The translations under genes and the position numbers were made by a program. This document shows positions 1 through 64,000 of a DNA stretch of 64,000 nt, one piece after another. The DNA lies in the NCBI RefSeq assembly GCF_002952215.1, contig NZ_CP022600.1, positions 1,364,001-1,428,000 on the forward strand, read 5' to 3'. Numbering within the stretch: position 1 is the stretch's first letter; the number at the start of each line of letters is the position of its first letter. The notes under the pieces were generated by a model. The model searched no databases. It was not told the DNA's origin and saw nothing but the letters and a program-made list of their open reading frames with translations. Source of the DNA: Porphyrobacter sp. HT-58-2. Lineage in GTDB: Bacteria; Pseudomonadota; Alphaproteobacteria; Sphingomonadales; Sphingomonadaceae.

Positions 1-924
1 GATGCCGGCGTGGTCGACTTCTCCAATCCCGCCGCTGCCGATTGGTTCGCGGAAGAAGTGATCGGCAAGCGGATGCTCGATTTCGGCCTTGACGGGTGGA
101 TGGCCGATTTTGGTGAGTATCTCCCCACCGACCTGCGCCTCCACGATGGCGATCCGATGCAGGAGCATAACCGCTGGCCCGTCCGCTGGGCCGAAGTCAA
201 CGCCCGTGCGGTCGCCTCAAGGGGGCGGACAGGCGATGTGCTGTGGTTCATGCGCGCAGGCCACACCGGGGTGCAGGCCCATTGCCCCTTGCTGTGGGCG
301 GGCGACCAGTCGGTGGATTTCAGCCGCCATGACGGGATCGGGACGGTGATCACCGCCGCGCTGTCATCGGGGCTGGTCGGCAATGCCTTCAGCCATTCGG
401 ATGTCGGCGGCTACACCAGTCTGTTCGGCAATGTGCGGACCGAGGAGCTGATCCTGAGGTGGTACGAACTCGGCGCCTTCAGCCCGGTGTTCCGCACGCA
501 TGAGGGCAACCGGCCGGACGACAATCTCCAGATCGACTCCTCGCCCGAACTGATCGCAGGTTTCGTGCGCTGGAGCCGTGTTCACGAGAGCCTCGCGCCC
601 TATGTGCGCCACCTCGTCGCCGAGGCGCGAGATGCCGGCCTGCCCGCCCAGCGTGCGCTGTTCCTCCACTATCCGCAAGATCGCGAGACCTTCACGATTC
701 AGGATCAGTTCCTCTATGGCGCAGACCTGATGGTGGCACCGGTGATCGAGGCGGGGGCGGTGATGCGCAAGGTCTATCTTCCGGAAGGGGCATGGCGGCA
801 TGTGTGGAGCGGGCAGGACTTCGCGTCCGGCTGGCATAACGTGCCTGCACCCATTGGTGAGCCGCCGGTTTTCTATCGTCCTGACAGCGCCTTTGCCGAC
901 CTGTTCGCCGGAGTAGCCGCATGA
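1..924 (+). CDS. GH31 family glycosidase, sulfoquinovosidase (YihQ/SmoI)-like, 5' end outside window
   Basis: The gene is open from the first base, so its N-terminal half lies outside the window; about 307 codons are visible. The visible part holds the GH31 catalytic core: the nucleophile Asp in WMADFGEY and the acid/base Asp in WAGDQ. The order and wording of these motifs, followed by HSDVGGYT and RTHEGNRP, resemble E. coli YihQ (sulfoquinovosidase) more than ordinary alpha-glucosidases, which usually have GGF where this protein has GGY. In YihQ the Tyr at this point helps bind the sulfonate; this is from memory. The sulfonate-binding Arg/Trp pair would lie upstream of the window. The stop overlaps the start of the LacI gene (ATGA), so the two are translationally coupled. 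GH31 membership is firm. The sulfoquinovose specificity is inferred from motif wording and from the SsuD-type monooxygenase and reductase downstream. Confidence 0.85.
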   Translation, partial: DAGVVDFSNPAAADWFAEEVIGKRMLDFGLDGWMADFGEYLPTDLRLHDGDPMQEHNRWPVRWAEVNARAVASRGRTGDVLWFMRAGHTGVQAHCPLLWAGDQSVDFSRHDGIGTVITAALSSGLVGNAFSHSDVGGYTSLFGNVRTEELILRWYELGAFSPVFRTHEGNRPDDNLQIDSSPELIAGFVRWSRVHESLAPYVRHLVAEARDAGLPAQRALFLHYPQDRETFTIQDQFLYGADLMVAPVIEAGAVMRKVYLPEGAWRHVWSGQDFASGWHNVPAPIGEPPVFYRPDSAFADLFAGVAA

Positions 925-1925
925 GCCGCGCCAACATCAAGGATGTCGCCGCCCGCGCAGGCGTCGCGGTCAAGACGGTCAGCCGCGTGCTCAACGGCCA
1001 CCCCTATGTCAGCGCCGAGTTGAAGGCGCGGGTCGAACAGGCGATGGCCGAGCTCGACTATCGGCCGAGCGTTGCCGCACGCATCCTGTCGGGTGCGAAA
1101 TCGGGGCAGATCGCGCTGATCTACGACAATCACAGCCCCTATTACATGTTCCAGATCCAGAAGGGCTGCTGGGACGTGTGCCACGAGAACGGCATCCGCT
1201 TGTTGGCGCAACCCGTCGACGTCGCCGACCCGCGCGTCGGGGAGCAGGTGCGCGGCCTTGTTAGCGAGACCCATGTCGACGGCATCATCCTGTCCTCGCC
1301 CGTCACCGACTGCGATCCGGTGCTGAGGGCGCTTGAGGGGATGGATGTGCCGTTCGTGCGGATCTCGCCGGGGACCAACCACGCGCTCACCTCCAGCGTG
1401 TTCATGGACGACGCGCAGGCCGCCGACGACATGACGACGCACCTCATCAATGCAGGCCACCGCCGGATCGGGTTCATCAAGGGCCATGCGAACCACATGG
1501 CCTCCGATGACCGGCTGTTCGGCTACCGCCGCGCGCTTGACCGTGTCGGCATCCCGTTCGAGCCGGGGCTGGTGGTCGATGGCGAATTCGACTTCGATTC
1601 CGGCGTGGCGGGCGCGCGGGCGCTGCTCGATCAACCCGATCGCCCGACCGCGATCTTCGCGTCGAATGACGACATGGCCGCCGGCGTGCTCGCTGTGGCG
1701 CATGACCGGGGGATCAACGTGCCTGCCGAGCTTTCGGTCGCGGGCTTCGACGATACCACGCTGGCGCGCACCGTCTGGCCGCCGCTCACCACCATTCGCC
1801 AGCCGATGGCCGAGCTTGCCCGGACGGCAACCCAGATCCTGATCGCAGGCGGGGACATCACCCACAAGCGCCTGCCCCATGACCTTGTCGAGCGCGCCTC
1901 GGTCGCTCCACCCAAGAGGAACTGA
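921..1925 (+). CDS. LacI family transcriptional regulator
   Basis: A 334-residue LacI/GalR repressor. The N-terminal helix-turn-helix (residues about 5-25, IKDVAARAGVAVKTVSRVLNG) is followed by a periplasmic-binding-protein-like ligand domain ending in the usual GFDDTTLAR and PPLTTIRQP motifs. It starts inside the stop codon of the GH31 gene (ATGA overlap) and is followed two bases after its stop by the aldo/keto reductase, so it sits within the operon it probably controls. The inducer is not visible from sequence; by context it is a sugar or sulfosugar released by the GH31 enzyme. The operator would be upstream of the operon, outside the window. Confidence 0.92.
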   Translation: MSRANIKDVAARAGVAVKTVSRVLNGHPYVSAELKARVEQAMAELDYRPSVAARILSGAKSGQIALIYDNHSPYYMFQIQKGCWDVCHENGIRLLAQPVDVADPRVGEQVRGLVSETHVDGIILSSPVTDCDPVLRALEGMDVPFVRISPGTNHALTSSVFMDDAQAADDMTTHLINAGHRRIGFIKGHANHMASDDRLFGYRRALDRVGIPFEPGLVVDGEFDFDSGVAGARALLDQPDRPTAIFASNDDMAAGVLAVAHDRGINVPAELSVAGFDDTTLARTVWPPLTTIRQPMAELARTATQILIAGGDITHKRLPHDLVERASVAPPKRN

Positions 1926-1927
1926 CA

Positions 1928-2842
1928 ATGAGTGAACTGCCCCTGCCGCCTGCAACCCGTACGCTCGGGAGCAGCGGGATAGACGTCTCCCCCATCGCCT
2001 GGGGCATGTGGCGGCTGGCCGAGGATGGCCGCACCGCTGCCGACGCGGCCAGGCTGGTGCACGCGGCGCTGGAAGCGGGGATCACCTTCCTCGACACGGC
2101 CGATATCTACGGCTTCGACGGTAATGGCGGCTTTGGCGATGCCGAGGTGCTGCTGGGCGAGGTGCTGGCGACCCAGCCGCGCCTGCGCGATCAGATGGTG
2201 CTGGCGACCAAGGGCGGTATCCTGCCGCCGCTGCCTTACGACCAGAGCGCGGCCTATCTTAACAAGGCCATCGAGGATTCCTTGCGCCGCCTGAAGGTCG
2301 ACAGTGTCGACCTGTGGCAGATCCACCGTCCCGATATCCTCGCTCACCCGCAGGAGGTGGCGAGGGTGCTCGATGATGCGGTGGCGAGCGGCAAGATCAG
2401 GGCGCTGGGGGTGTCGAATTTCACGCAGGCCCAGATTGCCGCGCTCCAGCATTTCCTTGGCAACAAGCTGGTCAGCACGCAGCCGGAAATCAGCCCCTTG
2501 CGGATCGACTGCTTCGAGAACGGCGAACTGGATCAGGCGATGATGCTGGGGCTGACCCCGCTGGCGTGGTCGCCACTGGGAGGCGGGCGTCTGGCCGCGC
2601 CGGAAACGCCGCGCAACAAGGCGGTGGCGGCGGCGCTCGATGTGGTGGCCGAGGCGCAAGGCGTGTCGCGCACGGTCGCGGCCTATAGCTGGCTCATGGC
2701 GCATCCGGCGGGGATCATTCCGATCATCGGCTCGCAGAACGCCGCCCGCATCGCGGAAGGGGCGCAGGCGCTCAAGGTCCGCTGGACGCGCACCGATTGG
2801 TACGCCGTGCTGGTCGCGGCGCGGGGCGTGCCGCTGCCCTGA
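1928..2842 (+). CDS. Aldo/keto reductase, candidate 6-dehydroglucose reductase (SmoB-like)
   Basis: A 304-residue aldo/keto reductase of the YdhF-like type. The catalytic tetrad is visible as Asp56 and Tyr61 (FLDTADIYG), Lys95 (ATKGG) and His133 (IHRPD). The GVSNF, SPLGGG and IIPIIGSQ motifs of the barrel and NADP-binding end are present. Start ATG has the good Shine-Dalgarno AAGAGGA upstream. It lies between a LacI regulator and an SsuD-type monooxygenase. In the sulfo-SMO pathway of Agrobacterium an enzyme of this family (SmoB) reduces 6-dehydroglucose, the product of sulfoquinovose monooxygenase, to glucose. That assignment here is an inference from gene order and family. A general sugar or carbonyl reductase remains possible. 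Confidence 0.88.
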   Translation: MSELPLPPATRTLGSSGIDVSPIAWGMWRLAEDGRTAADAARLVHAALEAGITFLDTADIYGFDGNGGFGDAEVLLGEVLATQPRLRDQMVLATKGGILPPLPYDQSAAYLNKAIEDSLRRLKVDSVDLWQIHRPDILAHPQEVARVLDDAVASGKIRALGVSNFTQAQIAALQHFLGNKLVSTQPEISPLRIDCFENGELDQAMMLGLTPLAWSPLGGGRLAAPETPRNKAVAAALDVVAEAQGVSRTVAAYSWLMAHPAGIIPIIGSQNAARIAEGAQALKVRWTRTDWYAVLVAARGVPLP

Positions 2843-2886
2843 TTGGCCCCACGAGAACACAAGATTTGGACGAGGAACCTGAGGAA

Positions 2887-3987
2887 ATGAGCCAGCCCCC
2901 CCTTGCGCAACAATGCGAAATCGCGTGGTTTTCCGCGCTGTGTGACGACGATTACGAATTCCTCGGCGTCCCCGATCCCTATCTGCAATCGAGCTGGGAG
3001 CATTGCCGCAACCTCGTGCTGCGCGCCGAGGAAGGCGGGTTCGACAACATCCTCCTGCCCTCGGGCTACCAGCTTGGGGTCGACACCACGATCTTCGCTG
3101 CCGCCGTCGCGACGCAGGTCAAGCGCATCAAGCTGCTGTGGGCGACCCGCATGGGCGAGGACTGGCCGCCGCAACTGGCGCGCCGGATCGCGACGCTCGA
3201 CCGCATCCTCGGCCCGAATGCGGCCGGCACCGGGGGCAGGCTCAACGTCAACATCATCTCCTCGGACATGCCGGGCGAAAAGATCGAGAGCGGCCCGCGC
3301 TACCGCCGCGGCACCGAGATCATGAAGATCGTTCGCACGTTGCTGAACGGCGAACACCTCGATTTCGATGGCGAGTTCTACAAGCTCAAACTCGATCCGC
3401 CGCGGATCACCACCCTCAGTGGCAAGTGTCCGCCGTTCTATTTCGGCGGCCTCAGCCACGAAGCGCGCGAATGTGCGGCTGAGGCGGCGGACGTCTACCT
3501 GATGTGGCCCGACATGATGGACAAGGTGCGCGAGAACATCGTCGACCTCAAGGCCCGCGCCGCCAGTTACGGGCGCACGCTCAAGTTCGGCTACCGCGTC
3601 CACGTGATCGTGCGCGAGACCGAGGACGAGGCGCGCCACTACGCCGACCGCCTGCTGTCGAAGCTGGACGACGAGGCGGGCCGCGCGATCCGCGAAAAGA
3701 GCCTCGACGCCAAGAACTACGGCGTCCAGCGCCAGCAGGAGCTGCGCGGCGCGGCCGATGGCGATGGCTTTGTCGAGGAGAACCTGTGGACCGGCATTGG
3801 CCGCGCGCGTTCTGGCTGCGGGGCGGCGATCGTCGGCACGCCCGACCAGGTGCTGGCGAAACTGCGCGCCTATCAGGCCGAGGGGATCGAGGCCTTCATC
3901 CTGTCGGGCTATCCGCACATGCAGGAGGCCGATCTGTTCGCGCGCCATGTGCTGCCGCATATCCAGCACGGCCCGCTGGAGATGTGA
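2887..3987 (+). CDS. FMNH2-dependent alkanesulfonate-type monooxygenase, candidate sulfoquinovose monooxygenase (SmoC-like)
   Basis: A 366-residue luciferase-like flavin monooxygenase of the SsuD branch. Shared features include the early LLPSGYQLG segment, YFGGLSHEA, the RVHVIVRET segment (E. coli SsuD has RLHVIVRET), the ENLWTGIG segment and the LSGYPH segment near the C-terminus. The in-frame region extends further upstream, but ATG 2887 is chosen because GAGGAA lies just before it and the protein then begins like its relatives. Such enzymes cleave C-S bonds of sulfonates with reduced FMN and O2, giving an aldehyde and sulfite, and need a separate flavin reductase, which is not seen in this window. 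With the GH31 enzyme and aldo/keto reductase upstream it fits SmoC. No terminator with a T-tract follows, only a long inverted repeat. Confidence 0.88.
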   Translation: MSQPPLAQQCEIAWFSALCDDDYEFLGVPDPYLQSSWEHCRNLVLRAEEGGFDNILLPSGYQLGVDTTIFAAAVATQVKRIKLLWATRMGEDWPPQLARRIATLDRILGPNAAGTGGRLNVNIISSDMPGEKIESGPRYRRGTEIMKIVRTLLNGEHLDFDGEFYKLKLDPPRITTLSGKCPPFYFGGLSHEARECAAEAADVYLMWPDMMDKVRENIVDLKARAASYGRTLKFGYRVHVIVRETEDEARHYADRLLSKLDDEAGRAIREKSLDAKNYGVQRQQELRGAADGDGFVEENLWTGIGRARSGCGAAIVGTPDQVLAKLRAYQAEGIEAFILSGYPHMQEADLFARHVLPHIQHGPLEM

Positions 3988-3994
3988 TCCACCA

Positions 3995-4086
3995 CCCCGT
4001 CCCGGGCTTGACCCGGGACCCAGCTTTCTTGCTGCATATCCGCCGCAAGAAGAATAGCTGGGCCCCGGGTCAAGCCCGGGGCGGGG
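3995..4086. repeat. Long imperfect palindrome, REP-like intergenic element
   Basis: Arms of about 31 bases at 3995-4024 and 4056-4086 are inverted copies of each other with two mismatches. The arms carry the core CCCGGGCTTGACCCGGG. A shorter inner pair (TTCTTG and CAAGAA) extends the stem towards the centre. It follows the stop of the monooxygenase gene by seven bases. It looks like the dispersed palindromic repeats common between genes in alphaproteobacteria, and as RNA would form a very stable hairpin. No T-tract follows it. Confidence 0.75.
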
Positions 4087-4224
4087 AAAAAGTCCAACAC
4101 CACCCCTCTTCCGGAATTGTAGGCCGCGCCAGCCGCCCCCTTCGCGCGAATCTGCGCGGGGTCATGCCCCTGCTTGCCGCCCCCTAGGCCCCCTCCAGAC
4201 CCCGCTTGGCCCCCGCTTGCGCGG

Positions 4225-4240
4225 TGTTTCACGTGAAACC
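4225..4240. promoter_or_regulatory. parS-like ParB binding site
   Basis: TGTTTCACGTGAAACC matches the parS consensus TGTTTCACGTGAAACA at 15 of 16 bases, with the inner 14-base palindrome perfect. It lies in the intergenic stretch between the monooxygenase operon and the acyl-CoA dehydrogenases. The rest of that stretch, outside the palindrome at 3995-4086 and the inverted repeat at 4321-4342, shows nothing recognisable. Two further one-mismatch sites lie in this window. Confidence 0.7.
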
Positions 4241-4320
4241 TTCCCCTACTGCACCCTTGCCCTCGGCGCGGGGTCGATAATTTCCTCTTTTCCGCGTCCC
4301 CTCACGGTGACAAGACGTAT

Positions 4321-4342
4321 CTCAAATCGAAACCGATTTGAG
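4321..4342. promoter_or_regulatory. Perfect 9-bp inverted repeat before the acyl-CoA dehydrogenase operon
   Basis: CTCAAATCG and CGATTTGAG form a perfect inverted repeat around a 4-base spacer (AAAC). The repeat ends next to the Shine-Dalgarno region and 13 bases before the ATG of the first dehydrogenase. It could be the operator of a TetR- or GntR-type fatty-acid regulator, or a hairpin in the leader RNA that affects ribosome access. No such regulator gene is adjacent. Confidence 0.45.
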
Positions 4343-4355
4343 AGGAGAGACCCCG

Positions 4356-5552
4356 ATGAACCTCGAGTTCACCCCCGAAGAGCAGGCCTTCCGTGACGAA
4401 GTCCGCGCCTTCATCGCCGAGAATTATCCCAAGCATCTCGCCGATTTCGGCATGCGCGAAGACATGGAACGCGAGGACTTCCTCGCCTGGCACAAGGTGC
4501 TGGGCAAGAAGGGCTGGTCGGTTCCGGCATGGCCGGTCGAATATGGCGGCACCGGCTGGACCCCGACCCAGCGTTACATCTGGTCGGAAGAAAACGCCCG
4601 CATCAACGCCGTCATGCCGCTGCCTTTCGGCGTGTCGATGGTCGGCCCGGTGATCTACACCTTCGGCAATGCCGAACAGAAGGCCAAGCACCTGCCCGGC
4701 ATCGTCAGCGGCGACGTGTGGTGGTGCCAGGGCTATTCGGAACCGGGTGCAGGCTCCGACCTTGCCAGCCTCAAGACCACCGCCGTGCGTGACGGCGATC
4801 ACTACGTCATCAACGGCCAGAAGACCTGGACGACGCTTGCCCAGCACGCCGACTGGGGCTTCTTCCTGTGCCGCACCGATCCCACCGCCAAGGCGCAGGA
4901 AGGCATCAGCTTCATCCTCGTCGACATGAAGACGCCGGGCGTGGAAGTGAAGCCGATCAAGCTGCTCGATGGCGGCTACGAGGTCAACGAGACCTGGCTG
5001 ACCGACGTGCGCGTGCCGGTCGAGAACCTTGTCGGTCAGGAGAACAAGGGCTGGACCTATGCCAAGTTCCTGCTCGCCCACGAACGCAGCGGCATCGCGG
5101 GCGTGGCGCGCAGCAAGCGCGGCGTTGAAAAGTTGCGCGAAATCGCGACGCACGAGACGCTCGATGGCCAGCCGCTGATCAAGGATTTCGACTTCGCCAA
5201 GAAGGTGAGCCAGCTCGAAATCGATCTCGCCGCGCTGGAAATCACCGAGCTGCGCACGCTGGCGGGCGAACAGGCGGGCAAGGGGCCGGGGCCGGAAAGC
5301 TCGATCCTCAAGATCAAGGGTACCGAAATCCAGCAGCGCCTCACCGAACTGACGCTGGAAGCGGTCGGTACCTACTCTGCGCCTTACATGGGCGGGGTGT
5401 CGAACGACAACGGATCGAATGAACACCCGGTCGGCCCCGACTATGCCACCCACGCGGCGGCGACCTATTTCAACATGCGCAAGACCAGCATCTATGGCGG
5501 ATCGAACGAGATCCAGCGCAACATCATCACCAAGATGATCCTCGGTCTGTAA
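4356..5552 (+). CDS. Acyl-CoA dehydrogenase family protein (first of a pair)
   Basis: A 398-residue acyl-CoA dehydrogenase, an FAD enzyme that introduces the alpha-beta double bond into acyl-CoA thioesters. Typical segments are present: FTPEEQAFRDEVRAF at the N-terminus, the substrate/FAD segment CQGYSEPGAGSDLASL, and YGGSNEIQRNI at the C-terminus. In MCAD-type enzymes the catalytic Glu sits just before the QIQR-like segment (YEGTAQIQR). Here that position is Gly, so the base, if any, must be elsewhere. ATG 4356 is preferred over an earlier in-frame ATG (4338) because GGAGA lies just before it. The second dehydrogenase follows 24 bases downstream, suggesting one transcript and perhaps one heteromeric enzyme. 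Substrate unknown. Confidence 0.9.
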   Translation: MNLEFTPEEQAFRDEVRAFIAENYPKHLADFGMREDMEREDFLAWHKVLGKKGWSVPAWPVEYGGTGWTPTQRYIWSEENARINAVMPLPFGVSMVGPVIYTFGNAEQKAKHLPGIVSGDVWWCQGYSEPGAGSDLASLKTTAVRDGDHYVINGQKTWTTLAQHADWGFFLCRTDPTAKAQEGISFILVDMKTPGVEVKPIKLLDGGYEVNETWLTDVRVPVENLVGQENKGWTYAKFLLAHERSGIAGVARSKRGVEKLREIATHETLDGQPLIKDFDFAKKVSQLEIDLAALEITELRTLAGEQAGKGPGPESSILKIKGTEIQQRLTELTLEAVGTYSAPYMGGVSNDNGSNEHPVGPDYATHAAATYFNMRKTSIYGGSNEIQRNIITKMILGL

Positions 5553-5576
5553 GGCCTGAAGGACGGGAGAGAATTC

Positions 5577-6707
5577 GTGGATTTCAACTTCACCGAAGAA
5601 CAGGGCATGGTGCGCGACGGCCTCTCGCGGCTGGTGCGTGAGCAATACGGCTTCGAGGAGCGTCGCAAGGCCATCGCCAGTGCCGAGGGCTGGCGGCCGG
5701 AAATCTGGGCGCAGCTGGCCGAATTGGGCATTCTCGGGATGCCGTTCTCCGAGGCCGACGGCGGCTTCGGCGGCGGCGCGGTCGATGCCATGGTGATCAT
5801 GGAGGAATTCGGAAAAGGCCTTGTTGTTGAACCCTTTATCCCCACAGTGGTGTGCGCTGGCGGGTTCCTGAAGCACGCCGGAACGGCGGCGCAGAAGGAA
5901 GAGCATATCGGCGCGATCGTTTCGGGGAGCGCGGTCTTCGCCTTCGCCTATGCCGAGCCGCGCGGGCGCTATGACTATGCCGATCTTGAGACCACCGCGA
6001 AGAAGGACGGGGCGGGCTATGTCCTCAACGGCCACAAGGCGGTCGTCATCGGCGCGCCCTGGGCGAGCCACCTCGTCGTCACCGCCCGCACCGGCGGCGA
6101 GCGGCGGGATCGCTCGGGCGTCTCGGTGTTCGTGCTTGCCAAAGACACGCCCGGCGTGACCACCCGCGATTATGTGACGGTCGATGGCCGCCGCGCATCG
6201 GAAGTCTATTTCGAGAACGTGTCGGTCGGTGCCGAGGCGCTGATCGGGGCCGAGGGCGAAGGGCTGGCGCTGATCGAGACCGTCACCGACGAAGCCATCG
6301 CCGCCCTGTGTGCCGAAGCCTGCGGGGCGATGAAGGTCGCCCATGCCATGACGGTGGAATACAGCCGCCAGCGCAAGCAGTTTGGCGTGCCGATCGGCAG
6401 CTTTCAGGTCCTACAGCACCGCATGGTCGACATGTACACTGCCTACGAACAGGCGGTGTCGCTGACCTATCTGGCAACCCTGCGCCTCGGCTCGGACGAG
6501 CGCACCCGCAAGCTGGCTGTGAGCGCCGCCAAGGTCGGCGTGGGCCAGGCGGCGCGGCTGATCGGGCAGGAAGCGGTGCAGATCCACGGCGGCAACGGCG
6601 TGACCGACGAATATGCCATCGGCCATTATTTCAAGCGGTTGACGATCTTCGACAGCGAATTCGGCAATGTCGATCACCATCTGAAGCGCCACGTCGCGCT
6701 GAGCTGA
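5577..6707 (+). CDS. Acyl-CoA dehydrogenase family protein (second of a pair)
   Basis: A 376-residue acyl-CoA dehydrogenase starting at GTG with GGGAGA upstream; it begins MDFNFTEEQ as family members do. The C-terminal part has QIHGGNGVTDEYAIGHYFKR, again with Gly-Gly where many family members have the catalytic Glu. The middle segment reads AYAEPRGRYD where the first enzyme has the usual YSEPGAGSD, so the flavin/substrate-binding segment is also atypical. Such uneven pairs are known from steroid side-chain degradation in actinobacteria, where two unlike subunits make an alpha2-beta2 enzyme with one active site per pair. That this pair does the same is an inference. A strong terminator follows at 6732. 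Confidence 0.88.
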   Translation: MDFNFTEEQGMVRDGLSRLVREQYGFEERRKAIASAEGWRPEIWAQLAELGILGMPFSEADGGFGGGAVDAMVIMEEFGKGLVVEPFIPTVVCAGGFLKHAGTAAQKEEHIGAIVSGSAVFAFAYAEPRGRYDYADLETTAKKDGAGYVLNGHKAVVIGAPWASHLVVTARTGGERRDRSGVSVFVLAKDTPGVTTRDYVTVDGRRASEVYFENVSVGAEALIGAEGEGLALIETVTDEAIAALCAEACGAMKVAHAMTVEYSRQRKQFGVPIGSFQVLQHRMVDMYTAYEQAVSLTYLATLRLGSDERTRKLAVSAAKVGVGQAARLIGQEAVQIHGGNGVTDEYAIGHYFKRLTIFDSEFGNVDHHLKRHVALS

Positions 6708-6731
6708 GGCCCGCGCCTTTGATCAGAAAAG

Positions 6732-6767
6732 GCCCCGCTCTCACAATGGCGAGAGCGGGGCTTTTTT
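6732..6767 (+). terminator. Rho-independent terminator after the acyl-CoA dehydrogenase pair
   Basis: An 11-base perfect stem (GCCCCGCTCTC with GAGAGCGGGGC) and an 8-base loop are followed by a run of six T. It lies between the second dehydrogenase and the convergent helicase gene. Confidence 0.9.
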
Positions 6768-6784
6768 GTTTCGGACACAGGGGT

Positions 6785-8587
6785 TTAATCGCGGCCCTTG
6801 GGTTTGCCCCTGAACTTGCCCTGCGGCTTTCCCGTCGCCTTGCCCGGCCCCTTGGCAAAATGCCGGGGCTTGGCCTGAGTGGCCCCCGGAGCAGAGGGCT
6901 TGGCCTTGAAGGGGCGCTGCGGGGCGGGGCCGGCATTGGGCTTGCCGCGCCGGGCATTCTCGCGCGCGGCCATGCGCGGCGGCTCGGTAGAATGCTCGAT
7001 GGCAATATAGCCGCCATTCTCCTCGCTCCCCGCTGTTGCTGCGACCGCGTCTGCAAATTTGCCTGCAATGGCACGGGGGATCTGGAAATAGGTTTCGGCA
7101 TGGGCGATGCGGATCGCGCCGATTTCATTGCGGGTGATATGGCCGCGGCGGCAGATGAGCGGCATGATCCAGCGCGGATCGGCGTTCTGGCGGCGGCCGA
7201 TATCCATCCGGAACCACACCGTATCCTCGAAGCCCTCGCGGTGGCGGGCTTTCTGCGCCTCGCGCTGTGCTTCGAAACTCTGCGCCAGCAGTTCCTCGGG
7301 TTCGGGCATGGCGGCGCGGTGGGCCTGTACCAGCATCGCCGCGATCTCCTGCGGGCTCTTCGTTTCCAGCAGCTTGTCCGCCAGTTCGCGATCGCCATCG
7401 GTCACTTCGACGGGCTGCATCAGCTTGTCGAGCAGGCGCACCTTGTCGGCTGCGATGATCGCTTCGCGGTCAGGCGCGGCGGTCCATTCGGCGTTGATCC
7501 GGGCATGGCGCAGCATCGCTTCCACCCGCTTGCGGCGCGGGAAGGGAACGATCAGCACGGCCACGCCCTTCTTGCCGGCGCGGCCCGTCCGGCCCGAACG
7601 GTGCTGCAAGGTTTCGGCATCGCGCGGAATTTCGACATGAATGACGAGGCTGAGTGAGGGCAAGTCGATCCCGCGCGCTGCCACATCGGTCGCCACGCAC
7701 ACCCGCGCACGGCGATCGCGCAGGGCCTGGAGCGCCTGATTGCGTTCCGACTGCGAATGTTCGCCCGACAGCGCGACGACGCCGAAGCCGCGCTCCTGCA
7801 AGGTCGCATGGAGGTGGCGGACATTGTCGCGCGTCGCACAGAACAGGATCGCGGTTTCCGCCTCGTGAAAGCGCAGCAGGTTGACCACCGCGTTCTCGAT
7901 TTCCGAGGGTGAGACGGTGACCGCCTGATAGGCAATATCGCCATGCCCGCGTTCCGCCGTCCCGGTCTCGATCCGCAGCGCATTGCGCTGATAGCGGCGG
8001 GCAAGGGCTTCGATCGGGCGGGGCATGGTGGCCGAGAACATCAGCACCCGGCGTTCATCCGGGGTCGCGTCGAGGATTTCCTCCAGCTCCTCGCGAAAGC
8101 CCATGTCGAGCATCTCGTCGGCTTCGTCCAGCACCACGGCTGACAGCGCGGACAGGTCAAGCGCACCGCGTTCGAGATGATCGCGCAGACGCCCCGGCGT
8201 GCCGACCACGATGTTTGCGCCTGCCGCGAGCGCCCGGCGTTCGACCTGCGGGTTCATCCCGCCCACGCAGGTGGCAATGCGCGCACCGGCCGATTTGTAG
8301 AGCCAGTCGAGTTCACGCGCGACCTGCAGCGCCAGTTCGCGGGTAGGGGCAATCACCAGCGCCAGCGGCCCGGCGGCGCGGCGCACCCGTCCATCCTCGC
8401 CCAGCACCTGATCGGCAAAGGCCAGCCCGAAAGCGACCGTCTTGCCCGAACCGGTCTGCGCCGAGACGACCAGATCGCGACCATGCGCGTCCGCCTCCAG
8501 CACGGCGGCCTGAACGGGCGTGAGTGTTTCGTAGCCGCGCGCGGTCAAGGCCTCGGCGAGGCCAGCGGGACAATCGGGAAAAGACAT
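6785..8587 (-). CDS. DEAD-box ATP-dependent RNA helicase (DeaD/CsdA-like)
   Basis: A 600-residue DEAD-box helicase. Motifs in order: Q motif (TPVQ), AQTGSGKT, PTREL, TPGRL, DEAD, SAT, and HRSGRTGRAG. After the two RecA-like domains comes a DbpA/CsdA-type RNA-binding domain (segment with FRMDIGRRQNADPRW), then a basic Lys/Gly/Pro-rich tail of about 70 residues typical of cold-shock helicases in ribosome assembly and mRNA decay. The reading frame is open further upstream, but the protein proper begins at MSFPDC (ATG ending at 8587); upstream residues do not resemble any helicase. The gene converges on the acyl-CoA dehydrogenases, separated by their terminator. Confidence 0.93.
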   Translation of the reverse strand: MSFPDCPAGLAEALTARGYETLTPVQAAVLEADAHGRDLVVSAQTGSGKTVAFGLAFADQVLGEDGRVRRAAGPLALVIAPTRELALQVARELDWLYKSAGARIATCVGGMNPQVERRALAAGANIVVGTPGRLRDHLERGALDLSALSAVVLDEADEMLDMGFREELEEILDATPDERRVLMFSATMPRPIEALARRYQRNALRIETGTAERGHGDIAYQAVTVSPSEIENAVVNLLRFHEAETAILFCATRDNVRHLHATLQERGFGVVALSGEHSQSERNQALQALRDRRARVCVATDVAARGIDLPSLSLVIHVEIPRDAETLQHRSGRTGRAGKKGVAVLIVPFPRRKRVEAMLRHARINAEWTAAPDREAIIAADKVRLLDKLMQPVEVTDGDRELADKLLETKSPQEIAAMLVQAHRAAMPEPEELLAQSFEAQREAQKARHREGFEDTVWFRMDIGRRQNADPRWIMPLICRRGHITRNEIGAIRIAHAETYFQIPRAIAGKFADAVAATAGSEENGGYIAIEHSTEPPRMAARENARRGKPNAGPAPQRPFKAKPSAPGATQAKPRHFAKGPGKATGKPQGKFRGKPKGRD

Positions 8588-8720
8588 GGGGAAGTAGCTT
8601 TCAGGCAGAGATGCGCGCTTGGCCAGGCGAAGCGCAAAAACGATGACGCGCAGCGCATCAAAGCGCGCCCCATACACACTTCGATGCGGTTTGGCTTGCG
8701 CTTTTGTGTGCGGGACTGCG

Positions 8721-8978
8721 TTATTCCGGTGCGGCGGCCAGCAGGTCGAGCAGATTGCGCGCCGCCTCGCGGTCTTCCTCGTGCGCGCAGGCGATATCAA
8801 GATCAGGCGCATCGCCCAGCACCACCAGCAGGCTCCACAAGGCAAAGCGTTGCCCGCGGTCCTGCATCATGCCGAAATCGACCCGCATCCGCTCGATCCC
8901 GTCAGGCAGGGCGGCGGGGGCGATGGCGGCAAGATCGCGGGTGCCGAAATAGCGGTGGAGGAGGTCGGCCATGTCCAT
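8721..8978 (-). CDS. Small conserved-looking hypothetical protein
   Basis: An 85-residue soluble protein without signal peptide, beginning MDMADLLHRYFGT and rich in Asp, Leu and Ala. Its central part (RMRVDFGMMQDRGQRFALW) looks like a real folded helical protein rather than a shadow frame, and I recall similar small proteins of unknown role in other sphingomonads. It lies between the helicase and a LacI regulator on the same strand. The 133 bases between its stop and the helicase start show no clear signal. No function can be assigned. Confidence 0.6.
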   Translation of the reverse strand: MDMADLLHRYFGTRDLAAIAPAALPDGIERMRVDFGMMQDRGQRFALWSLLVVLGDAPDLDIACAHEEDREAARNLLDLLAAAPE

Positions 8979-8989
8979 CAGTGAGCAGC

Positions 8990-10012
8990 TCAGGCCGTCT
9001 TGCGCACGATCAGTTCGGGCGGGAGCACGAGGCTTTCGGTGGTCTCTCCCGCCAGCCGCCGCAGCAGCAGATCGACCAGGCCCCGCGCGCCCGCAGCGAT
9101 ATCCTGCCGCACCGTGGTCAGCGGCGGCACCGTCTGGCGCGCGATCGGCAGGTCATCGAAGCCGACCAGCTTGACGTCCTCCGGCACTGACAGGCCCTTG
9201 TTGCGCAGTTCGGTCAGGCACAGCGCCGCCAGCGTATCGGTGGCCGCGAAGATCCCGTCGACATAGCCGCCATGCGCGGCGAGATGTCCGGAAATTTCGG
9301 AGCTGGCGCGTTCGGGGGAAAGATGCGTCGGCAGCGCCATCACGCGAGGCAGGCCCAGCCGCGCGGCGGCATCCTGCGCCCCGGCAAAGCGCGCGGCGAA
9401 TTCCATCGGGCCGGTATCGCCGAGGAAGGCGATCTGCCTTGCCCCGGCAGCAATCAGGCGTTCTGCTGCCAGCCGGCCGCCCAGCCGGTTGTCCGTTCCA
9501 ACCACACAGTGCCGCTGGCCCTCGGTGTGATTGCCCCACACGACCATCGGGTTGTAGCCATCGGCAACATCTTCGATCCGGTCGAACTGATCGGACTGGC
9601 CGATCACGATCACCCCGTCGATCATGCCCGAGCCGATGAAACGGTCGAGCCAGTCGGCATCCTCATCAGGCACCACGCGGCGCAGCATCAGGTCATAGCC
9701 GTGCTGGGTCAGCTCGTCGGCGAGGAAGCCGAGCAAGGTCATGAAGAAGCTGTCGGAAATCTGCTGGCGGGTGTCGTGGCCGAGCGGAATGACCACCCCG
9801 ATCACGCCGGTCTTCTGGCGCCGCAGGCCGCTTGCCATCTGGTTGGGGCGGAAGCCGTGTTCGCGGGCGAGCGCCTCGATCTTCTCGCGGGTCTTGGCGT
9901 TGACGAGGGTCTTGCCCGCCAGCGCCCGGCTCACCGTGCCGGGGGAAACGCCCGCCAGCCGCGCCAGATCGGTGATGTTGCGTACCGTGCCTTTGGTATC
10001 CCGATCCGGCAT
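8990..10012 (-). CDS. LacI family transcriptional regulator of the sucrose locus
   Basis: A 340-residue LacI/GalR regulator. The helix-turn-helix (ITDLARLAGVSPGTVSRALAG) is at residues about 12-33 and is followed by the hinge and the sugar-binding domain; GFDDLPIARQ and PPLTTVRQD are the usual C-terminal motifs. The frame is open far upstream through the transporter gene, but the protein starts at ATG 10012, after AGGAAC. It follows the transporter by eight bases, so the two are probably co-transcribed. Its likely targets are the two palindromic operators at 11429-11468, between the transporter and the TonB receptor. The effector is probably sucrose or fructose, judging by the GH68 enzyme and fructokinase nearby. 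Confidence 0.92.
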   Translation of the reverse strand: MPDRDTKGTVRNITDLARLAGVSPGTVSRALAGKTLVNAKTREKIEALAREHGFRPNQMASGLRRQKTGVIGVVIPLGHDTRQQISDSFFMTLLGFLADELTQHGYDLMLRRVVPDEDADWLDRFIGSGMIDGVIVIGQSDQFDRIEDVADGYNPMVVWGNHTEGQRHCVVGTDNRLGGRLAAERLIAAGARQIAFLGDTGPMEFAARFAGAQDAAARLGLPRVMALPTHLSPERASSEISGHLAAHGGYVDGIFAATDTLAALCLTELRNKGLSVPEDVKLVGFDDLPIARQTVPPLTTVRQDIAAGARGLVDLLLRRLAGETTESLVLPPELIVRKTA

Positions 10013-10020
10013 GACTGTTC

Positions 10021-11349
10021 CTAGTTGGAGACAAATTCCTGTTCGCGCGGTCTGCGATGTCCAGCATCCACCATCAAGGTAGCTACTGCACCAGCCAGCA
10101 TCAAGACGCCGCCAAGCATCAGCACATGGCGCGGATCGCCGCCCAGCAGCGGACGGTAGATGAGCGGCATGGTCAGCGTCTGGATCAGCATCGGGATGAC
10201 GATGAACAGGTTGAAGATCCCCATGTAGATCCCGTTGCGCTGCGGCGGGATGCAGTCGGCGAGCATCACATAGGTGTTGCCCATCATCCCGGCCCAGCCG
10301 ATGCCGATCCCCAGCATCAGCACGAACAGCGCCAGAGGCGTGGCAGCGCCAGGGATCATCAGCATCGCCGCGCCCGATGCGGCAAGGCATACTGCATGGG
10401 TCTGGCGCGCGCCGAAGCGCCTGACGACAGGGATCAGTGCCAGCGCGCCTGCAAAGGCGATGAAGTTGTAGAGCGCGCCTGCCTGCTGGGTGGTGAGCGT
10501 CGCCTCGCGAAAGAGCGCGCTCGCCGGGTCGCTGGTGCCGTAGATGCTGCGCCCCACGGCAAAGGTTATGTACTGCCAGTAGGCGAACATCGCATACCAC
10601 TGGCACAGCATCGCGCCGGCCAGCTGGCGCATCGGGCGCGGCATGTCCCGGATCGCCTCACCAATTTCGGCAAAGGTCCCGCGCATCGTCAGTGGCCTCG
10701 CTTCAAGCGCAGCCTGTTGCTCGGCATCGAGCGGCAGTTCCGGCACCCGCCACACCGACCACACGATGGTCGAAATCGATAGAATCGCACCAATGATGAA
10801 AGCGATGCGCACAATCACGGGAATGCCGTTCGCATCCAGCACATCGCGGGCCACGAAGGCGGTGAGGAGTGAGGGCGCAAGATAGGACAGAGTCTGGGCA
10901 AGGCCGGTAAAGGCGCTCTGGGTCAGGAACCCGGTCGATCGCTGGTCGGATGCGAGCCGGTCGGCGACATAGGCGCGATAGGGCTCCATCGTGATGTTGT
11001 TGCCCGCATCGAGGATCCACAGCAGGCTGGCCGCCATCCACAGGGCGCTGGAATAGGGCATGGCGAACAGGGAAAGTGTGCAGATCACCGCGCCGATCAG
11101 GAAATAGGGCGTGCGGCGGCCAAGGCGGGAATTGGTGCGGTCACTCATCGCGCCGACGATCGGCTGGATGATGAGCCCCGTCATCGGCCCGGCCAGCCAC
11201 AACAGCGGCATGGTCGCCTCGTCCGCGCCGAGGAAACCGTAGATCGGCCCCATATTGGCCTGCTGCAGCCCGAAGCTGAACTGCAGGCCGAAAAAGCCGA
11301 TGTTCATCTCGATGATTCGCAACAGCGAAAGCCGGGGCTTTTCGTTCAC
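10021..11349 (-). CDS. MFS sugar transporter, GPH/SUT (SLC45)-like, probable sucrose:H+ symporter
   Basis: A multi-pass membrane protein of about 442 residues. The loop after the second helix (SDRTNSRLGRRTPY) is the hallmark of the sucrose-transporter (SUT/SLC45) branch of the glycoside-pentoside-hexuronide symporters, and the start (LQFSFGLQQANMGPIYGFLGA) fits the same branch. GTG 11349 is chosen because GGGAGAGG lies seven bases upstream; an earlier in-frame start gives 22 extra residues that lack this signal. It is divergent from the TonB receptor and shares the operator region with it. It would carry the disaccharide across the inner membrane intact, which fits the cytoplasmic GH68 enzyme. 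Exact substrate is inferred. Confidence 0.88.
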   Translation of the reverse strand: MNEKPRLSLLRIIEMNIGFFGLQFSFGLQQANMGPIYGFLGADEATMPLLWLAGPMTGLIIQPIVGAMSDRTNSRLGRRTPYFLIGAVICTLSLFAMPYSSALWMAASLLWILDAGNNITMEPYRAYVADRLASDQRSTGFLTQSAFTGLAQTLSYLAPSLLTAFVARDVLDANGIPVIVRIAFIIGAILSISTIVWSVWRVPELPLDAEQQAALEARPLTMRGTFAEIGEAIRDMPRPMRQLAGAMLCQWYAMFAYWQYITFAVGRSIYGTSDPASALFREATLTTQQAGALYNFIAFAGALALIPVVRRFGARQTHAVCLAASGAAMLMIPGAATPLALFVLMLGIGIGWAGMMGNTYVMLADCIPPQRNGIYMGIFNLFIVIPMLIQTLTMPLIYRPLLGGDPRHVLMLGGVLMLAGAVATLMVDAGHRRPREQEFVSN

Positions 11350-11428
11350 TTGATGCCTCTCCCGCAGATATTGTGCCACGTCGGTCTGTGCCGCGCTATG
11401 GTGCAGAACTGACACGTTTGGAGGCTCT

Positions 11429-11444
11429 TTGCAAACGATTGCAA
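11429..11444. promoter_or_regulatory. LacI-type operator 1 (sucrose locus)
   Basis: TTGCAAACGATTGCAA is a near-perfect palindrome around a central CG, the typical LacI/GalR operator form. It lies between the divergent transporter and TonB receptor genes, 80 bases from the transporter start. Confidence 0.75.
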
Positions 11445-11452
11445 GAATCTTG

Positions 11453-11468
11453 TTGCAAACGTTTGCAG
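11453..11468. promoter_or_regulatory. LacI-type operator 2 (sucrose locus)
   Basis: TTGCAAACGTTTGCAG contains the perfect 14-base palindrome TGCAAACGTTTGCA. It is 24 bases from operator 1 centre to centre, a bit over two helical turns. It is 60 bases before the TonB receptor start. Confidence 0.8.
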
Positions 11469-11527
11469 GATGAGTAGGTGTGGCATCGTCGTCGCCGCAG
11501 AAGCGCGAACTCGAGAGGAGAGAGAAG

Positions 11528-14038
11528 ATGAAACTGCGTCACGCGCTTTGCGCGAGTGCTGCCCTGTCCGGCCTGCTTGCAACCCCCGCCTTCGCTCAGG
11601 ATGATGTGGCCGAGGATGAAGGCAGCGAGATCATCGTCACCGCCGTTGCCCGCGGCCAGAACCGCATCGAAAGCTCGGTTTCGGTCAGCACCATCGGGGC
11701 CGACACCATCGCCAATCTGGCCGCGCCGTCCGCAGCCGACCTGATTCGCCAGATCCCCGGCATCCGCTCGGAAGCCTCGGGCGGTGAAGGCAATGCCAAC
11801 ATCGCGGTGCGCGGTATCCCGGTTTCCACCGGCGGTGCGCGCTACATCCAGCTGCAGGAAGACGGCCTGCCGATCCTCGAATTCGGCGACATCATCTTCG
11901 GCAATGCCGACAACTTCCTGCGCGCCGATCGCTCGGTCGCCCGCGTCGAAGCGGTGCGTGGCGGCTCGGCCTCGACCTTCGCCTCGAACGCGCCGGGTGC
12001 GGTGATCAACTTCATTTCCAAGACCGGCCAGCTGGAAGGCGGCGCGATCCAGGCCAGCGTCGGCCTCGACTTCGAAAGCTACCGGCTCGATTTCGACTAC
12101 GGCGCGCCACTGGCGGAAGATCTCTATTTCCATGTCGGCGGCTTCTACCGCACTGGGGAAGGCCCGCGCGATATTGGCTACAACGGCTTTGACGGCGGCC
12201 AGATCAAGGCCAACATCACCAAGGAATTCGACAGCGGCTACATCCGCTTCCACGCCAAGTATCTCGATGATCGCACCCCCACCATCCTGCCGCAGCCGGT
12301 GCGCGTCGGCGGGACGGGCGGCAACCCGGATTATCAGGCGATCCCCGGTTTCGATCCGCGCAGGGATTCGCTCTACAGCCCGTTCCTGAACCCGGCGGTG
12401 ACGCTGGATGGCAACAACAACCCGGCCAGCTTCGACTTCCGTGAAGGCCTGTCGGTGCAGAGCCTTGCCTTCGGGATCGAAAGCGAGTTCGACGTCGGCG
12501 GCGGCTGGACGGTGACCAACCGGTTCCGCTTTGCCGACAATTCCGGCAGCTTCCAGTCGCCCTTCCCGGCCGGGGTCGATGCCGCGCAGACGGTCGCCAA
12601 CAACCCGTTCCTGATCGACGACGACAACAACCCCGAAACCCCGCGCGTGCTGCCCCCCGGCTTCGGCGGGGCGCGGCTGTCCTTTGCCAGCGGCCCGAAC
12701 GCCGGTCAGGCGATCACAAACCCCGGCACGCTTGGCGGGAACGGCCTGCTGGCGGAAGTCGTGGTGTTCAACGTCCGGCTGAACAGCCTCGACAACGTTA
12801 CCAATGATTTCCGCGTCAACAAGCAGTTCGATTTCGGCGGCGGCTCGGCCAATTTCACCACCGGCTTCTACATGTCGCGCCAGACGATCAACACCGATTG
12901 GCTGTGGACCAGCCACGTTCAGACGGTGCAGGGCGATGGCCAGGCGGTGCTGGTGGATATCGCCGATCCGAACGGCAATCTTGTTACTCAGAACGGCACG
13001 ATCGGTTTCGGGGCGAGCTTCTTCGGCAATTGCTGCCGCCGCAATTACGACGTCGACTATTCGACCTATGCGCCCTTTGCCTCGCTTTCGCTGGAGCTGG
13101 ACCGGCTGACCATCGACGCCTCGATCCGTTACGATTTCGGCGATGCCAGCGGCACCATCACAGGCACGGACAGCGGCTTCGGGATCGGGCTGACCAGCTT
13201 CGACTTCGACAATAACGGCGCGATCAGCCCGGCTGAGGCACAAACCAGTGTGCTACCGCTCGGCAATGCCCGTCCGGTCAATTACGACTTCGACTATTTC
13301 AGCTTCTCGCTCGGCGCGAACTACCTCGTGACCGACGATCTGGGCGTGTTCGCGCGCTACAGCCAGGGCGGGCGCCACACGGCCGACCGCAGCCTGTTCT
13401 CGCCCGCAGTGAGCGCGGTCGACGGCAGCCTGCCGGGCGGCGATGCCGGGGTGATCGCGCGGGTCGATCAGCTGGAAGCGGGTCTAAAGTACCAGTCCGG
13501 CGGTCTCGCGCTCTATGCCACCGGTTTCTATGCCGAAACTTCGGAAACCAATGTCGACATCGCGCCGGTGGTGCTGTTCGACACCACTTTCGAAGCCTTC
13601 GGGATCGAACTGGAAGGTGCCTATCGCACCGGGCCGTTCACCCTCTCGGCAGGTGCGACCTGGACCGATGCGGAGATCAAGGACGCGCTCAACCCAGACA
13701 CCATCGGCAACACCCCGCGCCGTCAGGCCGATCTGGTCTATCAGGCGACCGCGCAATACGACACCCGGCAGTTCACGCTCGGCGCCAACATCGTCGGCAC
13801 CACGGAAAGCTTCACGCAGGACAATAATGACCTCGTCCTGCCCGCCTTTGCGCAGGTGAACGCCTTCCTCGCCTTCCGCCCGATTGAGCGGGTCGAGCTG
13901 GGCCTCAACGCCACCAACCTGTTCAACGCCACAGGCTTCACCGAGGCGGAGGAAGGCTCGATCCCGGCCAACGGGCTGGTGCGCGCACGCTCCATCGCTG
14001 GTCGCACGGTACTTGCCTCGGTTCGGTTTGATTTCTGA
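11528..14038 (+). CDS. TonB-dependent receptor of the sucrose locus
   Basis: An 836-residue outer-membrane receptor. It has a clear signal peptide (MKLRHALCASAALSGLLATPAFA, cleaved before Gln), a plug domain (IIVTAVARGQNRI, then DLIRQIPGIR and VRGIP) and a 22-strand-type barrel ending in the outer-membrane signature Phe-Asp-Phe. ATG 11528 follows GAGAGGAGAGAGAAG. It is divergent from the sugar transporter, with two LacI operators between, and is followed by the GH68 enzyme and fructokinase. It probably takes sucrose or a fructoside across the outer membrane, as proposed for SuxA-type receptors; ligand inferred from context. Confidence 0.9.
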   Translation: MKLRHALCASAALSGLLATPAFAQDDVAEDEGSEIIVTAVARGQNRIESSVSVSTIGADTIANLAAPSAADLIRQIPGIRSEASGGEGNANIAVRGIPVSTGGARYIQLQEDGLPILEFGDIIFGNADNFLRADRSVARVEAVRGGSASTFASNAPGAVINFISKTGQLEGGAIQASVGLDFESYRLDFDYGAPLAEDLYFHVGGFYRTGEGPRDIGYNGFDGGQIKANITKEFDSGYIRFHAKYLDDRTPTILPQPVRVGGTGGNPDYQAIPGFDPRRDSLYSPFLNPAVTLDGNNNPASFDFREGLSVQSLAFGIESEFDVGGGWTVTNRFRFADNSGSFQSPFPAGVDAAQTVANNPFLIDDDNNPETPRVLPPGFGGARLSFASGPNAGQAITNPGTLGGNGLLAEVVVFNVRLNSLDNVTNDFRVNKQFDFGGGSANFTTGFYMSRQTINTDWLWTSHVQTVQGDGQAVLVDIADPNGNLVTQNGTIGFGASFFGNCCRRNYDVDYSTYAPFASLSLELDRLTIDASIRYDFGDASGTITGTDSGFGIGLTSFDFDNNGAISPAEAQTSVLPLGNARPVNYDFDYFSFSLGANYLVTDDLGVFARYSQGGRHTADRSLFSPAVSAVDGSLPGGDAGVIARVDQLEAGLKYQSGGLALYATGFYAETSETNVDIAPVVLFDTTFEAFGIELEGAYRTGPFTLSAGATWTDAEIKDALNPDTIGNTPRRQADLVYQATAQYDTRQFTLGANIVGTTESFTQDNNDLVLPAFAQVNAFLAFRPIERVELGLNATNLFNATGFTEAEEGSIPANGLVRARSIAGRTVLASVRFDF

Positions 14039-14127
14039 TAACCGCAATTGAGGCACATGGGCTGGCCGCCACTCTCCCCCGGCGGCCAGCTCTCCTTATG
14101 ATTGATGCAAGGTGGTGGATTATCGTG

Positions 14128-15213
14128 ATGAGCAGTGCCTGGAAGCCCGAGCACCTGCGCAGGATCGAGACGGGAGCGAGGCTCGCCATTCCTGCGGTGA
14201 CGCGGGCGGAGCGGTCGGGTCTGGCGTCTGACCGGTTCTATTGGGATATGTGGCCGGTGCAGGACACGGCCGGCCAGCGTGCAAGCCTTGCCGGGCGCGC
14301 CTTGTGGATGGCGCTGACTGCGCCTGATCGCGGCGATCCGGCGCTGCGCCATTTCGAGGCGAAGATCCACTGGCTGGAGCACCGGGACGGCGGCTGGGTC
14401 GATCACGGCCCGGTGCTGCTCGATATGCCCGTTCCCTATGAACGCGAATGGGCCGGATCCGCGCTGCTGGATGGCGACGTCTTGACACTGTTCTTCACCG
14501 CTGCCGGAACTGCGGCGAGGGCGGGGGGCTATCAGCAGGAACTTTGGGCCACCAGCGCGCCGCTTGGCCGTGATGGCTGGCCGCAGGACTGGTCGGTCCC
14601 GGCGCCGCTCGTGACCGGCTATGGCCCGCATTACATGCCCGCTGACGCGCAAGAGGGCGAGCCGGGGCGGATCAAGGCCTTCCGCGATCCCGCCTATTTC
14701 CGCGATCCCGCCGATGGCAGCGAATACATCGCCTTTACCGCCTCGCTCGCAGGGTCAGGCTCGGCCTTCAATGGTGCCTTCGGATTGGCGCGCAAGGGGC
14801 CTTCAGGGTGGGTCTTGGCCCCCCCTTGCCTCCATGCAGAGGGCGTCAACAACGAGTTAGAGCGCGCTCATCTGGTGTTTCACGGGAAACATTACTACGC
14901 CTTCTGGTCGACGCAGACCGCGACTTTCGCGGATGATCTGCGCCACGCACCGGGGGGGCTTTACGGGATGGTGGCGGACAGCATGGCCGGGCCGTGGCGG
15001 CCGCTCAATGGCAGCGGTCTGGTGCTCGCCAACCCGGCAGATCAGCCCCAGCAGACCTATAGCTGGTATGTCGACGCCTCGCTTGCGGTGTGCAGCTTTG
15101 TCGATGTTCTGCCGGACGGCAGTTTCGGCGGCGTGCCTGCGCCCTTGCTCCAGCTGGAGCTTGACGGAGACGTTTCGCGGGTGCGCGCCTTCGAGCCCGA
15201 GAACGCCGCCTGA
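14128..15213 (+). CDS. GH68 fructosyl hydrolase/transferase, cytoplasmic sucrose-splitting enzyme
   Basis: A 361-residue GH68 enzyme (levansucrase / beta-fructofuranosidase family). The catalytic residues line up well: nucleophile Asp40 in YWDMWPVQD, transition-state Asp187 in FRDP, acid/base Glu245 in NNELERAH, plus EWAGSA near residue 108. An in-frame ATG exists 30 bases upstream, but ATG 14128 has the better ribosome site (AAGGTGGTGG). There is no signal peptide, so the enzyme should stay in the cytoplasm, unlike classical secreted levansucrases. Its stop overlaps the fructokinase start (TGATG). It probably splits imported sucrose into glucose and fructose. Whether it also makes levan or fructo-oligosaccharides cannot be told. 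Confidence 0.9.
   Translation: MSSAWKPEHLRRIETGARLAIPAVTRAERSGLASDRFYWDMWPVQDTAGQRASLAGRALWMALTAPDRGDPALRHFEAKIHWLEHRDGGWVDHGPVLLDMPVPYEREWAGSALLDGDVLTLFFTAAGTAARAGGYQQELWATSAPLGRDGWPQDWSVPAPLVTGYGPHYMPADAQEGEPGRIKAFRDPAYFRDPADGSEYIAFTASLAGSGSAFNGAFGLARKGPSGWVLAPPCLHAEGVNNELERAHLVFHGKHYYAFWSTQTATFADDLRHAPGGLYGMVADSMAGPWRPLNGSGLVLANPADQPQQTYSWYVDASLAVCSFVDVLPDGSFGGVPAPLLQLELDGDVSRVRAFEPENAA
14876..14891. promoter_or_regulatory. parS-like ParB binding site inside the GH68 gene
   Basis: TGTTTCACGGGAAACA differs from the parS consensus at one base (CACGTG to CACGGG). It encodes VFHGKH in the GH68 protein, so protein constraint could partly explain it. It is the weakest of the three sites because the central palindrome is broken. 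Confidence 0.45.
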
Positions 15214-16085
15214 TGGCCCGGGCCATGTTGGGCGCGATCGAGGCAGGCGGCACCAAATTCGTGCTCGCTGTAGGGCCATCGCCCGACCGCATCCTTGCCC
15301 GCCACACGATCCCTACCCGCACGCCCGAGGCGACCTTGGCCGAGGCGGCGGAATGGCTGGCGGGGAAGGGCGGGATCACGTCGCTCGGCATCGGGTCTTT
15401 CGGCCCGGTGGAACTTGACCGCACCTCGCCCAAGTGGGGCTTCATCACCAACACCCCCAAGCCCGGCTGGGCGGATTGCGACATCGCCGGCTACCTCGGA
15501 CAGGCGCTGGGCGTTCCGGTAGGGTTCGATACCGACGTGAACGCGGCGGCACTGGCCGAATATGCGGCGGCAGGCGGGGCGGGCGGAGGCCTCGCCTATC
15601 TCACCATCGGCACCGGAATCGGTGGAGGCATAGTGCTGGATGGCAAGCCGGTGCATGGCGCTGCCCACCCCGAGATCGGCCATATCTACCCCCGCAGGCA
15701 TCAGGACGATGTTGATTTTGCAGGCATATGTCCTGCTCACGGCGATTGCCTCGAAGGGTTGGCGAGCGGGCCGGCGATCATCGCGCGCTGGGGTGTGTCG
15801 CTCTCGCAATTGCCTGCTGATCATCCCGGTCACGCGATCATCGCCGATTACATCGCGCAGGCCTGCCATAGCTTGTTTGCCAGCGTCGCGGTGGAGACCA
15901 TCGTGATCGGCGGCGGGGTGGCGAACACACCGGGGCTGACCCAGCGGGTGGCCGAGCGCGCCCGGCAGCTCGACAATGGCTATCTCCCCGGCGGCGTGCG
16001 CCACCGCATCATCGCCCCGCGCCTGGGCGGGGATGCCGGGATCACCGGCGCGCTGATGCTGGCCGAGACGGCTGGCAGGGCTTGA
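15213..16085 (+). CDS. ROK family fructokinase
   Basis: A 290-residue ROK-family sugar kinase. The phosphate motif (EAGGTKF) is near the N-terminus, the catalytic Asp is in DTDVNAAALAE, and the second ATP segment is IGTGIGGG. The zinc-binding region of bacterial fructokinases is recognisable (HPEIGHIYPRRH, then a Cys-x2-His-x2-Cys in CPAHGDC). Its ATG overlaps the stop of the GH68 gene (TGATG), so the two are translationally coupled. It phosphorylates fructose released by the GH68 enzyme to fructose-6-phosphate, which enters the Entner-Doudoroff route via glucose-6-phosphate. No own Shine-Dalgarno signal is needed given the coupling. Confidence 0.9.
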   Translation: MARAMLGAIEAGGTKFVLAVGPSPDRILARHTIPTRTPEATLAEAAEWLAGKGGITSLGIGSFGPVELDRTSPKWGFITNTPKPGWADCDIAGYLGQALGVPVGFDTDVNAAALAEYAAAGGAGGGLAYLTIGTGIGGGIVLDGKPVHGAAHPEIGHIYPRRHQDDVDFAGICPAHGDCLEGLASGPAIIARWGVSLSQLPADHPGHAIIADYIAQACHSLFASVAVETIVIGGGVANTPGLTQRVAERARQLDNGYLPGGVRHRIIAPRLGGDAGITGALMLAETAGRA

Positions 16086-16136
16086 GAATTGCCTCTCCCC
16101 CCGCGATAAAGGCGGTAGAGAGAGGAAGGGGTCGCC

Positions 16137-17057
16137 ATGTTCCGCTTGATTGCTGCCGTTCTGGCGCTGCTGGGTCTCGCCGCGCCGCTCGCTGCTGAGG
16201 AGCAAGGGCGGCTCATCGAATATGAACGCGTTCCCGCAGCAGGCCTACCCGACCAGCGCCTGACGATCTGGCTGCCGCCCGGCTATGACGCGGGCGACGC
16301 GCGCTATCCGGTGCTCTACATGCACGATGGACACAACCTGTTCGATGTGAAGAACAGCAATTTCGACAAGATCTGGGCGGCGGACAAGGCGATGCTGACC
16401 GTCGTCGCCAGCGGCAAGGTTGAACCGCATATCATCATCGGCATCTGGGCGCCTGGGGCGGACCGGCACCGGCAATATCTCCCCCGCAGCCTCTATGAAG
16501 CGACCAGCGGTTCGCTGCGGGCGCAGATGAACATGATGACCAGTGGCGGTCAGGTGATCTCCGACCGCTATCTCGAATGGATCGCGGGACCGCTGAAATC
16601 GTGGGCTGATGCGAGCTTCCGCACCCGTCCGGGGCGTGACGATACCGCCATCGTCGGATCGAGCATGGGCGGGCTGATGAGCTGCTATGCCTTCCTCGAA
16701 CGCGCCGACGTGTTCGGGCGGGCGGGATGCATCTCCTCGCACTGGCCAGCGTTCGATCCGCGCGCCGTGACGGCAGGGGGCGACGAGGCCGGGCTGGCGG
16801 CGCTGTGGGACGCTTGGTTCGCGGCAAGGCTCGGCCAGCCTGACGGGCGCCGGGTATGGATGGACCACGGCACCGCGACGCTTGATCAGTTTTACGCGCC
16901 CTATCAGCAGGTCATTGACGCAAGGTTCGCAAGCGCGGGCTGGCAGAAGGGCCGTGACTGGGAGAGCAAGGTCTACGAAGGCGCCGAGCACGAGGAAAAC
17001 GCCTGGGCCGCGCGCCTGCCCGAGATTTTCGGCTGGCTGCTGGCGAAGCGCGATTAA
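16137..17057 (+). CDS. Secreted alpha/beta hydrolase, putative esterase (esterase D/CE1-like)
   Basis: A 306-residue alpha/beta hydrolase with a signal peptide (MFRLIAAVLALLGLAAPLAA). Features of the 'putative esterase' family are present: LTIWLPPGYD, LYMHDGHNLFD, the nucleophile elbow GSSMGG and a late His in GAEHEENAW. It starts 51 bases after the fructokinase and probably belongs to the sucrose operon. Members of this family act on acyl or feruloyl esters, often on carbohydrates, so deacylating an acylated sugar is a reasonable but unproven guess. Its TAA stop overlaps the convergent eda stop by three bases, with no room for a terminator between. Confidence 0.82.
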   Translation: MFRLIAAVLALLGLAAPLAAEEQGRLIEYERVPAAGLPDQRLTIWLPPGYDAGDARYPVLYMHDGHNLFDVKNSNFDKIWAADKAMLTVVASGKVEPHIIIGIWAPGADRHRQYLPRSLYEATSGSLRAQMNMMTSGGQVISDRYLEWIAGPLKSWADASFRTRPGRDDTAIVGSSMGGLMSCYAFLERADVFGRAGCISSHWPAFDPRAVTAGGDEAGLAALWDAWFAARLGQPDGRRVWMDHGTATLDQFYAPYQQVIDARFASAGWQKGRDWESKVYEGAEHEENAWAARLPEIFGWLLAKRD

Positions 17058-17662
17058 CGCAAGCCGAAAGCCTCTTTCGCCAGCGTCTCCACCACCGCCT
17101 TGTCGGGCGCGCCCTTGGGGGAGACCCAGCTCCCGCCGACGCACAGCACCGGATCGAAGGCGAGCCATTCGGGCGCGTTCTCAAGGGAGATCCCGCCGGT
17201 CGGGCAGAAGCGGACATTGCCGAAAGGCGCGGCCAGCGCCTTCAGGGCGGGCAGGCCACCCGCCGCCATCGCCGGGAAGAACTTGAACCGGTCAAGCCCG
17301 AGATCGAGCCCGCGCATGATGTCGCCCGCATTGGCAATGCCGGGCAGGAACGGCACACCCGCCGCAATCGCCGCCTTGCCCAGCGGTTCGGTGAGGCCGG
17401 GCGAGACGATGAACTCGCTCCCCGCTTCCAGCGCCGCGTCAAGATCACGCGGGTTCAGTACCGTGCCTGCGCCGACAATCGCGCCAGGAACCTGCTTCAT
17501 CGCCCGGATCGCATCGAGCGCGGCCGCGGTGCGGAGCGTGACTTCGAGCACGCGTAATCCGCCTTCCACCAGCGCCTCGGCCAGCGGGACAGCGTGGGCC
17601 ACATCCTCGATCACGATCACCGGAATGACCGGCGCGGTGCGCATGATGGCGTCGATATTCAT
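17054..17662 (-). CDS. eda: 2-dehydro-3-deoxy-phosphogluconate (KDPG) aldolase
   Basis: A 202-residue class I KDPG aldolase. The Schiff-base Lys is in RFKFFPA and the catalytic Glu in LEVTLR; GAGTVL and PTGGI complete the barrel signature. It splits KDPG into pyruvate and glyceraldehyde-3-phosphate, the last step of the Entner-Doudoroff pathway. The ATG is four bases after the edd stop, so zwf-edd-eda form one operon read leftwards. Its stop interlocks with that of the convergent esterase. Confidence 0.97.
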
Positions 17663-17666
17663 GGCC

Positions 17667-19496
17667 TCACATCCCCCCGGTGGCTAGCATCGCGCTGGCA
17701 CCCTGTTCGGCCCCGTCGGCAAAGCGGCGCATCATGCCGAACAGTTCGCGCCCCGTGCCATGCTCGGCGCGCGGATCAGGCGCGGGCTCGCGGCTAGCAA
17801 GATCGGCGGTGGTCGAAAGTGCGCCCGTCACTGCGCAGACCTTGACCATGTCGCCATCGCGCAGCCGCGCCAGCGGGCCGCCGCCCAAGGCTTCGGGCGT
17901 GCAGTGGATCGCATTGGGCACCTTGCCGCTCGCGCCCGACATGCGGCCATCGGTGACCAGGGCGACCTTGAAGCCCCGGTCCTGCAACACGCCGAGCGGC
18001 GGGGTTAGCTTGTGCAGTTCGGGCATCCCGTTGGCGCGCGGGCCCTGGAAGCGGACGACGACGACCACATCGCGGTCCAGCTCGCCTGCCTTGAAGGCGG
18101 CGGCGACGGCGGCCTGATCCTCAAACACGCGGGCCGGGGCTTCGATGGTCCAGCGGCTTTCGTCCACTGCCGAGGTCTTGAAGCACGCGCGGCCCAAATT
18201 GCCGGTGAGCAGGCGCATCCCGCCATCGGGCTTGAACGGATTGCTGACAGGGCGGAGCATCGTGTCGTCCATGCTCGGGCCAACCTCGCGCCATACCAGC
18301 TGCCCCCCGTTTTCAGTGGTGCCATCAAGGCCGGGTTCGCGGGCGTAATCGGAGAAGTCCCCGCGTCCGACGGTCAGGATGTCGCCGTGGGCAAGGCCCG
18401 CCTCCAGCAATTCGCCGATCACGAAGCCCATGCCGCCCGCATTGTGGAACTGGTTCACATCGCCCGAGCCATTGGGATAGACGTGCGCGATCAACGGGAC
18501 GGCGCTGGAGAGTTCCGAAAGGTCGTCCCAGTCGAAGATCACCCCTGCCGCGCGTGCCATGGCGGGCAGGTGGATCGCATGGTTGGTCGATCCGCCCGTC
18601 GCCAGCAGGCCGACCGCGGCGTTGATCACTGCCTTTTCATCGACGACGAGGCCCAAGGGGCGGTAATCATCGCCCTTGCGCCCGATCTGGGCGACCCGGT
18701 GCACCGCCTCGCGGTCGAGCGCCTGACGCAGCTGGGTGCCGGGCTGGATGAAAGCGCTGCCGGGAATGTGCAGGCCCATCATCTCCATCATCATCTGGTT
18801 GGAATTGGCGGTGCCGAAGAAGGTGCAGGTGCCGGGCGAGTGATAGCTCGCCATCTCGCTCGCCAGCAATTCGGCGCGGGTCGCCTTGCCTTCGGCGTAG
18901 AGCTGGCGGACGCGCTGCTTTTCCTTGTTGGGAATGCCGGTGGGCATCGGGCCACTCGGCACGAAGATCATCGGCAGGTGGCCGAACCTGAGCGCGCCCA
19001 TCAGCAATCCGGGAACGATCTTGTCGCAAATGCCCAGCATCAGCGCGCCGTCGTACATCGCGTGGGATAGCGCGACCGCCGCCGACAGCGCGATTACGTC
19101 GCGGCTGAACAGCGACAGTTCCATCCCCGTCTCGCCCTGCGTCACCCCGTCGCACATGGCAGGCGTGCCGCCCGCGACCTGCGCGGTGGCGCCGACTTCG
19201 CGGGCGTAGATCTTCAGCCGGTCGGGATAGCGGCCATAGGGCTGGTGGGCCGAGAGCATGTCGTTGTAGCTGGTGACGATGCCGATATTCGCGCCGCGCC
19301 CTGCGACCAGCGCCGCCTGATCCTCTTGAGCACCGGCATAGGCGTGGGCGAGGTTCGAGCACGAGACGGCATTGCGCTCACCCATGTTGTCGCCTTCGCG
19401 GCGGATCAGATCGAGATAGGCGCTGCGGGTAGGCTTTGACCGTTCGATCACCCGCTGCGTCACCTTGTGCAGGGTGTCGTGAAGGGGCTTACTCAT
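17667..19496 (-). CDS. edd: 6-phosphogluconate dehydratase
   Basis: A 609-residue member of the IlvD/Edd family, the usual length for Edd. Recognisable segments include [26 protein letters not shown], the Cys in [17 protein letters not shown] and [13 protein letters not shown]. It holds a 4Fe-4S cluster in known members and converts 6-phosphogluconate to KDPG. Its start overlaps the end of zwf by eight bases and eda follows four bases after its stop, so the three are tightly coupled. The operon makes the Entner-Doudoroff route the main glycolytic path here; no phosphofructokinase is seen in this window. Confidence 0.97.
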
Positions 19497-20928
19497 GCCA
19501 GGTTACTCCGTCGCGTTCTGCCAGCGCGATGGCCGCGCTTGGCCCCCAGCTGCCGGCGGTATAGGTCTTGGGGGTCAGGCCTTCCTCGCTCCACAGGCTG
19601 CGGATCGCATCGACCCATTCCCACTGCGCTTCCACCTCGTCACGGCGGACGAACAGAGTCTGGTCGCCCTCGACCAGATCGAGCAGCAGGCGTTCATAGG
19701 CAATCCGCCGCACCGCGCCGGTGAAGGCATCGGGCATGGCAATGTTGAGCGGCACGGAGCGCAACCGGATGCCCTCACGGTCCAGACCCGGCACCTTGGC
19801 CATCAGCGAAAGGGTGATGTTCTCTTCGGGCTGGATGCCGATCACGAGCCGGTTGGGCTGCATCGTCGCGCCCTTTCCGGCGAAGATCGAGTGCGGCACT
19901 TGAGCGAACTGGATCACGATCTCGGTCACGCGCTTGGGCAGGCGCTTGCCGGTGCGCAGGTAGAACGGCACGCCCTTCCAGCGCCAGTTGTCGACATGCG
20001 CCTTGATCGCGACGAAGGTCTCGGTGCCTGATTCCTTGCCCAGTTCCTCGTCATAGCCCGGCACCGCCGCGCCATTGATGGCCCCGGCGCGATATTGCCC
20101 TGTGACAGTCTCGCCGCTTTCGACCGGACGCAGGGCGCGCAGCACCTTGACCTTTTCATCGCGCACCGCGGTCGCATCGAAATGGGCCGGTGGCTCCATC
20201 GCCACGAGCGCGAGCAGTTGCAGCATATGGTTCTGCACCATGTCGCGGATCGCGCCGGCATCGTCGTAGAAGGCAACGCGCCCTTCGAGGCCGACCGTCT
20301 CGGCGACCGTGATCTGCACATGGTCGATGTGGGCGGCATTCCACAGCGGTTCGAACATGATGTTGGCGAACCGCAGTGCCAGCAGGTTCTGCACCGTTTC
20401 CTTGCCGAGATAGTGGTCGATCCGGAAGATGCGGCTTTCGGGAAATGCCCCCGCCACCGCATCATTGATCTCGCGGCTGCTCGCCAGATCGGTGCCGAGC
20501 GGCTTTTCGAGGCACATGCGCACATTCTCGCCCGTCAGCCCCGCCGATTGCAGCCCCTTGATGGTGGGGCCGAACAGGCTCGGCGCGGTCGAGAGGAAGA
20601 TCGCGAGGCCGCGCGCAGGCGTGCCGACCTTCTTCGCCAGATCGTCGTAACCTTCCAGCGTGGTCGCATCGAGCGTCTGGTAGACGAGGCGGTTGAGGAA
20701 CCCCGCCATGCGCCCGCGGCGTTCGGCGGGGAGATACTTCTCCAGCGCCGCGCGGGCGAAATTGCGGTATTCGCTGTCGCTCATGCTGCTGCGCGCGGTG
20801 CCGATGATCTTGAGATCGGGCGCAAGCAGCCCGTCGGCGTCGAGCGCGAACAGGCTCGGCAGCAGCATGCGCTGGGCAAGGTCGCCGGTGGCTCCGAACA
20901 GCAGCAGGCGGTCAGCGGTGAAGCTCAT
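19489..20928 (-). CDS. zwf: Glucose-6-phosphate 1-dehydrogenase
   Basis: A 479-residue glucose-6-phosphate dehydrogenase. The Rossmann motif GATGDLA is at the N-terminus and the active-site segment RIDHYLGKE, with the catalytic His, is in the middle; LEKPLG and RTGKRLPKR are further family segments. It oxidises glucose-6-phosphate to 6-phosphogluconolactone with NAD(P)+. No lactonase gene is adjacent. It begins 68 bases after the GluP-type transporter on the same strand. That gap holds an 8-base stem (20947-20954 with 20962-20969) without a T-tract, so read-through from the transporter is possible. Confidence 0.97.
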
Positions 20929-20996
20929 GCAAATGGCCCTTTTCCTCGTGCGCCCTACCTAGGCGCACGGGGAATTATCCGCCAGTGGGCGCATAC

Positions 20997-22322
20997 TTAT
21001 TCAAATGCGCTGGCGACCTCCGGCCCGTCTGCAGCCGGCTTGCGCGCGAACACCCCGAACCCGGCGATGATCGCATAGCACGCCGCCGGCAGCACCAGAG
21101 CGAAGGCGAGGCTGGTCGCATCGGCCAGCGCGCCGTACATCGGCGGGATGATCGCGCCGCCTGCAATCGCCACGTTGATGATCCCCGATCCGTCCGCCGC
21201 GCGCGGCCCCAGCTTCTCGCAGGCGAGGGAGAAGATGGTCGGGAACATGATCGCGTTCATCAGGCCGACCGCGAGCAGGGTGTAGCCAGCAACCGGCCCG
21301 GTCATGTTGGCGGAGATCGCGATCAGGGTGATGGCACCCGCAGCGACAGCCGCGAGCGTCAGGCCCGGGCTGACGAAGCGCAGCACCAGCGACCCGATGA
21401 AGCGGCCGATCAGCGCGCCGAGCCAGTAGAGCGTCACCATCCAGCCGATCACGCTTTCCGGCTGGCCGAGGATTTCTTCCTGCGCCAGATAGTTGATGAT
21501 GAAGCTGCCGATCGCGACTTCCGCGCCGACATAGAGGAAGATGCAGGCCGCGCCGTAGCCGAACCGCGGGCGTGCGAGCAGCGCGAGGCCGTCGGCGAGG
21601 CTGGTGTCCTCGTGCTTTTCGCCCTTCAGCCGGTTGCGGAACATCCACACCGCGCCCGCCACCAGCGCCAGCGCGGCGGCAAGGCCGAGATAGGTGCTGG
21701 TGATGATCGCGCTCTCGGTCTGGCGATAGGTCTGCAAGGCCTCGCCCGACAGGTCGGCGGCGGTGACATTGGCAATCGAGCCGAGGATGATCCCCGCGCC
21801 CACCAGCGGGAACAGCGTCGTGCCGAGCGAATTGAACGCCTGTGCGAAGGTCAGGCGGCTGTGGGTCGTGCGCTCCGGCCCGAGCAGGCTGATCAGCGGG
21901 TTGGCGACGATCTGCACCAGCACCACCCCGGTCGCGAGCACGAAATAGGCGAACAGGAACATCGGGAACAGCGCGGTCTGGCTCGCCGGGATGAACATCA
22001 GGCAGCCCGCCATCATGGTGACAAGGCCCGCCACCGCGCCGCGCATATAGCCCAGCTTCTTGACCAGCCGCGCGCCCGGGATGCCGATCACGGCATAGGC
22101 GATAAAGAAGCAGAACTGGACAAGGCTCGCCTCGAAGAAGTTGAGCGTGAACAGCTCCTTGAGCTTGGGGATGATCACATCATTCAGCGACGTGATCCCG
22201 CCGAAGATGAAGAACAGCGCAAAGACGAAATAGTTGAGGCCCGGCGCATCGACCTGCGGTGCGTCCGCGTCTGCGCCTTGCGCATAATCCCCCACTGCGC
22301 CCGCACCCGGTGCCAATGCCAT
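20997..22322 (-). CDS. gluP: Glucose/galactose MFS transporter (GluP/FucP family)
   Basis: A 441-residue, about 12-helix transporter of the FHS (FucP/GluP) branch of the major facilitator superfamily. Early segments FGGITSLNDVIIPKLKELF and the QIVANPLISLLGP stretch are typical of GluP. The start is ATG 22322 after GGGGAGAGA; an upstream in-frame ATG (22364) would run into the operator region. It is divergent from a LacI regulator, with one LacI-type operator between, and upstream of zwf-edd-eda on the same strand. It would import glucose for Glk and Zwf. Galactose or fucose transport cannot be excluded. Confidence 0.88.
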   Translation of the reverse strand: MALAPGAGAVGDYAQGADADAPQVDAPGLNYFVFALFFIFGGITSLNDVIIPKLKELFTLNFFEASLVQFCFFIAYAVIGIPGARLVKKLGYMRGAVAGLVTMMAGCLMFIPASQTALFPMFLFAYFVLATGVVLVQIVANPLISLLGPERTTHSRLTFAQAFNSLGTTLFPLVGAGIILGSIANVTAADLSGEALQTYRQTESAIITSTYLGLAAALALVAGAVWMFRNRLKGEKHEDTSLADGLALLARPRFGYGAACIFLYVGAEVAIGSFIINYLAQEEILGQPESVIGWMVTLYWLGALIGRFIGSLVLRFVSPGLTLAAVAAGAITLIAISANMTGPVAGYTLLAVGLMNAIMFPTIFSLACEKLGPRAADGSGIINVAIAGGAIIPPMYGALADATSLAFALVLPAACYAIIAGFGVFARKPAADGPEVASAFE

Positions 22323-22350
22323 GCTGTGTCTCTCCCCATGTCGCTTTTCG

Positions 22351-22366
22351 TTGCGAACGTTCACAA
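22351..22366. promoter_or_regulatory. LacI-type operator between gluP and its regulator
   Basis: TTGCGAACGTTCACAA is palindromic (GAACGTTC core with near-matching flanks) and has the central CG of LacI/GalR operators. It lies 29 bases upstream of the gluP ATG and 109 bases upstream of the divergent lacI-type gene. Confidence 0.7.
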
Positions 22367-22474
22367 TCCGCGCGCTTGCTCAGATTTGCAAGAGCCTTGC
22401 GCACAAATCCAGTGCGAATAGCAATGCAGCATCAGCTTGCGCGCGGGCGCCTTCCCGCCCTAGAAGCGTGGCCC

Positions 22475-23494
22475 ATGAACGGGGGACCGAAGAGACGGCC
22501 GACATCCTTCGATGTGGCGGAGCGGGCGGGCGTCAGCCAGCCGACCGTCAGCCGGGCGCTGTCCGGCTCCCCTGCGATTGCCGAGGCGACCCGCCGCAAG
22601 GTGATCGCAGCGGCAGAGGCGCTGGGCTATTTCGTCGATGAACGCGCCGCCCGGCTGCGCCGCGGTTCGACCGGCACGCTCGCGGTGGTGGTGATCTGCC
22701 GCGAAGGCGACAGCGCGTCGAGCATCAACCCCTTCGCCTATGCCCTGCTGGGGAGCGTGTGTGTGGCTGCGTCCGAACGCGGGTTCGAGACGCTGGTGAG
22801 CTTTCAGGCGCGCGAGCAGGATTTCTTGGGCCATTATCAGGAACAGGGCCGGGCCGATGGGCTGGTGGTGATCGGCACCACCACCAACAGGCAAGCGTGG
22901 GAATATTTCCGGTCGCTGGAGAGCGAGACCCGCCGGGTCGCCTATTGGGGATCGCCCTTCGACGAGCTCGAATGGGTGCGGTCCGACAACCACGCTGCGG
23001 GGGTTCTGGCGGTCGAACACCTGCTGGGCGCAGGCTATCGCCGCCCGTGCTTTCTCGGCGCGCTGAACACGCCGCAGGTGCAGTTCACCGAACGTTATGA
23101 AGGCTATGCCCAGGCCATGCGCGCCGCCGGGCTGGAGCCGTGTCTTGCCCCGACGGTCAATGCCGCCACCCGCGAGGAGGAAGGCCGCCGCGCCGCGCGC
23201 CGGTTGATCGAGCGGGGCGAGGAAGTGGACGCGGTGTTCGCCGCCTGCGACGCGATGGCGCTGGGCGCGATCGAAGCCTTTGCCGCTGCCGATATCGCCG
23301 TTCCCGGCGCGGTGGGCGTGATCGGCTTCGATGATCTGGTCGCCGGCCGCTTCAGCCGCCCGCCGCTCACCACCATCGCCCCCGACCCGGCCGAAGCGGG
23401 CGCGGCGCTGGTCGAGGCGGTGCTGGAGGATGCCGTCGAGGCCCGCCGCCGCGTGCCGGTCAAGCTGATCGTGCGCGGCAGTACCGCGCGCTGA
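22475..23494 (+). CDS. LacI family transcriptional regulator of the glucose locus
   Basis: A 339-residue LacI/GalR regulator. The helix-turn-helix (SFDVAERAGVSQPTVSRALSG) is at residues about 10-30. The ligand domain ends with GFDDLVAGRFSRPPLTTI. The frame is open upstream, but ATG 22475 is the first start that gives a normal LacI N-terminus. It is divergent from gluP and probably binds the operator at 22351-22366, so controls glucose uptake and perhaps the zwf-edd-eda genes behind it. The ligand is unknown. Confidence 0.9.
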   Translation: MNGGPKRRPTSFDVAERAGVSQPTVSRALSGSPAIAEATRRKVIAAAEALGYFVDERAARLRRGSTGTLAVVVICREGDSASSINPFAYALLGSVCVAASERGFETLVSFQAREQDFLGHYQEQGRADGLVVIGTTTNRQAWEYFRSLESETRRVAYWGSPFDELEWVRSDNHAAGVLAVEHLLGAGYRRPCFLGALNTPQVQFTERYEGYAQAMRAAGLEPCLAPTVNAATREEEGRRAARRLIERGEEVDAVFAACDAMALGAIEAFAAADIAVPGAVGVIGFDDLVAGRFSRPPLTTIAPDPAEAGAALVEAVLEDAVEARRRVPVKLIVRGSTAR

Positions 23495-23502
23495 TTATGT
23501 TC

Positions 23503-23615
23503 CGCACGCCCTCCGGCGTGCGAAATCCTCGCTCATGCGGCCTGAAGGCCGCGTCGCTGCGGGCGGCCGGTCGGCCTTGCGGTCGCTGGGCGACCGATCA
23601 GTCCTTCCTTGCCGA
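23503..23615. repeat. Run of short perfect hairpins between convergent genes
   Basis: Consecutive inverted repeats fill the gap between the LacI gene and the convergent ppc-like gene: CGCACGCC/GGCGTGCG (23503-23522), GCGGCCT/AGGCCGC (23537-23552) and GGTCGC/GCGACC further on. None has a T-tract. They may end transcription from both sides or be part of a dispersed palindromic repeat family. Confidence 0.5.
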
Positions 23616-23633
23616 GCGCGGGGAGGATCGGGA

Positions 23634-26396
23634 TTACCCGTGCGCGCCGAACTCGTTCGCGATGGCGGTGGCAATGCGCAGGCTCAGTTCGTGCGAACGC
23701 GCAATCGGGGTGATGAAATCGCGCTCGATCGCGCCATAGCCTTCCTCGCCGCCGTCGGGATAGTCGGAAGGCTCGTCCAGCGGGAAGTCGCGCGGGCCGG
23801 GCACCCTGACGGGGAAGGCGCGCCGCAATTGCGCGAGCGCTTCCTCCACCCGCAAGGTCAGCACCATCTCGATCACATCGCGGCGGCTGATGTCGTTCGC
23901 TCGGCTGAAGGCGGGGACGGCAACCGCTTTCAGGAACATGTGCTGGAGCAGCGCCAGCCGCAGCGCCTGCAACACGCCGATGCGGCGACGCACATGCTCG
24001 CGGCCCTCGTCGGGGGCTTCGCCGGGCAGCAGGTCGAGCAGGCGGTGAAGCTTGATCGCGTCGATCCGAAGGCGTGAGGCGAGGCGCCGGAACACCCCCG
24101 TCCGGTCATCGCCGACAAGGTATTCCGCGAGCGCGGCACAGCTTTCCGAAAGGTGGCTCTCGGTCCCGCGATAGGTGCGGCTGGCCCAATAGGCCGAGTT
24201 GAACAGCTCGCCATAGGCCGCCACGGTCTTGATGCTGCCGAGCGCATTGGCCGCCTGCACCAGCCGCATGATCTGTCCTCCGCGCGGAGATTCTACAAGT
24301 AAAGCAGCGATTTCCTCGCGGTTGGCTTCGGCTGCGCTGCCGATCCCGGCGATGACGTTGACGGGGTAGCCGAGCTGCTGGAGGATCGCATTGTGCGGGA
24401 TCGCGCGGATCTGCCTGAGGCTCATCTCGCGGTCGGCGTTGATGTCCGATTGGCGGCGGGAAACACGGCTGCCGGTGGGGTTGAGCAGGCCCAGCCCGAA
24501 TGCGGTCACCGCGCGGGAATAGGTGCGGCTGGCGAGGTGATCGCCCTGATGCTCCTTGATTGCGCGGTAGAAATCGAGGCTCAGGTCGGTGCGGTGGTAA
24601 AACGGATCGGCCGGTGCGGCGAGATCGGTTTCGGCCGGACGCAGTTCGGCGATGCGGGTGAGCGTCGCCAGCGCCAGGTCCGCCGTGGCGAAGAACAGGT
24701 AGCCGTCGCCGCCCTGGAAACTGACCTCGGGCTCCAGCCGGATGCCAGCCCGCGCAAAGCGCCGCCGCGCCCAGGGGGAGAGCGGCCATTCGAGCCGGTC
24801 ACGAAAGCTTGCCGGATGCGCGCCGCGGCCCATGCTCTCGCCATGGGTGTTGAACACCAGCGCCGCCACATCGCCGAGGCCATTGGCTGCCATCGCCTCG
24901 GCAAGACGGCCCTGAAGGCGCTCGATGGCAAGGCTCGCCGGAATCTGCCCGACAAAGCGCCCGGCGTCCGAAAACCCGGTCTGCACCGCCACGCGGCCCC
25001 GTTGCCGCGCATAGGCGCGATAGGCCGGTTCTGCCAGCAACGCATCGAGGAACCGCCCGCCATGTTCCAGCGCGGTCTCGGTCTCGAACAGGGGTGAGAC
25101 ATCGACCTTGTCCTCCACCCCGAACAGCTTGGCGAAATAGAGCGCGGCGAGCACCGTGGCGGGCTGTTCGCACTCGGCCACCAGCATCCGGATCGGCGCA
25201 TCGGCATCAATGTGCTTCACAATCTGCGCCATGGCGAGGAACTGGCGGATTGCGGTCGAACTTTCCGTCGCCAGCGCAGCGAAATTGGTGCGCAGAGGCG
25301 CCGCTTCATCGACCATGCGGCGCAGGGTGACGATCGCGCCCTTGCTGGCCAGGTCGATGACCTCGCCTTCGGGCAGACGACGGCGGACGGCATTGTGGAG
25401 CTGCTTGGCGTTCACCCGGAAGTGGATCCAGCCCATGCCAAGCCCGTCGGCGCGCATCGACGCCGCGAGCGTGAGAAGGCGCACTGCGCGTTCGGATGGC
25501 GCACCCTCTGCCTCGGTCTCCAGCGCGGCGATGATCGGCGCAAGCGAAAGCAGGTTGTCGGGGCTGTGGGTCGTCAACCGGTTGGCAGCGTCGGCCAGCG
25601 CCTCTGCGCTCGAGAGGTCGCCTGCGAAATCCTCTGCCCGGGCAGCGGCAAAGGCCGCAGCGGGCTTCATCGTGGCGAGCAGGGGGTGGGCGGCATCGAG
25701 AGCCTCCAGACTGGCGGTGTAGCGCGCCAGCCGTTCGGCCTTTTCGGCGAGACGGAAGGCAATCGAGGTATGCCAGCCGATATCGGTACGACCGTCCATG
25801 TCGTAGCCGACCCAGCTGGCAAAGCGGAACGGCAACGGGCGCAGGCTGCGCCATTCCTTCGGCCAGCGAGACTGGGCTTCGGTCAGCAACCGCGCGACGA
25901 TTACATCGCGCGCATCCTGTGCCTGCGCCATTGCTGCCATCGCTGCGTCATGCTCATGTGCCAGCGTGACCGGCGTGCGCGTTGCCGGAACGGCGCAGGC
26001 AGCGTCATCGACCGCGCCGGTTCCCGACGCAGCTGCGGCAACGGCTTTCGCCTGCGCAGGTGTGAGCAGGAAGGTCGGATGCGCCGTGAATACGACGTGC
26101 AAATGCGGCCGCTGCCAGCGAGCGGCGAAGGTTTCGAAATCGTCCTCATCGCCTGCAAGCGGCGCGGTTTCAGCAGCCGGAGCCAACAGGCTGCGCAGCT
26201 TGTGCGCGCGCGCCTTCAGCCCTTCGCATTCCAGCTCCGTTACCAGATGGGTGAGGTCATCAAGGCTGACTTCGCCTCCTTCCAGCGCGCGCGACAGATC
26301 GAGCGAAAGCTGGAACACCGGGTTGAACAGCGGGGTTTCCCGCGTGCGCTGGTGCAATTCGCCCAGCCGGGCTTCGAGGGCGGCAAGGGTTTTCAT
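23634..26396 (-). CDS. ppc: Divergent phosphoenolpyruvate carboxylase family protein
   Basis: A 920-residue protein of the PEP carboxylase family, close to the usual 880-970. Family landmarks are recognisable but altered. TAHPT with the key His is present. The SWMGGDRDGN segment reads SWVGYDMDGRT. The metal Glu (PLFET) and the metal Asp (FSD) are kept, and IRAIP is present. The glycine-rich PEP/bicarbonate loop, usually HGRGGxxGRGG, reads HGESMGRGA, so the first Arg is Glu, and the Lys of the YSDSxKDAG segment is Arg. It may still carboxylate PEP to oxaloacetate to replenish the TCA cycle, but the changes leave real doubt. Its start overlaps the glucokinase stop (ATGA). Confidence 0.8.
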   Translation of the reverse strand: MKTLAALEARLGELHQRTRETPLFNPVFQLSLDLSRALEGGEVSLDDLTHLVTELECEGLKARAHKLRSLLAPAAETAPLAGDEDDFETFAARWQRPHLHVVFTAHPTFLLTPAQAKAVAAAASGTGAVDDAACAVPATRTPVTLAHEHDAAMAAMAQAQDARDVIVARLLTEAQSRWPKEWRSLRPLPFRFASWVGYDMDGRTDIGWHTSIAFRLAEKAERLARYTASLEALDAAHPLLATMKPAAAFAAARAEDFAGDLSSAEALADAANRLTTHSPDNLLSLAPIIAALETEAEGAPSERAVRLLTLAASMRADGLGMGWIHFRVNAKQLHNAVRRRLPEGEVIDLASKGAIVTLRRMVDEAAPLRTNFAALATESSTAIRQFLAMAQIVKHIDADAPIRMLVAECEQPATVLAALYFAKLFGVEDKVDVSPLFETETALEHGGRFLDALLAEPAYRAYARQRGRVAVQTGFSDAGRFVGQIPASLAIERLQGRLAEAMAANGLGDVAALVFNTHGESMGRGAHPASFRDRLEWPLSPWARRRFARAGIRLEPEVSFQGGDGYLFFATADLALATLTRIAELRPAETDLAAPADPFYHRTDLSLDFYRAIKEHQGDHLASRTYSRAVTAFGLGLLNPTGSRVSRRQSDINADREMSLRQIRAIPHNAILQQLGYPVNVIAGIGSAAEANREEIAALLVESPRGGQIMRLVQAANALGSIKTVAAYGELFNSAYWASRTYRGTESHLSESCAALAEYLVGDDRTGVFRRLASRLRIDAIKLHRLLDLLPGEAPDEGREHVRRRIGVLQALRLALLQHMFLKAVAVPAFSRANDISRRDVIEMVLTLRVEEALAQLRRAFPVRVPGPRDFPLDEPSDYPDGGEEGYGAIERDFITPIARSHELSLRIATAIANEFGAHG

Positions 26397-27382
26397 GCGT
26401 GTTCCGAGGCAAAGGCAGCGGCCGCGCCGAACAGGCCCGGCTGGGGGTGGACAATGAGCTTGACCGGGATCGCGTTCATCAGGCTTTCGAACCGTCCCTT
26501 GGCCTTGAACCGCGACCCGAAGCCCGACGAGAGCAGCGTCTCGCGGATACGGTAGCCGAGGCCGCCTGCGATCACGACGCCGGCAAAGCCGCCCTGCGCC
26601 AGCGCGAGATCGCCCGCAACCGAACCCAGTGACAGGCAGAACCGGTCAACGGCGGCGGCGGCCAGCGAGTCCTCGCCGCTGGTGCCGAGGCCCCAGATGG
26701 TGATGGCATCCAGCTCCGGCACGCTGCGCCCTTCCAGGGCGGCGAGGGCTTCGTAGATGTCGACAATGGCGGGGCCTGCCACCACGCGCTCGACCGAGAC
26801 GCGGATATGCCTTTGGCGCAGGCGGGCGAGGATCGCATCCTCGATGGAGTCGAGCGGGGCAAAGTCGATATGCCCGCCCTCGGTCGCCTGCACCCGGTAA
26901 TCGCCACTCGCGGAGCGATAGAGATGTGCCACGCCAAGCCCGGTGCCTGGTCCGATCACGCTGATTGTGCCCTCACGGCCGAGCGGCTGGTCGGGGCCGG
27001 CAAGGTGCAGGAACTGGCTGTCGTCCGCCCGCGCCACGGCATGGGCCACGGCGGCGAAGTCATTGACGAGGGTGAAGCGTTCGACCCCAAGCTTTTCATT
27101 GATGAGCGCGGGGCGGATGATCCACGGATTGTTGGTGAAACGGATCACCGGATTGGGGTTGCCGGGGCTGCCGACCGGTCCTGCAATCGCCATGCTGACC
27201 GCCGCAGGCAGCGTGCCGCCCTTGCGGGTGCGGAAGGCTTCCCATGCGGTCTGGAAGCTGGCGTGATCGGCAGTGTGGAGCGTTTCGGGTTCGTCGAGAC
27301 TGATCGCGCCATCGCCGCCGATGCTGGCAATGGCGAAGCGGGCATGGGTCCCGCCGATATCGACCACCACAACGTCCTGCAT
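26393..27382 (-). CDS. glk: Glucokinase
   Basis: A 329-residue glucokinase of the Glk group. Segments: phosphate loop DIGGTHARFA, catalytic Asp in LVNDFAA, GPGTGLG, and EGGHIDFAP, which is diagnostic for bacterial Glk. ATG 27382 follows GGGGGAGAGAG; a start 39 bases upstream adds unrelated residues. It phosphorylates glucose coming from GluP, from sucrose and possibly from sulfoquinovose, feeding Zwf. Its stop overlaps the start of the PEP-carboxylase-like gene, so the two are co-translated. About 100 bases separate it from the S46 peptidase gene; that gap holds an 8-base stem (27428-27435 with 27447-27454) without a T-tract. Confidence 0.95.
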   Translation of the reverse strand: MQDVVVVDIGGTHARFAIASIGGDGAISLDEPETLHTADHASFQTAWEAFRTRKGGTLPAAVSMAIAGPVGSPGNPNPVIRFTNNPWIIRPALINEKLGVERFTLVNDFAAVAHAVARADDSQFLHLAGPDQPLGREGTISVIGPGTGLGVAHLYRSASGDYRVQATEGGHIDFAPLDSIEDAILARLRQRHIRVSVERVVAGPAIVDIYEALAALEGRSVPELDAITIWGLGTSGEDSLAAAAVDRFCLSLGSVAGDLALAQGGFAGVVIAGGLGYRIRETLLSSGFGSRFKAKGRFESLMNAIPVKLIVHPQPGLFGAAAAFASEHA

Positions 27383-27483
27383 TGCTCTCTCCCCCGTTCC
27401 GTGCATCAGCGGGAGAGGCAATAGCAGGCGGCGCGCGGGAATCCCACGCGCCGCATACTTATTCAGATTTTGCGATCCAAAAC

Positions 27484-29625
27484 CTATTGGGCCGTGACGC
27501 CCATTTCCTCAAGCAGGCGGGTCGCGCCGTCGACCTTTTCCATGGTCCACAGCATGAAGCGGCTATCGACGTGGATGGTGCGGTTGATGGTCGGATCGTA
27601 CATCCAGTCGGCGACCACGCCCTCGATCGTGCCGTCGAAGGCAAGGCCGACGAATTCACCGCGTGCGTTCAGCGTCGATGAGCCCGAGTTGCCGTTGGTG
27701 ATGTCGACAGTCGAAAGATAGTCAACCGGCAGCGTACCGAGTTCGGGGGCGACATAGCGGCCGTAATCCTTGGCCTTGATCAGCGCGATCATCGTCTCGG
27801 GCGCATCGAATTCGCCGCGCCCGGTGTGCTTGGCAACGATCCCTTCCGCCGTGGTGAAGGGCGTCCAGATCTGGCCGTCAACCGCCTTGCCGGTCACCTT
27901 GCCATAGGTGAAGCGTAGCGAGCCGTTGGCGTCCGGATACATGGTCTTGCCCTGCGAGGCAGCATAGGCGAGGCGGGCTTCCATGACCTTGGAGCGGGCC
28001 TTCTGGACATTGCCGGAATTGGCCTTTGCTTCGGCTTCCTTTGCCATTGCCTCGTCATAGGTGGCGACCGCGAGCTGGATGAAGGGATCGCTTGACGCCT
28101 TGAAATCGGCGACAGACTTGCCGAGCCACTCCATGCGCTTGGTGGTGTCGCCCAGTTCGGTTGCCGCATACATCGCATCAAGATCGCGGCCTTCCATGAA
28201 GGCATCGAAGCTGGCGTTGCGCTTGTCTGCGGGCAGGGTGCGATATTCGCCGATACCTTCTGCCCAGATCGCCTTGTCGATTTCAGCGACAAAGCGACGC
28301 TCGATCCGCTGCATGCCCTGTGTCACAAAAGCACGGTCGCGCTCCTGATAGCCGGGTTCGCGATCCTTGTCGGGCTTGGCCTGTTCATTGGCCCAGCGGT
28401 AAAGCTGGCGGGCTGCACCATAAAGCTGGCTGCGGCTCAGCATGCCGCGCTTGGCATCGGCCAGCGCCTCGGCGTTGCTTTCCCCGATCAGCCGGTCGAG
28501 TTCGGCCAGCGCCGGGCCATATTGTGCCTGGCGCTTGGGATCGGCCTTGATCCAGGCGCGGAAACCCGCCTCTTCGGCTTGCTTCTTCTGGGTCAGCGAA
28601 ATGGCATCGGCGCCTGCCAGCTGCCCGGCGATCTTCTTCTCGTAATTCTCGACGCCCTGAAGCGTTGCGGCATAGGCGATGGTTGCCGCCTGATTGCCCG
28701 CTGTCAGCGCGTCGATCAGATCCCCATATTCGGTCAGCCTGCGCTGTTGATAGGGGTAAAGTTCTTCAAAATTGAAGCGCGCTTCCTCGGCAGTGCGAAG
28801 ACGTTCGGTGGTGCCGGGGAAACCGGCGACCATGATGAAGTCGCCCTCCTTCACGCCCTGTTTGGCGATTGGCAGGAAAGCCTTGGGCTTGAACGGCACG
28901 TTGTCCTTGCTGAACGCAGCGGACGAGCCATCAGGCGCGACGTAGGCACGGTAGAAAGCGAAGTCGCCGGTGTGGCGCGGCCACATCCAGTTGTCCTTCT
29001 CGCCGCCGAAATTGCCGACGCCCGCCGCCGGGGCATAGGCGAGGCGCACGTCCTTGATTTCAAGCTGCTGCTGGAGCCAGTACTGCGCACCGCCGAAATA
29101 GGCGCGAACGTCGCAGCGGCGGTTGGCCTGCTTTTCGCACGCTTCGACCAGCGCCTGGCGGTTGGCCTGCAAACGGTCGTAACGGGCGCGGCCATCGAGC
29201 TTGTCGGCGCCCTTGAGCATGGCGGCGGTCACATCGCGCAGGTCTTCGATCACATAGATGCGGCTGCCCGGCGCTGCGGGAATTTCATCGGCCAGCGTCT
29301 TCGCAAGGAAGCCATCGGCGAGGTAATCGTTCTCGGGCGACGAATTGTACTGGAGCGATCCCGCAACGCAGTGGTGGTTGGTCGCGACCAGACCCTCTGG
29401 CGACAGGAACGCCGCAGAACAGCCACCCAGCGATGCAATCGCAGTGAGCGGCGGACGCTGCAGATCGCCAAGGGTCTTGGCATCCAGTTCAAGCCCGGCG
29501 GCCTTCATCTGATCGGCAATCGCGCCGGTCTGGCTCGGCAGCCACATGCCTTCTTCGGCCTGCACGATGGCGGGCGCGGACAGCATCAGGGCGCTGGCAC
29601 CGGCAAGGAGAAACTTCTTCATCAT
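27484..29625 (-). CDS. S46 family dipeptidyl-peptidase (DPP7-like)
   Basis: A 713-residue secreted serine peptidase of family S46. A signal peptide (MMKKFLLAGASALMLSAPAIVQA) is followed by the catalytic triad segments: His in ATNHHC, Asp in RHTGDFA, and Ser in GNSGSS near residue 634. In S46 enzymes a residue about 18 after the Ser sets specificity: Gly in DPP7 (hydrophobic P1) and Arg in DPP11 (acidic P1). Here the segment reads AFDGTIE, so Gly, pointing to DPP7-like specificity (family knowledge from memory). ATG 29625 is chosen because AAGGGA precedes it at good spacing. It removes dipeptides from peptides in the periplasm, for nutrition. Confidence 0.92.
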   Translation of the reverse strand: MMKKFLLAGASALMLSAPAIVQAEEGMWLPSQTGAIADQMKAAGLELDAKTLGDLQRPPLTAIASLGGCSAAFLSPEGLVATNHHCVAGSLQYNSSPENDYLADGFLAKTLADEIPAAPGSRIYVIEDLRDVTAAMLKGADKLDGRARYDRLQANRQALVEACEKQANRRCDVRAYFGGAQYWLQQQLEIKDVRLAYAPAAGVGNFGGEKDNWMWPRHTGDFAFYRAYVAPDGSSAAFSKDNVPFKPKAFLPIAKQGVKEGDFIMVAGFPGTTERLRTAEEARFNFEELYPYQQRRLTEYGDLIDALTAGNQAATIAYAATLQGVENYEKKIAGQLAGADAISLTQKKQAEEAGFRAWIKADPKRQAQYGPALAELDRLIGESNAEALADAKRGMLSRSQLYGAARQLYRWANEQAKPDKDREPGYQERDRAFVTQGMQRIERRFVAEIDKAIWAEGIGEYRTLPADKRNASFDAFMEGRDLDAMYAATELGDTTKRMEWLGKSVADFKASSDPFIQLAVATYDEAMAKEAEAKANSGNVQKARSKVMEARLAYAASQGKTMYPDANGSLRFTYGKVTGKAVDGQIWTPFTTAEGIVAKHTGRGEFDAPETMIALIKAKDYGRYVAPELGTLPVDYLSTVDITNGNSGSSTLNARGEFVGLAFDGTIEGVVADWMYDPTINRTIHVDSRFMLWTMEKVDGATRLLEEMGVTAQ

Positions 29626-29747
29626 TGGCATCCCTTGATCTTGCGCCGCGCCTTGCCGGTCTGGGCAAGTGGCGGCGGACATGGCTTGGCCCGTCACCGG
29701 GCGAAGTTGGGCTGTTAGGCGAGATGCCCGCGTGGCGGAAGGGGGGA

Positions 29748-30383
29748 TCAGCCCCCTTCGACGAACAGCCGACTGGCGGGGTTGAGCACCAACAGCAGCC
29801 GCACCGCGCCTGTCCCGGCGATCGGGGGCGAGCGGTGGATCGCGGGCCGTTCAGTGGCAAGCTTGCCCTTGAACAAGCCCACGTCAAAGGTGCGGAGCCG
29901 CTGAGGGTTCAAGGGTTCCTGCCCTGCCGCGACCCGATCAGCATTGCTTTCGTCAAGCCAGTCGGTGCCTTCGCCAACATAGGTGGTGATCAGCCGCGCG
30001 GTGACATAGTCTGCGTGCCATTTTCGGCAGGAATCGGTGCGCACCACCTCCAGTCGCAGTTCCAGCCGGGCAAGGTTCAATGCGGCGCAGAACCGCTCCG
30101 CCAATTGTGCTGCATCTGCTGCCAGAGCAGGGTGAAGCGCCTCGCCACCGAAGCCGTTTGCCTGCAGCCCTGCGGCCAGCATGGCGGCACAGTCGGCGGG
30201 TGTGCATTCGAACCGCAGGTCGGCTGGATCGCCTTCCACCAGCGCCGCGAAGTCGGCGAACGGCGCGCGCTCCCAGATTGCCAGACTGCAATCAGTTTCG
30301 CCGATGGCGTCAAGCACGGCGGGATGATCGGCTGATTGGCTCGTGCGGGCAAGAAGTGTGGCCATGCGTCTTTGGGTGTCCAT
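29748..30383 (-). CDS. DUF1826 domain-containing protein
   Basis: A 211-residue soluble protein. The central segment RKWHADYVTARLITTYVGEGTDWL is the signature of DUF1826 proteins, whose function is unknown; the His-x-Asp pattern and fold-like layout recall metal-dependent oxygenases, but that is only a guess. ATG 30383 is chosen over an earlier start because the upstream residues do not fit. Members of this family often appear in zinc-limitation (Zur) regulons; the sequence upstream at 30404-30418 contains GTAACATTGCATTAC, a partly palindromic A+T-rich stretch of the right character but not a clear Zur box. It lies 122 bases upstream of the S46 gene on the same strand. Confidence 0.75.
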   Translation of the reverse strand: MDTQRRMATLLARTSQSADHPAVLDAIGETDCSLAIWERAPFADFAALVEGDPADLRFECTPADCAAMLAAGLQANGFGGEALHPALAADAAQLAERFCAALNLARLELRLEVVRTDSCRKWHADYVTARLITTYVGEGTDWLDESNADRVAAGQEPLNPQRLRTFDVGLFKGKLATERPAIHRSPPIAGTGAVRLLLVLNPASRLFVEGG

Positions 30384-30538
30384 TGGATGAAGTTTGTGAC
30401 GTTGTAACATTGCATTACGCAAGGAAGATCACTCCCGCAAGCCCGCCGCGTGCTAAAGCCTCTTGCGAGCGATTATCATCTGGGCCATGACGCCATCCAC
30501 CCAATCCATCCCATCTCCGGACCAAGGACGCACCCCCT

Positions 30539-31393
30539 ATGAATAGCACCCTCAAACTCTGGACGCAGCTTGGCCTCGGCACGGCGCTGGCCGGCGGATT
30601 GCTTGCAGCTTGCGGCGGCGAGGCGGGCGGTGAAGGTGGTGCGGGCGAGGCCGGGGCACCGGCTGGTGCGGCGGCGACTGCGGGAGAGGGCGAAGGCGGC
30701 GCTGGCGGAGAAGGTGGGGGCGGCGAAAGCGGTGAAGGCGAGGGCGGCGTCGCGGTCTCTGACGCGGCCACCAATCCTGTCGCCTATGGCACCGCGCTGG
30801 CCGTGGCCGAAGCCCACGTGGTTGCCGCGCGCGATGCCTATGCAGCGGGCAAAAAGGACGCGGCGGCGGAGATGTTCGCTCATCCGGTCAGTGAAGTTCT
30901 GCTCGAGATGGACCCGGTGTTCACCGCGCTGGGGGTGGCGGACTTCAAGCCGCTGTTTACGGCCGGTTCGGATGCCGCCCTGGCAGGCAAGTCGGTTGCC
31001 GAGGTCAACAAGGCCTATGACGCGATCATCACGGCGCTGCGCGGGGCAGCCACCAAGGCGCCAAAGTCCGATGCCAGTGCCGCAAAGGTTTCGACCGGCG
31101 TGATCGCTGACCAGATCGAACGCGCCAGCGCGATGTATCGCCAGCTCGGCACGAATGACGCCTACGAGCCCTATCTCGACGGCTACGGTTTTGCCCGCGT
31201 GGCAGCGAGCGCCTTTGCGCGCGATGCTGCTGCGATCAAGGCCGAAAACCCGGCCGCCCATGCCCGCATCACCGAAGCGCTGACGCTGCTCGGCAAGGCC
31301 TATCCCGATGCTGCCCGTCCCGCGAAGTTGCCGGTTGAGGCTGGTGCGCTGTCGGCGGCTTCCTCCAAAGTGATGCTCGCTGCCGCCGATTGA
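30539..31393 (+). CDS. Lipoprotein with Gly/Glu/Ala-rich linker, unknown function
   Basis: A 284-residue lipoprotein: a short hydrophobic leader ends in a lipobox (LLAAC, Cys25). Residues about 26-72 are almost only Gly, Glu and Ala, a flexible, acidic tether. The rest (about 78-284) looks like an all-helical domain rich in Ala, Lys and Asp, with no Cys and no known catalytic motif. It starts after AAGGACG. It is on its own strand between the DUF1826 gene and a decayed glutamate dehydrogenase. It could be a periplasmic or outer-membrane helical-bundle protein of the imelysin kind, but I see no motif that proves this. The 213 bases after it hold no gene I can support. Confidence 0.75.
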   Translation: MNSTLKLWTQLGLGTALAGGLLAACGGEAGGEGGAGEAGAPAGAAATAGEGEGGAGGEGGGGESGEGEGGVAVSDAATNPVAYGTALAVAEAHVVAARDAYAAGKKDAAAEMFAHPVSEVLLEMDPVFTALGVADFKPLFTAGSDAALAGKSVAEVNKAYDAIITALRGAATKAPKSDASAAKVSTGVIADQIERASAMYRQLGTNDAYEPYLDGYGFARVAASAFARDAAAIKAENPAAHARITEALTLLGKAYPDAARPAKLPVEAGALSAASSKVMLAAAD

Positions 31394-31566
31394 AAGCAGG
31401 AAGTCAGCCCGGTCGGGCGGGCCAGATCCCCGCTATTAATGGCGAAAACGGGACAACGTGCGCAGATTTATCCCTGCGCGCTTGTGTTTACCATTCCTGA
31501 TACCAGCCTCCTTCGATGTAAAGGGCTGTCGCTGCTGGGCCGCGACAGCACTCGCGCTTACACTTA

Positions 31567-32222
<656 letters not shown>

Positions 32223-32341
32223 ATTCCCCCCCTGAGATTGATCTATGCGCCCGATGAAGACTCCGCTTGTCGTTTTGCGGCAAGTTATCAGGGCAAAGGG
32301 CAATTGTTGCAAGCAGGCAGGGGGAAGGGCGAAAGAAGCGG

Positions 32342-33652
32342 TCAGATGGCAGAGCTGAACTTGCGGATGGTCTGCGCGCGGTAGCTGTCGAACAGGGCAG
32401 CAATCACGCGGGCATAGGGCAGACCGCCGGGCAGGATTGCCAGCCGGGCGCCATCAAAGCTGGCGAGCCCTGCGTCGATGAAGGGCGTGAGCCGGTCTGC
32501 CGCAGCCGCTGCCAGATCGCCCGGCAGCAGCGCCTCGCCGCGGCACAGCAGCGCCTCGATCACCGCACCGCGGCGCTGGTCTTCGGGGCTGCGGATGATG
32601 CCATGGTTCGCCGACAAGCGTCCTTCGCCCGACATCTGGCGGTAACGGCCATTGTGTTTCTCGTTCTGGGCGAGCAGGCCCGGAAAGCCGCTGATCGCGG
32701 TTGCGCCGAGCCCGATCAGCACATCGGCCTGATCATCGGTGAAGCCCTGGAAATTGCGGCGCAGGGTGCCGCCGCGGGTAACGCGCGCCATCGGATCGTG
32801 GGGCAGGGCGAAGTGATCGAAGCCGATCGCTTCATAGCCGCTGGCGGCGAGGAACCCGTGCGCCTGTGCGGCCATGGCAAAGCGCGCCGCCGCGCCTGGC
32901 AGGGCATCTTCAGGGATCATCGCCTGCCGCGGGACAAGGTGCGGGACATGGGCATAGCCGAACACGGCGACCCGCTCGGCCCCGATCTTGACGGTCTGTT
33001 CCAGACTGTCCTCAAGATCGGCTTCGCTCTGGTGCGGCAAGCCGTACATCAGATCGAAGTTGAGCGAGGTCACGCCCGCACGGCGCAAGAGCTCGACGCT
33101 GCGGCAGATCATCGTCAGCGACTGTTCGCGCCCGATCGCCTTCTGGCAATGGGCAGCGAAGGTCTGCACCCCCATGCTGGCGCGGGTGATGCCGACCTCG
33201 CCCAGCACCGGCCCCCAATCGGGCGTGAGGCTGCGTGGATCAAGCTCGATCGACCATTCGGTGGCAAACAGCGGGAAATGGGCGTGGAGCGCATCCACCA
33301 GCGCAAGGAATTCGCTTGGCTGGATGGCATTGGGGCTGCCGCCGCCAAAGGCGACCCGGCGCACCCTTGCGCCCGCAGGCAGCAGGCTGGCGGCCGTGGC
33401 CAGCTCCTGATGCAGCGCATCAAGATAGGTTTCCACCCGCGCCCGCTTGCCCGATGCGCCGGTGTTGCAGCCGCAGTAATAGCAGATCTTCTCGCAAAAC
33501 GGGATGTGCAGGTAGAGCGATACGTCCCCCTCCGCCCCGGCGATGGCGCGCTCGATCGCGCCGTCTTGCAAGGGGCCGAAATCGGCGGCTGTGGGATAGC
33601 TGGTGTAACGCGGCACCGGCGTGGCGAGGAGTTCGGGGTGATAGGTCCACAT
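32342..33652 (-). CDS. hemN: Oxygen-independent coproporphyrinogen III oxidase
   Basis: A 436-residue radical-SAM enzyme. The 4Fe-4S motif is Cys53-x3-Cys57-x2-Cys60 in HIPFCEKICYYCGCN, a true HemN pattern; RYTSYPTA at the N-terminus and FQGFTDDQAD late in the protein are also HemN-specific. The usual GGGTP reads GGGSP. It decarboxylates coproporphyrinogen III without oxygen, so haem is made under low O2. A TTG start 48 bases upstream overlaps the stop of the small Cys/His gene; ATG 33652 gives the family-like start. It is the last gene of the cco operon, so it would be switched on together with the haem-rich oxidase by the FNR-type regulator. Confidence 0.93.
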   Translation of the reverse strand: MWTYHPELLATPVPRYTSYPTAADFGPLQDGAIERAIAGAEGDVSLYLHIPFCEKICYYCGCNTGASGKRARVETYLDALHQELATAASLLPAGARVRRVAFGGGSPNAIQPSEFLALVDALHAHFPLFATEWSIELDPRSLTPDWGPVLGEVGITRASMGVQTFAAHCQKAIGREQSLTMICRSVELLRRAGVTSLNFDLMYGLPHQSEADLEDSLEQTVKIGAERVAVFGYAHVPHLVPRQAMIPEDALPGAAARFAMAAQAHGFLAASGYEAIGFDHFALPHDPMARVTRGGTLRRNFQGFTDDQADVLIGLGATAISGFPGLLAQNEKHNGRYRQMSGEGRLSANHGIIRSPEDQRRGAVIEALLCRGEALLPGDLAAAAADRLTPFIDAGLASFDGARLAILPGGLPYARVIAALFDSYRAQTIRKFSSAI

Positions 33653-33696
33653 GAGCCGCTTAGAGCCGAGCGGGTGCCATACGTCTTTGCGCGAGA

Positions 33697-33909
33697 TCAA
33701 ATGCGGCGCTTGTCCTTTTCGCGGCAGGCGCCCGCATGACAGCCCTTGGGGTGGCAGTTCGGATCCTGTGCAGGCGCATCATCGCCCAGCGGAATGGTGA
33801 TCGTGCCGCCGTTGCACAACTTGGCAGTGATCACCTCGGCCTGCGCAGGCAGAGGTCCGAGCATCACCGGCACCAGCGCGGCCAGTGCGAAGGAAAGCAG
33901 GCGCTTCAT
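33697..33909 (-). CDS. Small secreted Cys/His protein in the cco operon, unknown function
   Basis: A 70-residue protein with a signal peptide (MKRLLSFALAALVPVMLGPLPAQA), leaving about 46 mature residues. The mature part holds Cys32 and the tight cluster NCHPKGCHAGAC (Cys52, His53, Cys57, His58, Cys62), then a basic tail. Its ATG overlaps the ccoS stop (ATGA) and hemN follows almost at once, so it is translated as part of the oxidase operon. A Cys/His cluster in a tiny periplasmic protein beside the ccoGHIS maturation genes suggests metal (copper) or haem handling, or redox work, for cbb3 assembly. This is an inference; I recognise no named family. Confidence 0.8.
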   Translation of the reverse strand: MKRLLSFALAALVPVMLGPLPAQAEVITAKLCNGGTITIPLGDDAPAQDPNCHPKGCHAGACREKDKRRI

Positions 33910-34067
33910 GCCTCGTCCTCCCCAAGTTCCTCATCGTCGATCAGGATGCGATTGGCTGCGCCGTCCATGTCGTCATACTGGCCGTGCCGCATCGACCACA
34001 GGAAGGCGACAAGGCCGAGCAACCCCATGCCGAGCGCAATCGGGATCAGGAAGGCAAGGCCGGTCAT
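33906..34067 (-). CDS. ccoS: cbb3 oxidase maturation protein CcoS
   Basis: A 53-residue protein with one N-terminal membrane helix (MTGLAFLIPIALGMGLLGLVAFLWSM) followed by the typical CcoS segment GQYDDMDGAANRIL and an acidic tail. Its start overlaps the ccoI stop and its stop overlaps the next gene, both by ATGA. CcoS is needed for putting cofactors (haem, copper) into the CcoN subunit. Size, topology and position directly after ccoI make this firm. Confidence 0.93.
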   Translation of the reverse strand: MTGLAFLIPIALGMGLLGLVAFLWSMRHGQYDDMDGAANRILIDDEELGEDEA

Positions 34068-36220
34068 TCCTTGGCGCTCCCGGCGAGACGCAGCGAATTG
34101 GCGACCACCACGAGCGAGCTCACCGACATGGCGATGGCGGCGATCAGCGGCGTGACAAGACCCATCAGTGCCAACGGGACAGCGAGGACGTTGTAACCTA
34201 TCGAGAAGGTGAAGTTTTCGCGCACGATGGTCATGGTCTTGCGCGCCACGCGCACGGCCAGCGTGACCGGCATCAGTGTCTCGCCGATAAACACCGCATC
34301 AGCGGCCTGCTGGCTGGCGTCAGAGGCAGTGCCGGGCGCGATCGAGGCATGGGCGGCAGCAAGCGCGGGGCCATCATTGAGGCCATCGCCGACCATCAGC
34401 GGGCGGTGGCCCTGTGCCTTCAGCGCCTCCAGCGCGGCGAGTTTTGCCTGCGGGCTGGCTTCGGCCTGTGCGGCAAGGCCCAGTTCGGCCGCGACCGCAT
34501 CGACCGGCGCAGCGCGATCGCCCGAGAGGATGCTGGCAGAAAGGCCGTACGCCCTTAGCGCGGCGAGCGCCTGCGGGACATCGCTGCGCAGCGGATCGGC
34601 AAAGCGGATAGTCTGGCGGCGATCCCCGATGCGCAAGGTAGTGGCGAGACTTTCGCCAGCATCATCGGGCCGTTCAAGCGCCACAGTCACGCCCTGCCAG
34701 CGCCCGGTGAGGCCCTGCCCGCTGGCCTCCCGCAGATCCTCGACAGGGGCGGGGCTGACCCCTTCGCGCAGCAGCGCGGCGGCAAGGCCGCGGCTGAGCG
34801 GGTGACGGCTGGTCTGGGCGAGGCCCAGTGCAACGCTGCGCGCCTCGGCATTCAGCGCGGCGACATCGGCGCGCGGTTCGCCCAGCGTCAGCGTGCCGGT
34901 CTTGTCGAACAGCGCCACGTCGCATTCGGCGAGGCGTTCGAGCGCGCTGCCGTCTTTCACCAGCAGGCCGCGCTTCAACAGCGCGCCGCTCGCCACGACC
35001 TGCGCGGCGGGAACGGCCAGACCCATGGCGCAGGGACAGGTGATGATCAGCACGGCAATCGCGATGGTGAGCGACTGGTGCCACCCCGCGCCCGCGATCA
35101 TCCAGCCGACAAAGGCCAGCGCGGCGAGGCTGTGGACCACCGGCGCGTAGAGGCGGCTGGCGCGGTCGGCGATGCGGACATAGTGGCTGCGCGATTGCCC
35201 GGCCTCGTCCATCAGCCGTGCGATTTCAGCCAGCGCTGTGTCCTCGGCCACGCGGGTCAGGCGCACCCGGATCGGTGCCGTGAGGTTGATCGCGCCGGCA
35301 TGAATGATTGCGCCGGGGGCGACAGGCTCGGGCGCACTTTCGCCGGTCAGCATGGCATTGTCGATCGCGCTGGTGCCTTCGGCTACCTCGCCATCGGCGG
35401 CGAGTGCCTCGCCCGCGGCGACCAGCACCAGCATGCCGGGGTCAAGATCCTTCGCCGCCACCCGCCGGGTGGTGCCATCCGGGCCGATCACGCTCGCGCT
35501 CTTGCCCATCCGCCCCAGCAGCGCGCCGATCCCGGCCCGCGTCCGCGTGCGCATTTCGGCATCGAGCGCGCGTCCGGCGAGCAGGAAGAACAATAGCATC
35601 ACCGCGCTCTCGAAATAGGCATGGCCGCCGCCGGTGATGGTTTCATACAGGCTGAGCGCAGTTGCCAGGATCACGCCGATCGAAATCGGCACGTCCATGT
35701 TGGTGCGCCTGTGGCTGAGTGCCATCCACGCGCTCGCAAAGAACGGCCGCCCTGAATAGGCGATCACCGGCAGCGCGATCAGCGCCGAAAGCCAGTGGAA
35801 CAGATCGCGGGTCGTCCCGTCTGCGCCTGACCAGATGCTGACCGAAAGCAGCATCACGTTCATCATCCCGAAGCCCGCGACGCCCAGTGCGCGGTTGAGC
35901 TGCTTGCGCTCCTTGCCGTCATCCCCCAGCGGATTGTCGGCGACCGGGGCCGCTTCAAACCCCAGCGCCAGCAGCGCATTGGTTAGCGCGCCTTCATCCA
36001 GCGCCGGATCGTGACGGATCGCGACCCGCTTGGCCGAGAAATTGGCCCGCGCGGCGGCGATCCCGGCAACCTTGGGCAATTCGCGCTCGATCTTGCCGAT
36101 ACAGCCTGCACACTTCATCCCCGGCACGGTAAAGCGGGTGGTGGCAAGCGCCTCGGTTGCAGGGGTCAGCACAGGGGTGGGGGTGGCAATATTCACCGGA
36201 CTTCGCTTTCCCCGGCCCAT
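34064..36220 (-). CDS. ccoI: Copper-exporting P1B-type ATPase for cbb3 oxidase assembly
   Basis: A 718-residue CcoI/FixI ATPase. The N-terminal metal-binding domain has Cys37-x2-Cys40 (GMKCAGC). The membrane Cys-Pro-Cys of copper pumps is in ITCPCAMGLA, the phosphorylation site is DKTGTLT, the HP motif is in SRHPLSR and the hinge is GDGLNDGPAL. It moves copper to the periplasm for the binuclear centre of CcoN. ATG 36220 lies inside the end of ccoH. A GTG at 36196, overlapping the ccoH stop (GTGA), is a real alternative that would give 710 residues. The downstream end overlaps ccoS. Confidence 0.95.
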   Translation of the reverse strand: MGRGKRSPVNIATPTPVLTPATEALATTRFTVPGMKCAGCIGKIERELPKVAGIAAARANFSAKRVAIRHDPALDEGALTNALLALGFEAAPVADNPLGDDGKERKQLNRALGVAGFGMMNVMLLSVSIWSGADGTTRDLFHWLSALIALPVIAYSGRPFFASAWMALSHRRTNMDVPISIGVILATALSLYETITGGGHAYFESAVMLLFFLLAGRALDAEMRTRTRAGIGALLGRMGKSASVIGPDGTTRRVAAKDLDPGMLVLVAAGEALAADGEVAEGTSAIDNAMLTGESAPEPVAPGAIIHAGAINLTAPIRVRLTRVAEDTALAEIARLMDEAGQSRSHYVRIADRASRLYAPVVHSLAALAFVGWMIAGAGWHQSLTIAIAVLIITCPCAMGLAVPAAQVVASGALLKRGLLVKDGSALERLAECDVALFDKTGTLTLGEPRADVAALNAEARSVALGLAQTSRHPLSRGLAAALLREGVSPAPVEDLREASGQGLTGRWQGVTVALERPDDAGESLATTLRIGDRRQTIRFADPLRSDVPQALAALRAYGLSASILSGDRAAPVDAVAAELGLAAQAEASPQAKLAALEALKAQGHRPLMVGDGLNDGPALAAAHASIAPGTASDASQQAADAVFIGETLMPVTLAVRVARKTMTIVRENFTFSIGYNVLAVPLALMGLVTPLIAAIAMSVSSLVVVANSLRLAGSAKE

Positions 36221-36648
36221 TCGTTCCCGCCTGCACGGATCACCATGCGCAGCCGCCAGCGGCCCGGCGCGATGTTCTCTGCGGACAGCCAGCGACCTTC
36301 GCCCGCGGGGCTAAAGGTGAGGGCAGTGGTGCCGCGATCACCAAGCGGACGCTCGGCTTCGGCAGTGATCACCGCGCCTAAGGGAACGGCGGTGGTTTCC
36401 AGCACCACGCGGCCATCGGCCCGGCGCTGCGGTTCGGCCTGCCAGCCCAGCGCCTTCGATGCTTCGGCCTTTGCGATCCAGCCATTATATTTCTGGCTGG
36501 CGACATAGGAGTTATCGACCACCGTGCCGTGAAAACTGCCCAGCGCAAAGCTCGCCATAAGCAGATTGACCGCGATCACCACGGCAAACCCGCCGACGAA
36601 AACCATCGCCATGTGGCGGCCGGTGAAGGTGCTGGGCTTGTGCATCAT
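36193..36648 (-). CDS. ccoH: cbb3 oxidase assembly protein CcoH/FixH
   Basis: A 151-residue membrane-anchored protein: one helix near the N-terminus (about residues 13-36) followed by the FixH segment SFHGTVVDNSYVASQKYN and a beta-rich periplasmic domain. It starts at an ATGA overlap with the ccoG stop. FixH/CcoH stays bound to the oxidase during assembly. Its family and its place between ccoG and ccoI agree. Confidence 0.93.
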   Translation of the reverse strand: MMHKPSTFTGRHMAMVFVGGFAVVIAVNLLMASFALGSFHGTVVDNSYVASQKYNGWIAKAEASKALGWQAEPQRRADGRVVLETTAVPLGAVITAEAERPLGDRGTTALTFSPAGEGRWLSAENIAPGRWRLRMVIRAGGNEWAGESEVR

Positions 36649-38198
36649 GGGTTCCCCGGCATGGCAAAGGTTGTTTCGGCAAGGTCGGTTTCGCCCTGTT
36701 CGTCAAGGCTCTTGAGACGGAAGGTAAAGCTGCTTGCCTGTTCGCCCCTTGGCAGCAGCACATAGGCGCGCACCACCTTGGTTTCATTGGCAGGGACGTC
36801 GATCACCTGCACCGGCGCGGCGTTTTCCAGGCTCACGCTTTCCGTCCACATCACCGCGCCTTGCGGAAGGCCGACGAGGGCCACTTCCATTGCTCGCGGG
36901 CGGGCTTCCATGTTCCTGAGCCGCAAGGTGTAGGCATTCCTGACCGAGCCATCCTTCAGCAGCATGAAGGGCGGATTGCGATCGGGCGATACGGTGAGAT
37001 CGGTGTGGGTGCGGGTGCCGAGTGCGAACAGCAGGCCCGCACCGATGGCCCCCCAGACGCCGAAATAGATGAACACGCGCGGACGCAGCAGGGCCTTCCA
37101 CGCAGGCGTTGCGGGCGCGCCTGCCGCTTCGGCCTCGCATTGTTCCAGTGTGGCATAATCGATCAGCCCGCGCGGGCGGCCGACGTCCTTCATGACGCGG
37201 TCGCAGGCGTCGATGCACAGCCCGCAGGTGATGCAGCCGATCTGCTGGCCTTCGCGGATATCGACCCCGGTGGGGCAGACCGCCACGCACATGTTGCAAT
37301 CGATGCAGTCGCCATAGGCATCGGGGTTCTTCGCTGCCTTCTTCAGCGAGCCGCGCTGTTCGCCGCGCCAGTCCTTGTAGGTGACGATCAGGCTCTTTTC
37401 ATCGAGCATCGCGGTCTGGATGCGCGGCCAGGGGCACATGTAGATGCACACCTGTTCGCGCATGAACCCGCCGAGCCAGAAGGTCGTGCCGGCCAGAATG
37501 CCCACGGTCGCATAGGCGACCAGCGCGGCCTCGCCGGTGAAGAAGTCCTGCGTCAGGGTCGGCGCATCGGCGAAGTAGAGAATCCAGGCGCCGCCAGTCG
37601 CCAGACTGACCAGCATATAGACCGCCCACTTGCTGGTTCGCCGCGCGATCTTGCCGGGCGTCCACGGTGCCTTGTCGAGCCTTATCCTGGCATTGCGGTC
37701 CCCGTCGAACAGGCGATCAATATGCTGGAACAGATCGGTCCATACCGTCTGGGGGCAGGCATAGCCGCACCATGCGCGGCCAACCGCGCTGGTCACCAGA
37801 AACAGGCCAATGCCCGCCATGATCAGCATGCCTGCCACGAAATAGAATTCGTGCGGCCAGATTTCGATGTCGAACATGTAGAAGCGGCGGTGGGCCAGAT
37901 CGATCAGCACTGCCTGATCAGGGGCATAAGGCCCGCGATCCCAGCGGATCCAAGGGGTGATCCAGTAGATCCCCAGTGTGACGATCATCACCAGCCACTT
38001 GAAGCGACGAAACGGCCCGTCGATCCGCTTGTTATGGATCGTCTTGCCCTTTTCATAGAGGGCGGACCCCATGAAGCCGACGTCCTCCGCGACGGACGCG
38101 AGGCGAGGGGGCGCAGCCTCGGAATCGAGCGCTCCTGCCCAATCGCGGGCCTTGCCCGGCGTGGCAGGGGTGCGCTCTGAATCCCTCAGGTCAGCCAT
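36645..38198 (-). CDS. ccoG: cbb3 oxidase accessory protein CcoG (Fe-S, cupric reductase)
   Basis: A 517-residue membrane protein of the CcoG/RdxA/FixG family. It has several helices, the segment GRAWCGYACPQTVW, and two ferredoxin-type 4Fe-4S motifs (CIDCNMCVAVCPTG and CITCGLCIDACD). The C-terminal part is an Ig-like periplasmic domain, as is usual. CcoG reduces Cu(II) to Cu(I) for the oxidase (established for Rhodobacter CcoG). The frame is open upstream; of two adjacent ATG codons the second (38198) has the better spacing to GGCGGAG. The start overlaps the end of ccoP by eight bases. Confidence 0.95.
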   Translation of the reverse strand: MADLRDSERTPATPGKARDWAGALDSEAAPPRLASVAEDVGFMGSALYEKGKTIHNKRIDGPFRRFKWLVMIVTLGIYWITPWIRWDRGPYAPDQAVLIDLAHRRFYMFDIEIWPHEFYFVAGMLIMAGIGLFLVTSAVGRAWCGYACPQTVWTDLFQHIDRLFDGDRNARIRLDKAPWTPGKIARRTSKWAVYMLVSLATGGAWILYFADAPTLTQDFFTGEAALVAYATVGILAGTTFWLGGFMREQVCIYMCPWPRIQTAMLDEKSLIVTYKDWRGEQRGSLKKAAKNPDAYGDCIDCNMCVAVCPTGVDIREGQQIGCITCGLCIDACDRVMKDVGRPRGLIDYATLEQCEAEAAGAPATPAWKALLRPRVFIYFGVWGAIGAGLLFALGTRTHTDLTVSPDRNPPFMLLKDGSVRNAYTLRLRNMEARPRAMEVALVGLPQGAVMWTESVSLENAAPVQVIDVPANETKVVRAYVLLPRGEQASSFTFRLKSLDEQGETDLAETTFAMPGNP

Positions 38199-39135
38199 CA
38201 TTCTCCGCCTTTGCCGTCTGGGCAACCTCGGTTGTGGCGTCCGCTTGCGGCTCTGCGGGCGCTGCCTGCTGGCCACCGCCGCGCGAGTGGACATAAGCCG
38301 CCAGCATCTTGATCGTCACCGGATCGAGCCGGTCTTTCCACGCGGGCATCACGCCGTGGCGGGGCTGAAGGATCTGCTTTTTCACCTCGGCAGGGGTGCC
38401 GCCGAACAGCCAGATCGCGTCATTGAGCGCAGGCGCACCCATGGCGATCATCCCTTCGCCGCCCGCACCGTGGCAGGCCGCGCAGTTATCGGCATAGGTC
38501 TGTGCGCCGACCGGGCTCGACTTGCCCTTGCCCGACAGCGAGAGCACGTGGCCGGTGAGCGCGTCCACCTGCGCAGGCTCGAACAGGCCGTCGAAGGCGG
38601 GCATGTAGTTGACCCGTGTCTCATCGGCGGCTTCCCAGCGGATGCCGTGGGTGAGGGTATATTCGATGTCGGTCAGCGTGCCGCCCCAGATCCAGTCGTC
38701 GTCATTGAGGTTGGGGTAGCCTTTGGAACCGGCTGCACCGGCACCGTGGCACTGGACGCAGTTGACCTTGAAGGCCGCCGCACCGCCTGAAACCGCGGCC
38801 TGCATCAGTTCCGGGTTGTCGGCCAGCGCTTCTATATCGGTCGCGGCGATCTGGGCGATGATGCCCTGCCGCGCAGCTTCTGCCGCGCTCATCTCCTTGG
38901 CGAGCTCGCCCCGGCTGGACCAGCCCAGCGTGCCGGCGGTCGCCCGTTCGAACAGCGGCCAGGCCGGGTAGAGGATGACATAGACCAATGCCCAGGCGAT
39001 CGTGGCGTAGAAGGTCCACAGCCACCAGCGCGGCAGCGGCGTGTTGAGTTCCTCGATCCCATCCCATTCGTGGCCGACGAATTCGGTGCCGGTGGGCTGG
39101 TCGATGCGCTTGTTGGCCCCAGCTGCGTCAGACAT
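38191..39135 (-). CDS. ccoP: cbb3-type cytochrome c oxidase subunit III (dihaem cytochrome c)
   Basis: A 314-residue membrane-anchored dihaem cytochrome c. The N-terminus carries the CcoP segment HEWDGIEELNTPLPRWW before the membrane helix, and two haem c sites follow: CVQCH and CAACH. A short Ala/Gln/Glu-rich tail ends the protein. ATG 39135 begins the family-like sequence MSDAAG; an earlier in-frame start lies within ccoQ. It passes electrons from periplasmic cytochrome c to CcoO and CcoN. Its start overlaps the ccoQ stop region by eight bases. Confidence 0.96.
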   Translation of the reverse strand: MSDAAGANKRIDQPTGTEFVGHEWDGIEELNTPLPRWWLWTFYATIAWALVYVILYPAWPLFERATAGTLGWSSRGELAKEMSAAEAARQGIIAQIAATDIEALADNPELMQAAVSGGAAAFKVNCVQCHGAGAAGSKGYPNLNDDDWIWGGTLTDIEYTLTHGIRWEAADETRVNYMPAFDGLFEPAQVDALTGHVLSLSGKGKSSPVGAQTYADNCAACHGAGGEGMIAMGAPALNDAIWLFGGTPAEVKKQILQPRHGVMPAWKDRLDPVTIKMLAAYVHSRGGGQQAAPAEPQADATTEVAQTAKAENDG

Positions 39136-39289
39136 GGTCTTCTTCCTTGAAAATCGAGTGCTTGGCTGCGTCCACATGGCGCTCTGCGCCGGGGCGGAAG
39201 TGCCACAGGCACAGTGTCAGGTAGAGCGCGAAGATCACCGCAAGGCCGTAGGAATCGGCGAAGTGGCGCAGGGTTTCATAAAGGCTCAT
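39128..39289 (-). CDS. ccoQ: cbb3-type cytochrome c oxidase subunit CcoQ
   Basis: A 53-residue single-helix protein starting [16 protein letters not shown] and ending in a charged tail with [17 protein letters not shown], the usual CcoQ pattern. It overlaps ccoO by ATGA and ccoP by eight bases. CcoQ stabilises the contact of CcoP with the CcoNO core. Confidence 0.93.
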
Positions 39290-40053
39290 CGGCCCTTCTC
39301 CCGGCTCAGTTCCTCCTGCGCGGCGACGTTGTTCACATCGACCAGCGTGCCGAGCATCTGCATGTAGGCCACCAGCGCATCCATTTCGGTGACGCGCTTG
39401 GGATCGCCGTCAAAGTCGCGGATCTGCGCCTTGGGATAACGCTCCGCCAGATCGCCGGTGTCGGCATCGGGATTGGCCTGCGCCATGAGATCGGCCTCGG
39501 CCTTTTCGATGTCGGCATCGGTGTAAGGCACGCCCACGCGCCTGAGAGCGGTGAGGTTGGCGGCCGGATCGGGAACCTTCAGATCGGTCTCCGCAAGGAA
39601 GGCATAGCTCGGCATGATGCTTTCCGGCACCACGCTGCGCGGCGCCTTGAGGTGCTGGACGTGCCATTCATCCGAATAGCGCCCGCCCACGCGCGCCAGA
39701 TCAGGCCCGGTGCGCTTTGACCCCCATTGGAAGGGGTGATCATACATCGATTCCGCCGCCAGGCTGTAATGGCCATAGCGTTCGACCTCGTCCCGGAAGG
39801 GCCGGATCATCTGGCTGTGGCAGGTATAGCAGCCTTCGCGGATGTAGATGTCGCGGCCTGCCTGTTCGAGCGGGGTATAGGGCCGCATCCCTTCAACCTT
39901 CTCGATCGTGTTGTCGATCCAGAACAGGGGTGCGATCTCGACGATCCCGCCGACAGCAACAGTCAGCAGCGTCGCTGCGGCGAGGAGCGTGACGTTCTTC
40001 TCAAGCTTCTTGTGGCCCTCGAAGACGTCGCTTTGGGGTGCGTTCTTGCTCAT
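39286..40053 (-). CDS. ccoO: cbb3-type cytochrome c oxidase subunit II (monohaem cytochrome c)
   Basis: A 255-residue membrane-anchored cytochrome c. One helix near residue 30 is followed by the haem site [12 protein letters not shown], which is characteristic of CcoO/FixO, and later MPSYAFL with the axial Met. ATG 40053 follows AAGGA at good spacing. It follows ccoN by 23 bases and its stop overlaps ccoQ. It relays electrons to the CcoN catalytic subunit. Confidence 0.97.
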
Positions 40054-40076
40054 ATGCGCGTTCCTTCTCGCACCGC

Positions 40077-41744
40077 TCATTCAGCGGGCTGGGCCTGCGG
40101 TTCGGGGAGGATGGGGCGATCGGCGGCTTCATCATGCGCGGTGTCGCCCATCGGGGCTTCCTCACGCAGATGACCGGCAATGGTCATCCAGATGTTGTAG
40201 GCCATGATCACCGCACCAGCGAGGTACATCAGGCCGCCCACGGCGCGCAGGATATACATCGGGTGGAGCGCGGCGACGGTATCGACGAAGCTGTTCACCA
40301 GATAGCCGTCCGAGCCATATTCGCGCCACATCAGGCCCTGGGTGATCCCGGCCACCCACATCGAGGCGGCGTAGAACACGATCCCCAGCGTCGCGAGCCA
40401 GAAGTGCCAGTTGATCATGCGCAGCGAATAGAGCCGCTCACGCTGCCACAGGCGCGGCACGAGATAATAGACACAGGCGAAGGTGATCATCCCGTTCCAC
40501 CCCAGCGCGCCGGAGTGCACGTGGCCGATGGTCCAGTCGGTGTAGTGGCTCAGCGAGTTCACCGCCTTGATCGACAGCATCGGGCCTTCGAAGGTGCTCA
40601 TCCCGTAGAAGGCGAGCGCCAGCACCATCATGCGGATGATCGGATCGGTGCGCACCTTGTCCCATGCACCGTTCAGGGTCATCAGCCCGTTGATCATGCC
40701 GCCCCACGAAGGCATCCACAGCATGATCGAAAACACCATGCCCAGTGTCTGCGCCCAGTCGGGCAGGGCGGTGTAGTGCAGGTGGTGCGGCCCCGCCCAG
40801 ATGTAGAGGAAGATCAGGCTCCAGAAGTGGATGATCGACAGGCGGTAGGAATAGACCGGCCGCCCGGCCTGCTTCGGCACGAAGTAATACATCATCGCCA
40901 GGAAGCCTGCGGTCAGGAAAAAGCCCACCGCGTTGTGGCCATACCACCACTGGGTCAGCGCATCCTGCACGCCTGCAAAGGCCGAATAGCTCTTGGTGCC
41001 GAGCAGGCTCACCGGCATCGCCAGATTGTTCACCACATGCAGCATCGCAATGGTGATGATGAAGGCGAGGTAGAACCAGTTGGCGACATAGATGTGCGGT
41101 TCGTGGCGGCGCACGATGGTGCCGACGAACACCGCAAGATAGGCCAGCCACACGATCGTCAGCCACAGGTCGACATACCATTCCGGCTCGGCATATTCCT
41201 TCGACTGGGTAATGCCGAGCAGGTAGCCGGTCGCGGCCAGCACGATGAACAGCTGGTATCCCCAGAACACGAAGCGGGCCATTGCGGGGAAGGCCAGCGT
41301 GGTGCGGCAGGTGCGCTGCACGACATAGAAACTCGTCGCCAGCAGCGCATTGCCGCCAAAGGCGAAGATCACGGCAGAGGTGTGGAGCGGGCGTACCCGG
41401 CCGAAATTGAGGTAAGGTTCGAGGTTCAGCCAGGGAAAGGCCAGCTGCGCGGCGATGAACACGCCCGCCAGCAAGCCCGCAATGCCCCAGAACATCGTCG
41501 CGATTACGCCCCAGCGCACCACGTCATCATCATAGCGGCTCGGCCCCGGAGGCATCCTGAAGATGCTCTGCGCCTTGGCCAGCGGGTCATAGGTACCCAG
41601 CGTTGCGAGCATGACGATCACTGCCACCAGTGCGACAATGCCCATGTGAATGGCAAAACCGCTATCGGGTGTCAGTGCGATTGCGACAATGGCAGAGAGC
41701 AGGACAAGCGCCCAGACTCCCAGCCGCCTTACGACTGCTTCCAT
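40077..41744 (-). CDS. ccoN: cbb3-type cytochrome c oxidase subunit I (catalytic)
   Basis: A 555-residue haem-copper oxidase subunit with about 14 membrane helices. The cbb3-specific landmarks are present: [15 protein letters not shown] (haem b ligand), [12 protein letters not shown] (CuB His and cross-linked Tyr region), AGPHHLHY (two CuB His) and [14 protein letters not shown] (haem ligands). It reduces O2 to water with high affinity and pumps protons. It is the first gene of the ten-gene operon that runs down to hemN; a perfect FNR box lies 57 bases before its start, so it should be induced when oxygen is low. Confidence 0.97.
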
Positions 41745-41800
41745 GATGATTTATCCCTTCCGTCAGCGCGCCCCCTAGCGCGCTCCCGTGATCCCTGTTG

Positions 41801-41814
41801 TTGATCTAGATCAA
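41801..41814. promoter_or_regulatory. FNR/FixK box upstream of ccoN
   Basis: TTGATCTAGATCAA is a perfect match to the FNR/FixK consensus TTGAT-N4-ATCAA and fully palindromic. It lies 57 bases upstream of the ccoN ATG and just after the end of the FNR-type gene, so it should serve the cco operon. Confidence 0.92.
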
Positions 41815-41835
41815 AAATGTGTCAATTTTTGGGTG

Positions 41836-42618
41836 TCAGTCCGGCTTGACGACTTGCCTCCCGGCAAGGCGGGCCAGCGCCGAAACGTCTGAAAGACGGA
41901 CCTTTGAACGTCCCTCGGTTGTCACCAGACCGGCCTCGCGCAGCTCGGTCAGCTGGCGGCTGACAGTCTCGATGGTCAGGCCAAGGGAATCGCCGATGTC
42001 ACGGCGGCTCATCGGCAAGGCAAAGGCGCAGGGGCCTTCGGTGCAGCCGGCCAACCGTTCTGCCATCGAGACGAGGAAATCGGCGATCCGTGCGGCGGCG
42101 GACTTGTGCCCCATCTGCATCATCCGCGTGCGTGATCGGTGGAGCGCCTGAAGCGAGCGGGTCAGCACGGATCGCAGCACTGCCGGATCGGACTGGGCCG
42201 CATCAAGAAAGCGGTCAGCCGGGAAGATCACCAGATCGCAATCGGTCAGCGCCACCAGCCGGAAATCACCCCATGCTTCGCCAGGGCTTTTGCGCAGCAC
42301 CGAAACCAGATCACCGGCGAAATGGAACGCCAGCACCTGGCAAGGCCCGGGTGCAGTGCTGGTGCCATTGCCGTTCGCGGTGCCATTGCCATCACCATTG
42401 CCGGAATGAGGCGCGACCAGCTTGGCAGAGCCGCTGGCGATCCATACCAGCCGGTCTTCCTCGGTATCGGGGGGCAATTGCTGGCCGCGCAGCAGATGCA
42501 CAGCCTCCCCTGTCGCGCACAGGCGGTCTGCCGTAGCGGCATGGCCCGTTCCAGCCGGCAAGGCGGCCCGGAATGCGGCCAGCCCGGAATCGAGCGCGGA
42601 AGGACTGATGGTCGCCAT
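41836..42618 (-). CDS. Crp/Fnr family regulator (FixK-like, no Fe-S cysteines)
   Basis: A 260-residue Crp/Fnr regulator. The C-terminal helix-turn-helix (residues about 203-222) has Glu217, Ser220 and Arg221 (IETVSRQ), the pattern that reads TTGAT in FNR and FixK, matching the two boxes beside the gene. The N-terminal cysteine cluster that holds the 4Fe-4S centre in true FNR is missing; the five Cys are scattered at about 34, 93, 127, 192 and 197. So direct O2 sensing by that route is unlikely. Residues about 72-91 form a Gly/Asn/Ser/Thr-rich insert in the sensor domain, coded by a hexamer-like repeat. ATG 42618 is 37 bases after a perfect FNR box, suggesting self-regulation. Confidence 0.9.
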   Translation of the reverse strand: MATISPSALDSGLAAFRAALPAGTGHAATADRLCATGEAVHLLRGQQLPPDTEEDRLVWIASGSAKLVAPHSGNGDGNGTANGNGTSTAPGPCQVLAFHFAGDLVSVLRKSPGEAWGDFRLVALTDCDLVIFPADRFLDAAQSDPAVLRSVLTRSLQALHRSRTRMMQMGHKSAAARIADFLVSMAERLAGCTEGPCAFALPMSRRDIGDSLGLTIETVSRQLTELREAGLVTTEGRSKVRLSDVSALARLAGRQVVKPD

Positions 42619-42655
42619 GATGGGGCTGCAATGGCCCAGCCTTGCGCAAAGGTCT

Positions 42656-42669
42656 TTGATCCCGATCAA
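42656..42669. promoter_or_regulatory. FNR/FixK box between the regulator and the OmpW gene
   Basis: TTGATCCCGATCAA matches the consensus TTGAT-N4-ATCAA in all fixed positions. It lies 37 bases upstream of the regulator ATG (minus strand) and 96 bases upstream of the divergent OmpW-type gene, so it can serve both. Confidence 0.9.
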
Positions 42670-42765
42670 TGAGTATCGGGGCGGTGCCGGGGTAACGGCG
42701 GCCCACAGGCAGCAAGCATCCTGGGTCGCGGAGGGCGGCCACTGCTGCCGATGAAGGACGAAAAC

Positions 42766-43446
42766 ATGAAGAATCTTCTGATGCTTGGCGGTGCTGCTCT
42801 GGCGCTTGCCGCAACGCCCGCCATGGCGCAGGATAGCAATGATCGTGCCGGTGACATTCAGGTGAAGCTGCTTGGCACCTATGTCGCGCCTGATGGCAAG
42901 ATCACCGATATCAACGTGAACCTGCCGGGCCTGCCCGCCACCACCCAGACCAAGGCGAATGACAATTTCGTGCCGACGCTGGCGGTGGAATATTTCGTCA
43001 GCAACAATGTCTCGATCGAGACGATTGCCGGCACCACCCAGCATGATGTCGATGCGACCGCCGGCCTGCCTGCCGGGGCCGAACTGGTCTCGAACGCGCT
43101 GCTGCTGCCCGCCACGGTGACGGCCAAGCTCCACTTCGATCTGGGCGGGGTGAAGCCCTATGTCGGCGCGGGTGCGGCCTATTTCATGTGGCTCAAGGAT
43201 GACCCCGGCGCCGCGACCCTGCCGCTGGGCGTGACCGAGACCAATCTCTCGGACGAATTCGGCCTTGCGCTGCAAGCCGGATTCGATGTTCCGGTGAACG
43301 ACAAAGGGCTGGGGATCAGCGTCGATGTGAAGCGGTACTTCATCGACACCACTGCGCGCTGGTTTGTCGGCAACACGCTGGCGATCGAGACCGAGCACAA
43401 GCTTGATCCGTGGGTGATCAGCGCCGGGCTGAGCTACCGCTTCTAA
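42766..43446 (+). CDS. ompW: OmpW family outer membrane protein
   Basis: A 226-residue outer-membrane protein with signal peptide (MKNLLMLGGAALALAATPAMA) and an eight-strand beta-barrel of the OmpW type, including the PYVGAGAAYF segment and a terminal Tyr-Arg-Phe. ATG 42766 follows GAAGGACG; an in-frame ATG 15 bases upstream is possible. It shares a perfect FNR box with the divergent FNR-type gene. OmpW is under FNR control in enterobacteria as well, so low-oxygen induction is likely. OmpW barrels are thought to let small hydrophobic molecules through. Confidence 0.88.
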   Translation: MKNLLMLGGAALALAATPAMAQDSNDRAGDIQVKLLGTYVAPDGKITDINVNLPGLPATTQTKANDNFVPTLAVEYFVSNNVSIETIAGTTQHDVDATAGLPAGAELVSNALLLPATVTAKLHFDLGGVKPYVGAGAAYFMWLKDDPGAATLPLGVTETNLSDEFGLALQAGFDVPVNDKGLGISVDVKRYFIDTTARWFVGNTLAIETEHKLDPWVISAGLSYRF

Positions 43447-43467
43447 GCGCCCCTTGCTGGTGAAAAG

Positions 43468-43500
43468 ACCCCGCTGGCCCTTGTGGCTGGCGGGGTTTTT
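43468..43500 (+). terminator. Rho-independent terminator after ompW
   Basis: ACCCCGC pairs with GCGGGGT (43468-43474 with 43490-43496), with a further GCC/GGC pairing inside, followed by a T run. It lies 21 bases after the ompW stop. Confidence 0.85.
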
Positions 43501-43617
43501 CGTGGCTGGTGCCAGCCTGTTCTTGCGGGGGTCTTGCGGCCTCGTGCTTCGCGCTTGCCCCCTGCTTGACCCGGGCTTGCCCCCCTCTTGCCCCATCCCT
43601 GCGACGCCTTTCGGGGT

Positions 43618-43633
43618 TGTTTCATGTGAAACA
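43618..43633. promoter_or_regulatory. parS-like ParB binding site
   Basis: TGTTTCATGTGAAACA matches the parS consensus at 15 of 16 bases (CACGTG to CATGTG). It lies in the intergenic region between ompW and acs, 95 bases before acs. The rest of this 281-base gap holds the ompW terminator and presumably the acs promoter. Confidence 0.65.
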
Positions 43634-43727
43634 TCGGCCCTTCGGCCGCGCCCGGTCTAAGACCTTTGTCTGACAGCGCGGGCCGTGTAGTCTGAGGTAA
43701 AGCAGGGCAAAATCAGGGAGAGTCGAG

Positions 43728-45659
43728 ATGATCCACGCTGTCGAGCGGCCTAGGCCCCATGTTCCAACCCATTGTTCCTCGGAACAATATGAGGAAATGT
43801 ACAACCGCTCCATCGAAACGCCGGGGGAATTCTGGCTGGAACAGGCCCGCCGGTTGGATTGGACGAAATCACCGACGGTGGGCGGGGAGTGGTCCTACGA
43901 TCCGGTGGGCATCACCTGGTTCGAAGACGGCACTCTCAACCTGTGCCACAACGCGGTCGACCGCCATCTTGCAGACAAGGCGGATACCACGGCGCTGATC
44001 TTCGAGCCTGATGATCCCGCCTCACCGGGCCGCAGCCTGACCTATGCCGAGCTGCACCGTGAGGTGGTGCGCATGGCCAATGCTCTGAAAAAGCTTGGTG
44101 TTTCGCGGGGTGATCGGGTCACGATCTATATGCCGATGATCCTCGAAGGGGTCACCGCGATGCTCGCCTGCGCAAGGCTGGGAGCGGTGCATTCGGTGGT
44201 TTTCGGCGGCTTCTCGCCCGAGGCTCTGGCCAGCCGGATCGAGGATTGCGACAGCCGTTTCGTGATCACCGCCGATGAAGGCCTGCGTGGCGGTAAGTCT
44301 GTGCCTTTAAAGGCGAATGTCGACGCCGCGCTGGCCGAACCCGATCACGACACCCCGATCAAGGGGATGCTGGTGGTGCGCCATACCGGGGGCGAGGTCG
44401 CCATGACCGAGGGGCGCGATCACTGGCTTCACGATCTCGCCAGCGATGAGGATTGTCCCTGCGAAGTGATGAGCGCGGAAGACCCGCTGTTCATCCTCTA
44501 CACCTCAGGTTCGACCGGCAAGCCCAAGGGCGTGCTCCACACCACCGGCGGATATGGCGTCTGGACGGCGACAACCTTCCATTATATCTTTGATTATCAA
44601 CCGGGTGAGGTGTTCTGGTGCACCGCCGATATCGGCTGGGTGACGGGGCATAGCTACATCGTCTACGGCCCGCTGATCAACGGAGCCACCGCCTTGGTGT
44701 TCGAAGGCGTGCCGAGCTACCCCGATCACGGGCGCTTCTGGGACGTGGTCGACAAGCACAAGGTCAACATCCTCTATACCGCCCCCACCGCGATCCGAGC
44801 GTTGATGCGCGAGGGCGATGCCCATGTCACCAGCCGCTCGCGCGCCTCGCTGCGCCTGCTGGGGAGCGTGGGCGAGCCGATCAACCCGGAAGCCTGGCGC
44901 TGGTATTTCGACGTGGTGGGCGAGGGCCGCTGCCCGATTATCGACACCTGGTGGCAGACCGAAACCGGGGGCTGCATGATCACGACGCTCCCCGGCGCGC
45001 ACGACATGAAGCCGGGCAGCGCAGGCCTGCCCTTCTTCGGAATCCGTCCGCAACTGGTTGATAATGAAGGCGGCGTGCTCGACGGCGCGACCGAGGGGAA
45101 CCTGTGCATCACGCATAGCTGGCCGGGGCAGGCCCGCACCGTCTACGGCGATCACGACCGCTTCGTGCAGACCTATTTCAGCACCTACGCCGGAAAGTAT
45201 TTCACCGGGGACGGGTGCAAGCGCGACGCGGACGGTTATTACTGGATCACGGGCCGTGTCGATGACGTGATCAACGTCTCTGGCCACCGCATGGGCACCG
45301 CCGAGGTCGAGAGCGCGCTGGTGCTGCACCCCAAGGTCGCCGAAAGCGCGGTGGTCGGTTACCCGCACGACATCAAGGGGCAGGGCATCTATTGCTACGT
45401 CACGCTCAACGCGGGTGAAGAAGGCACGCCCGGACTGCTCGCCGAGCTCAAGCAGTGGGTGCGCAAGGAAATCGGCCCGATCGCGACGCCCGATTGCATC
45501 CAGTTCACCGACGGCCTGCCCAAGACCCGTTCGGGCAAGATCATGCGCCGCATCCTGCGCAAGATCGCCGAGAACGATTTCGGATCATTGGGCGATACCT
45601 CGACGCTGGCTGATCCCTCTCTGGTCGAGCGGCTGATCGAGGGGCGCCAGAACCGCTGA
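43728..45659 (+). CDS. acs: Acetyl-CoA synthetase
   Basis: A 643-residue AMP-forming acyl-CoA synthetase. The phosphate loop is [11 protein letters not shown], the adenylate segment is [10 protein letters not shown] and the C-terminal Lys is in [11 protein letters not shown], where acetylation switches Acs off in known cases. The Trp before QTETG narrows the acyl pocket and points to acetate rather than propionate. The start is supported by AGGGAGAG. It makes acetyl-CoA from acetate, ATP and CoA, letting the cell grow on acetate. It is a single-gene unit: the next gene is on the other strand. Confidence 0.94.
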
Positions 45660-45695
45660 GTGACGCGGCGCCGGGGCGGCCATTATGCTGCCGCC

Positions 45696-46376
45696 TCAGC
45701 GCCGCCGTGACTTGCGCTCCAGATTGCGTTTGGCCTTGGGGGCGTATTCGACGAAGTTTGCTTCGATCGCCTCGCTCACCTTGCTTATGACTTCGGCAGG
45801 GTCATCCTCTTCCTTCACGGGAAAAACGGTGAGCTTGTTGGCGCCTTCCCCGCGGTGACGGAACACCCATTGCGCATCATCGCGATACTGCCGCACATCG
45901 AAGGTCGTAGTGAAACGGTCTCCCCAGACGATGTCCTCGATGAGATAGTTCGAGCCCATATGAAGTTCGTAATAGCAGGTTGCCTGCGAGGTCGAGCGCC
46001 TCTCCTTGCGCTGCTTTATGCTCCGCTCGTCTTCGGTTTCGAGATGGGTCACGACCGCGGTGCCCGCTGGCAGACCGAGACTTGCGACGGGGTCGGCCCG
46101 CAGCACCGCTTCGATTTGCAGATTGGCACTGGCGATGTCCACGAACTGCTGGTCGCTGGTTTCGTCCAGATTGCCCGGAAAATGGAATGCGAGTTCACCA
46201 AGCCCATGACCGAACGGCATGCTGGCGAAATCCTTGGCGGCCCAGATATGCAGTTCACAAGGAGCCTTGTCGTCTGGCTCGGCTGCGGCCCGCGTGTCCT
46301 GCGCCAATGTTGGCGCGGCAAGGAAGCTGACCGCGGCAAGGCTGGTCAGAATGTAAGCACAGAAACGATTGGCCAT
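45696..46376 (-). CDS. Secreted hypothetical protein
   Basis: A 226-residue exported protein: signal peptide (MANRFCAYILTSLAAVSFLAAPTLA) followed by a soluble domain with two Cys (CELHIWAA and CYYELHM) that could form a disulfide. The C-terminus is very basic (KAKRNLERKSRRR). No known family is recognised. It converges on acs. ATG 46376 gives the signal peptide; an in-frame start 15 bases upstream adds four residues. A strong terminator for the gene upstream on the same strand lies just before it, so it should have its own promoter, in a gap of only about 15-20 bases or overlapping the terminator. Confidence 0.75.
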   Translation of the reverse strand: MANRFCAYILTSLAAVSFLAAPTLAQDTRAAAEPDDKAPCELHIWAAKDFASMPFGHGLGELAFHFPGNLDETSDQQFVDIASANLQIEAVLRADPVASLGLPAGTAVVTHLETEDERSIKQRKERRSTSQATCYYELHMGSNYLIEDIVWGDRFTTTFDVRQYRDDAQWVFRHRGEGANKLTVFPVKEEDDPAEVISKVSEAIEANFVEYAPKAKRNLERKSRRR

Positions 46377-46388
46377 GTTGTATGGCTC

Positions 46389-46425
46389 CAAAAAAAGGCC
46401 GCTGCAGCGTGAGCTGCAACGGCCT
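46389..46425 (-). terminator. Rho-independent terminator (minus strand)
   Basis: A 13-base stem with one G:T pair (AGGCCGCTGCAGC with GCTGCAACGGCCT) and loop GTGA, with a seven-base T run on the minus strand. It ends transcription of the small gene at 46452. A T run also follows on the plus strand (46426-46431), so it can work both ways. Confidence 0.85.
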
Positions 46426-46451
46426 GTTTTTGAACTAAGTTATGGATCAGA

Positions 46452-46751
46452 TCAAGCTTCGCGGGTGCCCGAGAGCGGCATCGCGCCGAAGGCCCCGGCA
46501 TTGACCGAGCCGGTCAGCATGTCGCCATCGATGGTCGCTTCGCAATCGAGCGTCATCGGCATCGGCACGGTCATGTTCATCTTCCAGCTGATGGTGTTGC
46601 CGCTGACGGTGCCGCCGGCAATGTCCATCGAGCCAAGGCTGCCGACCAGCGAACCCGAGAAGGTGTCGCCATCAGGCACCACGGTGAGCGTGCCGGTCTG
46701 ATCGCCCATCGGGCTCTTGACGATGGTCTTGTAGGTACCTGCAACGGACAT
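46452..46751 (-). CDS. Small beta-rich hypothetical protein
   Basis: A 99-residue protein without signal peptide. The alternating pattern (GTLTVVPDGDTFSGSLVG, then ISWKMNMTVPM) suggests a small beta-barrel or beta-sandwich that could bind a small ligand. ATG 46751 has a strong ribosome site (AAGGAGG); a TTG two codons upstream is less likely. It is followed by its own terminator. I recognise no named family; sphingomonads often carry such short proteins of unknown role. Confidence 0.7.
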   Translation of the reverse strand: MSVAGTYKTIVKSPMGDQTGTLTVVPDGDTFSGSLVGSLGSMDIAGGTVSGNTISWKMNMTVPMPMTLDCEATIDGDMLTGSVNAGAFGAMPLSGTREA

Positions 46752-46830
46752 ATTCAACTCCCTCCTTGGATCCGGACCCTTGCGCGGATCGGGATTTCGA
46801 ACGCGTTGTTTACACTCATGTCAGCGCGCT

Positions 46831-49782
46831 TCAACCGGATTTGGATCGAAGCGCGCTGAAACTGTGCGGCTTACTCGCCTTCCATCTCCCGCTGCTCGAT
46901 CGGCAGGCCGAGCGGTTCGAGCTGTGCGCGCACCGTGCTGGCATCGCCGACGACGACCCACACGAACTTGTCGGTTGCAATCGCGGCGCGGGCGGCCGCA
47001 TCGAGGCTTTCAGTGGTCTGGGCGCGGTAGATGCCGGCCAGCTTTTCCTGATAGTCGTCGGGGCGGCCGAACAGAGCGTTCGACTGCATGGCGCCAAGCA
47101 CTGCGGCGAAGTTTCGGGGCGGCCGAACAGAGCGTTCGACTGCATGGCGCCAAGCACTGCGGGCGAAGTTTCGAATCGGCCCGGCAGGCCGCCGACTTCG
47201 TTGGCCTGGGTGCGTTCAAGCTCCTCGGTGGTGACGCCCTTCTCGGTCAGGAATTCGCGCGTTTCGCGGATCATCTCCGCCAGCGAATCCCCGGTGCGGT
47301 CAGCCTGAACACCGCCGGAAATGCTGTAGACCACCGCATTTTCGCGCGCCTGCGAACCACCACGCACGCCATAGCTCCAGCCCTTGGTCTCGCGCAGGTT
47401 CATGTTAAGACGCGCGAGGAAGTTGCCGCCCAGCGAGTTGTTGGCGCTGTTGAAGTCGATGAAGGCCTGATCGCCCGCATCAAGCGGGGTGACCTGTGCG
47501 CCAACAATGATGCTTTGCGGCGAGTTGGGGCGGTTAACGAGGATGATGCGGTTGCCCTCGGCCGCGGTGGTGGCGGCGAATTGCTTGGTTCCCTTGGCGC
47601 TTGCGGGAGCCTTCCAATCGCCGAACACCGCGTTGAGTTCCTTCATCACCTCGGCCAGCGGACGATCGGAAATGACGAAGACCTCGCCATTGTCGGGACG
47701 GATCCAGCTGTCCTTGAAAGCGATCAGATCATCGCGAGTGATGCTGCCGACACTCTCCACCGTGCTGACACCACCATAGGGGGTTTCCGCACCGAACAGT
47801 TCCGGGGTCAGGGTGCGCTGCGCAATGCCCTGCGGCGACTTCATCTGCTGGCGCAGGCTGACGATGGTCTGATTGCGCACGCGCTCCAGATCGTCAGGGT
47901 TGAAGGCCGGCTCGCGCATGATCTGGCGCATCAGGTCGAGGCTGGGAGCAAGGTTGGCGGTCAGCGCTGAAAGGGTGAAGGTCGAACGGTCATCGCCGCC
48001 GCCGACCGAGATGGTCGCGCCCAGACGTTCCTTCGCCTCGGCGATCTGCTGCGAGGTAAGCTTGGCAGTGCCTTCGTTATAGAGCGACAGCGTCAGACCT
48101 TCCAGACCCGCCTTGTCGGCCGGATCAGCCGCGCTTCCGGCATCAAAGCTCATCGCCACATAGGTCGCCGGCACCGCCGTACGGCGCGCATAGGTGACCT
48201 TCATCCCGTTGTTCAGCGTTGCACGCTCGATCGCGGGGAAATCGAGTTCGGCGACGCTGTCGACCGGCGGCTTGGGACGCTCGACCGAAACGCTGATGGT
48301 TTCGGCCGCACGATCACGCTCGGAGGCATTGGCGCCATCGGCCTTGACCGAGGCCGCTTCCTCATAGGTGGCATCGCGCGGGCCGGGCTCCAGCACCACG
48401 GTCATCGCCGGACGGGTCATCCAGCGGGCCATCGCGTCCCGGACTTCAGCGGGCGTAAGTTTGGCGAGGGTTTCGAACTCCGTGGCGTAAAAGGCGGGAT
48501 CGCCGGTCATCACACGCCCTTCAGCAAGGGTCTGGGCCTTGCCGGTGAAGCCGCCGACCTGTTCGAGACCGCGGATCGTCCGGGCAAGCGTGCTGGTGAC
48601 TGCACGGCGCACTTCGTCTTCAGTCGGGCCTTCGGTGATCAGCCGCGCCACCACTTCGTCCATGCGCTTCTCGAGAGTTGCCAGTTCGACGCCCTGCTTG
48701 AGAGTGCCGCTGACGCTGAGGATGCCGATGCGCTGGAAGGCTGAGTTGCTGGCGGAAACGCCAACCGCCAGCTGCTCGTCGCGGACCAGCTCCTGATCGA
48801 GACGGCTCGATGCCAGGCCCCCGAGGATCGAAGCGCCCACTTCAAGCGCGATACGGTCCTTGCCGGTAAGGCCTTCGACAGCCCAGTAACGGGTGATGCT
48901 TGTGGCAGCGACCTGATCCTTGAAGGTCTTGCGCACCGGCTCGGCGAGGGTGGGGACATCGGCCATCGCCGGTTCGTTGACCGGGCCGCGTGCGATCGCG
49001 CCGAAATACTTTTCGACGAGCGGGCGCGCTTCGGCAGCGGAAATATCGCCTGCAATCACCAAGGTCGCGTTGTTGGGGCCGTAATTGTCACGGAACCAGT
49101 TGCGCACGTCCTCCATCGAGGCAGCGTCGAGATCTGCCATCGAACCGATCGTCGAGTGGCGATAGGGGTGGCCTTCAGGGAACAGGGTCTTCAGCACCTC
49201 GTAGAACACGAGCCCGCCGGGCTGGTTGTCGCCCTGGCGCTTTTCGTTCTGCACCACGCCGCGCTGGTTATCGAGCTTCTCCTGCGTCACCGCGCCGAGC
49301 AGGTAGCCCATGCGGTCGCTCTCCAGCCACAGGGCGCGCTCCAGCGCGGGACGCGGCACGGTCTGGAAATAGTTGGTGCGGTCAAACCAGGTGGTGCCGT
49401 TGAAATCGGTTCCGCCAATCTCGGCAAGATACTGGAAGTAATCATCCGGCGCGTTTTCCGAGCCGTTGAACATCAGGTGTTCGAACAGGTGCGCAAAGCC
49501 GGTCTTGCCCTTGGGCTCGTCCTTGGAACCGACATTGTACCACACGGTCACATTGACGATCGGCGCCTTGCGATCCTCATGCACCAGCACCTTGAGACCG
49601 TTGGCGAGATCGAATTCCTCGTAAGGAATTTTTACCTGAGAGACGAGCGCCGGAAGATCGGCGGTCGGCTGGGGAGTGGTGGCGGCTGCCGTGGGAGCTC
49701 CCTGAGCCAGTGCAGGGGTCAAGGGGGCGGCAATCGCAAGCGCAAGCGCTGACAGGCTGGCGGCAGCAAAACGATAGGTCAT
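46831..49782 (-). CDS. M16 family zinc metallopeptidase, C-terminus frameshifted
   Basis: A two-domain periplasmic M16 (pitrilysin-type) peptidase. Signal peptide MTYRFAAASLSALALAIAAPLTPALA is followed by the inverted zinc motif HLFEH (HxxEH) near residue 102 in the N-terminal half. The C-terminal half lacks the motif, as is normal for this type. Near the 3' end a tandem duplication (47059-47171) with one base missing shifts the frame. The encoded protein then ends in about 90 unrelated residues at 46831. Undoing the shift restores an ending with PDDYQEKLAGIYRAQ and stops at 46871. So as read the last about 77 native residues are lost. It follows the penicillin-acylase gene by 43 bases and is probably co-transcribed. 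Confidence 0.85.
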   Translation of the reverse strand: MTYRFAAASLSALALAIAAPLTPALAQGAPTAAATTPQPTADLPALVSQVKIPYEEFDLANGLKVLVHEDRKAPIVNVTVWYNVGSKDEPKGKTGFAHLFEHLMFNGSENAPDDYFQYLAEIGGTDFNGTTWFDRTNYFQTVPRPALERALWLESDRMGYLLGAVTQEKLDNQRGVVQNEKRQGDNQPGGLVFYEVLKTLFPEGHPYRHSTIGSMADLDAASMEDVRNWFRDNYGPNNATLVIAGDISAAEARPLVEKYFGAIARGPVNEPAMADVPTLAEPVRKTFKDQVAATSITRYWAVEGLTGKDRIALEVGASILGGLASSRLDQELVRDEQLAVGVSASNSAFQRIGILSVSGTLKQGVELATLEKRMDEVVARLITEGPTEDEVRRAVTSTLARTIRGLEQVGGFTGKAQTLAEGRVMTGDPAFYATEFETLAKLTPAEVRDAMARWMTRPAMTVVLEPGPRDATYEEAASVKADGANASERDRAAETISVSVERPKPPVDSVAELDFPAIERATLNNGMKVTYARRTAVPATYVAMSFDAGSAADPADKAGLEGLTLSLYNEGTAKLTSQQIAEAKERLGATISVGGGDDRSTFTLSALTANLAPSLDLMRQIMREPAFNPDDLERVRNQTIVSLRQQMKSPQGIAQRTLTPELFGAETPYGGVSTVESVGSITRDDLIAFKDSWIRPDNGEVFVISDRPLAEVMKELNAVFGDWKAPASAKGTKQFAATTAAEGNRIILVNRPNSPQSIIVGAQVTPLDAGDQAFIDFNSANNSLGGNFLARLNMNLRETKGWSYGVRGGSQARENAVVYSISGGVQADRTGDSLAEMIRETREFLTEKGVTTEELERTQANEVGGLPGRFETSPAVLGAMQSNALFGRPETSPQCLAPCSRTLCSAAPTTIRKSWPASTAPRPLKASMRPPAPRLQPTSSCGSSSAMPARCAHSSNRSACRSSSGRWKASKPHSFSALRSKSG
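47059..47171. repeat. 57/56-bp tandem duplication inside the M16 gene
   Basis: Copy one (47115-47171) is 57 bases, in frame, coding for 19 residues (ETSPAVLGAMQSNALFGRP). Copy two (47059-47114) is identical except that GGG has become GG, so it is 56 bases long. The missing base shifts the frame for the rest of the M16 gene. A 57-base copy would have kept the frame. Confidence 0.95.
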
Positions 49783-49825
49783 GGACAAAGGCTCCAGTGG
49801 TGAATTCAGGTTGAAGACGAGAGCG

Positions 49826-52033
49826 TTAACGCGCGCTGGTGACGGTGCGGCGACTGCTGGCTTTTGCCAGCAGATCATCGCGCCAGAAATACACGGGCTT
49901 CAGCCGGTGATCGACGAACAGCCGCATCTGGTCGGTGTAATGCGGACTTCGGGGCCGGGTGGTGGCCGCTCCGAAGGGCTGGACCGAACGTGAGGTAACG
50001 CGCTGGCCGGGCTGCCATTCGATCCACATGATGAAGCTGTCCCCGTGCTTGAGGCTGAGGCGGCCATCTTCTGCGACATCCCAGGTGGTCGAAGCGCGCA
50101 AGGTGTCCGATCCGCCGTCGAGCGGCAGGTCAAGCCCGCCCTGCCTCAGTCGCAGAAGTTCGCCCATTGGCGGATCGAGCCGCCCGAAATGGGTCATCAG
50201 GTGATCGCTTGCCGCGCCGAGCTTTTCGGTCACGTCCGGGAACGGCTTGTTCGAATAGTCGGCGGACATGAAATCGCGGATCACCAGCAGGGCGAGCGCG
50301 TCGGCGCGGCCCTTGCCGTCAGCAGTGAAATCCCAGGACAGCAGCAGATCGCGCGCCTCGGCAAGCCGCCCGCGCGCTTCCATCGTCTCCAGCCCGTCAA
50401 ACAACCGCGCAACATAGCCCAGCCGTTCATAGCCGGTGTCATACTTGATTGCCTCCAGAGTCTTGCGGTCAAGCACCCTGGCTTCCGAAAGCAGCTTGTA
50501 GGCGCGCCATGAGCGGTTGGTCTGCTTCAGTTCAATACCCATCACCGGCGAGAACGCCTGAGGGTCAAGATCGCTCCCGCTGCCTGCTGCGGTGAAAGGG
50601 GTGTTGTTCGAATTGTAGAGCCAGCCACTTGCCGGGTTCACGATCCGGGGCAGGGCAGCGTAATCGACTGCGCCCTGCCAGATCAGATCGCTGCGGTCGC
50701 CGGGCAGAACCGAGCGCCAGTTGGCCTCGACACCTTCGGGCCGAGCCGGGATCGCGGCATTGTAGACATAGGCGATGGTGCCGGTCTTGTCGGCATAGAT
50801 GAAGTTGGTTGAAGGGATCGCAAGGCGTGCCAGTTGCGCTTCCCACTCTTCGAAGCTGGTTGCCTTGTTGATGCGGTAATAGGCATCGAGCTGCTCCAGC
50901 CGCCCGATTCCGCCATAGCGGATCGCGAAGGCACCTTTGTCGTTGCGGATCACAGGCCCGTGGACTGAACGCAGCACCTCGCGCCGGATCGGCAGCACCA
51001 CGGGGCCAACCTTGACCGGAAGCGTCACCCACCTGCTTTCGAGATCGCGCCATTCCCCGTCGAGCCGGTAGTGCATCCCGCTCTCGTCAACCTCCAGTTG
51101 ATAGACGTCGATCATGTCGGGGGTGTTGACTGTGTTGGTCCAACCCAGATGTTCGTTGTGACCAAGGAAGGGGAAGGGCGATCCGGGGAAATTCGCTCCG
51201 GCAAAATGCCAGCCCTCGCCGCTTTCCACGACAAGTTCGTACCACGCCACGCCGCCACGCAGCGGTTGGTGCGAGTTCGAGATCAAGGTGGTTGTCCCGC
51301 CGCCTTTCTGCGGAGCGACCGCGAAGGCATTGGAGCCAAGGTGCTCCGCATCCTCGCCCAGCGGCAGGACCAGTGCGCGCGCCTGCTGCCGGGCTGTGGC
51401 GGGGGCCGGCGCGGCCACTGGGAGCGGATCGCGCGGGAAGCCGGGAATATCGGGGCCATGTTCGCGGCGCAGGTCCTCTCCAGCCACCAGAGGGCCGATC
51501 ACGCTGTCGAGACCGAAGAAGAACGGCTGGCGCAGCGCGAAACCAGCGGCCACGTCGATCCCGGCGACCGGGAACAGGTTGGCAAGCTTCACCTCGCCGG
51601 GGTGTTTGGCGGCATATTGGTTGAGGCCCGCGGCATAGGCCTCGAACAGCGCGCGGGTATCGGCTGGCAGCTTTGGGTATTCGCGTTCTGCCGTGCCGCG
51701 CGCATCGATCAGGTGGTAGACATAGTCGACCCTCGCCCCGTCTTCGCCCGCAATCGCGCCGTAGCGTCCGCGCGCCATGGCAACCACGTCCTGCAAGGTG
51801 AAGAAATCATCCTCGGCATGGGCGATGGCGACGCCGTAAGCTGTGTCGGCGTCTGTCTTGCCGTAGATGTGCGGCACACCGAAATCGTCCCGGATGATCT
51901 CGGCGGAATAGACGCGGCCTTGTCCGGGCGCGTTGGCCGCGCTGGCGAAGAACGGTTCCCAGCTGGCGAGTCCCACCACCGCCAGCACAAGCACCCCCAC
52001 CAGCGCAAAGGCGCCGCGCTTCACCCAGATCAT
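49826..52033 (-). CDS. Penicillin acylase family protein (Ntn hydrolase)
   Basis: A 735-residue member of the penicillin amidase family (S45). One N-terminal hydrophobic segment (residues about 5-25) serves as signal or anchor. The autocatalytic cleavage site is at LGSNAFAV: the Ser becomes the new N-terminal nucleophile of the beta chain. NSHQPL and the GHNEHLGWTNT segment are further family marks. Relatives cleave amide bonds of beta-lactam side chains, acyl-homoserine lactones or other acylated amines, so the true substrate is open. ATG 52033 gives the signal segment; an earlier in-frame start is unlikely. It is divergent from clpB and is followed by the M16 peptidase gene. Confidence 0.9.
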   Translation of the reverse strand: MIWVKRGAFALVGVLVLAVVGLASWEPFFASAANAPGQGRVYSAEIIRDDFGVPHIYGKTDADTAYGVAIAHAEDDFFTLQDVVAMARGRYGAIAGEDGARVDYVYHLIDARGTAEREYPKLPADTRALFEAYAAGLNQYAAKHPGEVKLANLFPVAGIDVAAGFALRQPFFFGLDSVIGPLVAGEDLRREHGPDIPGFPRDPLPVAAPAPATARQQARALVLPLGEDAEHLGSNAFAVAPQKGGGTTTLISNSHQPLRGGVAWYELVVESGEGWHFAGANFPGSPFPFLGHNEHLGWTNTVNTPDMIDVYQLEVDESGMHYRLDGEWRDLESRWVTLPVKVGPVVLPIRREVLRSVHGPVIRNDKGAFAIRYGGIGRLEQLDAYYRINKATSFEEWEAQLARLAIPSTNFIYADKTGTIAYVYNAAIPARPEGVEANWRSVLPGDRSDLIWQGAVDYAALPRIVNPASGWLYNSNNTPFTAAGSGSDLDPQAFSPVMGIELKQTNRSWRAYKLLSEARVLDRKTLEAIKYDTGYERLGYVARLFDGLETMEARGRLAEARDLLLSWDFTADGKGRADALALLVIRDFMSADYSNKPFPDVTEKLGAASDHLMTHFGRLDPPMGELLRLRQGGLDLPLDGGSDTLRASTTWDVAEDGRLSLKHGDSFIMWIEWQPGQRVTSRSVQPFGAATTRPRSPHYTDQMRLFVDHRLKPVYFWRDDLLAKASSRRTVTSAR

Positions 52034-52188
52034 GACGGATGTCTCTCCCAAACCGCAGGCTGCGTTGTTGCGCGCAGGAGGTGGGAGGTCAAGGCTTGCG
52101 GTCTTCGCAACAGGCCCCTTGCCATGGCTGCCGATCAAACCCACCTATTTCAGTAACACACCTGCCGCGCGATTTTTGCACGACGGGA

Positions 52189-52216
52189 CTTGTGTTGCCA
52201 ATGTGCAACACTATCT
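52189..52216 (+). promoter_or_regulatory. RpoH-like heat-shock promoter of clpB
   Basis: CTTGTG (52189-52194) and CTATCT (52211-52216), 16 bases apart, resemble the alphaproteobacterial sigma-32 promoter (CTTG ... CYTATNT). The spacer contains the inverted repeat TGTTGC-N6-GCAACA (52193-52210). GGAGGGG precedes the clpB start. Confidence 0.6.
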
Positions 52217-52249
52217 GATGACGGCAACCTTTGGAGGGGTTAGACGATC

Positions 52250-54826
<2,577 letters not shown>

Positions 54827-54888
54827 CGGGCGCACGTTGGTCTGTTGCGGCCAGCGCGCGGCCTTTAATCTTCTGAGCCAACAAAAAA

Positions 54889-54910
54889 AGGCCCCGGTTT
54901 CCCGGGGCCT
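54889..54910. terminator. Bidirectional terminator between clpB and the TonB receptor
   Basis: A perfect nine-base stem (AGGCCCCGG with CCGGGGCCT, loop TTTC) flanked by an A run on the left and TTTCCTTTG on the right, so it has U tracts in both directions, the left-going one being stronger. Confidence 0.85.
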
Positions 54911-54934
54911 TTCCTTTGTCCGTTTACCGAAGGA

Positions 54935-57900
54935 TTAGAATTCCTTGGTGACGTTGACCGTAAACTGACGACCGAAGACGTCGTTACGGCTCGCCGGGAT
55001 ACAGAACCCGGCGCCGATCACCTGACAGCGACGGTCGAACAGGTTGCGCACCGCAACGTTGAAGCGGAAGTTGTCATCGGTCCGATAGAACATGTTCAGG
55101 TCGGCGGTGATGAAGTCTTCCAGCTTGTCGAACTGACGTGCGTCAGGCGTACGGTCAAACCGCGAGAGCAGCTGCTGACCGGTGTACTGGATCACCGAGC
55201 CGATGCCCCAGTTCTTGTTGGTGTAGTTCAGGGTGAACTGACCAGCCCAGGTCGGGTCGCCGACAACCGCGTCCGAACGGGCCGGAGCCACGCCGGTGAT
55301 GTCGGTGACACGGTTCAGCACGACCTGCAGGTTACCCGCCATCTGAAGGTTACCCTTGATGCCGATGCCGTCGAGCGAGGTGCTGTAGAGCAGCGCGCCC
55401 TGAATGCCTTCGAAGTCGATGGCATTGCCGTTCACGAAGCCGGTGCGCACGCCCGGGTTGTTGGCGTCGGCGATAACTTCACCCAGCGAATCGCGGCGGA
55501 TCAGCGAGCAGAACTGGTTGCCGTTGGCCGGATCAGCGGTGTTGAAGTTGTCGTTGTCGAAGCAGCCCGAGTTGATCTCGGCAGTCGTCAGCTGGGCAAT
55601 CGGCCCGCTGATGGCGATGTTGATGTAATCGACCGTCAGCGAGAGGTTGCGGATGAAGCGCGGACGCAGGATCACGCCCAGGCTGTAGCTGTCGGCCTGC
55701 TCGTTCTCGAGCGCCGGGTTACCGCCGATCACGATCGGAACCGAAGCCTGAGCTGCCAGCTGCGGACGCCCGATGTTCGGGAAGGCAGCGAGGAAGGCAG
55801 CGCAGTTACGCTGACGCGCTTCGGGGTTCGGACCACCGGTGACCACACCCGGGATACACAGATCGGGGATGAAGCCGAACGCGTTGGCCTGCGGCAGGAA
55901 CAGTTCGGTCAGCGCCGGAGCACGGAACGAACGGGTGAAGTTGCCGCGGAACTCGATATCCCGGATCGGCGCGATGCTACCACCGGCCGCCCACGAGAAG
56001 AACCCGCCGTTCACGGTGTTGTCGACGTAACGACCGCGACCGTAAACGATGGCCGATTCGATCAGCATGTCGTTTTCCGGCGTGATCAGCGGCACGAGGA
56101 CTTCGCCGAAGACTTCGTTCAGGGTGAACTGACCCGAAATCGGCGTGATCGCAGCACCGCGACCGCGGCCGAGCCGTTCGAATTCCGACGGCAGGAACGC
56201 ACCCTTTTCACGGCGGTATTCGTAACCGGCGTTCACGCTGACGTCATTGCCGTTCAGCTTGAACAGCGCGCCACCGAGGTTGGCGTTGAACACGATCTGT
56301 TCCATGTTCGTTTCGGTGACGTTGTCCGAAGTGACGTAGTCAAGCGCTTCGGGGCTGGCGAGCAGACCGAAGAAGTTGAACGGAACGCACTGCGAATCCG
56401 CGATCGGCGTGAAGCCCGACTGGACCGGGGTTCCGGTGAAGCCACCCGGAAGGTTGGCCGCACAGACGATCTGGCCCTGAGCGTTGGTGGCAACGTTGGT
56501 TGCGTTGGTGAAGTTCTGAACGTTGATGTCCTGACGGAAGTCGACAATGTTCGACTTGCCGTAGGTGAACGAGGTTTCCCAGTTCCAGTCGTTGTTGAAC
56601 AGCTTGAAATCACCACGAGCGCCCAGCACGCCGCGCATGAATTCGGTTTCCGAGAAACCGGTGAGGTCGGCAAAGCCAACGTTCGCGCGCGAGATGGTGA
56701 AGTTGGTCACGCCAGCGTTCTGCAACACGCCGCGGGCCTGATCGGTCAGGAACGGGTTGTTGATGTTGAACGTGAGCGCGCTGCTCGGCCCGCCGAACAG
56801 CGGGGTGTTGAAGGTCGGCTGCTGCACCAACTCGTCAGCGCGCGAATCGAAGTACTGCGCTTCAACGAAGACGTTGATCTTGTCGGTCACGTCATAGTTG
56901 GCGAACAGGTTGGCACCGAAACGACGCAGGTCCGAGGTCAGCTGGCCGAAGTCAGAGAACTGGAAGCCGTCGCCGCCGAAGCCGCGGATACCCTGAGCAG
57001 CGGTACCTGCGATGTTGAGCGGACGAGTCCCGACGTTGAAGGGAACCAGGTTGCCCTGCGCGTCGAACTGGAACGCGCCAGTGCCGCTCAGACCGTTGAT
57101 CGCACCGCCGGCGCTGGTAACGCCGAGCGGGCCGCCGAAGATCACGCCGTTGTTCGACAGCGCGAAAATGCGCGAGCCGAAGAACAGCACGTTGGCCGGG
57201 TTGCCATCGGCACCGCCAGTGTCAAGGCCGACACCCGGAGCCAGACGGTTCGGGATGTCGACAGTGTTCGGCTGGTTTTCGATTTCGTTCAGGAAGTCCT
57301 GACGCTGGGCGTTCAGGATACCGTCGGTGTAGGTGTAGAACGACGAGATCTGCAGGTGACCGCGGCCACCGGCGAACTGGGTCCCGTAGACACCTTCAAA
57401 GCGGTAGAAGTGGCCGTCGCCTTCCTCGTAGATACCCGAAGTCGCGTTGAGCGAGAGGCCTTCGTACTTGTCATCGAGGATGAAGTTGACGGTACCGGCG
57501 ATCGCGTCCGAACCATAGACCGGCGCACCGGCGGTCGAAGCGATGTCGACCGACTTCACCAGCGCGGTCGGGATGATGTTGACGTCAACCTGGTTACCCG
57601 GAGCGCCCGGGCCGAACAGCGACGGCGGGTTCGAGGTCACGACGCGGCGACCGTTGATCAGGGTCAGCGTACGGTTCGAGCCGAGGCCGAAGTTGTTGAT
57701 GAAGTTCACGCCCTGACCGAACGAGGCCTGGTCGCCGTTCGGCGTGACCGAGCCGCGGATCTGCGGGAGGGTGTTCAGCGCGTCAGCGACGTTGATGAAG
57801 TTACGCTGATCGATGAATTCACGGTCGATCGTGGTGGTCGGCTCGAACGGCTGCAGGTTCGGGTTGCGAATACGCGAACCGGTGACGACGATGGAGCGCG

Positions 57901-58045
57901 CTTCTTCAGCCGGTGCGTCGGTGGTGACGACGGCTTCTTCATCCGCGGCGTCCTGCGCGAGCGCCGGGTTCGTCAGCGTGAGGGCGACAACCCCGACGCT
58001 GGTAAACAGGCCGATACGACGATCAGCTTGGAAAAACCTTTTCAT
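54935..58045 (-). CDS. TonB-dependent receptor
   Basis: A 1036-residue outer-membrane receptor. Signal peptide with a Twin-Arg-like start (MKRFFQADRRIGLF) ends before Gln in PALAQ. The TonB box region is SIVVTGSRIR, followed by the plug (VADALNTLPQIRGS, then TLTLINGRRVV) and a large barrel ending VTKEF. ATG 58045 is chosen because the upstream in-frame residues do not fit. It has no transporter or enzyme neighbours in the same direction, so the ligand is open; receptors of this size and style in sphingomonads usually take up oligopeptides, sugars or plant-derived compounds. It shares a terminator with clpB. Confidence 0.9.
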   Translation of the reverse strand: MKRFFQADRRIGLFTSVGVVALTLTNPALAQDAADEEAVVTTDAPAEEARSIVVTGSRIRNPNLQPFEPTTTIDREFIDQRNFINVADALNTLPQIRGSVTPNGDQASFGQGVNFINNFGLGSNRTLTLINGRRVVTSNPPSLFGPGAPGNQVDVNIIPTALVKSVDIASTAGAPVYGSDAIAGTVNFILDDKYEGLSLNATSGIYEEGDGHFYRFEGVYGTQFAGGRGHLQISSFYTYTDGILNAQRQDFLNEIENQPNTVDIPNRLAPGVGLDTGGADGNPANVLFFGSRIFALSNNGVIFGGPLGVTSAGGAINGLSGTGAFQFDAQGNLVPFNVGTRPLNIAGTAAQGIRGFGGDGFQFSDFGQLTSDLRRFGANLFANYDVTDKINVFVEAQYFDSRADELVQQPTFNTPLFGGPSSALTFNINNPFLTDQARGVLQNAGVTNFTISRANVGFADLTGFSETEFMRGVLGARGDFKLFNNDWNWETSFTYGKSNIVDFRQDINVQNFTNATNVATNAQGQIVCAANLPGGFTGTPVQSGFTPIADSQCVPFNFFGLLASPEALDYVTSDNVTETNMEQIVFNANLGGALFKLNGNDVSVNAGYEYRREKGAFLPSEFERLGRGRGAAITPISGQFTLNEVFGEVLVPLITPENDMLIESAIVYGRGRYVDNTVNGGFFSWAAGGSIAPIRDIEFRGNFTRSFRAPALTELFLPQANAFGFIPDLCIPGVVTGGPNPEARQRNCAAFLAAFPNIGRPQLAAQASVPIVIGGNPALENEQADSYSLGVILRPRFIRNLSLTVDYINIAISGPIAQLTTAEINSGCFDNDNFNTADPANGNQFCSLIRRDSLGEVIADANNPGVRTGFVNGNAIDFEGIQGALLYSTSLDGIGIKGNLQMAGNLQVVLNRVTDITGVAPARSDAVVGDPTWAGQFTLNYTNKNWGIGSVIQYTGQQLLSRFDRTPDARQFDKLEDFITADLNMFYRTDDNFRFNVAVRNLFDRRCQVIGAGFCIPASRNDVFGRQFTVNVTKEF

Positions 58046-58458
58046 GCTTGAGAGTCCCTTGTTGAGAGCGGAGCACCCCGCTACCTTCCAATTAAAGGAC
58101 ATTCTCCCTCGGCGCGCAACGCTCCGGGGTGTTCCTGAACAGGAATTCAGAATTAAATTACCCAACGTTGCAGTTTTGCAACATTAGGTCTGAGGCGTTA
58201 CATCGCCCGTACAGCCGCCGCCCGGCATCCATGCCGCTGGCTTGTTGAGCGCCATGCAACTCTCAAGACGAACCAATCGCCACAAGGTTCCGCGACCGCG
58301 CCCGGTTTGGCAGCAAAAAGGAATGTCTGGGCGCGTCGGCCGGGACGGGAAATGCCATTTTTGACCGCTTGATTTGCACCGGGCGCTCCAATAGGCGCTT
58401 GGCCAGACGCAAGTGGCGAAGTGAAACTGATTGCCCGGCGCCAGCCAAGGAGAGAGAG
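58046..58458. other. Intergenic region between the TonB receptor and thiolase (413 bases)
   Basis: This divergent region must hold both promoters. Two clear palindromes are visible near its middle-left: TTCCTGAACAGGAA (58132-58145) and GTTGCAGTTTTGCAAC (58167-58182), in an A+T-rich patch about 90-140 bases upstream of the receptor. They may be operators. The second resembles the inverted repeat in the clpB promoter spacer. No gene is seen. Confidence 0.5.
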
Positions 58459-59631
58459 ATGAGCACAGCTTATATTGTCGAAGCCGTCCGCACCGCCGGT
58501 GGGCGGCGTGGCGGCCGTCTGGCCGGGGTTCACCCGGTCGATCTGCTGGCCAAGTCGCTGGATGCCGTGGTCGAGCGTTCGGGCATTGATCCCAAGGCGA
58601 TCGACGATGTGGTGACGGGCTGCGTGACGCAGGCGGGCGAGCAGGCGATGCAGGTTGGCCGCATGGGCGTGCTGGCGTCGAGGCTGCTGCCCCAGTCCAC
58701 CCCCGCCGTCACCATCGACCGCCAGTGCGGTTCCAGCCAGCAGGCGATCCAGTTTGCCGCGCAGGCGGTGATGAGCGGCGTGCAGGACGTGGTCATCGCC
58801 AGCGGCGTGGAAAGCATGAGCCGCGTGCCGATGGGCTCGAACGCGACTTTCCACATGAAGGAAGGTCTCGGCCATTACATGTCGCCCGAATTGCAGGCGA
58901 AGTATCCCGGCATCCAGTTCAGCCAGTTCATGGGTGCCGAGATGATCGTCAAGAAGCACGGCTTCACCAAGGACGATCTCGATCGCTTCGCGCTCTCCAG
59001 CCACGAACGCGCGATTGCCGCGACCAAGGCCGGCGCCTTCGAGCGCGAGATCGTGCCGGTGGAAGTCGAGACCCCCGAAGGCACCCAGATGCACACCGTC
59101 GATGAAGGCATCCGCTTCGATGCGACGCTGGAAGGCATCGCTGGCGTCAAGCTGCTGTCGCCCGATGGCGCGATCACCGCGGCTTCGGCCAGCCAGATCT
59201 GCGACGGTTCCTCGGCGGTGCTGGTGGTGAGCGAAGCGGCGCTGAAGGCCCACGGCCTCACGCCTCTTGCTCGCATCCACAACCTCACCGTGACCGCAGG
59301 CGATCCGGTGATCATGCTGGAAGAACCGCTGTTTGCCACTGACCGCGCGCTTGAGCGGGCGGGGATGAAAATGGCCGACATCGACCTTTACGAGGTCAAT
59401 GAAGCCTTCGCGTCGGTGCCGCTGGCATGGCTCAAGCACACCGGCGCTGATCCGGACAAGCTCAACGTCCATGGCGGCGCGATTGCGCTCGGCCACCCGC
59501 TCGGCGCGAGCGGCACCAAGTTGATGGCGACGCTGGTTCACGCGTTGAAGCGCCACGGCAAGAAGTATGGCCTGCAGACGATGTGCGAAGGCGGCGGCGT
59601 CGCCAACGTGACCATCATCGAGGCGCTTTAG
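58459..59631 (+). CDS. Acetyl-CoA C-acyltransferase (thiolase)
   Basis: A 390-residue thiolase. The nucleophilic Cys is in DRQCGSSQQA, the conserved segment NEAFASV contains the NEAF loop, His is in GGAIALGHPLGASGT, and the second Cys is in MCEGGGVAN. ATG 58459 has AAGGAGAGAGAG before it. It cleaves 3-ketoacyl-CoA to acetyl-CoA and a shortened acyl-CoA, or works backwards. The following SDR, similar to 3-hydroxyacyl-CoA dehydrogenase type 2, fits a shared beta-oxidation role, though the two are separated by a REP-like palindrome. Degradative and biosynthetic types cannot be separated with confidence from sequence alone. Confidence 0.92.
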   Translation: MSTAYIVEAVRTAGGRRGGRLAGVHPVDLLAKSLDAVVERSGIDPKAIDDVVTGCVTQAGEQAMQVGRMGVLASRLLPQSTPAVTIDRQCGSSQQAIQFAAQAVMSGVQDVVIASGVESMSRVPMGSNATFHMKEGLGHYMSPELQAKYPGIQFSQFMGAEMIVKKHGFTKDDLDRFALSSHERAIAATKAGAFEREIVPVEVETPEGTQMHTVDEGIRFDATLEGIAGVKLLSPDGAITAASASQICDGSSAVLVVSEAALKAHGLTPLARIHNLTVTAGDPVIMLEEPLFATDRALERAGMKMADIDLYEVNEAFASVPLAWLKHTGADPDKLNVHGGAIALGHPLGASGTKLMATLVHALKRHGKKYGLQTMCEGGGVANVTIIEAL

Positions 59632-59640
59632 ATTTTTACC

Positions 59641-59719
59641 GTCACCCCGGCGCAGGCCGGGGCCCAGAGCCGAAAGGCTCCACCCATCCGATCGAGATCC
59701 CGGCCTTCGCCGGGATGAC
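59641..59719. repeat. REP-like palindromic element
   Basis: Arms of 20 bases at 59641-59660 and 59700-59719 are inverted copies with two mismatches, each arm itself a small palindrome (CCCGG...CCGGG). It lies between the thiolase stop and the SDR gene. It has the form of dispersed intergenic palindromes in alphaproteobacteria. Confidence 0.75.
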
Positions 59720-59744
59720 GAATTTTGATTGAGAGGAAAATCCA

Positions 59745-60530
59745 ATGGAAGTTTCTGCCAATACCCCCGCCGTCGTCACCGGTGGTGCCTCGGGCCTCGG
59801 CGCGGCGACCGCCCGCGCTCTGGCAGCCAAGGGCGCCAAGGTCGCGATCTTCGACATGAACGAGGAAAAGGGCGAAGCCCTGGCGGCCGAAATCGGCGGC
59901 ATCTTCTGCAAGGTCAATGTGACCAGCGATGAAGACGTCGACGCCGGTTTCGCCAAGGCCCGTGCCGCCCACGGTCAGGAGCGCATCCTCGTCAACTGCG
60001 CCGGGATCGGCAACGCGATCAAGACCGCCAGCCGGAGCAAGGAAGACGGCTCGATCAAGCACTTCCCCATCTCGGCCTTCGATTTCGTCATTCAGGTGAA
60101 CCTGATCGGCACCTTCCGCTGCATCGCCAAGTCGGCTGCGGGCATGATGACCCTCGACCCGATCGACGAATTCGGCGAGCGCGGCGCGATCGTCAATACC
60201 GCGAGCGTAGCCGGTGAAGATGGCCAGATCGGGCAGGCGGCCTATTCCGCTTCGAAGGCCGGTGTGATCGGCATGACGCTCCCCATTGCGCGCGACCTCA
60301 TGAACGAGGGCATCCGCGTCAACACCATCCTGCCGGGCATCTTCGACACCCCGCTGCTCGCCGCCGCGCCGCAGAACGTGCGCGATGCGCTGGCCGCGAG
60401 CGTGCCGTTCCCCAAGCGCCTTGGCATCCCGACCGAATATGCCAAGCTCGCCATGACCATGATCGAAACCGGCTATTTCAACGGCGAGGACGTGCGTCTC
60501 GACGGCGCGATTAGGATGGCCCCGCGCTAA
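59745..60530 (+). CDS. SDR family oxidoreductase, 3-hydroxyacyl-CoA dehydrogenase type 2-like
   Basis: A 261-residue short-chain dehydrogenase. The cofactor loop TGGASGLG, NCAG-type segment (VNCAGIG), Ser in NTASVAG and catalytic YSASK are all present. The overall pattern (IKHFPISAFDFVIQVNLIGTF, LPGIFDTPL) matches the HSD17B10-type 3-hydroxyacyl-CoA dehydrogenases, which oxidise 3-hydroxyacyl-CoA with NAD+. It follows the thiolase and ends before a strong terminator. A role in beta-oxidation is likely; branched-chain or steroid substrates are possible. Confidence 0.88.
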   Translation: MEVSANTPAVVTGGASGLGAATARALAAKGAKVAIFDMNEEKGEALAAEIGGIFCKVNVTSDEDVDAGFAKARAAHGQERILVNCAGIGNAIKTASRSKEDGSIKHFPISAFDFVIQVNLIGTFRCIAKSAAGMMTLDPIDEFGERGAIVNTASVAGEDGQIGQAAYSASKAGVIGMTLPIARDLMNEGIRVNTILPGIFDTPLLAAAPQNVRDALAASVPFPKRLGIPTEYAKLAMTMIETGYFNGEDVRLDGAIRMAPR

Positions 60531-60569
60531 ACCTTTCGGGCGGTCAGGCGAGGCTGCCCGGATGATGAA

Positions 60570-60603
60570 GCCGCCCGCGCGTATCCCGCGCGGGCGGCTT
60601 TTG
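60570..60603 (+). terminator. Rho-independent terminator after the SDR gene
   Basis: A perfect 12-base GC stem (60570-60581 with 60587-60598, loop of five) followed by TTTTG. It lies between the SDR gene and the convergent Sel1-repeat gene. Confidence 0.85.
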
Positions 60604-60615
60604 TTTGAGAGGCTC

Positions 60616-61881
60616 CTAGATCGGACGCATCCAGTTGTAGAGGAAGCGAGGTATCTGCACACCCGACTGCGCGATCCCGCTTTCGGTCGCTTCGTGATAC
60701 ATTTTGCGCACACCTGCACTGGCGTCCTTGTCGAGGGTGCCGTCGGCTTCCAGCTCCTGCACCGAGCCGAGCATGTCGCTGATCAGGCCCCGGATCGGAT
60801 TATAGCCGCTTTGCACGGTCGAAGCCGGAGCTGCTTCCGCCACCTTGCCCGCGATCAGTGCCTTGACCGGAGCTTCCATCCCCGGCGTGCGGCTGACACG
60901 GGCGAGGCGCATCAGGGTTCCCTTACGGTCGCTCTCGTCCCACGTGAGAGCGGGCGGTGGATCGTCGAGCAATGCGAGCAAGGGACCGCGCCAGCCCTTG
61001 GCAACGGTCGAAAGCACAACCCCCTCAGCCTCCCACGGATGGGCGGCGCCCGCGCGATAAATCTTCACCGCCTTGAATTCGGGGTAAGTCAGTTCGACCA
61101 GCAGATCGCGTTCCTGATCGTCGATCCGGCCATCGGCTAGCAGATAATCACGCACCGCCGCGACATCGGCCTGGAGCAGCACCGAACTATCCCGATTGGC
61201 CGCCCGCCGCCCTTTTAAGAATTGCAGCAGCCCAGGTTCCGCAGGGACGGTGCGATCGACCTTGCCATATGCGCGGACATGTTTCTCGCCCTCGCTGCCG
61301 ACGGGCGGTCTGCCCTGTGTGATAGCAAGATAATCGCACGCTTTCTGCACCTTCAGATCGCAGGCGCGCTTGTGATAGTCTCTTGTGAGCTGGAAGTCGG
61401 CTTTGGGATTGGCCTCTCGCCCGAGAATTTCACCAGCCTTCAGGCAGGCATTGGGAATGCTGTAGGTATCGCACGCCTTGCGATAGGCGGCTGTTGCCCC
61501 GTCCCAATCCTGCGCCTCTTTTGGGGCGGCGAAAAGGCCGAGCGGCGTTTGCGCATCGCCCAGCTTGAGGCAGCCTTCGCCATGGCCAAGGTCGCACGCC
61601 CGGCTGTAGGCCGCCCTCGACTTCATCGCGCCATCGACAGATCCGAAGAACGATCCGACATTGTAGCTCGCGCCGAGCGCCATGCACGAAGGCACATAGC
61701 CCTTGTTGCAGGCGGCATCCCACAGCTTGCGGGCCTCGTCGCGGTTGCTATCGGACATGGCACTGGCCCGCTTGTGCATCGCCTCGGGGCTCTCCTGCCG
61801 CTGACCCCACGCGGGAGCGGCGCCGCCCCCCGCCAGCGCCAGCGCCGCCGCCAGCAGCCCTGCCATCAGGGCGCGCATCAT
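60616..61881 (-). CDS. Secreted Sel1-like repeat protein
   Basis: A 421-residue exported protein with signal peptide (MMRALMAGLLAAALALAGG...). Residues about 30-190 hold several Sel1-like (TPR-type) repeats, each with a paired Cys (NKGYVPSCMALGASY, DLGHGEGCLKLGD, IPNACLKAGE, DLKVQKACDYLA), like the disulfide-stapled repeats of Helicobacter Hcp proteins. The C-terminal half (about 200-421) is a separate helical domain I do not recognise. The start overlaps the stop of the preceding small exported protein (ATGA), so they are coupled and may work together in the periplasm. Such repeats usually bind proteins. Confidence 0.8.
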   Translation of the reverse strand: MMRALMAGLLAAALALAGGGAAPAWGQRQESPEAMHKRASAMSDSNRDEARKLWDAACNKGYVPSCMALGASYNVGSFFGSVDGAMKSRAAYSRACDLGHGEGCLKLGDAQTPLGLFAAPKEAQDWDGATAAYRKACDTYSIPNACLKAGEILGREANPKADFQLTRDYHKRACDLKVQKACDYLAITQGRPPVGSEGEKHVRAYGKVDRTVPAEPGLLQFLKGRRAANRDSSVLLQADVAAVRDYLLADGRIDDQERDLLVELTYPEFKAVKIYRAGAAHPWEAEGVVLSTVAKGWRGPLLALLDDPPPALTWDESDRKGTLMRLARVSRTPGMEAPVKALIAGKVAEAAPASTVQSGYNPIRGLISDMLGSVQELEADGTLDKDASAGVRKMYHEATESGIAQSGVQIPRFLYNWMRPI

Positions 61882-62384
61882 TCGGCACCTTTGCCCATGG
61901 CCGGAAGCGCGCGGGTTGCGACAAAGCCGCGGCAATCAACCCCGCCATTGGCTTGCGGCTTGCCTTCGAAGGCCATCAAACCGTCATCGCGCGGGGCGAA
62001 GCGCCCTTCCAGCCGCGCCCAGCCATAGCCCTTGGGCTCGACGATCCATTCGGCCGGCATGAGCCGCACCGTTCCGTCCTTGGCGATGGTGCCGCGCATC
62101 GAGAAACTGCCCGCGACCTTGCCGAGCCGTTGCCAGGTCTGGCTGACGATCGGAAAGAAGGCGAGCCGGGCGCTGATCCGATAGGGATAATTGGCCATGT
62201 CGTGCGGCTCCACCCCGGTCACTTCAAGCATAGCGCCGTGCTCGCCATCGGGGCAGATATAGCTGCCGCCGTAGACCCCGGTCAGCCCTTTGGGATCGGC
62301 GGGCATCTGCGCTTGCGCGGCGCTAGCGGGCAGCATGGCCAGCAGCGCCGCTGCGGTGATGGTGGCCCTATTGCTTGCGATCAT
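61878..62384 (-). CDS. Secreted hypothetical protein, coupled to the Sel1-repeat gene
   Basis: A 168-residue exported protein: signal peptide MIASNRATITAAALLAMLPASAAQA, then a domain with two Cys (YICPDGEHG and VDCRGFVATR) at opposite ends that may pair. The sequence looks beta-rich. I recognise no named family. It is the first gene of a two-gene unit with the Sel1-repeat protein, overlapping it by ATGA. The 214 bases between it and the divergent enoyl-CoA hydratase should hold both promoters; no clear operator was seen. Confidence 0.75.
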   Translation of the reverse strand: MIASNRATITAAALLAMLPASAAQAQMPADPKGLTGVYGGSYICPDGEHGAMLEVTGVEPHDMANYPYRISARLAFFPIVSQTWQRLGKVAGSFSMRGTIAKDGTVRLMPAEWIVEPKGYGWARLEGRFAPRDDGLMAFEGKPQANGGVDCRGFVATRALPAMGKGAE

Positions 62385-62598
62385 GTCGAAATGTCCCCCT
62401 TTGCTGCGGATGGGCTGGCACCCTTCCAGCCCCGCGCAAACATAAACCCCGATCGCGCGCCAATGCCATCACCTGTTTGGGGGGTGGCGGCCTAGCCATG
62501 ATGACATGGCCGACCCCGCTGAGCGCCACTCGCATTTGCGGGGCTTTTCTTTTGCGCGCGCGGTGGCATCACATGCCGCAATTCAGGAGAGAGCCTCG

Positions 62599-63471
62599 AT
62601 GAGCCAATACAGCCAGATTATCCTCGACAAGCGCGAGGGCATCGCCACCATTACCTTGAACCGTCCCGACAAGATGAACGCCTATACCCGCACCATGGGG
62701 CAGGAGATCATGGCGGCGATGGACGATATCGACGCGGATGACGCCGTGCGCGCCGTCATATTTACCGGCAGCGGCGAGCGTGCGTTCTGCGCAGGCGCTG
62801 ACCTTACGCCCGAAGGGGGCGGGCAGGTGTTTTCCGATCCCACCGAGGTATCCGACCTGTCCGACCCCAAGGTACGCGACGGCGGGGGGCTGCTGACGCT
62901 GCGCCTGTTCGAGAGCAAGAAGCCGCTCATCAGCGCCTGCAACGGCGTAGCGGTGGGCGTCGGCGCGACGATGCAACTGGCGATGGACATCCGCCTCGCC
63001 AGCACCACGGCGCGTTATGGCTTCGTCTTCGCCCGGCGCGGGATCGTGCCGGAGGCAGCATCGAGCTGGTTCCTGCCCCGGATCGTCGGCATCAGCCAGG
63101 CTCTGGAGTGGTGTTACACGGGCCGGATCTTCGATGCCGAGGAGGCGCGGGCAGGGGGGCTGGTGCGTTCGGTCCATACGCCTGAGGATCTGCTCCACGC
63201 CGCCAAGTCGCTCGCCAGCGAGATCGCCGAGAACACTTCCGCCATCTCGGTCGCCATGACGCGGGCAATGATGTGGCGGCTGGCGAGCGCCGATCACCCG
63301 ATGGAAGCGCACAAGATCGATTCCAGAGCGATCTATCGCCTAAGCAGGGGTGCTGACGCGAAGGAAGGGATCGCCAGCTTCCTCGAAAAGCGCCGCGCCA
63401 TGTATCCCGGCAAGGTCAGCGCCGACATGCCGGATTTCTACCCCTGGTGGGACGCGCGCCGCTATGAGTGA
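62599..63471 (+). CDS. Enoyl-CoA hydratase/isomerase family protein
   Basis: A 290-residue crotonase-fold protein. The oxyanion-hole segments are FCAGADL and NGVAVGVGATMQLAMDIRLA. In the hydratase active site the two Glu are usually in the GxxEL and E-AxxxG segments; here the first region lacks an obvious Glu while GIVPEAASSW provides one, the pattern of many isomerase-like or broad members. ATG 62599 follows AGGAGAG. It overlaps the MarR regulator by eight bases, which suggests that this pair is self-controlled. Substrate unknown. Confidence 0.88.
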   Translation: MSQYSQIILDKREGIATITLNRPDKMNAYTRTMGQEIMAAMDDIDADDAVRAVIFTGSGERAFCAGADLTPEGGGQVFSDPTEVSDLSDPKVRDGGGLLTLRLFESKKPLISACNGVAVGVGATMQLAMDIRLASTTARYGFVFARRGIVPEAASSWFLPRIVGISQALEWCYTGRIFDAEEARAGGLVRSVHTPEDLLHAAKSLASEIAENTSAISVAMTRAMMWRLASADHPMEAHKIDSRAIYRLSRGADAKEGIASFLEKRRAMYPGKVSADMPDFYPWWDARRYE

Positions 63472-63949
63472 GGAAGGCGGCGAGCTGGCCGGGTTTCTGC
63501 CCTACCAGCTCTCGGTCACGTCGAACGCGGTCAGCGGATTGATTGCGGAGCGTTACCGCAAGCGGTTCGGGCTCAAGATCCCCGAATGGCGGATCATGGC
63601 CGTACTGGGCGACGGAGCCAGCGCGGGCGGGTTGACCCAGCGCGCGCTCACCGCAGCGACGGTGATGGACAAGGTCGCGGTCAACCGTGCCGTCAAGGTG
63701 CTGGAGGAACGCGGGTTGATCGCCCGCGTGCCCAACCCCGGCGATGGCCGTTCGCACCTGCTGGCCCTGACGGGCGAGGGGCGGGCGATCCATGCCGAGG
63801 TGATGCCGCTCGCCCGCGCGACCGAACGCGATCTGTTGAGCGGTCTGGCCCTTGGAGAGGAGGCCCTGTTGCGCGGACTGCTGGCAAGGGTGCGCAGCCG
63901 CGCGATGCAACTGGCGGACGACAACGAAATGGGGCCGGAGAAGGTCTGA
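63464..63949 (+). CDS. MarR family transcriptional regulator
   Basis: A 161-residue MarR-type regulator with the winged helix (LTQRALTAATVMDKVAVNRAVKVLEERGLIARV) and wing (NPGDGRSHLLALTGEG) followed by the dimerising helix. The frame is open further upstream, but ATG 63464 overlaps the enoyl-CoA hydratase end by eight bases and gives the normal start. It probably represses its own operon and responds to an acyl-CoA or aromatic acid; this is inferred from its partner gene. The last 51 bases of the window after its stop hold no gene. Confidence 0.9.
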   Translation: MSEEGGELAGFLPYQLSVTSNAVSGLIAERYRKRFGLKIPEWRIMAVLGDGASAGGLTQRALTAATVMDKVAVNRAVKVLEERGLIARVPNPGDGRSHLLALTGEGRAIHAEVMPLARATERDLLSGLALGEEALLRGLLARVRSRAMQLADDNEMGPEKV

Positions 63950-64000
63950 ACCTCCCCCGGCCCCTGTTCCGGTTCCCGATTGACCGGCCGGTTACTTGTT

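Follow-up and report, generated by a model that had tools for sequence, protein, structure and literature searches.

The window analysed here, a stretch of 64,000 nucleotides (1364001-1428000 on the single contig C1, which is 3.28 Mb long), opens on a locus that, judging from its sequence, very likely serves the utilisation of sulfoquinovosyl-glycerol (SQGro) by a pathway of the sulfo-SMO/sulfo-ASMO kind. The upstream DNA of the contig, which was also read, adds a RibB-like protein that is very probably a maintained protein with the old fold but without DHBP-synthase chemistry. At the sequence level the pathway assignment is secure, and for sphingomonads it is ordinary; what merits experiment is the RibB-like pseudoenzyme.

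Four coupled plus-strand open reading frames open the window, encoding a GH31 enzyme, a LacI regulator, an aldo/keto reductase (AKR) and an LLM monooxygenase. The GH31 start codon lies 1,065 bases before window base 1 and the last 924 bases of the gene lie inside the window, while the monooxygenase begins with an ATG at window position 2887, with GAGGAA upstream of the start. Genes for a glucokinase, listed last below, and for GlpK are encoded in the genome away from the locus.

C1:1362936-1364924 (C-terminal part at window 1-924), plus strand: putative GH31 sulfoquinovosidase, 662 aa when whole, GH31 family PF01055
Window 921-1925, plus strand: LacI-family regulator, 4-bp overlap with the GH31 gene, family profile match
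Window 1928-2842, plus strand: putative aldo/keto reductase of the SmoB/SquF type (6-dehydroglucose reductase), Aldo_ket_red
Window 2887-3987, plus strand: putative SmoC/SquD-type FMNH2-dependent sulfoquinovose monooxygenase, 366 aa, Bac_luciferase
Window 26408-27367, minus strand: glucokinase, candidate user of the glucose product, not part of the sulfoquinovose locus

A divergent minus-strand operon starts 1.2 kb upstream of the window; its eight genes all lie outside the window, and its first start codon is 166 bases from that of the GH31 gene.

C1:1360454-1362769, minus strand: TonB-dependent receptor, first gene of the operon
C1:1359071-1360345, minus strand: MFS transporter, PF07690 over cut-off, no NCBIfam model over cut-off
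C1:1357894-1358985, minus strand: putative exporter of the YeiH/PF03601 type, TIGR00698 below cut-off
C1:1356407-1357909, minus strand: GlpD, 744.5 bits (cut-off 352)
C1:1355838-1356410, minus strand: FMN reductase, PF03358 FMN_red, only a weak PDB match
C1:1355227-1355841, minus strand: RibB-like protein, PF00926, 207 bits
C1:1354004-1355230, minus strand: SorA-like protein, 397.9 bits (NCBIfam SorA cut-off 600)
C1:1353660-1354007, minus strand: candidate SorB, a small lipoprotein-like protein with CxxCH, without a Pfam match

Starting with the exporter gene, each gene shares between 4 and about 16 bases with the next one. The SorA-like protein falls below the SorA cut-off, yet SorA is the best of the three models that it matched. 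The PF03358 reductase would be the enzyme that serves SmoC, and the gene cargo of this operon is a variant layout. The first-pass annotation had suspected uptake by TonB and MFS proteins encoded upstream, and both were found in this operon; it had also noted the absence of an ABC importer and a flavin reductase from the part it saw, which for the locus as a whole holds for the importer (none, of the sulfonate or SQGro type or otherwise, among the genes of the two operons) but not for the reductase, which is present outside the window. Among 69 intergenic stretches between TonB and sulfoquinovosidase (SQase) genes, including the one described here, no common palindromic LacI operator was detected.

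Structure-chain searches placed the GH31 enzyme closest to 5ohy (782 bits), followed by YihQ 5aed (577 bits) and the best other GH31 (157 bits); we take 5ohy and 5ohs to be sulfoquinovosidase (AtSQase) structures. The enzyme contains the GGYT motif and the Asp pair, D391 and D457, and its residues K247, E272, R285, W288 and Y493 align with 5ohy chain positions 245, 270, 283, 286 and 491. By reference to the Agrobacterium enzyme, these five are presumably the substrate-binding set and D391/D457 the catalytic residues. All 78 of the 78 GH31 homologues that align over 550 columns or more carry the complete K-E-R-W-Y set and both Asp unchanged; 71 of them lie in the 80 named loci described below and 7 in other loci, the same genome possibly occurring under two names.

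The monooxygenase scores 365 bits to 7olf and 364 to 7oh2, against 202 to MsuD and 189 to SsuD, and the SsuD model TIGR03565 gives it 244 bits, below its cut-off of 518.2. For the AKR, 7bbz (198 bits) and 7bby (197 bits) are closest, and a different protein, 4r9o, follows at 146. We assume that 7olf and 7oh2 are SmoC structures and that 7bbz and 7bby are SmoB structures; PDB names in this group are generic, with entries titled, for example, 'Alkanesulfonate monooxygenase' or 'Aryl-alcohol dehydrogenase'. In a 34-sequence tree, built from four PDB segments and 30 sequences selected among 100 loci with a match, the monooxygenase groups with SmoC-type proteins and is split from SsuD/MsuD at 100/100, the placement of an Emticicia sequence (L129) on a long branch being unsure. 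An earlier tree of 35 sequences, in which SfnG sat on a very long branch, separated SsuD/MsuD from the rest at 99/100. Sphingomonad SmoC proteins form a branch of their own, and the window protein shares only about half of its residues with the solved SmoC-type sequences; it is 50-52% identical to the nearest plasmid relatives of these (L087 and L128), 88% identical to SmoC of N. pentaromativorans, and 96-98% identical to its best named matches, mostly Erythrobacter/Porphyrobacter records. The SmoB and SmoC homologues are adjacent (window 1928-3987), and the encoding of the two close together is the rule for sulfo-SMO in the accessible text of PMC13372026.

These results bear out the core of the first-pass annotation, which had described four coupled genes for a GH31 enzyme, a LacI regulator, an AKR and an SsuD-type monooxygenase and read them as the sulfo-SMO gene set: the reading frames, families, GGYT motif and Asp pair are all present, and the three enzymes are closest to sulfoquinovosidase, SmoB and SmoC structures. 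Both checks that it had set beforehand came out as it predicted, since the N-terminal half of the GH31 enzyme, encoded upstream of the window, carries the presumed substrate-binding set including R285 and W288, and the monooxygenase falls with the SmoC type and not with SsuD/MsuD.

A scan of named genomes yielded 160 SmoC relatives, the best 80 of which were taken; 72 of these have at least 6 kb upstream of SmoC. In these 72 loci, with identity thresholds for neighbour calls of 60, 36, 50 and 55%, the upstream DNA encodes an AKR in 72, a TonB receptor in 72, an SQase in 71 and a LacI regulator in 70. The order TonB on the minus strand and SQase-LacI-AKR-SmoC on the plus strand recurs in 69 of the 72, and is therefore not due to chance. 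Downstream of SmoC, where 68 loci extend for 4.5 kb or more, GlpD was found in 23/68, the FMN reductase in 17/68, the RibB-like gene in 17/68 and SorA and SorB in 5/68; the same modules thus lie on different sides of the core across genera, a pattern that favours their being part of the pathway. Many relatives have no GlpD, FMN reductase or SorA close to SmoC, within the reach of the stretches. In 25 Erythrobacter-type genomes tried among the 80, the RibB-like gene was found every time and SorA in 23; judged by coordinates, the two lie within 100 bp of each other in 20 genomes and on different contigs in 3, and the remaining 2 have no SorA. Plasmid pLA3 of N. pentaromativorans encodes TonB, GH31, LacI, AKR, SmoC, GlpD and GlpK consecutively, and in place of the PF03358 type, the Ruegeria and Rhizobium SL42 clusters have a gene annotated as 'flavin reductase family protein'. 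At E <= 1e-75, SmoC-type proteins were matched in 50 of the 199 genomes sampled from the family and in 21 of the 385 from the class.

The RibB-like protein is named DHBP synthase in the public records that name it. In our alignment, however, the loop RENEGD of solved DHBP synthases (DHBPS) reads RGGDID, the first, metal-binding Glu being replaced by Gly; of 19 loci, 11 have Gly at this position, 6 Arg and 2 Asp; of 17 family matches, 13 have Gly, 3 Arg and 1 (G455) Glu; and the residue is Gly in 120 of 120 database sequences, which are the best 120 of 5148 matches and represent close relatives only. The His of the GHTEA motif is Ala in the protein itself, Ala or Thr in 19/19 loci and 17/17 family matches, and Ala in 118 of the best 120 of 5148, where the remaining 2 were unread by the pattern and none carries GHTEA. 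The third conserved Glu, that of the CE motif, which we take to be E. coli E174 and to have a functional role, is Ser or Ala in every RibB-like sequence; G455 keeps the metal-binding Glu but has lost both the His and this third Glu. Among controls from 12 canonical loci, CE was found in 12, GHTE in 11, the loop pattern in 8 and the new loop in 0. As far as the accessible part of PMC5228156 describes, the metals in V. cholerae DHBPS are bound by Glu-39 and His-154, and V. cholerae (Glu-39) and M. jannaschii enzymes mutated at the metal-binding Glu are inactive; matched by our own alignment with a one-residue numbering shift, these positions are Gly and Ala in the RibB-like protein. Retained are the TGISAADRA segment, PGHVFPL and the loop Arg, whose V. 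cholerae counterpart contacts phosphate (PMC5228156, in part).

For the RibB-like gene, dN/dS values are 0.07-0.09 with two close orthologues and 0.23-0.32 with two distant ones, similar to those of the neighbouring FMN reductase gene (0.09, close; 0.24-0.29, distant), and on this sequence comparison the gene is under purifying selection. The AlphaFold2 model, built with 29 sequences, has a pLDDT of 91.6 and a TM of about 0.9 to solved DHBPS. At a cut-off of E <= 1e-56, which would miss more distant ones, the RibB-like protein was matched in 18 of 199 family genomes (17 sequences besides its own, all with the new loop), where it is a stand-alone gene occurring only in SmoC genomes: all 18 are among the 50 with SmoC (Fisher p = 1e-12, uncorrected for kinship), and, by coordinates, an FMN reductase match lies less than 100 bases from it in 18/18, with SmoC on a different contig in one genome (G496). 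The family sample also contains 32 SmoC genomes without the RibB-like gene, and the pathway therefore does not need it; one further stretch (L124) has SmoC and a relative of the FMN reductase but no RibB-like match. Of the 385 class genomes, 68 gave a match at E <= 1e-50, only the window genome's own being close; the other 67 are 47-56% identical with open frames of at least 366 aa, as expected for RibBA, and the new loop occurs in none of 11 of these nor in the genome's own RibBA. FMN reductase relatives away from SmoC gave no clue to its role: in 14 of 20 stretches, the reductase was present without a SmoC match, and 0 of these 14 had a RibB-like match; no sulfonate genes were detected by Pfam among 10 neighbour proteins from three of the 14.

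That the four genes form an ordinary alpha-glucosidase operon with an SsuD-type enzyme scavenging sulfur from alkanesulfonates is hardly credible. A GH77 maltodextrin-type gene further upstream would fit it, and SsuD agrees with SmoC at the Trp, Arg, His, Arg and Tyr sites that were compared; however, the GH31 enzyme scores 782 bits to sulfoquinovosidase against 157 to the best other GH31 and keeps all five binding residues, the monooxygenase lies outside the SsuD clade and reads GYQLGVD where E. coli SsuD has GRSCED, and the two operons contain no sulfonate ABC importer. An SsuD or plain glucosidase operon was rejected on the GH31 scores and residues, the monooxygenase tree and the missing importer. 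It is unlikely, if less so, that the same chemistry acts mainly on another 6-sulfosugar or a sulfoquinovose derivative, as might be suggested by the separate branch of the sphingomonad SmoC clade, only about half identical to the solved type, and by relatives such as Sphingobium L126 (SmoC 69% identical) with no GH31 annotated near SmoC. Within the window's clade, GH31 stands alongside SmoC in 71 of 72 loci, the residue set is complete in 78 of 78 such enzymes, and the characterised N. aromaticivorans enzymes act on sulfoquinovose, according to the accessible portions of PMC9594981 and PMC12890257.

A working DHBP synthase that boosts riboflavin supply is, in turn, a very improbable role for the RibB-like protein. 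The strong PF00926 match, the model's similarity to DHBPS, the public names and the metal-binding Glu kept in G455 speak for it, but the His is lost in the protein itself, in every locus and family match and in 118 of the best 120 of 5148, the Glu is replaced in the protein itself, in 19/19 loci, 16/17 family matches and 120 of the best 120 of 5148, and the Glu mutants of both studied enzymes are inactive (PMC5228156, in part). This role was rejected on the loss of the metal-binding His, nearly always the metal-binding Glu, and the third Glu, together with a housekeeping RibBA encoded elsewhere in the genome and intact at these sites. The RibB-like pseudoenzyme is probably a flavin- or phosphate-binding accessory. 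A more specific proposal, which we advance tentatively and regard as rather doubtful, is that a DHBP synthase that had lost its catalysis was adopted by sphingomonad sulfoquinovose loci to work specifically with the reductase and monooxygenase, for example for holding or handing over FMN(H2) by its ribityl-phosphate or for sensing a phosphate or sulfonate ligand.

From gene content, residues, tree position and synteny, which were read directly, we infer the fluxes, regulation, cell location and RibB-like role of the following scheme. SQGro would enter via the TonB receptor and the MFS permease, and the GH31 enzyme, presumably cytoplasmic, would release sulfoquinovose and glycerol. SmoC, with FMNH2 from the PF03358 reductase, would cleave the C-S bond to yield 6-dehydroglucose and sulfite, and the AKR would reduce 6-dehydroglucose to glucose, which may pass to glucokinase, while the glycerol would be used by GlpK (encoded elsewhere) and GlpD. 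Sulfite could be oxidised by SorA/SorB, exported by the YeiH protein, or both, and the LacI regulator is predicted to repress both divergent operons. The RibB-like protein has very probably given up DHBP-synthase chemistry and would probably assist flavin handling or bind a phosphate or sulfonate ligand. Taken as a whole, the locus points to a possible route, equipped with a flavin supply of its own, by which this sphingomonad group would convert SQGro into glucose, glycerol and sulfate. It also exposes a misannotated RibB-like family, a natural accessory with which the handling of reduced flavin by two-component monooxygenases could be tested.

Sulfoquinovose is a sulfur sugar of plants. It is among the most abundant organic sulfur compounds (PMC12890257, in part), and the core sulfo-SMO pathway is already known in sphingomonads. 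The novelty implied by the first-pass annotation for such a host is not sustained: in the accessible parts of PMC9594981 and PMC12890257, N. aromaticivorans is, with Agrobacterium, one of the two organisms in which sulfo-ASMO/sulfo-SMO was described, and a Novosphingobium assimilated labelled sulfoquinovose, its pathway being predicted from related genomes (PMC13372026, in part). The RibB-like protein looks new; no account of it in sulfoquinovose loci was found among the best matches in the literature searched, which covers few subscription journals. N. pentaromativorans has the same core operon as the window locus, and N. aromaticivorans (SquD, SquF) likewise combines a SquD-type monooxygenase and an AKR in a sphingomonad. 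Its cluster, known by description only, is without an FMN reductase in the available text of PMC9594981, whereas the window locus has one and adds the RibB-like and SorA/SorB-like genes.

The Agrobacterium smo cluster (SmoA-I) includes an SQase, a SmoB-type AKR, a SmoC-type monooxygenase and a flavin reductase (partly in PMC9594981 and PMC13372026). These four are common to both systems, but Agrobacterium uses an SQGro ABC importer (PMC9594981, in part) where the window locus has TonB and MFS proteins, and the latter differs further in its PF03358 reductase, the LacI gene inside the operon and a SmoC only about half identical. Compared with the DHBP synthase RibB, the RibB-like protein shares the fold, the loop Arg, TGISAADRA and PGHVFPL, but has lost the metal-binding His, nearly always the metal-binding Glu, and the third Glu.

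The sulfoquinovose locus is bordered by genes outside its core, on its 5' side in L002 (the stretch that includes DNA upstream of the window) and on its 3' side in the window:

L002:2349-7527: genes for a GH77 4-alpha-glucanotransferase and for another TonB receptor besides that of the sulfoquinovose locus, both upstream of the locus.
Window 4356-6707, + strand: two acyl-CoA dehydrogenase genes, directly 3' of the sulfoquinovose core genes.

The former probably constitutes a separate maltodextrin region. A connection of the acyl-CoA dehydrogenase pair to sulfoquinovose is not evident; among the loci fetched from relatives, the first of the two genes recurs 3' of SmoC, chiefly in Erythrobacter-type loci.

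SmoC relatives also occur in other gene settings. That of Rhizobium sp. WSM4643 (L127; 71%) has LacI and an ABC importer for sugar as neighbours, and neither AKR nor GH31 appears in the annotation of the 21 kb viewed. In Novosphingobium EMRT-2 (L086) and Sphingobium yanoikuyae (L126) a phytanoyl-CoA dioxygenase-family gene adjoins AKR-SmoC, and there is no LacI ahead of the pair.

A Methylocystis plasmid (L131) provides a further case of a riboflavin-type gene close to a sulfonate monooxygenase gene:

L131:2501-6074: ssuD, then a gene for an acyl-CoA dehydrogenase and one annotated as GTP cyclohydrolase II (ribA).

Regarding the RibB-like protein, the sequence from family genome G455 (L148/L118) is the sole relative found with the metal-binding Glu, which lies in the loop ALREGDLD. 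Both the His and the third Glu are missing from this sequence, and it may represent an intermediate state.
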